From positions 13,919-58,589 of the forward strand of contig PKYQ01000014.1 in NCBI GenBank assembly GCA_003133685.1: a stretch of DNA of 44,671 bases, written 5' to 3'. This stretch comes from Acidimicrobiaceae bacterium. GTDB taxonomy: Bacteria; Actinomycetota; Acidimicrobiia; Acidimicrobiales; RAAP-2. Shown one piece after another: positions 1 to 44,671 of the stretch. Numbering within the stretch: the stretch's first letter is position 1; the number at the start of each line of letters is the position of its first letter. Position numbers and translations under genes: made by a program. The notes below the pieces were generated by a model, which was not told where the DNA came from, did not search any database, and saw only the letters and a program-made list of their open reading frames with translations.

Positions 1-2
1 TC

Positions 3-470
3 TACGCACTCTTTTCTTCGACGTCACCGCGTCAGGCCGGGAACTCCGGCGATGGGGGTATTGACCTCACGCGTTCACAACTCATCGACCGACTGCTCAC
101 CCAGGGCGAAGTGGACGTCGCCAACAGCCAAGACGCCACCGCCCTCAACGCCTATGAGAAAGTTCTCACGCTCGAACCGAAGAACGTCACCGCGTTAACG
201 CAGAGCGGCTGGCTCGATTTCACGGCCGGGAGTGCGGCGAAGAAGGCTTCGATCGTCGAAGTCGGCATCAAGGACTTGGAAAAGGCGATTGCCGCGGCGC
301 CTCGACAGCCGGCGCCTCGGCTGTACTTCGCCATCGTCGCCGATTCGACGCCCGGTAATCAACGCGTCGCCAAAGCGGAGTTCGAAGAGTTCTTGAAGTT
401 GAAGCCGTCGGTGGGGCAATTGGCGATCGCCCGACCGTTCCTCAAAAAACTGGGCTTGCCGAGCCCCTAG
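3..470 (+). CDS. TPR-repeat protein, 3' end only
   Basis: The frame is open to the left edge, so the gene begins outside the window; about 155 residues are visible. Two helix-turn-helix units fit tetratricopeptide repeats: one around residues 40-65 (ALNAYEKVLTLEPKN) and one near the C-terminus (AEFEEFLKLKPS). The part before them (DLTRSQLIDRLLTQGEVDVA) resembles the linker of actinobacterial membrane-anchored TPR proteins, some of them related to the cytochrome c maturation factor CcmI. No transmembrane segment is visible in this fragment. TPR domains bind other proteins, so a scaffold role is likely, but the partner cannot be read here. An internal GTG at 111 is not a credible start because homologous-looking sequence continues upstream of it. 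Confidence 0.7.
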   Translation, partial: YALFSSTSPRQAGNSGDGGIDLTRSQLIDRLLTQGEVDVANSQDATALNAYEKVLTLEPKNVTALTQSGWLDFTAGSAAKKASIVEVGIKDLEKAIAAAPRQPAPRLYFAIVADSTPGNQRVAKAEFEEFLKLKPSVGQLAIARPFLKKLGLPSP

Positions 471-565
471 TTCGATCACGAATCGGATCGATCCAGTGGG
501 GCCCCGTTCGACCCACGACGTGACCCCAACGCCGTCGCGCCAGAACGGTTGCAATTGACCAGTGT

Positions 566-582
566 TGTTCGATATGCGAACA
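566..582. promoter_or_regulatory. Palindromic operator candidate upstream of the IclR regulator
   Basis: TGTTCG-ATATG-CGAACA is a perfect 6-bp inverted repeat with a 5-bp spacer, 41 bp before the GTG start of the IclR-family gene. Its left half and centre (GTTCGATA) resemble the 15-bp box recognised by PcaR/PobR-type IclR proteins. A TTGACC at 555-560 lies just upstream and could be a -35 element, so binding here would control the regulator's own promoter. Autoregulation is inferred. Confidence 0.5.
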
Positions 583-623
583 TTCACTGTTTGATACAAC
601 GGTCGTTGAAGGAGTGAGGCTCG

Positions 624-1391
624 GTGGAAGAAAGCAATCGGATGTTTGTGCAGTCGCTCGAACGCGGGCTCGAAGTCATCCGTTCGTTCAACGAGGAGTG
701 TCCTCGCCAGTCGCTCAGCGAAGTCGCTCGGCGCACCGGCTACAGCCGCGCCTCGTGCCGTCGACTGCTCTTCACGTTGGAGACCCTGGGCTACGTCGGT
801 GTGGACGGGCGCGAATTCTTTCTCCAACCTCGAATCCTCGATATCGGCTACTCGTTCCTCACGTCGCTCCCATTTCGCGACATCGTCGAACCGTTCATCC
901 AAGATTTGAGCGACAAGGTGCGCGAGTCGGTCTCGGCGTCAGTGCTGGACGGATCCGACATCGTCTTTGTCAGTCGCGTCGCGGCGTCGCGCATCATGAC
1001 GCTCTCGCTCTCGGTCGGCAGCCGCTTACCCGCGTACTGCACCTCGGTCGGTCGAGTGCTGCTCGCGGCGATGCCCGTTACCGAACAGCGACGTCACTTG
1101 AGGAGTCGACCGCTCGTCGCACTCACCAAGTTCACTCTGCACCGCGAGAGCGACATCGTCGCCGAATTGGAGAAGGTCGCCAAACGCGGGTGGGCGCTCA
1201 ATGATCAAGAACTCGAGATCGGTTTACGCTCGGTCGCTGCGCCGATTCGCGATTCGACCGGACGAACGGTCGCCGCGATCAATATCTCGACGCCCGTCGG
1301 TCGCACGAATCTGAAGGAACTACGCGAGGAATTGGTACCGCAACTTCTCGCGACGACCCAGCGCGTGAACTCAATCCTCGCCAAACGTTGA
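624..1391 (+). CDS. IclR-family transcriptional regulator (PcaR/PobR-like)
   Basis: The 255-residue protein has an N-terminal winged helix (about residues 8-70, with SLERGLEVIRSF and SEVARRTGYSRASCRRLL) followed by the IclR effector-binding domain (about 80-250, with SVSASVLDGSDIVFVSR, SVGRVLLA and INISTPVGR). The wording of the N-terminus is that of the PcaR/PobR/CatR branch, which senses intermediates of aromatic acid breakdown. The GTG start at 624 is preceded by AAGGAG at 609-614, a good ribosome binding site. A perfect palindrome sits upstream. No aromatic catabolic genes are in the window, so the regulon must lie elsewhere or the effector differs. Confidence 0.9.
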   Translation: MEESNRMFVQSLERGLEVIRSFNEECPRQSLSEVARRTGYSRASCRRLLFTLETLGYVGVDGREFFLQPRILDIGYSFLTSLPFRDIVEPFIQDLSDKVRESVSASVLDGSDIVFVSRVAASRIMTLSLSVGSRLPAYCTSVGRVLLAAMPVTEQRRHLRSRPLVALTKFTLHRESDIVAELEKVAKRGWALNDQELEIGLRSVAAPIRDSTGRTVAAINISTPVGRTNLKELREELVPQLLATTQRVNSILAKR

Positions 1392-1461
1392 GTCGAAAGT
1401 CAGTCACGTTCATTCATCGCTACGATTCTCAAAGCACGGATCGACCGGGAACTGGAGGGCC

Positions 1462-2112
1462 GTGGACGAACACCCGATGGATCATCCCTTCGTCGAGAAC
1501 GACGAAGGGATGAGCGACGAGCCTGATGAGACGCGAAAGCGACGTCGCTGGCCCGTCGCGGTCGTCTCGGTCGCGGTCGTCATCGTCGCGATCGGCGTCG
1601 CCCTGTATCTAGCGGCGAGCCACTATCAACCGCTCTCCCAAACGCTCGACGGTGGATACGGCTCGCAAATACTTTCGTCCAACGGAACGCTCGCGACGAA
1701 TCGGCCCGCCGGTGCGAGCGCCGTCGTGTGGACTGAGCCGAGCGGATCGTTCCGCGTCGAAGTTGTCGTCACGCTCAATAACGACCGACGTTTTCCCGTC
1801 ACGATCGACAAGGTCTTGGCGCCGGCGAACCCGTCCGGAACGTCCGGCGTGCACGTGTACTTCGACTCGACACCGAAGTCGCCCGGTGCCTACGGCTTCA
1901 AGGGTGGTCCCTCGTTCAAACCCACCACGCTCGCGAGTGAAGGTCAACTTCAACTCGTCGTGCACTGGAACCAAGAGTGCGTACCGACGTCGGCGGCGAG
2001 CGGGGCCACGACCTACACGAATCTGCCAGTTGCGTACACGTTCATGCGCTTCCATCACACCGTGACGGTGCCCATCGACGCAGTCACGATTACGCCGCGT
2101 TCAACCTGCTAG
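1462..2112 (+). CDS. Single-pass membrane protein of unknown function
   Basis: The 216-residue protein has an acidic cytoplasmic N-terminus, a basic stop (RKRRR, residues 25-29), one hydrophobic helix at about 31-52 and an extracytoplasmic domain of about 160 residues rich in beta-prone segments. That domain contains only two cysteines, one in WNQEC and one at the extreme C-terminus (RSTC). I do not recognise the family. The GTG start at 1462 follows a purine-rich CTGGAGGG. It lies 70 bp after the IclR gene on the same strand, but co-transcription is not certain. Function unknown. Confidence 0.7.
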   Translation: MDEHPMDHPFVENDEGMSDEPDETRKRRRWPVAVVSVAVVIVAIGVALYLAASHYQPLSQTLDGGYGSQILSSNGTLATNRPAGASAVVWTEPSGSFRVEVVVTLNNDRRFPVTIDKVLAPANPSGTSGVHVYFDSTPKSPGAYGFKGGPSFKPTTLASEGQLQLVVHWNQECVPTSAASGATTYTNLPVAYTFMRFHHTVTVPIDAVTITPRSTC

Positions 2113-2151
2113 TTCAACGCGGTTGCATTCAATACCGGCGTGGCGCGGGCG

Positions 2152-2865
2152 TTAGGCCGTCACCCGACAGGCGTCGTCGCCGCGGGCGCGTGAGGTGAGC
2201 GTCACGTTGCGGCGCTCCGCGCCGAGGCCGTCGAGCATGCCCGAGATGAGTCCGCGGTCGACAGCACACAGAACCGGGTGGTGCTGGGCGGCCGTGCCGA
2301 AGGGGCAGTTGTCCGAAACGATCGACTGTTCGAGGTCGTGCTCTTCGGTGTGCGCGGCGAATCCGTGGGCGGTCAAGATGCCCGCGATCGACTCCATGGC
2401 GGCCTTGAGGTTGGGTCTCGAATCTCCCGCGCCGACGTTCCCGGCCAGGGTCCGTCCGTATTCCACGCCCACGTCATGGGACATCGATTCGGCCGCCTCG
2501 GGACCGAGGCGTTCGAGGGCCATCTCCAAGAGTGCGACGAGCAGCGCGTCGCGGCGCATGGAGCCGTCCATGACCAGACCGGCGTCAACGACGCGATAGC
2601 CCTTGGCCGGGCGCCCCACGGTGGTCCGGGGGACGTTGTCGAAGGTGACGTACCCCGACTCGGTGAGTCGCTCGAGGTGATGACGAACGACATTGGCGTG
2701 GACCTGGCAGTGCCGCGAGAGTTCCGTCGCCGTGGCGCCCGGGTTCTCACGCAAATAGAGGTAGATCTTTCGGCGCGTGTTATCGCCAAAACAGTGCGTC
2801 AAACTCGTGACTTTGGCCGCGAAGAGGCCCGGATCGAGATTGTTCTCGCTGATCGAAGTTGACAC
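2152..2865 (-). CDS. SufR-like iron-sulfur-sensing transcriptional regulator
   Basis: The 237-residue protein opens with an ArsR/DeoR-type winged helix (about residues 20-95: GDNTRRKIYLYLRENPGATA, HHLERLTESGYV, GRPAKGYRV). A C-terminal sensor domain follows. That domain carries Cys187 in DNCPFG, Cys200 in PVLCAVDRG and Cys233 in DACRV, a spacing and context typical of SufR-type regulators that ligate a [4Fe-4S] cluster through three cysteines and repress Fe-S assembly genes. The gene starts with GTG at 2865. It is divergent from the Fe-S carrier Mrp with 68 bp between starts, which supports an Fe-S homeostasis role. No suf operon is in the window, so the targets are inferred. Confidence 0.75.
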   Translation of the reverse strand: MSTSISENNLDPGLFAAKVTSLTHCFGDNTRRKIYLYLRENPGATATELSRHCQVHANVVRHHLERLTESGYVTFDNVPRTTVGRPAKGYRVVDAGLVMDGSMRRDALLVALLEMALERLGPEAAESMSHDVGVEYGRTLAGNVGAGDSRPNLKAAMESIAGILTAHGFAAHTEEHDLEQSIVSDNCPFGTAAQHHPVLCAVDRGLISGMLDGLGAERRNVTLTSRARGDDACRVTA

Positions 2866-2933
2866 GTAGAAAGTCTAGGACCGCCTTGGTCTTTCGCGCC
2901 GTTAACCTCGGTTGGCTCTCTCAAAGGAAATCA
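2866..2933. promoter_or_regulatory. Divergent promoter region between the SufR-like gene and mrp
   Basis: Both genes must be transcribed from these 68 bp. An interrupted inverted repeat is visible: GAAAG (2869-2873) plus GACC (2879-2882) on the left match GGTCTTTC (2888-2895) on the right, with a 5-bp insertion in the left arm. This is an operator candidate for the SufR-like protein, but the symmetry is imperfect. Confidence 0.3.
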
Positions 2934-4046
2934 GTGACACCGAACAGTCAGTACTACCGTGAACTTAGCGCCGTCGTTGAGCCTCAAATGGTGCGCACGT
3001 TGGGCGAGTTGGGATTCCTCGGCGACGTCGTAGAGACCGGCGAATCACTCAAGGTCGAACTCGTGCTCCCCGTCAGTTCATGGCCCAACCTGGCCCTGCT
3101 CGAGGCTTCCATCCAACAGATCGTCCCTGACGCCACTGTCGTGGTTCGTCCCATGGACGAAGAGGAGTTGCTCGGGTTGCGCAACTTCCTTCGTGGCGCC
3201 ATGGCCGGTGACCCGGGACCGGGGGAACACGCGCACGGCGACGCACCGCCAAAATTCCTTGACAAACTCTCCAAGACTCGCATTCTCGGCATCTCATCGG
3301 GCAAGGGGGGAGTGGGCAAGTCCTCAGTGACGGTCAATCTCGCGATCGCCCTGGCCCAGAGCGGACACGACGTCGGGGTTCTCGACGCCGACGTCTACGG
3401 ATTCTCCTTACCCAAGATGCTCGGTGCCGTGAACGATCCGATCGTGCTCGGTGACACCGTCATTCCGACGTTGGCCCACGGCGTTCGATGCGTGTCGATG
3501 GGGTACTTCGTTCCCGACGAACAACCGGTCATCTGGCGTGGTCCGATGCTGCACAAGGCAATCCAACAACTCGTCTCGGAGGCGTGGTGGGATGAGCCGG
3601 ATTTTCTACTTATCGATATGCCCCCCGGCACCGGTGACGTCGCCCTGACACTGTCTGAAGTGTTGCCGCGCATCGAGATGTACGTGGTGACTACGCCACA
3701 AGCGGCCGCGCAGCGCGTCGCGCAACGCTCGGCGTACGCGGCGCGCAAGTTGAAGCTCAGTGTGCGCGGCGTCATTGAGAACATGAGCTGGTTCACCGGC
3801 GACGACGCGAAGCGTTACGAAATCTTCGGCGCCGGTGGGGGCGCGCGACTCGCGCAAGAACTCGGCATCGCGCTGTTGGGTCAGATTCCTCTCGATACCA
3901 AACTGCGCGAAGGCGGCGACGTCGGCGAGCCGATCGTCGTCTACGATCCCGAGAGTGAAGTGTCCCTCGCCTTCAAGGCGCTCGCGGCCACGATCGTGAA
4001 CCAGGGACCCGCGCGCGTCTATCGGCAAGAGCTCAAGCTGTCATAG
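2934..4046 (+). CDS. mrp: Mrp/ApbC-family iron-sulfur cluster carrier ATPase
   Basis: Mrp proteins bind and pass on Fe-S clusters using a deviant Walker ATPase. The 370-residue protein has a DUF59/MIP18-like N-terminal segment (about residues 5-80), then the P-loop SSGKGGVGKSS near residue 122, followed by DADVYGFSLP and LIDMPPGTGDVALTL. The GTG at 2934 is chosen because AAAGGA at 2924-2929 precedes it; an upstream in-frame start at 2859 would overlap the divergent regulator. The C-terminal CxxC that holds the cluster in ApbC is absent: after ENMSW the sequence reads FTGDDAKRYEIFG. As far as I recall some actinobacterial Mrp proteins also lack it, so function is probably retained. Confidence 0.9.
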   Translation: MTPNSQYYRELSAVVEPQMVRTLGELGFLGDVVETGESLKVELVLPVSSWPNLALLEASIQQIVPDATVVVRPMDEEELLGLRNFLRGAMAGDPGPGEHAHGDAPPKFLDKLSKTRILGISSGKGGVGKSSVTVNLAIALAQSGHDVGVLDADVYGFSLPKMLGAVNDPIVLGDTVIPTLAHGVRCVSMGYFVPDEQPVIWRGPMLHKAIQQLVSEAWWDEPDFLLIDMPPGTGDVALTLSEVLPRIEMYVVTTPQAAAQRVAQRSAYAARKLKLSVRGVIENMSWFTGDDAKRYEIFGAGGGARLAQELGIALLGQIPLDTKLREGGDVGEPIVVYDPESEVSLAFKALAATIVNQGPARVYRQELKLS

Positions 4047-4054
4047 GGTCGAAG

Positions 4055-4507
4055 TTGAACAACAAGAGGCGATGGAGGAGGGTCCTTTCGGTATCGTCGC
4101 CATACCTGGAGCCGGGGGAGGGCGTCAGACGCTTCGCGTTTGCCCAGACCCTTAATCCGTTCTGGAATTTTTCGTGGGTGCTCGTCTACGTGATCCTCGG
4201 CCCTTTCCATCGTTCACTCTGGTCGTTCATCGTCATTGGCGTCGGTGTTATCGCCCTTATCATTTTGGGCCTCACGGTCGGGAAGAGGACGAGTCGGATC
4301 GTTGTCGTCACCGATCGAAGGGTTCTCGTCTGGGCGTCCACCGGCTTGCTTGGGAGACAACACGAGTTCCTTCGTGAGTTGCCCCGTGGAACGATGATTG
4401 GTTCAGCGTCTGGCAACTGGTGGAACAGCTTCAACACGTTGGGCGAGCGTCTCTACCTCGTCCCAAGAGGTTGGGGCGGAAAGGAACGAATAGGGGAAGT
4501 GGGTTAG
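4055..4507 (+). CDS. Membrane protein with a bacterial PH-like segment
   Basis: The 150-residue protein has two hydrophobic segments (about residues 38-52 and 57-75) followed by IVVVTDRRVLVW, the phrase typical of bacterial pleckstrin-homology-like (bPH) domains in small membrane proteins. The TTG start at 4055 has only a weak ribosome binding site, so the N-terminus is uncertain. It begins 8 bp after mrp and may be read through from it. Its base composition looks lower in GC than the neighbours. The gene ends inside a hairpin (4491-4540), and the C-terminus after the bPH segment is short, so it may be truncated. Specific function unknown. Confidence 0.6.
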   Translation: MNNKRRWRRVLSVSSPYLEPGEGVRRFAFAQTLNPFWNFSWVLVYVILGPFHRSLWSFIVIGVGVIALIILGLTVGKRTSRIVVVTDRRVLVWASTGLLGRQHEFLRELPRGTMIGSASGNWWNSFNTLGERLYLVPRGWGGKERIGEVG

Positions 4508-4540
4508 TTCGTAGGCGGCCGCCACGCCCACTTTCCCCTA
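4491..4540 (+). terminator. Hairpin overlapping the 3' end of the bPH-like gene
   Basis: TAGGGGAAGTGGG (4491-4503) pairs with CCCACTTTCCCCTA (4527-4540) with one bulged base, and the loop contains the self-complementary GGCGGCCGCC (4514-4523). No T-tract follows, so it would be an atypical terminator or an RNA-stabilising element. It spans the stop codon at 4505-4507. Confidence 0.45.
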
Positions 4541-4736
4541 CTGAATGCTCATCTTCAGGATCAAAGAGTTTCTATGAAAAAACGATAGACGTTCGTCCAT
4601 CGATCGAGATTGCGCACGTCGAGGACCCCTTGAATCCGCCCTCTCAATTGTTCGTCTCATTCGAACAGCCGCACTCGGACTCACGACCCTCGGCGGTGTC
4701 TTCATCTGGAGTTGGCCGATTGTCGCCGCGGGCCAG

Positions 4737-6071
4737 ATGCTGGTGGCGCTGAACTTCGCCGAAGTTTCCAGCCACTTCCCAGTCGCCGGATCGGTCTTCC
4801 AGTGGACGAAGTACTTGGCCGGGCGACCGTACGCGTGGTTCACGGGCTGGATCTACATCTTCGCTGGTGTCCTCACGGTGACGGCGGTCGTCGTGACCTT
4901 GCCGCTCACGATTTTGCCCATGGTGAATCTGATGGGTTGGCACCTTGACGCCACTGCGCTCGACGACCAGATCTGGGTGGCAGTGATCACCCTCCTCGTC
5001 ATCACGGTGTTGAATATCTACAGTGTGAAGGTCGTATCGGTGGTCAACAACACCGGTGTGTTCTTTGAAATCGTGGGTCTCGTGGTCTTTTCGATCGTGA
5101 TGCTCATCGTGCACCGTCACCAGTCGATTTCCATCGTCACCAACAGCGGCGGCCTTCACGTCGGATTCGGGTCGTTCTTCCTCGCGATGTTCATGAGCCT
5201 CTTCGTGATCTACGGAATGGATACCGCCTCGACGCTCGCCGAAGAGACAAAGGACCCGCGTCGGGCGGCGCCCAAGGCGGTGCTGTCATCGGTCGCCGGC
5301 GCTTTCGTCATCGGTGGCATATTCCTCGTCGCCATTTTGATGGCCATTCCCAACCTCAAGACGGCGATTGCCCAGTCGTGGACACCGGCGACGATTATCG
5401 AGTCGAACTTCTCCAAGCCGTACGCGATCATCTATCTCGCTGTCGTGTCGGCTGCAATTCTGGTGTGCTGTCTCAGCATCATGACGGCGACCATCCGACT
5501 GTGCTTTGGAATGTCGCGTGACAACCGCTTGCCGGGTTCATCCGCCTTGTCGAGAGTTCACCCAAACTTGCACACGCCAATCTTCTCCTGCATCGTCGTG
5601 GCGATACTGGCGGCGATTCCGCTCTTCAAGTACGCGGGCGCGGGCATCGTGGCGATCGCGGCGACCGGAATGATCTACCTCAGCTACTTCCTCGGGAACC
5701 TGGCGGTGCTTCGTGCGCGACTGAAGGGTTGGCCGAGAGAGAAGGCGCCGTTCTCACTGGGCAAGTGGGGGATTCCTGTCAACATCCTGGCCCTGCTCTG
5801 GGGCGGTTCGATGTTGGTCAACTTCGCGTGGCCGCGTGTTGCGAGCAACCCGACACCGAATCAGACGGGCGGCGCGCTCAGCACAGGCATTGGGGAACTG
5901 AACAAAGTACCGATCCTCTATACCGTGCTCGGGGTCATTTTGATCATTGGCGTTCTTTACTACTTCTTCGCGGAGGTGCGTAAGCCGCACGTCGCGATCG
6001 TACGTCCGGCGGAAACCGGTCCGCTCGTCATTCCTGCCGAGTCACTACCGCCAGACGAGGTGACGAACTAA
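4737..6071 (+). CDS. APC-superfamily amino acid/amine permease, N-terminus missing
   Basis: APC permeases import amino acids, polyamines or choline-like compounds. The readable 444 residues contain about ten membrane helices and family motifs (LNFAEVSSHFPVAGSVFQW, then the GMDTASTLAEETKDPRRAAP loop). Homologous-looking sequence continues in frame upstream of the ATG at 4737 (TTLGGVFIWSWPIVAAGQ) back to about 4641, but there is no ATG, GTG or TTG there and a TGA closes the frame at 4575-4577. The first helix and its substrate-binding loop are therefore missing, and the gene may be a 5'-deleted pseudogene. The tail is convergent with the GntR gene (16 bp gap). Its position beside the flavoprotein locus suggests it once imported that pathway's substrate. 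Confidence 0.75.
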   Translation: MLVALNFAEVSSHFPVAGSVFQWTKYLAGRPYAWFTGWIYIFAGVLTVTAVVVTLPLTILPMVNLMGWHLDATALDDQIWVAVITLLVITVLNIYSVKVVSVVNNTGVFFEIVGLVVFSIVMLIVHRHQSISIVTNSGGLHVGFGSFFLAMFMSLFVIYGMDTASTLAEETKDPRRAAPKAVLSSVAGAFVIGGIFLVAILMAIPNLKTAIAQSWTPATIIESNFSKPYAIIYLAVVSAAILVCCLSIMTATIRLCFGMSRDNRLPGSSALSRVHPNLHTPIFSCIVVAILAAIPLFKYAGAGIVAIAATGMIYLSYFLGNLAVLRARLKGWPREKAPFSLGKWGIPVNILALLWGGSMLVNFAWPRVASNPTPNQTGGALSTGIGELNKVPILYTVLGVILIIGVLYYFFAEVRKPHVAIVRPAETGPLVIPAESLPPDEVTN

Positions 6072-6087
6072 ATCCGGTCGTTTGGAT

Positions 6088-6852
6088 TTACTTCGGCGGC
6101 AGTTCGAAGGACCACACAAGCGTGCGGCTGCGGTCGGCGCGCAAGATGTCGCACGCGCTCTCCACCGGGACGCCGTTCACGTCGAACGCCGCTCGCTCGA
6201 CGCGCAGTAACGGTGTTCCTCGGGTGACGTCGAGCAGGCGAGCGGTGCGGGCATTGGCCGCGATCGGTGAGATTCGCTCGACCGCGCGCACCGGGCGGGC
6301 GTCGTAGCGGCGCTCCAGGAGCGCGTAGATAGAACCATGGAGTGGTTCGCTGAGCAACCCGGCGAAACGTTCGGCCGGGAAGCTCGAGTGTTCGAGCAGC
6401 ACCGGGAGGTCGTTCGCGAAGCGCAATCGGTCGATCTCAAAGACCTCGTCGCCTTCAGACAGTTGGAGCGCTTCGGCCGTCGCGGCATCCGCCTTGACCC
6501 GCTCGGTTCGCAGCACCCTCGCGCCGGCGACGTGACCAAGTCGGCGGGCCTGTTCGGAGAATCCAGCAAACGTGGTGAGGTCGTACTCGATGACCGGCTC
6601 GGCAATGAAGGTGCCACCGTTACGCCCCGTGCGACGATGGATGAGCTTGCGAATCTGGAGTTCGCCGAGCGCTTGACGTACGGTCAAACGGTTGACCCCG
6701 AACTCTTTGGCGAGCTCACGTTCCGGGGGAAGTCGGTCGCCCGTTCGAAAGTGTCCGAGTGTGATCGACGACGCGACGGCGTTGGCGATTTGAGTGTGCA
6801 GCACCCCTTTGGAACGCGAAATCTTCGGTGGCCATTTGGAGTTCGGCGGCAC
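6088..6852 (-). CDS. GntR-family repressor, HutC subfamily
   Basis: The 254-residue protein has a GntR winged helix (about residues 15-85: RLPPERELAKEFGVNRLTVR, LIHRRTGRNGGTF) and a UTRA effector domain (about 95-250: GDEVFEIDRLRFAND, GTPLLRVERAAFD). The GTG at 6852 is chosen because AGAGGA ends six bases before it; a longer frame from 6873 would place that ribosome binding site inside the coding region. It is divergent from the FAD/aminomethyltransferase gene at 6954, and a HutC-type site overlaps that gene's promoter. It therefore probably represses the flavoprotein until a small-molecule effector, perhaps the substrate, appears. Regulation and effector are inferred. Confidence 0.9.
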   Translation of the reverse strand: MPPNSKWPPKISRSKGVLHTQIANAVASSITLGHFRTGDRLPPERELAKEFGVNRLTVRQALGELQIRKLIHRRTGRNGGTFIAEPVIEYDLTTFAGFSEQARRLGHVAGARVLRTERVKADAATAEALQLSEGDEVFEIDRLRFANDLPVLLEHSSFPAERFAGLLSEPLHGSIYALLERRYDARPVRAVERISPIAANARTARLLDVTRGTPLLRVERAAFDVNGVPVESACDILRADRSRTLVWSFELPPK

Positions 6853-6893
6853 AGTTAATCCTCTCAAAAGCACAGTAACGGGCGGTATTCACT

Positions 6894-6921
6894 TGCCACA
6901 CCATCTATTTTTGGTATAGAC
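6894..6921 (+). promoter_or_regulatory. Promoter and GntR operator of the dimethylglycine-dehydrogenase-like gene
   Basis: TTGCCA (6894-6899) and TATAGA (6915-6920), 15 bp apart, form a promoter candidate. The -10 is embedded in GTATAGAC (6914-6921), which matches the HutC-type consensus GT-N-TA-N-AC, and it is part of an inverted repeat TCTAT-N7-ATAGA (6904-6920). Repressor binding would block this promoter. The spacing is slightly short, so the promoter call is moderate. Confidence 0.5.
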
Positions 6922-6953
6922 AGTTTAGCCAACGACGTGACCGAGGAGACACC

Positions 6954-9365
6954 ATGATCGACAGAGCACGCGTGGTCGTGATCGGCGGGGGAATCGGCGG
7001 TTGTTCGATCCTCTACTGGCTCGCGCGCCTGGGCTGGAGTGACGTGGCGCTCGTGGAGCGTGCCGAGCTGACCAGCGGGTCGACCTTCCATTCGGCCGGG
7101 CTGGTCGGCCAGCTTCGCAACTCTCTTTCGCTCACCCAGATGATGATGAATTCGGTCGACCTCTACCGGACCCTCGGCGAAGAGGTCGAACTCGAGACGG
7201 GCTGGCGCGAAGTCGGCTCGTTGCGACTCGCCTCGTCAAAAGAACACATGGAAGAGCTCGAGCGCCAGGCGGCGTGGGCCGAGACGTTCGGTCTGCCGTT
7301 GCATCTCATCTCGGGCGACGAGGCCCAGTCGATGTTCCCTCCCATGTCAACCGACGGCGTCCTCGGCGCGGCGCTGTTGCCGTCGGACGGTTACGTCGAC
7401 CCGAGCCAGCTGACACTCGCGTTGGCCCGTGGTGCTCGTCAACGTGGGGCGACGATTCTCGCGAACACGCGCGTGACCGGTGTACGGGTCGAGGACAATC
7501 GCGTGCGCGCCGTCGAGACGGATCAGGGTTCTATCGAGTGCGAGTACGTCGTGAACGCGGGCGGCATCTACGCCCACGAGATCGGCTTGCTCGCCGGCGT
7601 GCACGTGCCGCTGGTCGCGATGGCCCACCAGTACGCGATCACGAAGCCGACGGGACTCTCGCGCGACATGCCGACGCTTCGCGACCCGGCACGACTGGTC
7701 TACTTCCGCGCCGAGAGCGGAGGACTCGTCGTGGGTGGCTACGAGCGCAACCCTTCAGTCTGGGGACTCGGCGGAATCGCCTCGGACTTCAACTCACGAC
7801 TCCTCGAGCCGGACTGGGACCGTTTCGCGCCGCTCTTCGAAGCCGCGATCTCTCGGGTACCTGAACTGGCCGACGCCGAGATCGTGACGCTGATCAACGG
7901 GCCCGAGGCTTTCACGCCCGACGGCGAATTCATCCTCGGCGAGAGCGCCGTCGCGGGATTCTGGGTGGCCGCCGGTTTCTGCGCGCACGGCATCGCCGGC
8001 TCCGGCGGCATGGGCAAGTTGATGGCCGAATGGATCATCGACGGTCAGCCGAGCCTCGACGCGTGGGCACTCGACTCGCGCCGCTTCGGGCCGCAGTACC
8101 GGAGCCGGCACTACACGCTGATCCGCACCGAGGAGATCTACGCGACCTACTACGACGTCAAGTACCCCGGCCACGAGCGCCAGGCCGGACGACCGCTCAA
8201 GGTCTCGCCGGTGAACACTCGTCACCGCGACCTCGGCGGCGCCTTCGGCGAGAAATCTGGTTGGGAACGGGTCAACTGGTACGAATCCAACGCTGGCGCG
8301 GGCGACGAATCAACCCGACCCGACGGTTGGGCCGGCATGCTGTGGTCACCGGCCATCGGCGCCGAGCACCGGGCCTGTCGCGAGAACGCGGCGCTCTTCG
8401 ACGAGAGCTCCTTCTCCAAGCTCGACGTGACGGGACCGGGCGCGGCGCAGTTCCTCGAGCGGCTCTGCGCGAACGGCGTCGCGCGCCGCGTCGGCGCCGT
8501 CACGTACACGCAACTCTTGAACCCGCGCGGCGGCGTCGAGTGCGACCTCACGGTGACCAGACTCGCCGAGGACCGCTTTCGTCTGGTCACCGGGACGGCC
8601 TTCGGGAATCACGACGGCGCGTGGATTCGCCAACACCTCGACGACGATTCGGTCGTCGTCGATGACGTCACGTCGAAGTACGCGTGCTTCGCGCTCTGGG
8701 GACCGCGCGCGCGAGAGATCCTCCAGCCGCTCACCGAATCGGATCTGTCGCACGAGGCGTTCGGCTACATGAGCGCGAGGGAGATCAACGTGGGTGCGGT
8801 GCCGTGTCTCGCCGTGCGCGTCACGTTCGTGGGCGAACTCGGCTGGGAGCTCTACTGCCCGAGCGAATACGCCGCCGGACTGTGGGACTCGTTGATGGCG
8901 GCCGGGGCGCCACACGGTCTGGTCCCCGGCGGCTACCGCGCGATCGAATCACTGCGCCTCGAGAAGGGATACCGCGTCTGGGGGAGTGACGTCACGACGA
9001 CCGACTCGCCCTTGGAAGCGGGGTTGGGATTCGCCGTGAAGATGAACAAGGGCGAGTTCATCGGACGCGACGCGCTCGAGCGTGCCGGAGAGCCGGCGCG
9101 TCGCCTGGCCTGTCTCGTCCTGGACGAGCCGCGATCGGTCGTACTCGGATCGGAACCGGTGCGCTTCGAGGGTCGGGCGCTCGGGCGAGTCACGAGCGGC
9201 GGCTACGGCTACAGCGTCCGGTCATCAATCGCCTATGCGTACTTGCCCGCGGCGTTGGTCGTGCCCGGAACTCGAGTCAGCGTGGGCGTATTCGGACGCG
9301 ACGTCGGCGCCGAAGTGAGGGCCGAGCCGTTGTTCGACCCCGGCAACGAAAAGGTGCGGGCCTAG
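6954..9365 (+). CDS. Dimethylglycine/sarcosine dehydrogenase-like FAD and folate enzyme
   Basis: Such enzymes oxidatively demethylate N-methylated glycines, pass the one-carbon unit to tetrahydrofolate and give electrons to electron-transfer flavoprotein. The 803-residue protein has a Rossmann FAD site (GGGIGG, residues 11-16) and His46 in STFHSAGLVGQ, the position that binds FAD covalently in this family. The FAD oxidoreductase domain runs to about 370, followed by a linker and a GcvT-like aminomethyltransferase domain (about 430-800: GPGAAQFLERLCANGV, GELGWELYCPSEYA, ESLRLEKGYRVWG). The ATG follows GAGGAGA. The GntR-type repressor is divergent. The exact substrate (dimethylglycine, sarcosine or another N-methyl amine) cannot be fixed from sequence. 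Confidence 0.88.
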   Translation: MIDRARVVVIGGGIGGCSILYWLARLGWSDVALVERAELTSGSTFHSAGLVGQLRNSLSLTQMMMNSVDLYRTLGEEVELETGWREVGSLRLASSKEHMEELERQAAWAETFGLPLHLISGDEAQSMFPPMSTDGVLGAALLPSDGYVDPSQLTLALARGARQRGATILANTRVTGVRVEDNRVRAVETDQGSIECEYVVNAGGIYAHEIGLLAGVHVPLVAMAHQYAITKPTGLSRDMPTLRDPARLVYFRAESGGLVVGGYERNPSVWGLGGIASDFNSRLLEPDWDRFAPLFEAAISRVPELADAEIVTLINGPEAFTPDGEFILGESAVAGFWVAAGFCAHGIAGSGGMGKLMAEWIIDGQPSLDAWALDSRRFGPQYRSRHYTLIRTEEIYATYYDVKYPGHERQAGRPLKVSPVNTRHRDLGGAFGEKSGWERVNWYESNAGAGDESTRPDGWAGMLWSPAIGAEHRACRENAALFDESSFSKLDVTGPGAAQFLERLCANGVARRVGAVTYTQLLNPRGGVECDLTVTRLAEDRFRLVTGTAFGNHDGAWIRQHLDDDSVVVDDVTSKYACFALWGPRAREILQPLTESDLSHEAFGYMSAREINVGAVPCLAVRVTFVGELGWELYCPSEYAAGLWDSLMAAGAPHGLVPGGYRAIESLRLEKGYRVWGSDVTTTDSPLEAGLGFAVKMNKGEFIGRDALERAGEPARRLACLVLDEPRSVVLGSEPVRFEGRALGRVTSGGYGYSVRSSIAYAYLPAALVVPGTRVSVGVFGRDVGAEVRAEPLFDPGNEKVRA

Positions 9366-10267
9366 ACCCCAGCGCCGCTGTAGCGCTTGGCCAATCGCAA
9401 CTGTTCTTCGATATCGCTCTGGTGCGCCAATGCAAGGGCGTGGTCGCCTCGTTCGCGCGCGTAGGCAGTGAAATCGACCTTGAGCGAGGAGATCGCCACC
9501 TGGACTACTCCCCACATCGCTTCGCGCAGTTCGGACACGATCTTCATGAGGTGCATCGTTGACAAGACCGGGTCACTCAAATCGCCGACGTAGTGGCGCA
9601 GGAGGGCGATCTCGGCGTCGACGGGAAAACCGTTGTTGACCGACACGTTGGCGAGGTCGAAAAACGGGTCGGACATCCCCGAGTACTCCCAGTCGACGAT
9701 GCGCACTCGATCGTCAAACAGAAAATTTGCGTTCAATAGATCATTGTGACCCAGTACCGTCGGTCGGAACGGTCGGACAATTTCTATTCGCGCGAGCAGT
9801 TCGAGAGCGAAGACCGCGTCGAACGGTGGCTCCACGCCGCGCGCGGCTGCGACGTCGCGGTGGTCGCGAATGACGTCGTAAGCATTCCAGATCGTGGGTG
9901 TCGTCCCGGCGTGGTGAACGAGACGCAGGGCCTCGACGAAGTGACCGAGCATCGGTTCTTCGGCCAGCTCGGTCGTCGATATCGGTCGCCCGTCGATGAA
10001 CCGAAAGACAATGCAACCCGTTGACGCATCAGTGGCGAGAACCTCGGGCCCCACGCCGATCGACGCGGCCAGAGCGCCAGCCACGACTTCGTTGGTTCGG
10101 TCAATCCCGAGCAGGTGGGTGTCGTTGCCCGGGACGCGCACGACGACTCGCTCGTCGCCGAGGTCGACCACGTAGTTCGAGTTCGTGATGCCGTGCGCGA
10201 GTAGGTCGATCGAGCGCACTCGACCGGGCCAGAGACGGGCGGCGAGGTCGTCGACCACTTCAGTCAT
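9362..10267 (-). CDS. Choline/ethanolamine kinase-like phosphotransferase
   Basis: The 301-residue protein has the eukaryotic-kinase-like fold of the APH/choline kinase family. It shows an N-lobe GITNSNYVV, the Brenner-type catalytic loop LGHNDLLNANFLF, and IVDWEYSGMSDPFFDLAN, where the Asp binds metal and the Trp-Glu-Tyr signature is shared with choline/ethanolamine kinases. It starts at ATG 10267. Its stop is interlocked with that of the flavoprotein gene (CTAG, 9362-9365). Beside an N-methyl amine dehydrogenase, phosphorylation of choline, ethanolamine or a related amino alcohol is plausible, but aminoglycoside or other small-molecule kinases share the fold. Confidence 0.8.
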   Translation of the reverse strand: MTEVVDDLAARLWPGRVRSIDLLAHGITNSNYVVDLGDERVVVRVPGNDTHLLGIDRTNEVVAGALAASIGVGPEVLATDASTGCIVFRFIDGRPISTTELAEEPMLGHFVEALRLVHHAGTTPTIWNAYDVIRDHRDVAAARGVEPPFDAVFALELLARIEIVRPFRPTVLGHNDLLNANFLFDDRVRIVDWEYSGMSDPFFDLANVSVNNGFPVDAEIALLRHYVGDLSDPVLSTMHLMKIVSELREAMWGVVQVAISSLKVDFTAYARERGDHALALAHQSDIEEQLRLAKRYSGAGV

Positions 10268-10369
10268 TGCCCGAGGCTAGAGCGTCGCGACAACCTCGCG
10301 CCGAAGACCGGTGCCCCCACGCCACCGAACGCAACGGACTTCTAGGATGGGAAAAAATTGAGGGGGGCC

Positions 10370-11335
10370 ATGGAGAACTTCGATGGACGTATCGCCGTCG
10401 TCACGGGCGGCGGCACCGGAATGGGGCGAGAACTCGTACGTCAACTGGCGAAGGCCGGTTGTCACGTGGCGACCTGTGACGTCTCGGCTACGACGTTGGA
10501 CGAGACGAGGTCCCTCGCCCTCGAAACGGCGCCGGCCGGTACGCGGGTGACCACGTTCGTCGCCGACGTGGCCGACGAAACCCAGTTGCTCGCCTTTCGC
10601 GAGGCGGTCGTCAAAGAGCACGCCACGACGTCGATCAATCTGTTGTTCAACAACGCGGGCGTGGCCGGTGCCGGGAGCTTCGTCGACGACGACCGCGCGG
10701 CCTGGGAGCGTACGTTCGCGATCGACTGGGGCGGCGTCTATTTGGGCACGAGGACGTTCCTGGGGATGCTGGTGGCGGCCGACGAGGGCCACATCGTCAA
10801 TACGAGCAGCATCAATGGCATCTTCGCGTCGGTCGGTCCCAATCGGCCCCACACCGCCTACAGCGCCGCCAAATTCGCCGTGCGCGGCTTCAGCGAGGCG
10901 CTCATCACCGATCTGCGAATGAACGCCCCGCACGTGCGGGTCTCGGTCGTGATGCCGGGACACGTCGGGACTTCAATCGTGATCAACTCCGGGATCGTGC
11001 ACGGCAAAGAGCCGGACACCCTCGAAGAAGAGGACCTGGTGAAGGTTCGACGACAACTCGCGGCCGATGGCACGCCGGTCGACGAAGTCTCCGACGAGGA
11101 CCTTCGAAAGGGTGTCGCGATGTTCGGCGAGGCCTTCCGCGATCTCGCGCCGCTCAGTGCCGCCTCGGCCGCGCAGATCATCCTCGAGGGCGTGCGTCAG
11201 AACAAGTGGCGGATCCTCGTCGGCGAGGACGCGATCATCGTCGATCAAATGGTGCGCGACGACCCCGAACACGCGTACGGGCCGGAGTTCTGGCAGTCGC
11301 TCCAGGCGAAGGGTCTCTTCGGCGGCTTCGGCTAG
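10370..11335 (+). CDS. Short-chain dehydrogenase/reductase
   Basis: A classical SDR of 321 residues with cofactor motif TGGGTGMGR near the N-terminus, NNAG in beta-4, catalytic Ser in NTSSINGI and the YSAAK tyrosine/lysine pair. The C-terminus is about 40 residues longer than a minimal SDR and carries a charged helix (TLEEEDLVKVRRQL). The ATG at 10370 has AGGGGGG in front of it and is preferred to a TTG four codons upstream. It is divergent from the choline-kinase-like gene and 74 bp upstream of a second SDR with similar architecture. It lacks the YPxAT insertion of mycofactocin-dependent SDRs. The substrate, an alcohol or ketone, is unknown. Confidence 0.88.
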   Translation: MENFDGRIAVVTGGGTGMGRELVRQLAKAGCHVATCDVSATTLDETRSLALETAPAGTRVTTFVADVADETQLLAFREAVVKEHATTSINLLFNNAGVAGAGSFVDDDRAAWERTFAIDWGGVYLGTRTFLGMLVAADEGHIVNTSSINGIFASVGPNRPHTAYSAAKFAVRGFSEALITDLRMNAPHVRVSVVMPGHVGTSIVINSGIVHGKEPDTLEEEDLVKVRRQLAADGTPVDEVSDEDLRKGVAMFGEAFRDLAPLSAASAAQIILEGVRQNKWRILVGEDAIIVDQMVRDDPEHAYGPEFWQSLQAKGLFGGFG

Positions 11336-11409
11336 AGAATCGCGTCAGCGCTTCGCCGTGTCACCGTCTATCGTCGGATTCTCAAGACGAAGACGAGTGA
11401 GGACGAGCG

Positions 11410-12250
11410 ATGGAACTGAAGGGTAAGACAGCCGTGATCACCGGAGGGGCCAGCGGCATCGGCCTCGCCACCGCCATTCAGTTCTCGAAGGCCGGCGCGA
11501 ACATCGTGCTCGGTGACATCGAGGACGCGCCGTTACACACCCAGGTCGAAGAGATGCGTTCCCACGGTGCGACCGTGATCGGCGTGCACTGCGACGTCGC
11601 CCAGGAGTCCGACGTCGAAGCACTGCGCGACGCCGCGCTGAAAGAGTTCGGCGCCGTCCACGTGATCTTCAACAACGCCGGTGTCGCCGGCGGCTCGACC
11701 ATTGGCACACCGAAGAAGATCTGGGACTGGGTGATGAGCGTGAACCTCGACGGCGTGGTGAACGGCATGAACGCCTTCATCCCGCTCTTTCTCGAGCAGA
11801 ACGAGGGTCACGTCGTGAACACGGCGTCCGAGGCCGGACTGGTCGGCGTCGCGGGCATGGGACCGTACAACGCGAGCAAATTCGCCGTCGTCGGTATCTC
11901 GGAATCACTCTTCCACGAACTCGCCAACACCGGTAAGAACGTCCACGTCTCAGTGCTCTGTCCGAACTTCGTGCGCACTCGAATCTTCGAGTCCGAACGA
12001 AACATGCCCAAGGAACTCGCCAGTTACGCCGAGAATCCCGGAAGTGCCGATCAAGAAGATCGCGGCCGCGTTGGTGAACGACGGCATCGAGGCCGCCGAC
12101 GTCGCCAAGGCCGTCGAAGACGCGGTGGTCAACGAGAAGTTCTGGATCCTCACGCACGAACATTCGGCGCTTCGCATCACCGAGCTACGTCTCGAGTGGA
12201 TGCGCGGCGGCCCTTCGCCAATGGCGGGGCTCGTCAACGTCAACAATTAG
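11410..12250 (+). pseudogene. Short-chain dehydrogenase with a single-base frameshift near the C-terminus
   Basis: The N-terminal 210 residues form a normal SDR (TGGASGIG, NNAGVAGG, NTASEAG, YNASK). After AENP (about 12039) the frame turns into an arginine-rich, low-complexity run. Reading one base later from the same point gives EVPIKKIAAALVNDG and a sensible C-terminus ending GLVNVNN with a TAG at 12248-12250. Dropping one C or G from CCCGG at 12037-12041 restores one protein of about 279 residues. The restored stop is interlocked with that of the dGTPase-like gene, as at other convergent junctions here, so this is surely the ancestral end. It is either a recent inactivation or a sequencing/assembly error. 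Confidence 0.75.
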
Positions 12251-13407
12251 CGGTCGATGCCGCTCGGCAGTTGGTCGATCGGCCAGTCGAGCAGCGTGAC
12301 CGCGCAGTGGCACGCGAATCGGTCAGTCATGCCCGCGACGTAGGCGACGCTGAGTTGCAACGCCATTGCGGGACTGTCGAGCGCTTCGTCGCCGACGGCA
12401 ACGTCCGGAATCAGTGTTGGATGGGCGGCGAAGTATTCGACGAGCGCTCGCAGCATCGCGACGACGGCGGTCGCCTGCTGGCGTGAGGCGCTTCGCAGAT
12501 AGATCGTTTCGTAGTTGAACGTGCGAAAGGCGGCGAGCGCCTCGGAGTGACGCGCGTCCATGCCGATGACGCCGGTGGAGCGAATCGTGCGGATCATGGC
12601 GTTGATGAAGGTGCCCAACTGTTGGCTTCGCCGCGCGCCGCAGCGCTCGCGCACGAGTGCCGGCAACTCCTCGGAGGCGACGATGCCGGCCGAGACGGCG
12701 TCTTCGAAGTCATGGCAGCTGTAGGCGATCCGGTCGGCCCAGCTGACGACCTCGCCTTCGGGCGTCGCCGGGGCCGGTCGCGACCACGAGTGGTTTCGTA
12801 TTCCATCCAGTGTCTCGCGACAGAGGTTCAAGCTCACGAGCGACACGTCGGCGCCCCAGACGGCGTGGTCGAAGCCCCCGTCGACGAAGGGATCGAGCGC
12901 CTCTTCGCTCGCGTGGCCGCCCGGTCCGTGGCCGCAGTCGTGTCCTAACGCGATGGCTTCGGTGAGGGCCACGTTGAGCCCGACCGCGCGCGCGACGCCG
13001 GTAGCGACCTGGGCGACCTCGAGAGCGTGGGTTAAGCGCGTACGCATGTGGTCGTCGGGGAAGACGAAGACCTGCGTCTTGCCGGCGAGCCGGCGAAAGG
13101 CGCTCGAGTGCAAGACGCGGTCGCGGTCACGCTCGAAGCAGGTCCGGAACTCGTCCGGTTCTTCTCCACGGGCTCGGTTTCCCGCCCCGTGACCTCTCGT
13201 TGCGCCCACAGCGAGTGCGGCGTCGAGCTGTTCTTCACGTTCCGCGAGCGATCCCGGAACGTTTGACGCGCCACTCGAGACATCGATCGAGGCCGAGGAG
13301 TCGCGGTGCGCGACCGTGACGTCGTCGGCCGCGCCCTCGTAACCCTCCATGGTGGCGGCCCAGCGTCGACTGCGCTCAGAGATCGGAGGGTCCGTCGCGT
13401 TTTCCAT
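12247..13407 (-). CDS. dGTPase-like HD-domain triphosphohydrolase
   Basis: Enzymes of this family remove triphosphate from dGTP or other dNTPs. The 386-residue protein contains RDRDRVLHSSAFRRLAGKTQ, the first HD-domain histidine in RLTHALEVAQVA, the metal-binding HD pair in GHDCGHGPGGHASEEAL and the later Asp in VSWADRIAYSCHDFEDA. That order is typical of deoxyguanosinetriphosphate triphosphohydrolases. The ATG at 13407 is preceded by GAAGGAAGG, which makes it better than an in-frame ATG seven codons upstream. The first 90 residues are polar and probably flexible. It is divergent from the DUF3107 gene and convergent with the frameshifted SDR. Preferred nucleotide unknown. Confidence 0.85.
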   Translation of the reverse strand: MENATDPPISERSRRWAATMEGYEGAADDVTVAHRDSSASIDVSSGASNVPGSLAEREEQLDAALAVGATRGHGAGNRARGEEPDEFRTCFERDRDRVLHSSAFRRLAGKTQVFVFPDDHMRTRLTHALEVAQVATGVARAVGLNVALTEAIALGHDCGHGPGGHASEEALDPFVDGGFDHAVWGADVSLVSLNLCRETLDGIRNHSWSRPAPATPEGEVVSWADRIAYSCHDFEDAVSAGIVASEELPALVRERCGARRSQQLGTFINAMIRTIRSTGVIGMDARHSEALAAFRTFNYETIYLRSASRQQATAVVAMLRALVEYFAAHPTLIPDVAVGDEALDSPAMALQLSVAYVAGMTDRFACHCAVTLLDWPIDQLPSGIDR

Positions 13408-13460
13408 AGTGCACCTTCCTTCTAGCATGTGATGGTCGCCAACGTGGCAGAGGAGCAGTG

Positions 13461-13694
13461 ATGGAAGTTCGTATCGGCATCGTGCAGTCCATGAAGGAGA
13501 TCGAGGTCGTTCTCCCCGAGGACGCCAAGCGCGAGAAGGTGATGAAGGAGATCGAGACGTCCTTGAGCGAAGACACGGTGCTCTGGCTCACCGATCGCAA
13601 AGGTCGCCGAGTCGGCATTCCGGCCGCGCGAATCGCCTACGTGGAGTTGGGTTCTCCGTCGAGCGATCGCATCGTCGGTTTCGGCTCGGCTTGA
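13461..13694 (+). CDS. DUF3107 small conserved actinobacterial protein
   Basis: The 77-residue protein starts MEVRIGIVQSMKEIEVVLPE and ends with IPAARIAYVELG. It matches the compact alpha/beta protein family DUF3107, common in actinobacteria and of unknown function. GAGGAG lies seven bases upstream of the ATG at 13461; a GTG one codon earlier is also possible. It is followed after 19 bp by the PHP phosphatase and then the PdtaS-like kinase on the same strand, so the three may share an mRNA. Confidence 0.85.
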   Translation: MEVRIGIVQSMKEIEVVLPEDAKREKVMKEIETSLSEDTVLWLTDRKGRRVGIPAARIAYVELGSPSSDRIVGFGSA

Positions 13695-13713
13695 GATTGA
13701 CGGGCGTCGTGCG

Positions 13714-14589
13714 GTGATTGACTACCACCTGCACCTCTGGCCCCACTCGGAATCCTCCGTCTGGTTCAAACTCGACCAGATTGCCGACTACTGCGACGAG
13801 GCCGCGCGCCACGGCGTCACCGAGTTGGCGTTGACCGAACACACGAGCCGTTTTCGCGACGTGCTCTCCGCCGTCGGTCCCTTCTGGCTTCGCTACGGTC
13901 ACGAGCCGACGAGTCCGGTGCTCGCCGACTACTTGGACTTTCACGCGCGCAACTCCCTCGAGGAGTACGTGGGACTCGCCCAACGCGCCAAGGACGAAGG
14001 GCTGCCCGTCAAGATCGGTCTCGAGGTCGACTACTACGCCGACCAGATGGACGTCGTGTCGCCCCTCCTCGCGCAGTACCCCTTCGACGTACTCATTGGT
14101 TCGGTCCACTGGCTCGGTACGTGGCAGTTCGACGACTACGACGTACCGACGCACGCCCACGAGTGGACCGTGCGCGACGTCGATCAGTGCTGGGCCGACT
14201 ACGCGCGCGCGATCGAAGAGCTCGCGGCGTCCAATGCCGTCGACGTGCTGGCGCACCCGGATCTCATCAAGGTCGCCGGTTACATCGCGTCGGCCCCGGG
14301 CGACTTCTGGGACCTCATGGCCGAGTCGGCCGCAAAGTCCGATCTCTCGATGGAGTGCTCGTCGGCCGGGTGGACCAAGCCGGTCGCCGAGCAGTACCCG
14401 GCCGAGGGATTCCTCGATCGACTCGTCGCGCGAGGACTCACGTTCACGACGGCCAGTGACGCGCACTCACTCGAACGCGTCGGTTCGCGCGCCGGAGAGC
14501 TGGCGGACCTGCTGGAGGCTCGTGGCGTGCACGAGGTCGCAACGTATTCCAATCGTCAACGTCAGATGATCCCGCTGCGAGCCAACTAG
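13714..14589 (+). CDS. PHP-domain histidinol-phosphatase-like enzyme
   Basis: The 291-residue protein has the metal sites of PHP phosphoesterases in order: DYHLH (His5, His7), LTEHTSRF, GLEVDYY, GSVHWLG, LAHPDLIK and SDAHSLERVG near the C-terminus. This fits the HisK-type histidinol phosphatases that catalyse the penultimate step of histidine synthesis, though other PHP esterases are close. The GTG at 13714 is the first start. Its TAG overlaps the GTG of the following kinase by one base (14589), indicating translational coupling. No other his genes are in the window, so the histidine role is only probable. Confidence 0.8.
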   Translation: MIDYHLHLWPHSESSVWFKLDQIADYCDEAARHGVTELALTEHTSRFRDVLSAVGPFWLRYGHEPTSPVLADYLDFHARNSLEEYVGLAQRAKDEGLPVKIGLEVDYYADQMDVVSPLLAQYPFDVLIGSVHWLGTWQFDDYDVPTHAHEWTVRDVDQCWADYARAIEELAASNAVDVLAHPDLIKVAGYIASAPGDFWDLMAESAAKSDLSMECSSAGWTKPVAEQYPAEGFLDRLVARGLTFTTASDAHSLERVGSRAGELADLLEARGVHEVATYSNRQRQMIPLRAN

Positions 14590-16073
14590 TGGCCACGCTC
14601 GCTGAACTGGCCGCCCTTCGCACGTCGCTCGACGAACCCGTCGTCGATCACTTGTTGCGCCTCACGGCGTCGTGGTCGCTCCTCGCGGACCTTTCCTTCT
14701 CCGACATGCTGTTGATGGCGCGCGTCGACGGGCCCGAAAAGGTCGATTCCGGCTTCGTCGTCCTCGGTCAGATGCGCCCCAACAACCGTTCGACCATGAT
14801 CAACGACGACCTCGTGGGAACGACACACGACGCCACGTCATGGCCGCTCGTGCACCTCGCCTTCGAAAGCGGCACGAGGATCATCGGCGAGGTCAACGTC
14901 GAGGCGATCGCCGACATCATCCCCGTGTGGTGCGTGCCCGTTCGATTCGACGGGCGCGTGGTGGCCGTGATGGTCCGCCTCCAGGGACCGTTGCGCGGAC
15001 CGGCATCCCTTTACGAACAGGCCTACCTCTCGATCTTCGAGCGCCTCTGCGTGATGGTGGCCGATTCGACATTCCCGTTTCGCGAAGAGGGCGTCGCCGG
15101 ACCGGGTCTGCCGCGCGTCGGAGACGGCATCATCCTCATCGACGGCGACGGACGCGTTGAGTTCGCCACGCCGAACGCCGCGAACGCGCTTCACCGCATG
15201 GGCATCTACGCTCCGGCCGAAGGTCAGACGCTCCTCGAACTCGGGCTGCGCGTGCGAAGCGTCGAACGAGCGCTGGAGTACGCCATCCCGGTGATGGAAG
15301 AGATCGACCGCGGACACGACGTGGCCATCCTCTTTCACTGCGTGCCGCTGCTCGAGCACAACTTGGTGACCGGCGTCGTGACGCTGTTGCGTGATGTCTC
15401 GGACCTGCGTCAACTCAATCGGCTGGTCCTCAACAAGGAGGCGGCCGTTCGCGAGGTTCACCACCGCGTGAAGAACAATCTCCAAACCATCTCGTCACTG
15501 CTTCGACTCCAGGCTCGGCGAAGTGACGAACCGGAGACGCGCATCGCGCTCGGCGAAGCCGAACGGCGAGTGCGCTCGATCGCCGTCGTGCACGAAGTGC
15601 TGAGTCGCGAGCCGGGCGAAGAGGTCGTCTTCGACGAGATCGTACGTTCACTGGTCGTGCTGGTGGAAGACACCGTCCTGGCCTTGCACCCCGTCGAGAT
15701 TCTGGTGAATGGCAACCTCGGCGTACTCTCGACCGACCTCGCGACACCGTTGGCCGTCGCACTCGCCGAACTGTTAACGAACGCCGTCGAGCACGCGTTC
15801 ATCGGCTTCGGTGGGACCGACAACGACCAGGTTGGCGTGGTGACGTTGAATCTCTACCTCGAAGACGGCGACGCGGTCGCAGAGATTCGCGACAACGGTC
15901 GCGGACTCGGCGAAGACTTCTCTCTCGAAGTGCCGAAGAGTCTCGGTCTCTCCATCGTGCGCGACATCATCCGTGCGCAACTGCTCGGCACGATTGAAAT
16001 GAAGAGTGTGGACTACGCCGACGGCGGGGGAACCTACGTACGAGTGGCGGTCCCGCTGAGCGCTCGACCCTAG
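14589..16073 (+). CDS. PdtaS-like sensor histidine kinase (GAF, PAS, HisKA_2)
   Basis: The 494-residue soluble protein has an N-terminal GAF-like domain (about 10-160), a PAS-like segment (about 175-280), then the HisKA_2 box EVHHRVKNNLQTISSLL with His291/His292 as phosphoacceptor candidates. A HATPase domain follows (ELLTNAVEHAF, DNGRGLGEDF, GLSIVRDI). This is the order in mycobacterial PdtaS, which signals to the antitermination regulator PdtaR. No response regulator is adjacent. It is coupled to the PHP gene upstream. Its stop interlocks with that of the convergent WhiB gene (CTAG at 16070-16073). Confidence 0.88.
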   Translation: MATLAELAALRTSLDEPVVDHLLRLTASWSLLADLSFSDMLLMARVDGPEKVDSGFVVLGQMRPNNRSTMINDDLVGTTHDATSWPLVHLAFESGTRIIGEVNVEAIADIIPVWCVPVRFDGRVVAVMVRLQGPLRGPASLYEQAYLSIFERLCVMVADSTFPFREEGVAGPGLPRVGDGIILIDGDGRVEFATPNAANALHRMGIYAPAEGQTLLELGLRVRSVERALEYAIPVMEEIDRGHDVAILFHCVPLLEHNLVTGVVTLLRDVSDLRQLNRLVLNKEAAVREVHHRVKNNLQTISSLLRLQARRSDEPETRIALGEAERRVRSIAVVHEVLSREPGEEVVFDEIVRSLVVLVEDTVLALHPVEILVNGNLGVLSTDLATPLAVALAELLTNAVEHAFIGFGGTDNDQVGVVTLNLYLEDGDAVAEIRDNGRGLGEDFSLEVPKSLGLSIVRDIIRAQLLGTIEMKSVDYADGGGTYVRVAVPLSARP

Positions 16074-16366
16074 AGCGAAGAGGCGCGACGACGCGCGGCC
16101 AGCCACTGCTTGCGCAGCTTGCGTCGCTCGTCCTCGGTCGTGCCACCCCAGACGCCCGATTCCTGGTTCGTCGCGAGTGCGAACTCGAGACAGGCCTTTT
16201 GCGCGTCACAGTTGTGGCACACGCGCTTGGCCGATTCGATCTGGTCGGTCGCCATTCCGGTCGTGCCGATGGGGAAAAACAGTTCCGGTTCGGTGTCTCG
16301 ACACGCGGCGTTTGAACGCCAGTCAGCGTCATCCCAGGCGTGCGTACGGTTCCAAATCAACGACAT
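16070..16366 (-). CDS. WhiB-family iron-sulfur transcriptional regulator
   Basis: WhiB proteins bind a [4Fe-4S] cluster and modulate the primary sigma factor. The 98-residue protein has the four ligands Cys22, Cys50, Cys53 and Cys59 (CHNC then AC), the GVWGG turn at 71-75 and a basic DNA-binding tail (RRKLRKQWLAARRR). The ATG at 16366 is chosen because AAGGA sits seven bases upstream. Which WhiB paralogue it matches cannot be settled by eye. A convincing promoter lies upstream in the AT-richer intergenic region. Confidence 0.93.
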   Translation of the reverse strand: MSLIWNRTHAWDDADWRSNAACRDTEPELFFPIGTTGMATDQIESAKRVCHNCDAQKACLEFALATNQESGVWGGTTEDERRKLRKQWLAARRRASSL

Positions 16367-16435
16367 TTTCAAATCCTTAAGGTGAGGGGTAAATCCACTG
16401 CAATTTCGTGAGAAATGGGCGGTGGTAGGAGTTCA

Positions 16436-16464
16436 ATTTTAACGAATCTGTAACCCGAAAACAA
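16436..16464 (-). promoter_or_regulatory. Sigma-70-type promoter candidate for the whiB-family gene
   Basis: Reading the minus strand, TTGTTT (16464-16459) and TAAAAT (16441-16436) are separated by 17 bp, about 70 bp upstream of the WhiB ATG. The 16367-16539 gap also has to contain the opposite promoter of the phosphodiesterase gene and is richer in A and T than its surroundings. Confidence 0.45.
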
Positions 16465-16539
16465 GGGCTGATTCGTGAATAAACGAGATGACGTCGATGT
16501 AATTCGAAGTATTGCACTCGTAACTGACAAACTCTTCGG

Positions 16540-17256
16540 GTGATTGACGTCTTTGCGCACCGCGGACTCCATAGAACAGAGCGCGAAAACACACTCGCGT
16601 CATTTAAAGCAGCGGTGGCCGTGGGTGTTGACGGCGTCGAACTTGACGTTCGTCGCACCCAAGATGGCGTCCTGGTCGTCCATCACGATCCGGCGATCGG
16701 CCCACTCGAAATTGCCCAGAGCGTGCGTTCGGCGCTGCCCGATTACGTCCCGACGCTGGAAGAAGCCTTGGAATCCCTTGTGGGAGTGCGGGTGAACGTT
16801 GAAATCAAGAACGGTCGGGGGGCGGCCGAGCGCTACGACGAAACGGGCGAATTCGCGCGTCAAGTCCTTCGCACGATTCAAGGCTCCGGATGGTCCGACG
16901 GGGCCGCCATCTCGTGCTTCGACCTCAAAACGTGCGCGTTCGTTCGCTCAATGGACCGCAACGTCTCGGTCGCGTGGCTCTTGTGGGACGTGGCCGTCGG
17001 CGAAGCACTGGTCCGGGCTCACGTGCTCGGTTTCAATGCGGTCAATCCGCATTTCACGACCGTGGACGAGGAGGTTGTCGAGCGCGCACGCGATCTTCAA
17101 CTCGATGTCAACGTCTGGACGGTGAACGCCCGTGAGGACCTCGAGAGAATGGCGGGCCTCGACGTCGCGTGCATCATCACCGATGATCCCGTGCTCGCGC
17201 TGGAGGTCGTGGCGCGACGATCCCGACGGGCGCAGTTCGATAATGGCGTAGATTGA
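16540..17256 (+). CDS. Glycerophosphodiester phosphodiesterase
   Basis: GDPD enzymes cleave glycerophosphodiesters to glycerol-3-phosphate and an alcohol. The 238-residue protein shows FAHRGLHRTERENTLASF at the N-terminus, then VELDVRRTQDG and HHDP, together the metal and catalytic residues of the family, and a late WTVNAREDLERM. No signal peptide is visible, so it is cytoplasmic. The GTG at 16540 has a poor ribosome binding site but is the only start that keeps the first beta strand. It ends five bases before etfB. Confidence 0.9.
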   Translation: MIDVFAHRGLHRTERENTLASFKAAVAVGVDGVELDVRRTQDGVLVVHHDPAIGPLEIAQSVRSALPDYVPTLEEALESLVGVRVNVEIKNGRGAAERYDETGEFARQVLRTIQGSGWSDGAAISCFDLKTCAFVRSMDRNVSVAWLLWDVAVGEALVRAHVLGFNAVNPHFTTVDEEVVERARDLQLDVNVWTVNAREDLERMAGLDVACIITDDPVLALEVVARRSRRAQFDNGVD

Positions 17257-17261
17257 GGGCC

Positions 17262-18035
17262 ATGAATATCGTCGTTTGCGTAAAACAGATTCCCGACCCG
17301 GCCGCGCCGCAGTCGTTGGACGCCTCACACAATCTCAACCGTTCGGGCAAGTTGATCCTCGACGAGGCCGACACCTACGGCGTCGAAATGGCGCTCCAAC
17401 TCGTCGACAAGGCCGGCGCTGGTGCGGTCACGGTGGTCTCCATGGGATCGGCCGCCGACGTCGCCGGACTGCGCAACGCGCTCGCCATGGGCGCCGCCAA
17501 GGCCGTCATCGTGAGCGACGACGCGCTTCGCGGCACCGACGCGTTGGGCACGGCCAAGGTGCTCGCCGCGGTGATCAAGCGCGAGAGTCCGGACTTGGTA
17601 CTGGCCGCAACCGAATCGTCCGACGGCTACACCGGCACCACGCCGGTGCAGATCGCCGAGCTGCTCGGACTTCCTTCCATCTCGTTCGCCAAGTCGGTCG
17701 CGATCGACGGCACGACCGTGAAGGTCGAACGTCAGACGGAGTCCGGCTACGACGAGGTGACCGCGCCGCTGCCGGCATTGGTAACCGTCACCGCCGGCGT
17801 TGTCGAACCTCGCTACGCGTCGTTCAAGGGCATCATGGCCGCGAAGTCCAAGCCGCTGGAAATTCTCAGCGTCGCGGACCTCTCACTCGGCGAGCAGACC
17901 GGTGCGATCGGCGCGCGACAGACGATCACGGACGTCGTGGTATCGGAGTCCCGCACCGCGGGTGAGAAGTACGTGGACGAGGGCGACGGCGCGCAGCGCA
18001 TCGTCGGTTTCCTCGAGTCGATCAAGGTCCTGTAG
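17262..18035 (+). CDS. etfB: Electron transfer flavoprotein beta subunit
   Basis: EtfB, with EtfA, carries electrons from acyl-CoA and N-methyl amine dehydrogenases to the quinone pool. The 257-residue protein begins MNIVVCVKQIPDP and contains DEADTYGVEMAL, the AMP/FAD-site segment ATESSDGYTGTTP and RQTESGYDEV. The ATG at 17262 is preferred over TTG 17253 because TGAGGG precedes it. It is followed nine bases later by etfA. It lies on the same chromosome segment as a dimethylglycine-dehydrogenase-like protein, a known class of ETF donor. Confidence 0.93.
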   Translation: MNIVVCVKQIPDPAAPQSLDASHNLNRSGKLILDEADTYGVEMALQLVDKAGAGAVTVVSMGSAADVAGLRNALAMGAAKAVIVSDDALRGTDALGTAKVLAAVIKRESPDLVLAATESSDGYTGTTPVQIAELLGLPSISFAKSVAIDGTTVKVERQTESGYDEVTAPLPALVTVTAGVVEPRYASFKGIMAAKSKPLEILSVADLSLGEQTGAIGARQTITDVVVSESRTAGEKYVDEGDGAQRIVGFLESIKVL

Positions 18036-18044
18036 GAGATTCTC

Positions 18045-19010
18045 ATGGCACTGTCAAATATCTGGATTGTCACGGAACCGTCGAATGGCTCCTTCACCAC
18101 GACCTCATTGGAACTCCTCACGCAGGCGCGCAGTTTCGGCGCAAACCTCTCGGCGATCACGTGGGGTGGCGACGCGGCACTCGCGTCTGTGGCGGGCGAC
18201 TACGGCGCGACGACGTTGTACGACGTCGGCGACCTTGGTGGCGCGTTACCCGGGGTACCCGTCGCCTCGGCACTCGCGGCACTCGTGGCCTCGGTGGGCG
18301 CGCCCGATGCCATCTTCATCCCGACGAGCTACGACGGACGCGACATCGCCGGCCGACTCTCGGCTCGACTCGACCGACCGGTCCTCACGAACGTAAGCGG
18401 ACTCGCTGACGACGGTGGTCTCGTCACCGAGCACCCGATCTTCGGCGGTACCCAGACGGTGAGGGCCCGCTTCAGCGGCGACGGTCCCGGCCTCTTCGTC
18501 ATCCGCGCGAAGTCCTTCGCCGCCGAAGCGAGCGGCGGTGCGGTCGCGTCCGTCGTCGCGGCACCCGCGGGTGACGTCGGTTCGACCGGTACCGCGACCG
18601 TCACCGCCACGCACGTCGAAGAGCGTGTTGGTCCCAAGCTCGAAGAGGCGGCGGTGGTCGTTTCCGGAGGACGAGGGCTCGGTGAGGCCGACAAGTACGC
18701 GCTGATCGAAGAGACCGCGAAACTGCTCAAGGGTGCCGCGGGCGCATCTCGCGCCATCGTCGACGCCGGGTGGGTTCCTTATTCGCACCAGGTCGGTCAA
18801 ACCGGCAAGACCGTGAAGCCGACCGTCTACATTGCGTGCGGCATCTCGGGTGCGACCCAACACATGGTCGGCATGAAGGGTTCGAAGAACATCGTGGCCA
18901 TCAACAAGGACCCCGACGCCCCGATCTTCCAAATTGCGGATTTCGGGATCGTGGGCGACGTGCACAAAGTTCTGCCCGCTCTTATCGCGGCCCTCAAGGC
19001 GCGGAACTAG
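18045..19010 (+). CDS. etfA: Electron transfer flavoprotein alpha subunit
   Basis: The 321-residue protein has the EtfA FAD-binding C-terminal domain: VVSGGRGLG, then [14 protein letters not shown], the Arg-containing [25 protein letters not shown], and [20 protein letters not shown]. The N-terminal domain (about 1-190) has the usual alpha/beta layout. GGAG lies before the ATG. It forms an operon with etfB and is followed by a strong hairpin. Confidence 0.93.
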
Positions 19011-19023
19011 GAGCACGTCGGTG

Positions 19024-19050
19024 CCCCGAGACCCGAAACGGGTCTCGGGG
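19024..19050 (+). terminator. Strong hairpin after etfA
   Basis: CCCCGAGACCCG and CGGGTCTCGGGG form a perfect 12-bp stem with an AAA loop, 14 bp after the etfA stop. Only two T residues follow within five bases, so it may work with Rho or as a 3' stabiliser, but it clearly separates etfBA from the MFS gene. Confidence 0.8.
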
Positions 19051-19094
19051 TCGTTCCCCCTTCGCCCGGTCACAGAATTTAGGCTGGGGGAACC

Positions 19095-20594
19095 ATGAAC
19101 AGCCCCCTGACCTCGTCGGATCGCCGGTGGTGGGCGCTCGGAGTACTCAGTATCACGCAGTTGATGGTGGCCCTCGACGCGACGGTCATCAATATTGCGT
19201 TGCCCCACGCGCAGCGCGACTTGCACTTCTCGATCGCCAACCGTCAGTGGCTCATCACGGCCTACGCCCTCTCATTCGGTTCGCTGTTGTTGATCGGTGG
19301 CCGACTCTCGGACATGTGGGGACGGCGCACGTCGCTCTACGTCGGGCTCGCCGGCTTCGCCACCGCGTCGGCGCTCGGTGGCTGGGCGCACAATTTCGCG
19401 ACGCTCGTCACGGCTCGCGCTGTCCAGGGAGTCTTTGGCGCGGTTCTCGCACCGGCCGCGTTGGCGGCGCTCTCTACGACGTTCGGTGATCCCAAAGAAC
19501 GCGCGAAGGCCTTTTCGATCTACGGCGCCATCGGCGCCTCGGGCGCTGCGATCGGACTTTTGTTGGGCGGCGCCTTGACCCAGTGGGCGTCGTGGCGCTG
19601 GTGTCTTTTCATCAATCTCTTCTTCGCGGCCTTCGCCATTGTCGGCGTGGTGTTCTTCGTCGCGGGCGGCAAGCGAGAGAATGCCGCGAACCTTGACGTC
19701 TTTGGAACCTTGCTCGGCAGCGCGGGACTGTTCTTCGTCGTCTACGGCTTCGCGCACGCGGTCAATACCGGCTGGGGCAACGACATCACGTGGGGGAGTC
19801 TGGTGATCGGCGTGGCGCTACTCGTGGCCTTCGTGCGCTGGCAGCAGCGATCAAAGAACCCGCTGTTGCCGCTTCGATTGCTCATCAATCGGGTTCGCGG
19901 CGGTTCGCTCGTCGCGCTCTTCCTCACGAGCATCGGGATCTTTGGGATCTCGCTCTTTCTCGCGTACTACTTGCAAGGGACACTCGGTTACTCCCCACTG
20001 CGAACCGGTGTGGCGTTCTTGCCGCTGGTGGCCGCGATCGCGCTCTCGGCCTTCATCGCGAGCGCCCGGCTTCTCGCGGTGAATGGACCGCGCCCACTCA
20101 TACCGACCGGAATGTTGCTCTCGATGATGGGCATGGTGCTCTTCACCAGACTGACGCCGAACGCCGACTACTTTTCGAATGTGCTGCCGGGCCTCGTGGT
20201 GACCGGTCTCGGTCTCGGTCTCATCTTCGCTCCGGCCATCGCGAGTGCGACCGCGGGCGTAGGACCCAGTGACGTCGGCGCGGCGTCGGCGCTCGTGAAC
20301 ACCACGCAGCAAATCGGGGGGTCGATGGGGTTGGCGCTGTTGAACACCATCGCGGTCTCGGTGACGGCGCGCTCGAACAGGGTGCCCGTCGCCATCTCAG
20401 CGCAGTTCAGTCGCAAGGAGCAGTTGCACCACGCCGCGGTGCTCGCCACGTTGCACGGCTACGCGGTGGCGTTCTGGTGGGCGGCCGTCTTCTTCGGTGC
20501 CGGAGCGATCCTCACCTTCGGTCTGCTCGAATCAGGCGTGCCCGACCACGAGGGTGGCGTACCCGCGCTGGGTCAGATCAGCGGCCACGGGTAG
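19095..20594 (+). CDS. MFS drug-type transporter, DHA2 (14-helix) family
   Basis: The 499-residue integral membrane protein has the DHA2/EmrB-QacA pattern: LDATVINIALPHAQ in helix 1, WLITAYALSFGSLLLIGGRL across helix 2, DMWGRRT as motif A, and the motif C-like segment GAIGASGAAIGLLLGGALTQ in helix 5. About 14 hydrophobic helices can be counted. The ATG follows CTGGGGGAACC. Proton-driven export is likely, substrate unknown. Its 3' end overlaps the convergent SCO1664-like gene by 22 bp. Confidence 0.88.
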   Translation: MNSPLTSSDRRWWALGVLSITQLMVALDATVINIALPHAQRDLHFSIANRQWLITAYALSFGSLLLIGGRLSDMWGRRTSLYVGLAGFATASALGGWAHNFATLVTARAVQGVFGAVLAPAALAALSTTFGDPKERAKAFSIYGAIGASGAAIGLLLGGALTQWASWRWCLFINLFFAAFAIVGVVFFVAGGKRENAANLDVFGTLLGSAGLFFVVYGFAHAVNTGWGNDITWGSLVIGVALLVAFVRWQQRSKNPLLPLRLLINRVRGGSLVALFLTSIGIFGISLFLAYYLQGTLGYSPLRTGVAFLPLVAAIALSAFIASARLLAVNGPRPLIPTGMLLSMMGMVLFTRLTPNADYFSNVLPGLVVTGLGLGLIFAPAIASATAGVGPSDVGAASALVNTTQQIGGSMGLALLNTIAVSVTARSNRVPVAISAQFSRKEQLHHAAVLATLHGYAVAFWWAAVFFGAGAILTFGLLESGVPDHEGGVPALGQISGHG

Positions 20595-21280
20595 GGCGGC
20601 CAGTCCGAGTCCTCGTTGGGGATCGGGTAGGTGGCGTTCTCGACCAGTCCGTGCGCGCGATTCTGTGCGAGCGCCAACTCGATCGGATTGAGCCAGTCGC
20701 CGACGTGACCGGTGTCGCCGTTCGCGAAGCGATCGATTCGCTCGAGCAGATGTCCGTTCACGTCGAGCCCGGCGTACTCCCAGATGACGGTGCGTAGCTT
20801 GTCCTGTTCGTGGAAGCACAGTCCGTTGTCGATGGCCCAGCAGCGCGTTCCGTCGTAGAGGACGTGACCGGCCTTGCGGTCGGCGTTGTTGGCTATGACG
20901 TCAAAGGCCGCGAGCTCGGCGAACCACTCATGGAACTCAGGGTGCTCGCGCAAGGTGAAGTAGTGGTCCTCTTCGTTGTCGTCGACCCACCACTGGAGCG
21001 ATCCGATTCCGAAGGGACCGTCCTCGCGACCGACCGTCGTCGGCACGAGGTCCGAGCCGAGCGCGACGTCGAGTTCATAGGCCGCGACTTCGCGACGCCA
21101 GAGACCGTCGGGGAAATCCCATAGTGGCCGCTCGCCGGCTTCGGCCTTGTAACAGGCCTGTCCCTCGACGCCGTCGAGGGACACCGTCACCAACAACGCC
21201 TGGTTCGAAGAGGCGACCACGCGACCCTCGACTTCAATCGCTCCCTTCATCAGCAGCGTCTGTTGTTCGTCGCGGTTCAT
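20573..21280 (-). CDS. SCO1664-family protein with lipid/protein-kinase-like motifs
   Basis: The 235-residue protein contains AAFDVIANNADRKAGHVL, which resembles the catalytic loop of PI3/4-kinase-like and HipA-like folds, and CWAIDNGLCFH, which resembles the metal-binding DFG-type loop. The N-terminal ACYKAEAGERPLWDF could supply the nucleotide-binding lysine. It belongs to a conserved actinobacterial family that travels with DUF3090 and a histidine phosphatase, as here. The ATG at 21280 is four bases after the DUF3090 stop. Biochemical role unknown; kinase activity is inferred from motifs only. Confidence 0.8.
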   Translation of the reverse strand: MNRDEQQTLLMKGAIEVEGRVVASSNQALLVTVSLDGVEGQACYKAEAGERPLWDFPDGLWRREVAAYELDVALGSDLVPTTVGREDGPFGIGSLQWWVDDNEEDHYFTLREHPEFHEWFAELAAFDVIANNADRKAGHVLYDGTRCWAIDNGLCFHEQDKLRTVIWEYAGLDVNGHLLERIDRFANGDTGHVGDWLNPIELALAQNRAHGLVENATYPIPNEDSDWPPYPWPLI

Positions 21281-21284
21281 CGAT

Positions 21285-21764
21285 TTAGCGGATCGGGGGA
21301 GTATGGCCGTTCGTGCGCGGACAGTCGTGGCCCTTGGGGTCGAGCGGACCGCCGCAGAGCGGACAGGTCGGTCGACCGGCCTCCACGAGTCGCGCGATGG
21401 CAATTGCCAGACCGCCGGCCCACTCGCGCGTCAGCGTCAAGACCAATTCGTCCTCGCCTTCGAGTGATTCGAAGGTGACCTCAATCGTGTGGGCCTCCTC
21501 GTCGAGCGCCACGGCGATGTCACCGGCGGCGAAGTCCGATTCGTACTCGGGCTCGAGAGCGAGATCGTCCGGGAGATGGGCCGGTCGCCCCATCTCGCCG
21601 ATCACTTGGGCGAGCCATTCGGCCAACGCGGCCAGTTGTTGCTTCTCGCACTTCACGATCACGAGTCGTCGACCCTCGCGCGCCTGGAGCAAGAAGAGCC
21701 GATTGCCGACCTCGCCGCGCACGCCGACCATCACTTTGTCGGGATTGGCGAAGACGTAGTTCAT
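21285..21764 (-). CDS. DUF3090 conserved actinobacterial protein
   Basis: The 159-residue protein begins MNYVFANPDKVMVGVRGEVG, typical of DUF3090, and ends with a zinc-ribbon-like element (CPLCGGPLDPKGHDCPR) whose three cysteines and one histidine could bind zinc. Its ATG overlaps the stop of the upstream phosphatase by four bases, and the SCO1664-like gene starts four bases after its stop, so all three are probably made from one mRNA in fixed ratio. Function unknown. Confidence 0.85.
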   Translation of the reverse strand: MNYVFANPDKVMVGVRGEVGNRLFLLQAREGRRLVIVKCEKQQLAALAEWLAQVIGEMGRPAHLPDDLALEPEYESDFAAGDIAVALDEEAHTIEVTFESLEGEDELVLTLTREWAGGLAIAIARLVEAGRPTCPLCGGPLDPKGHDCPRTNGHTPPIR

Positions 21765-22399
21765 GAGGGCGCGAGGTCCTTCAACGAATCGGTGTTGTTG
21801 ACGCTCAACACGACGGGCGTGCCATTCGTGAATCCAATGGCACTGATCGAGCACGTGGAGATCACGGTTCGCTGAAAGAGGTCCAACGGCACGCCCTGGG
21901 CGTACGTGACGGCGGCCTTGATCGGATCGGCGTGACTCACGACGACCACGGTGCGGTTGCGATGCTTGGCCGCAATTCGCTCCAGCGTCGTCCACATCCG
22001 AAGTTGCATCTCGGTGAACGATTCGCCCTCCGGGAATCGAAACGTACTCGGGGCGTGCTGCACCGCGCGCCACTCGGGCTTCTTCGCGAGCAGGTTCAAC
22101 TTCTTCCCGGTCCAGAGCCCGAAGTCGCACTCGAGGAGCCCACGCTCAGTTTGCGCGCGAAGTCGGAGCGCGCGCGCGATGGGGGCGGCGGTCTCGCGCG
22201 TTCGCTCCAGTGGTGACACGTAGAGCGCCACGGGCTTTCTCGAGAGTTCACCGAGTCGCTCGGCGACGTGCTCGGCCTGGGCGACACCGCGCTCGGAAAG
22301 GTGCAGTCCCGGCGCGCGTCCCGGCAAGATGATGCCGGTGCTCGCCGTGACGCCGTGACGCACGAGCAGCACCGTCGTGAAGATCGGACGAGGAGGCAC
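21761..22399 (-). CDS. Histidine phosphatase (phosphoglycerate-mutase-like, MSMEG_4193 type)
   Basis: The 212-residue protein has the branch-1 histidine phosphatase signature LLVRHGVT (catalytic His in RHG), SPLERTRETA, the Glu region ERGLLECDFGLWTGK and the second catalytic His in VVVVSHADPIKAA. It is the first gene of the coupled trio with DUF3090 and the SCO1664-like protein. A mutase role in glycolysis is unlikely given this context; phosphatase activity on an unknown substrate is more likely. The gene begins at 22399, close after the stop of the FrhB-like gene on the same strand. Confidence 0.85.
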   Translation of the reverse strand: MPPRPIFTTVLLVRHGVTASTGIILPGRAPGLHLSERGVAQAEHVAERLGELSRKPVALYVSPLERTRETAAPIARALRLRAQTERGLLECDFGLWTGKKLNLLAKKPEWRAVQHAPSTFRFPEGESFTEMQLRMWTTLERIAAKHRNRTVVVVSHADPIKAAVTYAQGVPLDLFQRTVISTCSISAIGFTNGTPVVLSVNNTDSLKDLAPS

Positions 22400-22419
22400 A
22401 GAAATAACTTAACGGTCGC

Positions 22420-23544
22420 CTAGTTGAAGGCGACTGGGATGCGCCGCGGTCCCGGGACCGCCGACTCAGGCCAGCGTTTGCGCGACACCGTCGCGAGTTT
22501 GTGCAACAACGCCACCGCGCCGGGGTCGTCGTCGCCCGGTCGGGTCTCGATCAAGCCCTGCTCCTTCATCGCGCTCATCAATTCGCGGCCCTGGTCGGTG
22601 CGCACGATCACGAGCGTCCAGTCGCCGAAGGCGCCGATGCCGCCGGTCGAGATGTCGGCGTGTTCCGCGGCGAAGTCCGGACACAGGGTGCAGCCTTCGC
22701 GGGTGTAGGCGTGGGCCTCTTTCAACGGCACTTCGTGGAAGTGGCCGTCGGTGGTCCAGATCTGGAAGACACCCTTGATGTTCATCTTCGAGATGTCGGC
22801 CCGCTTGATTCCGTACTTCGCCTCAAAGAGCTCTTCGAAGATCGAGTCGTCGAACGTCTTGGAGCACATCAGGCCAATCGTGAGACTGAGACGTCGTGCG
22901 AGCTTGCCGGCCTTGCGCGACTGCATCGCGCCCGGCGCTGACGCCATGCAACCCATCCCCACGAGCGCGATGCGTTCGGCGCCGCCTTCGGCCGCCTCCG
23001 GATAGGCGAGCAGATTGGCGCTGTAGGTGTAACGCGACTTCGCGGTCTCGATCACCTCGTGGCGCGTGCGCGCGACCCGGGGTACCGCCCGCCACGTCGA
23101 GCCGTCCCCTTCGAGACCGCTCACGAGCGCGGCGTCGATGACGTCGTTCTCCAACGCGTAGATCAGTAGCGCCGAGATGAATCCGCCGTCCTGGCCGTTC
23201 TCGACGAGCGACTCGTCCGTGGCGCGCGCCAAGAGGACGTCGCCGATGCCCCAGACTTCATCGTCGGTGCGTTCGCGCGCGAACTTGTGCGTGTCGATCT
23301 CGGACTCCCAGTTGCGAAAACGCGGACAGGCTCTCGTGCACATCGTGCAGCCCTTCTGTCCGTGGGTGCAGTCATCGGGTCCACCGTCGATGTCGAGGTG
23401 AAACGGCTTGTAGACGCCGTTGTCGGTCTCGTAGTCCAGCACCGGGTGAGGACACGCAATGACGCAGGCCGCGCACCCGGTGCACAGCCCCGAGGTCACG
23501 ACTTCACTGAAGAGTTCTTTCCACTGCGGCTTCTCGAGTGCCAT
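22420..23544 (-). CDS. FrhB-like coenzyme F420 hydrogenase/dehydrogenase beta-family ferredoxin protein
   Basis: The 374-residue protein has two N-terminal [4Fe-4S] motifs, CTGCAACVIACPHPVLDY (about residues 21-38) and KGCTMCTRACPRF. The FrhB N and C domains follow, with the flavin-site segment GQDGGFISALLIYALE, VGMGCMASAPG and a third cysteine group, GCTLCPDFAAEHADIS. Members include F420-reducing hydrogenase beta subunits, F420-dependent sulfite reductase parts and chlorophyllide b reductases, so F420 use is likely but unproven. The ATG is at 23544, 53 bp from the divergent glycosylase gene. No hydrogenase subunits are nearby. Confidence 0.85.
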   Translation of the reverse strand: MALEKPQWKELFSEVVTSGLCTGCAACVIACPHPVLDYETDNGVYKPFHLDIDGGPDDCTHGQKGCTMCTRACPRFRNWESEIDTHKFARERTDDEVWGIGDVLLARATDESLVENGQDGGFISALLIYALENDVIDAALVSGLEGDGSTWRAVPRVARTRHEVIETAKSRYTYSANLLAYPEAAEGGAERIALVGMGCMASAPGAMQSRKAGKLARRLSLTIGLMCSKTFDDSIFEELFEAKYGIKRADISKMNIKGVFQIWTTDGHFHEVPLKEAHAYTREGCTLCPDFAAEHADISTGGIGAFGDWTLVIVRTDQGRELMSAMKEQGLIETRPGDDDPGAVALLHKLATVSRKRWPESAVPGPRRIPVAFN

Positions 23545-23597
23545 TGCTCAATCTTACCGAGGAACACTCAAAATCGATTTGCCGATACGCTCGCCGC

Positions 23598-24380
23598 GTG
23601 CCCGAGATTCTTGAAGTCGAGTCCTATCGCCAATTGGCCGATCGCGTCGTCGGCGCGAAGATCAAGCGCGGTTGGGCCGACGCCTACACCGCGAAGAAGC
23701 TGACCAGCGTCAGTGCGTGGGCTCGTGCGGTGAGGGGTCTCACGTTGACTGGCACTGACCGTCGAGGGAAGTTGTTGCTCCTCGACACCGACGGCGTTCG
23801 CCTCGGCGTGCGCTTCGGGATGACGGGGGTCTTGCTCATTGACGGCGACGCCGGCATCGACGGACTGTTCTATGGTCCGCACGATTTCCGAGCTGATTGG
23901 GTGCGCGGGGGACTGGAGTTCGACGACGGACGCAAACTTTTACTGCACGACCCGCGACGCCTCGGCCGATTCGAGATCGCGCCCGATCTGAGTGAACTCG
24001 GCCCCGACGCCCTGACGCTCACGCGAAAGCAGTTCGACGCAATCCTCGCCACGCGCGGCGACGGACCGGCGATCAAGGCGAGGTTGCTCGACCAGTCCTC
24101 GGTCGCCGGCGTCGGGAATCTCCTCGCCGACGAGATGCTGTTTCGTGCGGGCATCGATCCGCGCACGCCGACGGGGCTCATGAGTCTCGAACAGCGAGCG
24201 GCGCTTTACAAGACCTTCACGCAGACCATGCGCACCTTGCAACGGCGCGGCGGATCGCACTTAGGCGATCACATGGAGGGTCGTTATCCGGGCGCGTTCT
24301 GTCCGCGCGACGGCGCGGCAATGCTCTCAGCGACCATCGGCGGGCGAACGACCTACTGGTGCTCGAAGCACCAGTCCTAG
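23598..24380 (+). CDS. Fpg/Nei-family DNA glycosylase
   Basis: These enzymes excise oxidised bases, using the N-terminal proline as nucleophile. The GTG at 23598 is chosen because it puts Pro2 and Glu3 (VPEILEVE) at the mature N-terminus as catalysis demands; an ATG 20 codons upstream would bury them. The 260 residues include the lysine loop DRRGKLLLL and the helix-two-turn-helix QSSVAGVGNLLADEML. The zinc finger is altered: the usual C-x2-C pairs read CPRD and CSKH, losing one cysteine outright and changing another to histidine. DNA binding by this part may be weakened or zinc-free. Confidence 0.85.
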   Translation: MPEILEVESYRQLADRVVGAKIKRGWADAYTAKKLTSVSAWARAVRGLTLTGTDRRGKLLLLDTDGVRLGVRFGMTGVLLIDGDAGIDGLFYGPHDFRADWVRGGLEFDDGRKLLLHDPRRLGRFEIAPDLSELGPDALTLTRKQFDAILATRGDGPAIKARLLDQSSVAGVGNLLADEMLFRAGIDPRTPTGLMSLEQRAALYKTFTQTMRTLQRRGGSHLGDHMEGRYPGAFCPRDGAAMLSATIGGRTTYWCSKHQS

Positions 24381-24739
24381 ACGCCGTCCAACAGTCCGTG
24401 CAGCCCGACCGGTTCGTACGGTCCGATGACGAGTTGCTCCAGTACGCCCAGTCCGACCTCATCGCCGCACGTGGCGCGCACGACGTGTTGCACGGGGATG
24501 CTGGCGTCCTCGACGGGATCAAGGGTTTCGAGGTTGAGTTGTTCGTCGCGCACGATCGCACCGCCGCGCCAGCGGCCGTGCGCGTACTGCGGATGGCTAT
24601 AACCGGCACCGCGCATCTGGAATCGAAGGAGCGGCGTGAGAGTGATCGCTTGCCCGCCCATCGTGAGACTGAAACCCACCAAACAGTCTGCACCACGGGC
24701 CCATCCGGACTCTTGGGTTACCAAAGGTAAGAATGTCAT
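24377..24739 (-). CDS. Hypothetical protein resembling the C-terminal part of a DUF7064-like family
   Basis: The 120-residue frame contains GAGYSHPQYAHGRWRGG, VQHVVRATCGDEVGLGVLEQ and LVIGPYEPVGLHG. These phrases recall the C-terminal part of larger actinobacterial proteins (DUF7064-like); that recollection is tentative. AAGGA lies upstream of the ATG at 24739. Two points support it as real: its stop is interlocked with the glycosylase stop (CTAG, 24377-24380), and its codon use looks coding. Against it, its start is one base from the start of the divergent DedA gene, and the protein looks N-truncated. It may be the remnant of a longer gene. Confidence 0.5.
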   Translation of the reverse strand: MTFLPLVTQESGWARGADCLVGFSLTMGGQAITLTPLLRFQMRGAGYSHPQYAHGRWRGGAIVRDEQLNLETLDPVEDASIPVQHVVRATCGDEVGLGVLEQLVIGPYEPVGLHGLLDGV

Positions 24740-24740
24740 C

Positions 24741-25349
24741 GTGCAGTCCTTCATCACCCATTACGGGTACTTCGCCCTGTTCGTCCTCTCGGTGCTCTCT
24801 TCAGCGTGCATCCCGATCCCTTCAGAAGTCGCCTACGGATTCGCCGGTGCGCTCTGCACCGCGGCCGTCACCGGTCACGTGCGCTTCTCACTGTGGGCGG
24901 TGATCGTCGTGGGAACCATCGGCTCGCTCGCGGGCGCGGTCATCGCCTATGAGGTCGGGCGCAGCGCCGGGCGAACGATTGTCGAACGCTGGGGCAAGTG
25001 GCTGCTGCTCTCCTCGAAGGACCTCGACCGCGCCGAGAGCTGGTTCGAGCGCTACGGCTCGGCCTCGGTGTTGCTCGGTCGCGTCATTCCGGTGGTGCGC
25101 AGTTTCATCTCGGTGCCGGCCGGGATGGCCGAGATGAACCGCGCGCGCTTCGCGGTCCTGACGACGATCGGCTCAGCCGTGTGGGTGGCGCTGATCGCCG
25201 GACTCGGTTACGCGGCCGGTTCGAACTGGAAGCACGTGAGTGGCGACTTCCACGCCTCGGAGTACCCGATCATCGCGGTCGTGGTCCTCGGCCTTGCCTA
25301 CGGGCTCTGGCACCGCTGGCGCACGGTGCAACGAGAGAACGCGCGCTAG
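24741..25349 (+). CDS. DedA-family membrane protein
   Basis: DedA proteins are inner-membrane proteins now linked to lipid-carrier or phospholipid flipping. The 202-residue protein has VLSSACIPIPSEV in the first re-entrant region, the family signature GRVIPVVRSFISVPAGMAEM with its conserved arginines, and four to five hydrophobic segments. The GTG at 24741 is needed to retain the first helix (FITHYGYFALFVLSVL). Its ribosome binding site is weak. It nearly abuts a divergent start codon and ends interlocked with the Bcp gene. Confidence 0.85.
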   Translation: MQSFITHYGYFALFVLSVLSSACIPIPSEVAYGFAGALCTAAVTGHVRFSLWAVIVVGTIGSLAGAVIAYEVGRSAGRTIVERWGKWLLLSSKDLDRAESWFERYGSASVLLGRVIPVVRSFISVPAGMAEMNRARFAVLTTIGSAVWVALIAGLGYAAGSNWKHVSGDFHASEYPIIAVVVLGLAYGLWHRWRTVQRENAR

Positions 25350-25810
25350 CTCGACAGCGTTGCCAAGACCTTGTCGGCGTGGCCGTCGGCGCGAACGCCG
25401 TACCAGGCGCGCTCGATCTTGCCGGTCGGCCCAATGACGAACGTCGAGCGGATGACGCCGTTCACTTTCTTGCCGTACATCATCTTTTCGCCGTAGGCGC
25501 CGTAGCTCGTCATGACCTTTTTCTCGGGGTCGCTCAGGAGGTCGAAGGTCAGCCCGTACTTCGTGCGAAAGGCGACGTGCTTCTCGGCACTGTCGGGCGA
25601 TACGCCGAGCACCTTGACGCCGAGCTTTCGAAAGGCCGCGCGACCGTCGTTGAACTGGCAGGCCTCTTTGGTGCATCCGGGGGTGTCGTCGGCGGGGTAG
25701 AAATAAATGACGAATCGTTCACCTGCGAAATCTTTCATCGAAATGGTCTTTCCGGCCTGATTCGCAAGGGCAAACGGCGGCGCCTTCGCACCAATTTCCA
25801 GTCGAGACAT
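25346..25810 (-). CDS. bcp: Bcp-type (PrxQ) peroxiredoxin
   Basis: Bcp reduces hydrogen and organic peroxides with electrons from thioredoxin. The 154-residue protein shows PADDTPGCTKEACQF: Cys46 is the peroxidatic cysteine and Cys51, five residues on, is the resolving cysteine of the alpha-2-type PrxQ subclass. The arginine of the active site lies in IRSTFVIG. The ATG at 25810 has AAGGAG five bases upstream. It ends interlocked with the DedA gene (CTAG, 25346-25349). Confidence 0.93.
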   Translation of the reverse strand: MSRLEIGAKAPPFALANQAGKTISMKDFAGERFVIYFYPADDTPGCTKEACQFNDGRAAFRKLGVKVLGVSPDSAEKHVAFRTKYGLTFDLLSDPEKKVMTSYGAYGEKMMYGKKVNGVIRSTFVIGPTGKIERAWYGVRADGHADKVLATLSS

Positions 25811-25941
25811 GATTCTCCTTTGCTTTTCGCGTCGAAAAACTAACATTTTGTCATAGACTTAGGAAGAAGCTCTAGGAATTGAGCTTGGGCCCACACTTTC
25901 GAACGCCGGTTCCGGGTCCAACCGAGAAACGTCGTTGTCCC

Positions 25942-27192
25942 GTGAGTAGTGAAATCAAGAATTCTGTGCCGCCGGTGCAGGACTCGTACGCCACCAATAA
26001 AACTTTTGCCGAATTGGGCGTGCTGCCCGAGTTAGTCGGGGTGCTCTCTGAACAGGGAATCACTACCGCCTTTCCGATCCAAGCCCTCACGATCAGCGAC
26101 GCGCTCGCCGGTCGTGACGTCTGCGGTAAAGCCAAGACCGGATCAGGCAAGACGCTCGGATTCGGTTTGCCGATGCTCCAGCGGATCTCCGCGGGCGAGA
26201 CCTTCAAGGCCAAAGACGGTGGTCCGGCGCGACCGCGGGCGTTAGTACTCCTGCCGACGCGTGAACTGGCGGTACAGGTGTACGAAGTCCTGAAGCCCCT
26301 CGGGGCGGCGTTAGGTCTCCACGTCAACGCCGTCTACGGCGGGGCCGACATCGAACGACAGGTGAAGTCACTGCGCAAGGGCTGTGACGTCATCATCGCC
26401 ACGCCCGGACGGCTCATCGACCTCGGTGACCGCGGCGAGGTGAATGTTGAGAACCTCGACGTACTGGTCCTGGACGAGGCCGACCGTATGGCCGACATGG
26501 GATTCATGCCCCAGGTGGAGTGGGTCCTTCGACGCATCGCCGAGCGCCCGCACCAGACGCTGTTGTTCTCCGCCACCCTGGACGGCGCGATCGACCGCCT
26601 GGTCAAGCGCTATTTGACCGACCCGGTCTTCCACGAAGTGGCGAGCGACAGCCAGACGGTCTCATTGATGGCGCACCACTTCTTGAACGTCCACCAAATG
26701 GACCGGATCAAGGTCACCGCGACCATTTGCTCGTCCTTCAGTAAGACACTGATTTTCTGTCGCACCAAGCGCGGGGCCGACCGACTGGTCGAACAGCTCC
26801 AAAAAGAGGGCGTCGACGCCGCGGCCATCCATGGGGACCTGCGCCAGAGTCAGCGCGAAAAGGCGCTCGCGGACTTCTCCGGGGACCGTTTGGCCGTGCT
26901 CGTGGCGACCGACGTCGCCGCTCGAGGTCTGCATATTGACGCAGTCGACTGCGTAATCCACTTCGACCCCCCGGAGGACCAGAAGGCCTACCTTCACCGC
27001 TCCGGACGGACCGCGCGCGCCGGCTCGACGGGCGTGGTGGTCTCTTTGTTACTGTGGAATCAAATTATTGAGGCTGAAGTGATTATGCGTCGTCTTGGAC
27101 TCAAGCGGCCGATCGTGGAGGTCTTTTCAAACGATCCACATTTGAAGGACCTGGCCAGCTGGGATCCGACCAGGGAGGACTCAGTACTGTGA
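25942..27192 (+). CDS. DEAD-box RNA helicase
   Basis: All helicase motifs appear in order: the Q motif FPIQ, AKTGSGKT (motif I), PTRELA (Ia), TPGRLIDL, DEAD (II), SATLD (III), IFCRTKRGADRLV (IV), TDVAARGLHIDAVD (V) and HRSGRTARAG (VI). From GTG 25942 the protein has 416 residues with almost no C-terminal extension, the minimal form. An upstream TTG at 25879 would add 21 residues but its ribosome binding site is too close. It overlaps the LmbE gene by four bases, so the two are translationally coupled. Confidence 0.9.
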   Translation: MSSEIKNSVPPVQDSYATNKTFAELGVLPELVGVLSEQGITTAFPIQALTISDALAGRDVCGKAKTGSGKTLGFGLPMLQRISAGETFKAKDGGPARPRALVLLPTRELAVQVYEVLKPLGAALGLHVNAVYGGADIERQVKSLRKGCDVIIATPGRLIDLGDRGEVNVENLDVLVLDEADRMADMGFMPQVEWVLRRIAERPHQTLLFSATLDGAIDRLVKRYLTDPVFHEVASDSQTVSLMAHHFLNVHQMDRIKVTATICSSFSKTLIFCRTKRGADRLVEQLQKEGVDAAAIHGDLRQSQREKALADFSGDRLAVLVATDVAARGLHIDAVDCVIHFDPPEDQKAYLHRSGRTARAGSTGVVVSLLLWNQIIEAEVIMRRLGLKRPIVEVFSNDPHLKDLASWDPTREDSVL

Positions 27193-27929
27193 GCAAGACG
27201 AAGGCGCTACCGGTCTTCAAGTACAACAAATCGATGAAACGTGCACTCGTTGTCGTGGCGCACCCTGACGACGTCGATTTTGGTTCTGCGGGAACCATTG
27301 CAACTTTGACCGCGAAAGGTGTTGATGTCGCGTATTGCCTCGTCACCTCGGGTGACGCCGGTGGTGACGGTTCAACGCTCACTCGTGAAGAGCGATCAGA
27401 GATTCGCGAAATAGAACAGCGCGCTGCCGGTCGTGAGGTCGGAGTGACGAATATCACATTCCTTCGTTGGCCCGACGGTCAGGTGGAGCCCACGTTGTTG
27501 CTCCGTCGCGAAATCGCGCGGGTAATTCGTACACACCGGCCGGACCTCGTAATTACTCAGAGCCCCGAGCGCAACTGGGAGCGCATGCGCGCGAGTCACC
27601 CCGACCACATGGCCTCGGGCGAGGCGACGATGCGCGCGGTTTATCCCGACGCCCGAAATCCTCACGCCTTCCCCGAACTACTTCGTGAAGGTCTGTCGCC
27701 GCACAGCGTGCCCGTTGTCTGGTTGAGCGGGAGCAACGCCACGATGGTCGTCGACATCACGAAGCGATTCAAGTACAAGCATGCGGCCCTCAAGCGCCAC
27801 GTCTCTCAAGTCGGTGACAACAAAGGTCTGAAGAAGATGTTGAAGGAGTGGGCCCGTTCCGTCGCGAAGAACGCGGGCATGGACAAGGGCCGGCTCGCCG
27901 AAGGTTTCAAGGTCGTCATCACCAGTTAG
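27189..27929 (+). CDS. LmbE/PIG-L family deacetylase
   Basis: Zinc-dependent deacetylases of this family include MshB and Mca of mycothiol metabolism. The 246-residue protein has the metal motif AHPDDVDFGSAGT (about residues 25-37) and the third ligand in SHPDHMASGEA. The first 18 residues before KRALVVVAHPDD are extra, and the frame also offers an ATG at MKRALVV. The GTG at 27189 overlaps the helicase stop, which argues for the longer form. Substrate is unknown; mycothiol-conjugate or N-acetylglucosamine derivatives are candidates. Confidence 0.85.
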   Translation: MSKTKALPVFKYNKSMKRALVVVAHPDDVDFGSAGTIATLTAKGVDVAYCLVTSGDAGGDGSTLTREERSEIREIEQRAAGREVGVTNITFLRWPDGQVEPTLLLRREIARVIRTHRPDLVITQSPERNWERMRASHPDHMASGEATMRAVYPDARNPHAFPELLREGLSPHSVPVVWLSGSNATMVVDITKRFKYKHAALKRHVSQVGDNKGLKKMLKEWARSVAKNAGMDKGRLAEGFKVVITS

Positions 27930-27958
27930 TGCGACGCCTGCAGTCCTAGTGTGACGCT

Positions 27959-29662
27959 ATGGATTCCGCGCCCGTCACCCAACGAACACCGATTGGTCAA
28001 CGTCGTGGCGCGAAGGGACTCAACGAGATCTTCATCGGTCTGACCCGCGCAAACTTCTCGGGTCAATTGCTCGCCGGTATCACCTTGTTGGCGATTGCGA
28101 TTCCCGAACAACTCGCCACGTCGCAGTTGGCCGGAGTGCCCGCTTTCACCGCAATGGTCGCGTTCATCACGGCCACTTTGGTCTTTTTCGTCATCGGATC
28201 CAATCCGATCGTCTCGGTGGGGGCCGACTCGACAATTGCGCCGCTCTTCGCCGTGGCGCTCCTTCGACTCGCGCCAGCGTCGTCGGCCGAATACATGGAG
28301 CTGGTCGCCGCGACGGCCGTGGTCGCCGGACTCATCATCATGGCGATCGGACTCTTGAAGCTCGGCTGGCTCGCCGATTTCCTGTCGTTGCCGATCGTCG
28401 TCGGCTTCATGGCCGGGATCGGCGTCATTATCATCACCCACCAACTCCCTCGGGTCCTCGGCGTTCCGTCGGGCGGGGAGTCCTTCATCTCGCGCCTCCA
28501 ATGGATCAGCCACCAGTTCGGCCACGTGAGCACGTGGTCGGTCGTCCTCGCGCTCGGCACGCTCGTGGTCATGGTGGTCGGTGAGAAGCTCAACGCGAAG
28601 TTGCCGTGGGCGCTGGCGGCCGTCTTGGTCGCGACGATTCTCACGGCCGTCGGGTCACTCGCGAGTCACGGCGTGCAACAACTTGGCACCGTGAGCGCCG
28701 GGCTACCGATCTGGCGCCTGCACTGGTTGAGCGGGTCCGAGTGGGGGACGGTCTGCACGACCGCGCTCACCCTGGTGATCGTGATCCTGAGCCAGAGCGC
28801 CGCGACCAGTCGTACCACCGCCGACGACCTCGGTATCGCCGACAACATCAGTCGCGACTTCGTGGGTGTCGGTCTGGCGAACGTCGCGTGCGGACTCGTC
28901 GGTGCCTTCCCGGTCAACGCCAGTCCGGCGCGAACGACGGTGACGAAATTGGCCGGCGGCCGTACGAAACTCGTTTTGTTGGTGGCCGGGCTAGGCGCCC
29001 TGGTGCTCTCGCCGTTCGCCAAGTTCGCGCACATGATCCCCTTGGCGGCGCTGGCGGGCGTGCTCTGGTTCGTCGGTGGCCGACTCATCAAAATCGGCCA
29101 GTTCCGCAAGATTCTCGCGTCGAGCCGATTGGAGTTCGCCTTCGCGCTCGTCTCGGCCCTCGGCGTGATCTTCATCGGCGTCGAGCAAGGTCTCGGGATC
29201 GCGGTGGGACTCGCGATCCTCGATCAGACGTGGCGATCGGCGCGTCCGAGGATGATTGAGTTGGGTCGGCGCACGGGGACCACCAGTTGGGAGCCCGAAG
29301 AAGAGGAAGGCGTCGAGCGCGTCGACCACATCCTCGTCGTGCTCTTCGGGGAGGAACTATTCTTCGCCAACGCCGGCATCTTTCGACGCGAGATGCACGA
29401 CCAGTTAGCGAAATTCCCCGAGACCGAACACGTCGTCATCGACGCCGTCGCGATTGCCGACATCGACTTCACGGGCATGACCGCATTGAGTCAAGTCGTG
29501 GCTGACCTCACGAACGACAAGATCTCAATCTCGTTCGCGCGCGCGAACGCCACCGTGCGCGAACGCCTCACGAAGTCAACGAACGCGGTTATTCATTCAA
29601 TCGCTCTCTTTGACAGCACGGACGCCGCGGCCGTAGCGGCCGAAGCGCAGACGACGCGCTAA
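27959..29662 (+). CDS. SulP-family anion transporter with STAS domain
   Basis: The 567-residue protein has an N-terminal SulP transport core with 10 to 14 membrane segments ([50 protein letters not shown]) and a cytoplasmic STAS domain at about 455-560 ([34 protein letters not shown]). Bacterial SulP proteins move sulfate, bicarbonate or C4-dicarboxylates; the substrate is open. Its TAA interlocks with the aconitase stop (29659-29662). Confidence 0.88.
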
Positions 29663-32337
29663 CTCTGGGCGAGGTGGCGCAACACGAAGTTGAGAACGCC
29701 ACCGTGTCGGAAGTATTCAGCCTCGGTGGGCGTGTCGATTCGTAGTCGCACCGCAAAGGTGGTCACCTCGCTATTCGTGCGCGTCGCGCGCAACGTCACC
29801 GTCGGCACGGTCTCGCCACGGTTCAGCGCGTCGAGACCTTCGATCGCGAAGGTCTCCGTGCCGTCGAGGTCGTAGGTCGCGGCACTGTCGCCGCTCTGGA
29901 ACTGCAGCGGCAGCACGCCCATGCCCACGAGGTTGGCGCGGTGGATGCGTTCGTAGCTCTCGACGAGCACGGCCTTGACGCCGAGCAGCTTGGTGCCCTT
30001 GGCGGCCCAGTCGCGACTCGATCCGGTGCCGTACTCCTTGCCGGCGATGATCATGAGCGGCGTGCCTTCGGCCTGGTAGGCCATCGCGGCGTCGAAGATC
30101 GACATCTCGGTGCCCTCGGGGAGTTTCAGCGTCACGCCGCCTTCGGTCCCGGGCGCCATCTGGTTGCGGATGCGGATGTTGGCGAAGGTGCCGCGCACCA
30201 TGATCTCGTGATTGCCGCGACGCGTGCCGTAACTGTTGAAGTCGGCCGCGATGACGCCGCCGTCGATCAAGTACTTCCCGGCCGGGGACGACGCGCGAAT
30301 GTTGCCGGCCGGTGAGATGTGGTCCGTCGTCACCGAGTCGCCGAGCTTGGCGAGGATTCGGGCGCCCGAGAAGTCTGTGACGACGCCCGGCTCCATCGTG
30401 AGACCGTCGAAGTACGGCGGGAGCTTCACGTAGGTCGACTTCGTGTCCCAGGCGTAGGTGACGGCGTTGGTCGTCGGCACCTTCTGCCAGCGCTCGTCCC
30501 CGCTAAAGGCGCTCGCGTAGCGCTCTTCGAACATCGTCGGCGTGATCGAGGAGCGCACGGCCTCGGCCACCTCGGCGTCGCTTGGCCACAGGTCCGACAG
30601 ATAGACCGGCTTCTCGTCGGTGCCGACGCCGAGCGGCTCGCTGGCGAGGTCGATATCCATCGTCCCGGCGAGCGCGTACGCGACGACGAGCGGAGGGCTC
30701 GCGAGGAAGTTCTGCTTGACGTCGGGGTGGATGCGACCTTCGAAGTTGCGGTTACCGGACAGCACCGACACGACCGAAAGGTCGTGCTCGTTGACGGCTT
30801 CGGAGACTCCGGCCAACAGCGGGCCGGTGTTGCCGATGCACGTCGTGCACCCGTAGCCGGCGAGGTAGAAACCCAAGGCGTCGAGGGACTTCACGAGATC
30901 GGCGCGCTCGAGGTAATCCATGACGACCCGGCTGCCCGGGGCGAGCGACGTCTTCACCCACGGCTTCACGTTCAGCCCGAGTTCGACGGCGCGCTTGGCG
31001 ACGAGACCGGCGGCCACCATCACCGACGGATTGGAGGTGTTGGTGCACGACGTGATCGCCGCCACGACGACCGCGCCTTCGCGCAGTGTCTCGGCCATTT
31101 CGACGCCGTGCACTTCTAGGGGTTCACGCCCGAGGGCGCCGAGGAACGCGCCGCGGGTGCCCGAGAGCGACACCCGGTCCTGCGGACGCTTGGGCCCGGC
31201 GAGACTCGGCTCGACTGAGGTGAGGTCGAGTTCGACGTACTCGGAGTAGATCGGCTCGAGCGCGGCGTGATCGTGCCAGAGACCCTGGACCTTGGCGTAC
31301 GCCTCGACTAGGTCGAGTTGCTCCTTCGTTCGACCGGTGAAGGCGAGGTAGTCGACGGTCAACTGGTCGATCGGGAAGATGGCGCAGGTCGCGCCGTACT
31401 CCGGTGACATATTGCCGATCGTGGCGCGCGTCTCCAAAGAGAGCGACGCCACGCCGGCCCCGTAGGCCTCGACGAACTTGCCGACCACGCCGTGCTTGCG
31501 CAACAACTCGGTGATCGTGAGAACGACGTCGGTCGCGGTCACGCCTTCGCGCGGGGCGCCCGAGAGTCGTAGTCCGACGACCGGCGGAATCAACATCGAC
31601 GTCGGTTGACCGAGCATTCCCGCTTCAGCCTCGATGCCGCCCACGCCCCAACCGAGCACGCCGAGGCCGTTCACCATGGTGGTGTGCGAGTCGGTGCCGA
31701 CCAGCGTGTCGAGGTAGGCGACGCCGTCTTGTTCGAAGACGACGCGCGCGAGGTGTTCGAGGTTGACCTGGTGACAAATGCCCATGCCTGGAGGCACGAC
31801 GCGGAACTTCTCGAACGAACTCTGGGCCCACTTCAAGAACGTGTAGCGCTCGACGTTGCGTTCGTATTCGATCGCGACGTTCTGCTCGAAGCTCTCGGAG
31901 GTGCCGGAACGCTCGAGGATCACTGAGTGGTCGATGACCATTTCGACTGGGACCAGGGGGTTGATCTTGTTCGGGTCACCGCCCAACGCGATGATCGCGT
32001 CGCGCATCGACGCCAGGTCGACAACGGCAGGCACGCCGGTGAGGTCTTGCATCAGGACGCGCTCGGGCGTGAAGGCGATCTCCTTGGCGTCTTCGCCGGC
32101 GGCCTCGCCGTGGCGTGAGGGATGCTCGCCCCACCTCGCGAGGGCTTCGATGTCGGCGGCGTTGACCTTCACGCCGTCTTCGTGTCGAAGGAGGTTCTCC
32201 AAGAGCACCTTGATCGAATAGGGAAGTCGGTCGACGCCGAGCGCCGAAAGTGCGTCGGAGCGTAGTGAGTGGTAGGTGAGTTCTCGGCCCTGCACGTTGA
32301 GCGTCATCTTGGAGCCAAAGGAGTTGAGTGAGTTCAT
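29659..32337 (-). CDS. acnA: Aconitate hydratase (AcnA type)
   Basis: Aconitase interconverts citrate and isocitrate using a [4Fe-4S] cluster. The 892-residue protein matches the cytosolic AcnA/IRP form in length. The three cluster cysteines are in [12 protein letters not shown] and [12 protein letters not shown]. Active-site segments [38 protein letters not shown] and [15 protein letters not shown] are intact. The ATG at 32337 is preferred to a longer frame because the protein starts there as in homologues. It is divergent from argS with 82 bp between. Confidence 0.95.
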
Positions 32338-32419
32338 GGCTCCATTCTGCCGTGTTCGTCGCGTGAGCGTTTCACCTCGTGGGCGATGCCGTCGCGGTCC
32401 AAGTGCGAGACTTGAGTCC

Positions 32420-34135
32420 ATGACGTCGACCTACGACACGCTTTCGTCACGGCTGCAGGGCGCGTTCGACACTCTCGAAGCAGGCGCCGACCCGGTCCTT
32501 CGCACGTCGGATCGGAGTGACTATCAGGCGAACGGCGTCATGGCGCTCGCCAAGCGCCTGGGACGTTCTCCGCGTGACGTCGCCGAGGAGATTGTGGATC
32601 ACGCCGAATTGAGCGGTATCGCCACCGTCGAGATCGCCGGGCCCGGATTCTTGAACCTGACCCTGAGTCCGGAGTTTCTCGGGAAACAGCTCACGACGTT
32701 GCGCGCCGACGATCGTCTCGGAATCGAGGCGGCGACCACGACCAAGACCGTCGTCATCGACTACTCCGCGCCCAACGTCGCCAAGGAGATGCACGTCGGC
32801 AACCTCCGTTCGACGGTCATCGGCGACGCTCTCGCGCGCATGTACCGCTTCGCCGGACACCGCGTCATTGCCCGCAATCACGTTGGCGACTGGGGCACGC
32901 CGTTTGCGATGTTGATCGAACACCTCTTGGACCGCGAGGAGGGCAACGGCGCGACGTTCTCGATCGGCGACCTCGACGGTTTCTATAAAGAGGCCCGCAC
33001 CAAGTTCGACGCCGACGATTCGTTCAAGGAACGTTCGCGCGCGCGCGTGGTCGCGCTGCAATCGGGTGACCCCGAGACGTTGCGTCTCTGGCGCGTCATC
33101 GTCGACCAGTCGATTGCCTACCTCGACCTCGTCTACCAAGACCTCGGCATCACGCTCACGGTCAATGACGTCGTCGGTGAGTCCTTCTACGACAGCATGC
33201 TGAGCGACGTCGTCGCCGACCTCTCCGCCGCGGGACTGATCGTCGAGAGTGGTGGCGCACTGTGCGTCTTTCCTCCGGGATTCACGAATCGCGACGGCGA
33301 GGCGTTGCCGCTCATCGTTCGAAAGAGTGACGAAGGATTCGGATACGCCGCGAGTGACCTCGCCGCCGTGCGTGACCGGGTCGACAACCTGCACGCCGAC
33401 GAGATGCTCTACGTCGTGGGCGTGCCGCAAGCCCAACACTTCGAGATGGTCTTCGCCGTCGCTCGCCTGGCCGGTTGGTTGCCCGAGCGCGTGCGCTGTG
33501 AGCACGTGACCTTCGGCAACGTGCTGGGCCCGGATCGCAAGATGTTCAAGTCGCGCAGTGGCGAGACCGTCAAGCTCGCGTCGCTGCTCAACGAGGCGAT
33601 TGAACGCGCCGACGCGGCACTGAAAGAGCGCAACACCGATCTCGACGAGACGGCGAGGACGAAGTTGGCCGTCGAGATCGCGCGCGCGGCGATCAAGTAC
33701 GCCGATCTCTCGACCGATCGCCATCACGATTACATCTTCGACCTCGATCGCATGATCGCCTTCGAAGGCGACACCGGTCCGTATCTGCAGTACGCGCACG
33801 CGCGACTTCGATCGATCTTTCGTCGTCTGGGTGCGCCCTGGGAGTCGACGGCCGTCGCGTTCTCACTTGACACTCCGCAAGAACACCACTTGGCGCTCGG
33901 CCTGCTCGCGTTTCCCGAAGCCTTCGAAGCCGCGCTCGCCTCGCTGCAACCGCATCGACTCTGTGTCTATCTCTTCGATCTGGCGCAGCGCCTCACCGCC
34001 TTTTACGACGCCTGTCCGGTGCTGATCTCCGAAGGGGCGTTGCGCGATCAGCGACTGGCGCTGTGCGACCTCGCCGAGCGAACGCTCTCAATCGGACTCT
34101 CGGTGTTGGGTATCGACGCGCCGGAAAAGATGTAA
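32420..34135 (+). CDS. argS: Arginyl-tRNA synthetase
   Basis: ArgS charges tRNA-Arg. The 571-residue protein has the Arg-N additional domain (about 5-90), the class I HIGH motif as [16 protein letters not shown], the KMSKS-like loop [11 protein letters not shown] and the DALR anticodon domain at the C-terminus ([12 protein letters not shown] onward). The ATG at 32420 gives a normal N-terminus; frame upstream of it is open but reads into the aconitase promoter. It is an essential single gene with no operon partner, 79 bp before the alcohol dehydrogenase. Confidence 0.95.
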
Positions 34136-34214
34136 GTCGCCGGGCTCGCCATCTTCACCTTGTCATCGGTAGAGTGACATCGCGGGTCGAAGGGCCCGTC
34201 GAACGGGGGAAGTT

Positions 34215-35366
34215 ATGGACGTCAGGGCCTCAATTCTTAGTGAAGTACACGGTCCTTGGCATACCGAGACCATCGAGATCGACGATCCTCACCCGTACGA
34301 GGTGCGCGTCAAGATGGCGTACTCGGGGATGTGTCACTCGGACTTGCACCTGCAGACCGGCGCGCTGTCACAAGCTCCCGTCGCCCTGGAGATGATCTCG
34401 GGGCGTCCGACGATGTTCCCGATCATCGGAGGACACGAAGGTTCGGGCGTCGTCGAGGCCGTCGGCGACGGCGTGACGTCGGTCAAGGTCGGCGACCACG
34501 TGGCGACGTCATTCATCCCCTCGTGTGGCAAATGCGAATACTGCGTCTCCGGGCGCCCGTACATCTGTGACATGGCCGCGGGCACACTCGCCGGTCCGAT
34601 GATCTCGGATGGCACGTGGCGCCACCACCTCGGCGACACCAACGTCAATCGAATGTGCAACCTCGGTACGTTCGCCGATTACATCGTCGTCCACGAGGCG
34701 TCGGTGATCCGCGTCGAACCGTGGTACGACCTCCGAGCCGCCGCACTCCTCTCGTGCGGCATCTCGACCGGCTTCGGAGCCGCCGTCAGTCGCGGTGGTG
34801 TGAAGCCCGGTGACGTGGTCGCGGTGATCGGCTGTGGCGGCCTCGGATCGGCCGCAATCCAAGGTGCCCTGCACGCCGGCGCGCGCGCCGTGGTCGCGAT
34901 TGACACCAATCAGTCCAAGATCGACCGCGCCATGAAGATCGGCGCCACGCACGGTTCGACGACGACGCTCGAGGCCGCGTTCACGATCCTTCCCGACCTG
35001 ACGTGGGGCAAGAACTGTGACGTCGTGATCATCACGGTCGGCGAAGCCACCAGTGAGATCATCGAGCAAGCTCGTTCCATCACCGCCAAGGGCGGTGTGG
35101 TGGTCGCCGCGGGCCTCGCGGCGTGGGATCAGACGTCTGTCGAACTCAATCTCTTCATGTTCTCGATGATGAATCAGGAACTGCGTGGGACCGTGTTCGG
35201 TTCCGAGGCGCCGCGCATTCAAATTCCTCGACTCCTTCGACTCCATAATGAAGGCAAGTTCATGATCGACGAACTGGTCACGCAGGAGTATTCACTTGAC
35301 GAGGTGCAAAAGGGCTACGACGACCTGGCATCCGGCGAGAACATCCGCGGGGTCATTCGGTTTTGA
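34215..35366 (+). CDS. NDMA-dependent (mycofactocin-associated) zinc alcohol dehydrogenase
   Basis: These nicotinoproteins keep NAD(H) bound and hand electrons to an external acceptor, in vivo mycofactocin, in vitro the dye NDMA. The 383-residue medium-chain dehydrogenase has the catalytic zinc Cys40 in GMCHSD, GGHEGSGVVEAVGDGV, the structural zinc set CGKCEYCVSGRPYIC and the Rossmann motif GCGGLGSAA. A family-typical insertion follows the zinc lobe (MISDGTWRHHLGDTNVNRMC). The ATG follows GGGGGAAG. TGTCA-N9-TGACA at 34161-34179 is a possible operator. It stands immediately beside the mycofactocin biosynthesis genes, which supports the assignment. Confidence 0.9.
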   Translation: MDVRASILSEVHGPWHTETIEIDDPHPYEVRVKMAYSGMCHSDLHLQTGALSQAPVALEMISGRPTMFPIIGGHEGSGVVEAVGDGVTSVKVGDHVATSFIPSCGKCEYCVSGRPYICDMAAGTLAGPMISDGTWRHHLGDTNVNRMCNLGTFADYIVVHEASVIRVEPWYDLRAAALLSCGISTGFGAAVSRGGVKPGDVVAVIGCGGLGSAAIQGALHAGARAVVAIDTNQSKIDRAMKIGATHGSTTTLEAAFTILPDLTWGKNCDVVIITVGEATSEIIEQARSITAKGGVVVAAGLAAWDQTSVELNLFMFSMMNQELRGTVFGSEAPRIQIPRLLRLHNEGKFMIDELVTQEYSLDEVQKGYDDLASGENIRGVIRF

Positions 35367-35386
35367 CCAGTACACGGATGTTCTCG
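35336..35386. repeat. 12-bp inverted repeat across the alcohol dehydrogenase stop
   Basis: CGAGAACATCCG (35336-35347), inside the last codons of the dehydrogenase, is perfectly complementary to CGGATGTTCTCG (35375-35386). The 27-base loop contains the TGA stop. The right arm lies directly at the border of a GNAT gene remnant. It could form a terminator-like stem (no T-tract) or mark the rearrangement that truncated the GNAT gene. Confidence 0.6.
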
Positions 35387-35387
35387 A

Positions 35388-35579
35388 GTGGCGGACGCAA
35401 TATCTCGTTTGCTCGCTATTAGCGACGAAATCGGCTGCCGAGGACTCCTGATACGCGCCGAAAGTGAAGGAGCACGCAACTTCTATCTTCACCAAATTCC
35501 CGGACTCGAGCAAAGTCCCACCGATGAACTCCATTTGTTGCTGCTATTGAAGGATGCCAGGGGGACGTTGCTCGAATAG
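35388..35579 (+). pseudogene. Remnant of a TacT-like GNAT acetyltransferase (toxin type)
   Basis: The 63-residue frame (VADAISRLL, IGCRGLLIRAESEGARNFY, SPTDELHLLLLLKDARGTL) matches the last third of GNAT toxins of the DUF1778/TacT toxin-antitoxin type, which end with a helix, an ARxFYxxxGFxxSPTD turn and HLMLLLKD. Everything before the final helix, including the acetyl-CoA P-loop, is missing. No DUF1778/RHH antitoxin is present, and the sequence abuts the dehydrogenase gene. The GTG at 35388 has no convincing ribosome binding site. It is therefore a decayed fragment rather than a working gene. Confidence 0.7.
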
Positions 35580-35596
35580 CGATGTGGGGTTCGCGG

Positions 35597-37048
35597 CTAA
35601 AGGTTGTCCGCCCCGGGTTTGAGCCCCAGGACGTTTCTCAGTCCAAGCGTGGACTTGGTGATATGAGGTTTCAGTGCACCGAGAGAGCGCGAACGCACTG
35701 CGCCGCTCATGACGCCGGCCCCGTAGGCGACGTCGTCGGCCACGCCGAGAGGAATATCGGCAACGCGAACCCGCGTCGATCGCCAGCGATACGCCGTTCC
35801 CACGATGAATAGCGTCAACGCGCGACGGCGGAGCTTCGGGTGCAGGGCGCTCAGCACGATCACGATGCCGAACGTGCGTACCGCGGCGCGCGCCATCAGG
35901 GGACCGGCGCGAACCATGCCGCGTCCGACCAGTTCGTCCGCGACCTTGCCCGCGTTGTCCGTCGTCGTAAGTAGTCGCTCGCGAAGTTGGTTGCGCGCGG
36001 CGTCCATGATGCGAAGCCCGACCATCGGCTTGCCGACCATTGCGCTCAGCCACGTAAAGAGCGTCCACGTATCGGCGCGAAAGGGCGCCAGGCGCGTACC
36101 GTGGCGCTGGGCGAGTTCGCTCGAGGACTGTCCGTAGCGAATGCGTTGTCCCCACCAACCGCGCCACGAGTCCCGGGCCCGGTGCGACACGGCGACCTCC
36201 GCGACGTAGCGAACGAGCCATCCGTGGTCGTGCAGTCGCCACACGAGATCGACGTCCTCCCCGTAGCGCAGTGACTCGTCGAAGCCGTCACCGAAACTGG
36301 TCCGGCGAATCAACAAGCACGCACTCGGTACGAAGTGCACCGCCGAGTTGGGAATCACCAACGCGCCGCGATCACCTACGTCCAACGGACTGAATCGCTC
36401 TTCGAAGTGGTCGCGCAGCGACGGGCCACGAGTGCCTCGGATGCGCGGCGCGACGGCTCCTTCGAGGGGATCGTCGAAGTAGGGCCCTAGCCGTGCGAGG
36501 ACGTCGAGCGCGTTATCGAAGGTGACGTCGACGTCGATGAACCACAGCAAAGGCCGCGACGTCGCTCGCGCCCCGGCGTTTCGGGCACTGCCGGGTCCAT
36601 GGTTCTCTTCCAGACGCACGACCTCAGCTCCGAAGCGTTGCGCGCAGTTCGCGACGGCTTCGGCGTCCCTCGACGCGTCGTCGACGACAGTGACGTGAAG
36701 TCCATGAAGTGACTCGAGAAGTGCGGCGAGAGGATCGACGTCATTGTGAACCGGCACGACGACGTCGACGTCGTCAACATTCGCTTCGCTGCGATAGAGG
36801 GGGTGGAGCAGTCCCTGTTGGACGAGCGTCCGAGCGAAACGCTCTTCGCCGGCCTGGACTTCGCCCCCGCCAACCCATCGTTCAGCCACTGCTCGAGATC
36901 CGCCGGGAAGACGCAGCAACCGCCACGGTGATCCGCCGCTCAGCAGGTCGCGGTCGAGGAACTTCGCACCTTCGTCGAGGATCACTTTCGTCCCCATCGG
37001 GACCGGAACTTCGACCGGGAGCGGCGCCAGAGGAAGTAGTTTGCTCAC
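35597..37048 (-). CDS. mftF: Mycofactocin glycosyltransferase MftF
   Basis: MftF adds a chain of beta-1,4-linked glucose to the mycofactocin precursor. The 483-residue protein has an N-terminal extension of about 90 residues (LDEGAKFLDRDLLSGGSPWR, typical of MftF), then a family-2 glycosyltransferase domain (VVVPVHND, VDDASRD, NHGPGSARNAG, FIDVDVTFD, RYGEDVDLVWRLHDHGW). A C-terminal region with hydrophobic helices follows. The GTG at 37048 is the only plausible start. The gene is divergent from mftA, 74 bp apart, whereas in mycobacteria mftF follows mftE on the same strand. Confidence 0.9.
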   Translation of the reverse strand: MSKLLPLAPLPVEVPVPMGTKVILDEGAKFLDRDLLSGGSPWRLLRLPGGSRAVAERWVGGGEVQAGEERFARTLVQQGLLHPLYRSEANVDDVDVVVPVHNDVDPLAALLESLHGLHVTVVDDASRDAEAVANCAQRFGAEVVRLEENHGPGSARNAGARATSRPLLWFIDVDVTFDNALDVLARLGPYFDDPLEGAVAPRIRGTRGPSLRDHFEERFSPLDVGDRGALVIPNSAVHFVPSACLLIRRTSFGDGFDESLRYGEDVDLVWRLHDHGWLVRYVAEVAVSHRARDSWRGWWGQRIRYGQSSSELAQRHGTRLAPFRADTWTLFTWLSAMVGKPMVGLRIMDAARNQLRERLLTTTDNAGKVADELVGRGMVRAGPLMARAAVRTFGIVIVLSALHPKLRRRALTLFIVGTAYRWRSTRVRVADIPLGVADDVAYGAGVMSGAVRSRSLGALKPHITKSTLGLRNVLGLKPGADNL

Positions 37049-37076
37049 GCGTGGAGTCTGACACGATTTGGTCCGG

Positions 37077-37096
37077 CACCGGTCGCGACACCGGTC
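37077..37096. promoter_or_regulatory. Tandem 8-bp repeats in the mftF-mftA divergent promoter region
   Basis: CACCGGTC occurs twice, at 37077-37084 and 37089-37096, separated by GCGA; each copy contains the palindrome ACCGGT. The repeats are 27 bp upstream of the mftA start and 28 bp upstream of the mftF start, a good place for an operator serving both. MftR, the usual TetR regulator, is not in this window. Confidence 0.4.
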
Positions 37097-37122
37097 AGAA
37101 TGGAGACGTTCGAGGAGGAACC

Positions 37123-37227
37123 ATGCCCACGGAAACACTGTTCGAAGAACCGGTTGTCGAGACTGAAGAGAGCGAGGAGCTGCTCGTCGAAGAGGTCTCC
37201 ATCGACGGACTGTGCGGCGTCTACTAA
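37123..37227 (+). CDS. mftA: Mycofactocin precursor peptide MftA
   Basis: This 34-residue peptide is the substrate from which mycofactocin is made. After an acidic leader (MPTETLFEEPVVETEESEEL) it ends EVSIDGLCGVY; in the family the final Val-Tyr is decarboxylated and cross-linked by MftC, then released as a two-residue core. The usual ending is IDGMCGVY, so Met is replaced by Leu here. GAGGAGG sits directly upstream of the ATG. A longer frame from 36709 is open but antisense to mftF and is not the gene. The stop is two bases before the likely mftB start. Confidence 0.95.
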   Translation: MPTETLFEEPVVETEESEELLVEEVSIDGLCGVY

Positions 37228-37229
37228 CC

Positions 37230-37511
37230 GTGACGACGTCATCCGCCGTCACTTTTGACGCGACCGCACCGTGGCAGTTGAACGAACAGGTCTCGTTGCG
37301 TGACGAGTCGTTCGGCGCGCTGGCGTACCACCACGGCACGCGTCGCCTGGTCTTCCTGAAGTCTCGCGAGCTCGTCGACGTCGTTCGCCGCGTCGCGGAG
37401 TTCGAGAGCGCCGACGCCGCAATCGACGCATTGGTTCCCGCGGATCAACACGCGCGCTACGTATCGGCCCTGACGTCACTCGTTCGCTCGGAGATTCTCT
37501 GTGGGCGCTGA
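37230..37511 (+). CDS. mftB: Mycofactocin chaperone MftB (RiPP recognition element)
   Basis: MftB is a PqqD-like RRE protein that binds the MftA leader and presents it to MftC. The 93 residues show NEQVSLRDESFGALAYHHGT and a winged-helix-like C-terminal half (LVDVVRRVAEFESADAAIDA). The GTG at 37230 lies two bases after the mftA stop; a GTG at 37212 inside mftA is an alternative that would give a six-residue longer form. There is no clear ribosome binding site, so re-initiation after mftA is likely. It overlaps mftC by 11 bases. Confidence 0.9.
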   Translation: MTTSSAVTFDATAPWQLNEQVSLRDESFGALAYHHGTRRLVFLKSRELVDVVRRVAEFESADAAIDALVPADQHARYVSALTSLVRSEILCGR

Positions 37512-38616
37512 GAGCTCGCTTCGTGATCGATTCGAACGAGGGCTGGCGGCCCCGATCTGTCTCACCTGGGAGCTGACCTACGCCTGCAACCTCGCGTGCA
37601 CGCACTGTCTCTCATCGTCGGGACGACGCGACCCCAATGAGTTGAGCACGCGAGAAGCGAAGTCGTTGATCGACGAGATCGCCGCGATGCAGATCTTCTA
37701 TATCAACATCGGCGGCGGCGAGCCGATGATCCGTCGCGACTTCTTCGAACTCATCGAACACGCGGTCGACCAGCACGTCGGCGTCAAGTTCTCGACGAAC
37801 GGAACCCGAATCGACGAAGCGGCCGCGCGCCGACTGGCGAGCATCGACTACCTCGACATCCAGATCTCGATCGACGGCGCCGACGCCGCGACCAGTGATC
37901 GAATTCGTGGCGCCGGAAGTTACGACAGCGCTCGTCGCGCCATGGACAATCTGAAGGCCGCGGATTTCGGTCAGTTCAAGATCTCGGTCGTGATGACCCG
38001 GGAGTCCATCGAACAGCTCGATGAATTCGAGAAGCTCGCCGCGCACTACGGCGCCGAGCTTCGACTCACGCGTCTACGACCCTCGGGTCGAGGCGTCGAC
38101 GTGTGGCAAGAACTGCACCCCACGCTCGAGCAGAATCGACGCCTGTATAGATGGCTGCTCGAACGTCCGAACGTGTTGACCGGCGACTCGTTCTTCCACC
38201 TCTCGGCGCTCGGCGAACCGCTCTCGGGGCTCAACCTCTGCGGCGCGGGTCGCGTGGTCTGTCTCATCGATCCGGTCGGTGAGGTCTACGCCTGTCCCTT
38301 CGTGATCCACGATGAGTTCCGCGCCGGCAACGTGCGCGCGGCGGGCTTCCAGGACGTGTGGCAGAACAGCGAACTGTTTCGATCGCTGCGCGAACCGGGC
38401 AACGCCGGCGCGTGCGCGTCGTGCGGTTCGTTCGACGCGTGTCGCGGCGGGTGCATGGCGGCGAAGTTCTTCACCGGACTCGAGATGAGCGACCCCGACC
38501 CCGAGTGCGTCTTCGGACACGGCGAGAGCGCGCTCGCCGCCAAGAAGGTGTTGTTGCGACCAACGCCGTCGCCCGATCACTCACGACGAATCCCGGTTTC
38601 GATCTCCTCGCGCTGA
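37501..38616 (+). CDS. mftC: Mycofactocin radical SAM maturase MftC
   Basis: MftC catalyses oxidative decarboxylation of the MftA C-terminal tyrosine and then a Val-Tyr carbon-carbon bond. The 371-residue protein has the radical SAM cluster motif Cys29-x3-Cys33-x2-Cys36 (CNLACTHC), the SAM-binding GGGEPMIR and a C-terminal SPASM domain with two auxiliary clusters (LCGAGRVVCLIDPVGEVYAC, ACASCGSFDACRGGC). The GTG at 37501 overlaps the mftB stop. Length and motifs are standard for the family. Confidence 0.95.
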   Translation: MGAESSLRDRFERGLAAPICLTWELTYACNLACTHCLSSSGRRDPNELSTREAKSLIDEIAAMQIFYINIGGGEPMIRRDFFELIEHAVDQHVGVKFSTNGTRIDEAAARRLASIDYLDIQISIDGADAATSDRIRGAGSYDSARRAMDNLKAADFGQFKISVVMTRESIEQLDEFEKLAAHYGAELRLTRLRPSGRGVDVWQELHPTLEQNRRLYRWLLERPNVLTGDSFFHLSALGEPLSGLNLCGAGRVVCLIDPVGEVYACPFVIHDEFRAGNVRAAGFQDVWQNSELFRSLREPGNAGACASCGSFDACRGGCMAAKFFTGLEMSDPDPECVFGHGESALAAKKVLLRPTPSPDHSRRIPVSISSR

Positions 38617-38672
38617 CGAGGACCAATTTGGGCCCTCGGATAAAGTTCCACTGAGTCGGGAACGGGGAATTG

Positions 38673-39845
38673 ATGGCGAGCAAGTGGTTTGAGTCGGTGG
38701 CCGTCGCCCAGCGTCGAGCCGAGAAACGTCTCCCCAAGTCCGTCTACGCGGCCCTCGTCGCCGGATCCGAAAAAGGACTCTCGTCAAGGGACAACCTGGA
38801 GTCCTTCGACCTCTTGGGATTCGCGCCGCACGTGGCCGGGAACAAGCGCGAGCGCACGATGTCGACGACGGTCATGGGCCAATCGGTGTCGATGCCCGTG
38901 CTGATCTCACCGACCGGTGTGCAGGCGGTGCACCCCGACGGCGAGGTCGCGGTCGCGCGCGCCGGGGCGAACCGCGGCGTCTGCGTCGGGCTCAGCTCCT
39001 TCGCCAGCCGCTCGCTCGAGGAGGTCTGCGCCGTCAGCGACCAGGTGCTGTTCCAGATGTACTGGTCCGGAGAGCGCGACACGATGCTCCAGAGGCTCAG
39101 TCGCGCGAAGTCAGCCGGGGCCAAGGGCATCATCCTCACCCTCGACTGGTCCTTCTCCAACGGACGCGACTGGGGCAGCCCCTGGATCCCCGAGAAGATA
39201 GACGCCAAGGCCGTCCTGAAGCTCGCCCCCGAGGTGCTGGCGCGCCCGGCGTGGTTCTGGAGCTTCGCGCGCAGCGGGCACCTCCCCAACCTCACGACGC
39301 CCAACATGGCGCTGCCCGGAGAGAAGCCCCCGACCTTCTTCGGCGCCTACTACGAGTGGATGCAGAGCCGGCTCCCCAGCTGGGAGGACGTCGCGTGGTT
39401 GCGTTCCCAGTGGGACGGTCCCTTCATGGTGAAGGGGGTCAGCCGCGTGGATGACGCGAAGAGGGTCGTCGACCTCGGCGCCACGGCGCTGTCGGTCTCC
39501 AATCACGGGGGCAACAACCTCGACGGCACGCCCGCACCGATCCGCTCGCTCTCGGCGGTCGCCGACGCGGTGGGCGACCAGATCGAGGTGCTCCTCGACG
39601 GCGGGGTGCGCCGCGGCAGCGACGTCGTCAAGGCGCTCGCGCTCGGGGCGCGGGCGGTGATGATCGGCCGCGCCTATCTGTGGGGGCTCGCCGCCAACGG
39701 CCAGGCGGGAGTGGAGAACGTGCTCGACGTGCTGCGCGGCGGCATCGACTCGACGCTGCTCGGGCTCGGGAGGTCGAGCACGCTCGAGCTCACCCGCGAC
39801 GACGTGGTCGCCCCCACGGACTTCTTCCGGAAGCTCGGAACGTGA
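38673..39845 (+). CDS. mftD: Mycofactocin FMN-dependent oxidase MftD
   Basis: MftD oxidatively deaminates the cyclised intermediate to give the redox-active pre-mycofactocin. The 390-residue protein belongs to the FMN-dependent alpha-hydroxy-acid dehydrogenase fold (PVLISPTGVQAVHPDGEVAV, FQMYWSGERD, VKGVSRVDDAKR). It has the catalytic histidine in SNHGGNNLDGTPAP; ordinary lactate oxidases have SNHGGRQLD, and the NN variant is typical of MftD. DGGVRRGSDVVKALALGA and MIGRAYLWGL complete the flavin site. The ATG at 38673 follows ACGGGGAA. It overlaps the SDR gene by four bases. Confidence 0.92.
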   Translation: MASKWFESVAVAQRRAEKRLPKSVYAALVAGSEKGLSSRDNLESFDLLGFAPHVAGNKRERTMSTTVMGQSVSMPVLISPTGVQAVHPDGEVAVARAGANRGVCVGLSSFASRSLEEVCAVSDQVLFQMYWSGERDTMLQRLSRAKSAGAKGIILTLDWSFSNGRDWGSPWIPEKIDAKAVLKLAPEVLARPAWFWSFARSGHLPNLTTPNMALPGEKPPTFFGAYYEWMQSRLPSWEDVAWLRSQWDGPFMVKGVSRVDDAKRVVDLGATALSVSNHGGNNLDGTPAPIRSLSAVADAVGDQIEVLLDGGVRRGSDVVKALALGARAVMIGRAYLWGLAANGQAGVENVLDVLRGGIDSTLLGLGRSSTLELTRDDVVAPTDFFRKLGT

Positions 39846-40627
39846 ACCGCGTCGCGATCGTCACGGGGGGCGCGCGAGGCATAGGAGCCGCGACCGTGGA
39901 CGCCCTCGTGAACGACGGCTGCCGCGTCGTGGCGGTGGACCTTTGTCGCGACATCGATGAGATCGGCTACCCGATGGCCACGCGCGCCGACCTTGACGCG
40001 GTCGTGGCCCGACACGGCGACTCGGTGCTCGGCCTCGTCGGCGACGTGCGAAGTTCCTCGGACATGCAGCTGGCGGTCGAGACTGCGACGCGCCACTTCG
40101 GTCGCCTCGACGCGGTCGTGGCGTGCGCCGGGGTGATGGGTGCCGGTGGTCAGTTCTGGAACGTGAGCGACGCCTCGTGGGACGCGGTGTGGTCGGTGAA
40201 CGTGCTCGGAACGCGTCGGCTCATCGAGGCGGCCGCCCCTACGTTGATCGCCAACGGACCGGCGGCCAACAGCCGCATCGTCGCGGTCGCGTCAGCGGCC
40301 GGGAGCCTGGGTCTTCGTCACCTGGCCGCCTACACCTCGGCCAAGCACGCGGTCGTGGGCCTCATTCGAGGCGCGGCGATGGATCTGGCGGAGTATGGCG
40401 TCACCGCCAACGTCGTGAGTCCCGGCTCCACCCGCACCGCGATCCTCGAGGCCACGGCTCAGGTCTACGGCCTCTCCAGCGGCGAGGAGTTCGCCGCGCA
40501 GCAGCCCATCGGGCGCCTCCTCGATCCCGTCGAGATCGCCGCGGCGATCGCATGGGTGTGCTCTCCGGGGTCCTCGGCCGTCACCGGTGCCGACCTCGCC
40601 ATCGACGGCGGCATGACTGTCTCATAA
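39842..40627 (+). CDS. Mycofactocin-type SDR oxidoreductase
   Basis: The 261-residue SDR has TGGARGIG, DV in GDVRSSSD, CAGVMG in place of NNAG, the Ser in VASAAGSLG and the YTSAK pair. After the second beta strand it has VDLCRDIDEIGYPMATRADL, the insertion that in mycofactocin-dependent SDRs covers the NAD and keeps it from dissociating. The GTG at 39842 overlaps the mftD stop (GTGA), so it is co-translated with the cofactor genes. Its alcohol substrate is unknown. It occupies the place where mftE sits in mycobacteria. Confidence 0.9.
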   Translation: MNRVAIVTGGARGIGAATVDALVNDGCRVVAVDLCRDIDEIGYPMATRADLDAVVARHGDSVLGLVGDVRSSSDMQLAVETATRHFGRLDAVVACAGVMGAGGQFWNVSDASWDAVWSVNVLGTRRLIEAAAPTLIANGPAANSRIVAVASAAGSLGLRHLAAYTSAKHAVVGLIRGAAMDLAEYGVTANVVSPGSTRTAILEATAQVYGLSSGEEFAAQQPIGRLLDPVEIAAAIAWVCSPGSSAVTGADLAIDGGMTVS

Positions 40628-40811
40628 GCGTGGCTCGGGTCGGGAATCTCCTCTCGGGGTTGGTCGCGCGATGGTACCGATGCCGTCCAAGCCTTCGTGG
40701 GATTGGGCCCTGGGCCTCGGTCGGAAACAAGGTGTTATGAAGAGATGTGGCTATGAGTGCGTTCAGAGGTAGTGGTTCGAGCGCCGAGTTGGCGAGAATT
40801 GAGCGCGAAGC

Positions 40812-43800
40812 GTGACGTCCAGCACCGACCGCACACTCGATGAACTCGCCCCCGCGTCGTGCACGCGCGCCCGAGGACTCATCGACGACGCGCAGCGCCT
40901 GCGGACCCGGCGTGAGCGGGCCAACCGGCGCCGATTCTCGCGGCTGCTGAAGGATCGCCGCGCGATCGAGGTGACGATGACGTTGACCGATGAGGTGATG
41001 CGAGTGAGCCAAGCGCGCAGTGCCGCGGGGATCCTTCGAGGCACGGCGAAGCGGGCCAGCGTCGCGGGATTCGGCGCACTCAATGCCCTGGGCCTGCGAC
41101 TCATCGCGCTGGTGTCGCGTCCGACGCCCGCGCTCGCGGTCAAGGTGGTCCACGCCAGGGTGCGTGAACTCTCCAAGGACCTCATCCTCGCCGGTGAGAA
41201 CGACCCGCTGCGACGCCACCTTGACATCCGCCAGCGCGAGGGCATACGGCTCAACATCAACGTCCTCGGCGAGGCGGTGCTCGGCGAGGGCGAGGCCAAC
41301 GAACGACTCGAGCGAGTGCTCGAGATGATGACGCGCGAGGAGGTCACGTACGTCTCGGTGAAGCTCTCCTCGCTCGTGAGCCAGATCGTCACCATCGACC
41401 ACGAGGGCTCGCTGGAGCGGGTGTGCGAGAAGCTCCGGCTGCTCTACCGAAGGGCCCGGCGCGACGGCGTCTTCGTGAACCTCGACATGGAGGAGTACCG
41501 GGACCTGCGTCTCACCGTCGACGGATTCACCACGGTCCTGTCCGAAGCTGAGTTCGAAGACGTCGAGGCCGGCATTGTGCTCCAGGCGTACCTACCCGAC
41601 TCCCACCAGGCGCTCGAGGAACTCGTGGCCTGGTCGAAGGGCCGTCACGAGCGAAGCGGCGCCTCGATCAAGGTCCGCCTGGTGAAGGGCGCCAACCTCG
41701 CCATGGAGCACGCCGAGGCGCAGCTCCACGGCTGGACGCCCGCCCCCTATGGCTCCAAGGCCGACGTCGACGCGAGCTACGCGCGCCTGTTGGACGTCAG
41801 TCTGCGCTCCGCCAACGCCGGTGCCGTTCGCATCGGGGTCGCCAGCCACAACCTGTTCGACCTCTCGTGGGCGCTCGATGTCGCGCGCGAGCGCGGCGTA
41901 GAGGACCAGCTCGACATCGAGATGCTCGAAGGCATGGCCAACGCCGAGGCGCTGGCCATCGTCCAGAGCGGCCGCACGGTGCTGCTCTACGCGCCGGTGA
42001 CCCAGCACGACGACTTCGCGGCCGCCGTGGCCTACCTCGTGCGCCGTCTCGACGAGAACACGTCCGACGAGAACTACCTGAAGGCCGCCTTCTACATCGC
42101 CGACGACCCTAAGGTCTTCGCGGACCAGCAGCAGCGCTTCCTCGACTCGTTAGAGGCACGTCACCACGTCGTCACCGCGTCGCGGCGCCACGCGGTGGCG
42201 AGTGCCCACCGCAACGAGCGCTTCGAGAACTGCGCCGACGGCGATCCCACGAACCCGGTCTACGCCGCTGAGGTTACCGAGTCGCTCGCCCAGGTCGTCG
42301 GCGTGCGCGGCCACGAGATACCTCTGGTCATCAACGGCGAGCGGGTCGCCGCGGAGCAGTTCGAGGAGGGCCGGGACCCGAGCGCCCACGGGACTACCTG
42401 GTACCGCTACGCGGTCGCCACCGCCCTGCAGGTCGATGCGGCCGTGGCGAGCGCAAGGGCCTGCGCTCCGGCGTGGGCCGCTCTCACGTGCGCCGAGCGA
42501 CGCGTGATCCTTCAGAGCGCGGCAGCGGTGATGGAGCTGCGTCGCGCGAGGGCCATCGCGGTCATGGCGCGCGACGGCGGCAAGACCGTCGCCGAAGCCG
42601 ACCCCGAGGTGAGCGAGGCCATCGACTTCGCGCGCTTCTACGCGAATGAGGCCCAGGACTTCGGCGAGTCCGAGCCGCTCGGTGTCGTGCTCGTCGTGCC
42701 TCCCTGGAACTTCCCGTACGCGATCCCGTGCGGCGGCGTGTGCGCCGCATTGGCGGCGGGGAACGCGGTCATCTTGAAGCCCGCGCCCGAGGCGGTCGCT
42801 TGCGCCTGGGAGCTGGTCCAGTGCCTCTGGGAAGGGGGAGTGCCGCGCGACGTCCTGCAGTTCGTGCCCACGCGCGACGACGAGAGCGGACAGCGTCTCG
42901 TAACCCACGAGGGAGTGGACGGCGTCATACTCACCGGCTCGTTCGACACCGCCCGGCTGTTCACCTCGTGGAAGCCCGCCATCAACCTGCTCGGCGAGAC
43001 CAGCGGCAAGAACGCGATGCTCATCTCGTCCTACGCCGACATCGACCTGGCCGTGAAGGACCTCGTCCAGTCCGCCTTCGGCCACGCCGGCCAGAAGTGC
43101 AGCGCCGCCAGCCTCGGTATCGTCGAGAGGTCGATCTACGACAACCCCGCGTTCTTCCGCCAGCTCGGCGACGCCGTGCGGAGCCTCGCGGTCGGCGCGG
43201 GCTACGACCTCTCGACGTCGGTGGGCCCCATCATCCGGCCGGCCGAGGCGACCCTGGCGCGCGCTCTGGGTCAGCTCGACCCTGGCGAGGCGTGGCTCGT
43301 GGAGCCCGAAGCGCTCGACGAGGGACGACTGCTGTGGCGACCCGGCGTGAGGATCGGGGTCGCCGCGGGCTCGTGGAGCCACCAGAACGAGTGGTTCGGA
43401 CCGGTCCTGGCGATCATGCCCGCGCCGGACTTCGAGACCGCTCTGGCCTGGCAGAACCAGGTTCCCTACGGTCTTACCGCAGGCCTGCACTCCCTCGATG
43501 AGGCCGAGTGCCAGTACTGGATCGACCACGTCGAGGCGGGCAACCTCTACCTCAACCGAGGAGTCACCGGAGCGGTAGTGAACCGTCAGCCCTTCGGAGG
43601 ATGGAAGCGCAGCAGCGTCGGGCCGAGCGCGAAGGCGGGGGGCCGCAACTACGTCAACTGCCTGCGTAGCTGGCCCGCGTTGGTGGACGCCGACCGAGCC
43701 CAGGCAGAGCTCGAGGAGTGGTGGCGAAGCACTGGATCGCGCTCTCGCGACGAGGCCGGTCTCAGCGTCGAGGCCAACGTGCAGCGCTACCGCCACGCCC

Positions 43801-44186
43801 TGGCGCCCATCGTCGTGAGGGTCGATGAGTCCTTCGACTCCCTCCAGGCCACGTTCGTCGCAACCATCGCCAGCGTCACCGGCGCGTCCCTCACCTTCAG
43901 TGCGGGCCGCGACGTGCAGAGCGTCGAAGAGTGCACTCTCGAGAGCACCGATGAGCTCATTGCGCGCGCCGGTGGGACCCAAAGGGTGCGTTGGCTGAGC
44001 GCCGAGCCAGCGCCGGCGCTCGCGCTTCTCGATCGCGGAGTCTCCCTGGACCGGCGCCCGCTCGCCCAGTGCGGGTCGGTCGAGGGACCCCGCTGGCTCC
44101 TCGAGCAGAGCGTGGCGATGACCCGTCACCGCTACGGCAACGTGAACGCCGGCCCCAAGCCGGTGTGCCTGGGCCTGGGCGAGTAG
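40812..44186 (+). CDS. putA: PutA-like proline dehydrogenase / glutamate-semialdehyde dehydrogenase
   Basis: The bifunctional enzyme oxidises proline to glutamate. The 1124-residue protein has a proline dehydrogenase barrel (about 90-450: NINVLGEAVLGEGEANER, YVSVKLSS, VRLVKGANLAMEHAEA, ASHNLFDLSWAL, EMLEGMANAE, YAPVTQHDDFAAAVAYLVRR, DENTSDENYL). An aldehyde dehydrogenase domain follows (about 500-960: VVPPWNFPYAIP, LTGSFDTARLF, catalytic Glu in LLGETSGKNAML, catalytic Cys in GHAGQKCSAAS, PFGGWKRSSVG). There is no DNA-binding RHH domain at the N-terminus, so it is not a self-regulating PutA. The GTG at 40812 is the earliest good start. A weak hairpin follows. Confidence 0.92.
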   Translation: MTSSTDRTLDELAPASCTRARGLIDDAQRLRTRRERANRRRFSRLLKDRRAIEVTMTLTDEVMRVSQARSAAGILRGTAKRASVAGFGALNALGLRLIALVSRPTPALAVKVVHARVRELSKDLILAGENDPLRRHLDIRQREGIRLNINVLGEAVLGEGEANERLERVLEMMTREEVTYVSVKLSSLVSQIVTIDHEGSLERVCEKLRLLYRRARRDGVFVNLDMEEYRDLRLTVDGFTTVLSEAEFEDVEAGIVLQAYLPDSHQALEELVAWSKGRHERSGASIKVRLVKGANLAMEHAEAQLHGWTPAPYGSKADVDASYARLLDVSLRSANAGAVRIGVASHNLFDLSWALDVARERGVEDQLDIEMLEGMANAEALAIVQSGRTVLLYAPVTQHDDFAAAVAYLVRRLDENTSDENYLKAAFYIADDPKVFADQQQRFLDSLEARHHVVTASRRHAVASAHRNERFENCADGDPTNPVYAAEVTESLAQVVGVRGHEIPLVINGERVAAEQFEEGRDPSAHGTTWYRYAVATALQVDAAVASARACAPAWAALTCAERRVILQSAAAVMELRRARAIAVMARDGGKTVAEADPEVSEAIDFARFYANEAQDFGESEPLGVVLVVPPWNFPYAIPCGGVCAALAAGNAVILKPAPEAVACAWELVQCLWEGGVPRDVLQFVPTRDDESGQRLVTHEGVDGVILTGSFDTARLFTSWKPAINLLGETSGKNAMLISSYADIDLAVKDLVQSAFGHAGQKCSAASLGIVERSIYDNPAFFRQLGDAVRSLAVGAGYDLSTSVGPIIRPAEATLARALGQLDPGEAWLVEPEALDEGRLLWRPGVRIGVAAGSWSHQNEWFGPVLAIMPAPDFETALAWQNQVPYGLTAGLHSLDEAECQYWIDHVEAGNLYLNRGVTGAVVNRQPFGGWKRSSVGPSAKAGGRNYVNCLRSWPALVDADRAQAELEEWWRSTGSRSRDEAGLSVEANVQRYRHALAPIVVRVDESFDSLQATFVATIASVTGASLTFSAGRDVQSVEECTLESTDELIARAGGTQRVRWLSAEPAPALALLDRGVSLDRRPLAQCGSVEGPRWLLEQSVAMTRHRYGNVNAGPKPVCLGLGE

Positions 44187-44191
44187 CCGCT

Positions 44192-44212
44192 CCGGCTGGG
44201 GCGAAGCCCCGG
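44192..44212 (+). terminator. Short GC hairpin after the PutA-like gene
   Basis: GGGGC-GAA-GCCCC (44198-44210) forms a five-base stem with flanking CCGG...GG pairing possible, five bases after the stop codon. No T-run follows. It probably marks the end of the PutA transcript before the riboswitch leader. Confidence 0.45.
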
Positions 44213-44260
44213 CAGCGAAGTTGGGATAAGGTCGGTGGTGCCTCGCGGCAGCGAAGTTGG
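44211..44260 (+). repeat. 14-bp direct repeat at the riboswitch 5' side
   Basis: GGCAGCGAAGTTGG occurs at 44211-44224 and exactly again at 44247-44260. The second copy is part of the conserved riboswitch core; the first lies just outside it, 36 bp upstream. It may be a partial duplication of the aptamer edge or offer an alternative pairing partner. Confidence 0.6.
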
Positions 44261-44350
44261 TGCGATTCCAACGCTGTCCCGCAACTGTATTTGGCCTTCG
44301 TGAGAAGCCCATAAAGCCAGGTCGCCTTCCGCGAGGAGATGTGAACACAG
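44226..44350 (+). promoter_or_regulatory. Cobalamin (B12) riboswitch aptamer
   Basis: Hallmarks of the adenosylcobalamin aptamer are present in order: GGTGCC (44237-44242), the core GTGCGATTCCAACGCTGTCC with CCGCAACTGT after it (ending near 44288), and the B12 box AGCCAGG-TCGCCT (44315-44327, consensus AGYCMGGAGACCTGCC). It lies in the leader of a BtuF/FecB-like binding protein gene, so binding of cobalamin should lower its expression. Exact ends are approximate. Confidence 0.9.
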
Positions 44351-44375
44351 CTCTCGAGGCAAGGAGCGGTCGTTC

Positions 44376-44422
44376 GGATATCCATCCGTCGTCCTACCCA
44401 CTTCGACGAAAAGGAGATATCC
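44376..44422 (+). promoter_or_regulatory. Translational expression platform of the B12 riboswitch (candidate)
   Basis: GGATATC (44376-44382) is perfectly complementary to GATATCC (44416-44422), which contains the last G of the Shine-Dalgarno AAGGAG (44411-44416) and all bases up to the ATG. Pairing would hide the start site, and a GTCCT (44391-44395) in the loop could mask the rest. Control at translation, not transcription, is inferred, as no terminator stem with a U-tract is visible. Confidence 0.5.
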
Positions 44423-44671
44423 ATGATCAAGACCCTGCGGTTCGTCCTCGCACTCTCACTGGGTGCGCTGGCGTTGCCATTACTGGGCGACTCGGCCGGC
44501 AACGCCGCTGCCGCCAAAGGGCAGTGCATCGTCTCCCTGTCGCCCACCGCGACCGAGACGCTCTACTCGATCGGCGCCGGCCCCCAGGTGCAGGCGGTCG
44601 ACAGCGACTCCGACTTCCCCACGAGCGGGCTTCCCACCAAGCGCATCAACGCGCTCAATCCGAGCGTCGAG
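44423..44671 (+). CDS. Periplasmic-type substrate-binding protein (BtuF/FecB-like), 3' truncated by window
   Basis: Only 83 residues are present and the frame is open at the window end. An N-terminal signal sequence is clear: MIKTLRF, a hydrophobic core to about residue 20, then small residues GNAAAAKG. The mature part starts IVSLSPTATETLYSIGAG and VQAVDSDSDFP, the opening of cluster-A binding proteins for cobalamin, heme and iron-siderophores. The B12 riboswitch in its leader points to cobalamin uptake. The ATG has a strong AAGGAG. Transporter permease and ATPase genes would be expected downstream, outside the window. Confidence 0.88.
   Translation, partial: MIKTLRFVLALSLGALALPLLGDSAGNAAAAKGQCIVSLSPTATETLYSIGAGPQVQAVDSDSDFPTSGLPTKRINALNPSVE

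Follow-up and report, generated by a model that had tools for sequence, protein, structure and literature searches.

The 44,671-nucleotide stretch of DNA analysed here (the window) probably carries, with a probability that we put at about 0.7, a functional mycofactocin locus from an uncultured acidimicrobial genus that has lost mftE, with mftD now standing in its place and general peptidases releasing the core. Schemes of the pathway show MftE as a standard step, and M. smegmatis manages without it at a cost; a genus that has lost mftE and keeps the rest of the pathway under selection suggests that the step is dispensable in nature. The 48 genomes of the genus without mftE and the 8 with it provide a matched set in which a substitute for MftE can be sought.

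Composition of the locus

An initial annotation had described an NDMA-type alcohol dehydrogenase (ADH), mftF on the minus strand, mftA-B-C-D and a mycofactocin-type SDR coupled to mftD. Profile searches recover all of these genes in place, each above its curated NCBIfam cut-off:

34215–35366, plus strand: NDMA-dependent (nicotinoprotein) alcohol dehydrogenase, candidate mycofactocin client (TIGR03989, 463.6 bits, cut-off 440)
35597–37048, minus strand: mftF, glycosyltransferase, divergent from mftA (TIGR03965, 290.4 bits, cut-off 280)
37123–37227, plus strand: mftA, precursor peptide of 34 amino acids, C-terminus VEEVSIDGLCGVY (TIGR03969, 40.5 bits, cut-off 25; PF23709)
37212–37511, plus strand: mftB, precursor-binding chaperone (TIGR03967, 93.4 bits, cut-off 33)
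37501–38616, plus strand: mftC, radical SAM/SPASM maturase (TIGR03962, 600.4 bits, cut-off 265; radical SAM and SPASM domains)
38617–38672, plus strand: short gap between mftC and mftD; at this border mftE-positive relatives carry mftE and not mftD (locus comparison)
38673–39845, plus strand: mftD, FMN-dependent pre-mycofactocin synthase, in the slot of mftE in mftE-positive relatives (TIGR03966, 671.8 bits, cut-off 470.85)
38921–38942, no strand: possible assembly join inside mftD (22 bases shared exactly with the start of contig C28)
39842–40627, plus strand: mycofactocin-coupled SDR (TIGR04504, 321.4 bits, cut-off 250; NF040491, 296 bits, cut-off 265)

The start of mftF is the GTG at 37048, picked by reading, and the start codon of the SDR (39842) overlaps the stop codon of mftD (39843–39845). 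The precursor peptide ends in IDGLCGVY, and thus with the C-terminal CGVY of an MftA. Besides MftA, the window holds the other components of a mycofactocin cluster, namely MftB with MftC, MftD, MftF and the nicotinoprotein clients (ADH, TIGR03989; SDR, TIGR04504); MftE and MftR, both usual and not universal, are missing from it. Client-type dehydrogenases indeed adjoin the mft genes, as had been proposed, and an NDMA-type ADH was found in 48 of 58 mft loci examined, some of the other loci being cut by contig ends. The divergent orientation of mftF relative to mftA-B-C-D is likewise as described. Calling the locus “rearranged” is misleading, since mftF and mftC lie on opposite strands wherever both genes were found in this genus and two sister genera (54 of 54 loci).

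An mftE just outside the window and a second complete cluster had been named beforehand as refuting outcomes, and neither was found. A profile search of the genome (95.26% complete) returned no match to MftE (TIGR03964, E ≤ 0.001) and none to the creatininase family (PF02633, E ≤ 10), which rejects an mftE placed next to the window or elsewhere in the genome. The ends of the contig are ~48 kb and 19 kb away from the mft locus, so that mftE has not been lost to a contig end. Only one MftC over the cut-off occurs in the genome, and consequently no second complete cluster was detected. The reported lack of mftR extends to all 80 sampled genomes of the genus, this one included, in which only weaker TetR-like matches and no MftR over the cut-off were seen.

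At about 38921–38942 the closest relative changes, and within mftD near 38.93 kb two related genomes may have been wrongly joined in the contig, in which case a second strain could be the source of part of mftD and the SDR. On either side of the possible join the nearest relative is a different genome (G329 and G340), and both have the same order mftC-mftD-SDR. Contig C28 of the same genome begins with a second, partial mftD and an SDR.

The slot downstream of mftC

Comparing gene order in related genomes, a check proposed with the initial annotation, drew on a sample of 77 from the larger set of genus genomes for slot counts, 80 for MftR and the creatininase family, 150 genomes of the family and 248 of the order. 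MftC was found in 55 of the 77; 48 of these 55 share the layout with mftD and no mftE, and the other 7 have both genes. In 45 of the 48, mftD follows mftC on its strand within 700 nt (the median mftC-mftD gap in 48 mftE-negative loci is 60 nt), and in 6 of the 7 it is mftE that adjoins mftC. Loss of MftE is clade-wide and not peculiar to this genome; in genus g3, mftE was lost separately.

In these counts, family genomes G074, G327, G291, G319, G299 and G324 were taken as mftE-positive despite a match below the cut-off, some of them at contig ends. Other creatininase matches below the cut-off, five of them in mftE-negative, mftC-positive genus genomes (G338, G359, G368, G383, G386), were not counted as MftE. 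Partial mftD genes of G383, G340 and G267 were scored as present, as were, in the order sample, G131 (partial mftD) and G074 and G143 (mftE under the cut-off or split). G311, with mftE and an mftC under the cut-off, falls outside the 55 mftC-positive genomes. The genus-derived MftE query misses distant MftE, and counts of “no E” for named loci were therefore not used.

In mftE-positive members of the genus and in sister genera, mftE is found between mftC and the same SDR, and mftD is located elsewhere. The slot thus holds either mftE or mftD, with the same SDR beyond it, and on these gene orders it is mftD, and not the SDR, that took the slot of mftE. Replacement of mftE by the SDR is rejected, because the SDR stands past the slot whether this holds mftE or mftD. 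The earlier statement that the SDR occupies the mftE position is correct against the mycobacterial order only, and fails in the closest relatives, where the SDR follows the slot of mftE or mftD. The mftE-positive members of the genus (G074, G110, G193, G317, G327, G373) have in common with the window locus the block argS-ADH-mftF-mftA-B-C-slot, followed in five of them by the SDR, while the contig of G327 ends before it. They differ from it in that the slot is filled by mftE, with mftD ~10 kb upstream beyond the aconitase gene (G074, G110, G373) or on another contig.

Entry of mftD into the slot is most simply explained by one event. The SDRs of loci with mftD in the slot form one group in a quick tree (SH-aLRT 99.3; G142 and G334 left out), and a single clade of such loci is not rejected by the flanking genes (p-AU 0.55) or by MftC (p-AU 0.394); a single mftE-positive clade is likewise not rejected (p-AU 0.635). 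Quick trees of the flanks and of MftC need three changes for the slot label, and the SDR tree that includes G142 and G334 needs two. The flank tree in which the rows with mftD in the slot were held together scored 3.49 log units better than the quick flank tree. Several independent swaps are judged unneeded, a single origin being the simplest reading. G168 (<10% of columns) was omitted from the flank tree and rows of 180 amino acids or less from the MftD, MftC and SDR trees (3, 1 and 1 rows, respectively); the topology tests on MftC and SDR were run without G142 and G334. The MftDs of mftE-positive genomes are interleaved with the slot MftDs in the tree, which argues for relocation of mftD and makes its import from outside unlikely. 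An ancestral order C-D-E inside the genus is also judged unlikely, as genera g161, g2 and g160 have the order C-E-SDR; in the family sample only g157, which lies outside that clade, showed mftC-mftD with an mftE beyond it or on a different contig. In a single ancestral event, mftD, formerly beyond the aconitase gene ~10 kb upstream, would have moved into the mftE slot, with removal of mftE.

Maintenance of the pathway and release of the core

The remaining genes of the locus are under purifying selection, with pN/pS values of 0.02–0.34 for mftB, mftC, mftD, mftF, SDR, ADH and ArgS in seven mftE-negative pairs, and all 45 MftA peptides found in mftE-negative genomes end in IDG(L/I)CGVY. Against these values, the unchanged CGVY core and the cohesion of the mft locus with its client enzymes, a decaying locus that no longer yields the cofactor is extremely improbable, even though MftC over the cut-off is missing in 22 of 77 genus genomes and is split in frame in G349. 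Only slightly less remote is an mftE that is present and was missed, either in the ~5% of the genome left unassembled or through divergence. One absent gene is conceivable at 95.26% completeness for this genome alone; MftE also diverges fast here (169.2 bits in G074, below the cut-off of 172), and five mftE-negative, mftC-positive genus genomes have a distant creatininase (49–90 bits with the MftE model). Yet mftE is absent in 48 of 55 mftC-positive genus genomes. In 45 of them mftD directly follows mftC; of the remaining three, G354 has it ~1.6 kb and G325 4.4 kb downstream, and in G358 it is split over contigs. Moreover, in 34 of 39 mftE-negative, mftC-positive genus genomes searched, the creatininase family gave no match at E ≤ 0.001, and the same search recovered MftE in 5 of 5 mftE-positive, mftC-positive genomes of its sample.

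Following the established pathway, MftB would bind MftA, MftC would decarboxylate and cyclise the Val-Tyr core, the core would be set free as AHDP, MftD would deaminate AHDP to pre-mycofactocin, MftF would glycosylate the product, and the ADH and SDR would use the cofactor. The initial annotation had expected mftE elsewhere or another peptidase in its stead; no mftE was found elsewhere in the genome, and another enzyme is therefore needed if the cofactor is made. In M. smegmatis ΔmftE, mycofactocin is still produced and growth on ethanol occurs with a delay, release of the core being attributed to a general peptidase (PMC7491314, PMC6529628); the cofactor is significantly reduced and Gly-AHDP piles up (PMC7491314), so that a glycine-removing enzyme is required in any lineage that depends on this route. 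The best reading is that general peptidases outside the locus remove the leader: one or more general aminopeptidases would trim it back up to and including the last glycine, as in that mutant, yet efficiently enough to be tolerated. The genome encodes one M17 and four M24 peptidases. No peptidase was found among 35 window proteins scanned with Pfam (9 in one set and 26 in another; some window ORFs, such as 12247–13428 on the minus strand, lie outside these sets), several of which matched nothing and some of which may be wrong frames.

One possible if unlikely substitute is a single dedicated enzyme from a different peptidase family, encoded away from the locus and recruited when the clade lost mftE. 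Removal of Gly-AHDP looks like a bottleneck without MftE in M. smegmatis (PMC7491314), which would favour a specialist. Against it, within the flanks covered, no gene beyond the known block turns up in more than 18 of 48 mftE-negative loci, by a clustering of ORFs with codon-position GC that can miss genes and in which many contigs end early, and no peptidase is among the scanned recurrent neighbours of these loci (14 representatives, two of which, L053 and L057, come from clusters in mftE-positive loci only). Release by MftD itself would make MftE unnecessary and explain why mftD lies in the mftE slot: the enzyme would oxidise the leader-bound lactam at C3, and acyl-imine hydrolysis would give pre-mycofactocin and a C-terminally amidated leader with no peptidase involved. 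Such chemistry resembles the oxidative N-dealkylation carried out by peptidylglycine amidating enzymes. Besides the slot position, the retention of mftD in 53 of 55 mftE-negative, mftC-positive genomes of the family sample speaks for it, the two lacking mftD being 64% and 81% complete. We nevertheless regard it as very unlikely. No fixed or strong-majority residue difference separates MftD of 6 mftE-positive genus genomes from 44 mftE-negative sequences (46 were aligned, and G142 and G334 excluded); genomes lacking both genes are not significantly depleted in the order sample (MftD lacking in 3 of 15 mftE-negative and 32 of 84 mftE-positive genomes, p = 0.25); and the presence of MftD does not keep M. 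smegmatis ΔmftE from accumulating Gly-AHDP (PMC7491314).

Relation to known systems

The mft operon of M. smegmatis and M. tuberculosis (mftA-F and mftR) resembles the window locus in the CGVY core of MftA, in MftB, MftC, MftD and MftF, in the order mftA-B-C-D and in the associated ADH and SDR families. The window locus differs by its lack of MftE and MftR, its divergent mftF and an SDR at the mycobacterial mftE position. The ΔmftE strain of M. smegmatis described in PMC7491314 and PMC6529628 is similar in running the pathway without MftE; it is a laboratory deletion with less product, whereas here the state is natural across a genus. Herbiconiux sp. L3-i23 also carries mft genes without mftE and, according to PMC11778925, has lost mftB and mftC as well, in contrast to the intact synthesis core of the window locus. 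Haft 2011 (PMC3023750) noted that each of MftD, MftE and MftR is missing from some of the species with the cluster, though present in most, and the part of that paper used here contains no analysis of lineage, slot exchange or selection. What is added to it is a clade-wide natural loss of MftE together with a gene swap.

The mycofactocin locus and its genome

The mycofactocin genes of the window lie at 34215-40627, downstream of argS, and each scores over its curated NCBIfam cut-off. A fused oxidoreductase gene follows directly.

Genes of the locus, in order
34215-40627, first gene: NDMA-dependent alcohol dehydrogenase (ADH)
34215-40627, after ADH, minus strand: mftF
34215-40627, after mftF, plus strand: mftA, mftB, mftC and mftD, in this order
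34215-40627, last, after mftD, plus strand: mycofactocin-coupled SDR
40812-44186, directly after the SDR: proline dehydrogenase/aldehyde dehydrogenase fusion

The mftA product has 34 residues and ends in IDGLCGVY, and the mftD stop codon overlaps the SDR start codon. Among the mapped loci, a close homologue of the fusion (88%) at the same spacing is present only in genome G340. In a contig scan (best 80 loci), seven of the nine loci nearest by MftC belong to Acidimicrobiaceae assemblies with isolate names containing 'palsa' or 'bog'.

The window corresponds to positions 13919-58589 of contig C22. The genome (2.50 Mb, 33 contigs, 95.26% complete) contains no match to the MftE model at E<=0.001, and none to the creatininase family as a whole at E<=10. 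It has a single MftC over the cut-off; therefore no second complete mft cluster was found, which, together with a lack of expression of this locus, was one of the cases that the initial annotation had set against its reading of a locus without mftE or mftR. None of the 80 genus genomes sampled has an MftR match over its cut-off, whereas weaker TetR-like matches are present in all 80. The MftD, MftE and MftR families have been described as present in most, not all, mycofactocin species (Haft 2011, PMC3023750, as far as that text was available), so that such gaps are already known. The loss of mftE in these organisms is apparently new within the literature surveyed by titles and abstract beginnings, which held no report of it; most subscription papers lie outside this survey.

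One point of the assembly bears on mftD itself. Among the genomes compared, the closest to the window is mostly G329 up to ~38.9 kb and mostly G340 from ~39.0 kb, and a PutA-like gene downstream is common to the window and G340. Positions 1-22 of another contig of the same genome (C28, locus L205) are identical to window 38921-38942, inside mftD, after which C28 diverges from the window (77% over 1.7 kb) and is collinear with G329. The window may thus be a chimeric join of two strains, with C28 as the true continuation; alternatively, genuine recombination may have taken place, one copy being kept. The gene order is the same under both readings.

MftE and MftD among relatives

In the order sample, MftC was over the cut-off in 99 of 248 genomes, accompanied by both MftE and MftD in 52, by MftE only in 32, by MftD only in 12 and by neither in 3. 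The family sample gave 115 of 150 (55 of 77 in the window's genus, 60 of 73 outside it). Outside the genus, 29 of the 60 have both, 24 MftE only, five MftD only and two neither, these last being 64% and 81% complete. Within the genus, 48 of 55 have mftD and lack mftE, with mftD directly 3' of mftC in 45; seven have both, with mftE directly 3' of mftC in six and a locus broken over contigs in the seventh (G356).

MftD over the cut-off is missing from many genomes with mftC and mftE (24 of 60 mftC-bearing genomes outside the genus in family f1, 32 of 99 such genomes in the order sample), and AHDP deamination there may therefore be carried out by some other enzyme. The mftC-bearing genomes G049 (locus L046) and G031 (locus L047), 96% and 95% complete, have neither protein over the cut-off.

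In the genomes without mftE, the pathway looks maintained at the sequence level and no relic. Seven pairs of such genomes gave pN/pS values of 0.02-0.34 for mftB, mftC, mftD, mftF, SDR, ADH and ArgS. The MftA tail VEE(V/I)SIDG(L/I)CGVY is present in all 45 peptides found at the 48 mftE-lacking loci, and VEEVSIDG(L/M)CGVY in 8 of 8 mftE-containing loci, including the genus g2.

History of the slot after mftC

As far as contigs reach, gene maps of the window's genus, g2 and g3 share the block aconitase-argS-ADH-mftF(minus)-mftA-B-C-slot-SDR, with extra genes in several genomes, mftC-mftD distances of 4.4 kb in G325 and 1.5 kb in G354, and no ADH found in G237. Wherever both are present, mftF lies on the strand opposite to mftC (54 of 54 loci). 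The slot holds mftE in genus members that have it and mftD in those that lack it. In the 48 mftE-lacking loci the mftC-mftD gap has a median of 60 nt (<200 nt in 44), and in 47 of them the next 6 kb contain the SDR. Three members with mftE (G074, G110, G373) carry mftD ~0.9-1.0 kb past aconitase on the same contig as mftC; in G311 mftD also adjoins aconitase, on a different contig from mftE.

The ancestral slot content is taken to be mftE, because g161, g2 and g160 have the order C-E-SDR. The slot is empty in g3 (G216, G237), with mftD elsewhere; g3 groups with g2 and g160 in the MftC tree, away from the window's genus, which therefore indicates a separate loss of mftE.

In a quick tree of aconitase and ArgS the mftD-in-slot label needs three changes; constraining these rows together gave a higher score and was not rejected (p-AU 0.55). 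With G142 and G334 left out, a single mftD-slot clade was not rejected for MftC (p-AU 0.394), and the SDRs of these loci form one group (SH-aLRT 99.3). A single clade of mftE-containing genus members is likewise not rejected (p-AU 0.635), so that the direction of change rests on the sister genera. In the MftD tree, proteins from mftE-containing genomes are interleaved with those from the slot. The simplest account would be that mftD relocated once, mftE being lost, with vertical descent thereafter. Placement of the very divergent G142 and G334 is unsure. Their loci (L054, L166), on contigs that stop just past mftF, have the mftD-slot order, the core IDGICGVY and an MftC 57-59% identical to that of the window.

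Release of the core

Of the 39 genus genomes with mftC and without mftE that were searched for creatininases, 34 yielded none at E<=0.001, and the other five have distant members of the family. Pfam identified no peptidase among 35 scanned window proteins, and in the available flanks no gene besides the known block recurs in more than 18 of the 48 mftE-lacking loci; the recurrent neighbours scanned are oxidoreductases, transporters, biosynthetic enzymes and one regulator. One hydrolase was found beside mftD in G110, which has mftE:

L053:493-1479, minus strand, between mftD and aconitase: alpha/beta hydrolase resembling PAF-AH; its hit to PF12146 ('serine aminopeptidase S33') is weaker

Its ORF cluster occurs in three mftE-containing genomes, beside mftD, and in none lacking mftE. 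The window's genome encodes one M17 and four M24 peptidases, families expected in most bacteria.

General aminopeptidases, which would free the core from the MftA leader, are the favoured route by analogy with Mycobacterium smegmatis, and since no neighbouring peptidase was found. The available text on M. smegmatis ΔmftE reports less mycofactocin, accumulation of Gly-AHDP and delayed growth on ethanol, and its authors infer a complementing peptidase of unknown identity (PMC7491314, PMC6529628). Both that strain and most of the mftC-bearing genomes sampled in the window's genus are without MftE, in the former through a laboratory deletion. A bold alternative is that MftD itself is the releasing enzyme; MftD shows no fixed or strong-majority residue change between genus members with and without mftE, which argues against a new activity.

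In family f56 of the order sample, five genomes have mftC followed by mftD without MftE over the cut-off. Four of these carry a more distant creatininase, as does G158, an f56 genome whose MftC is not over the cut-off.
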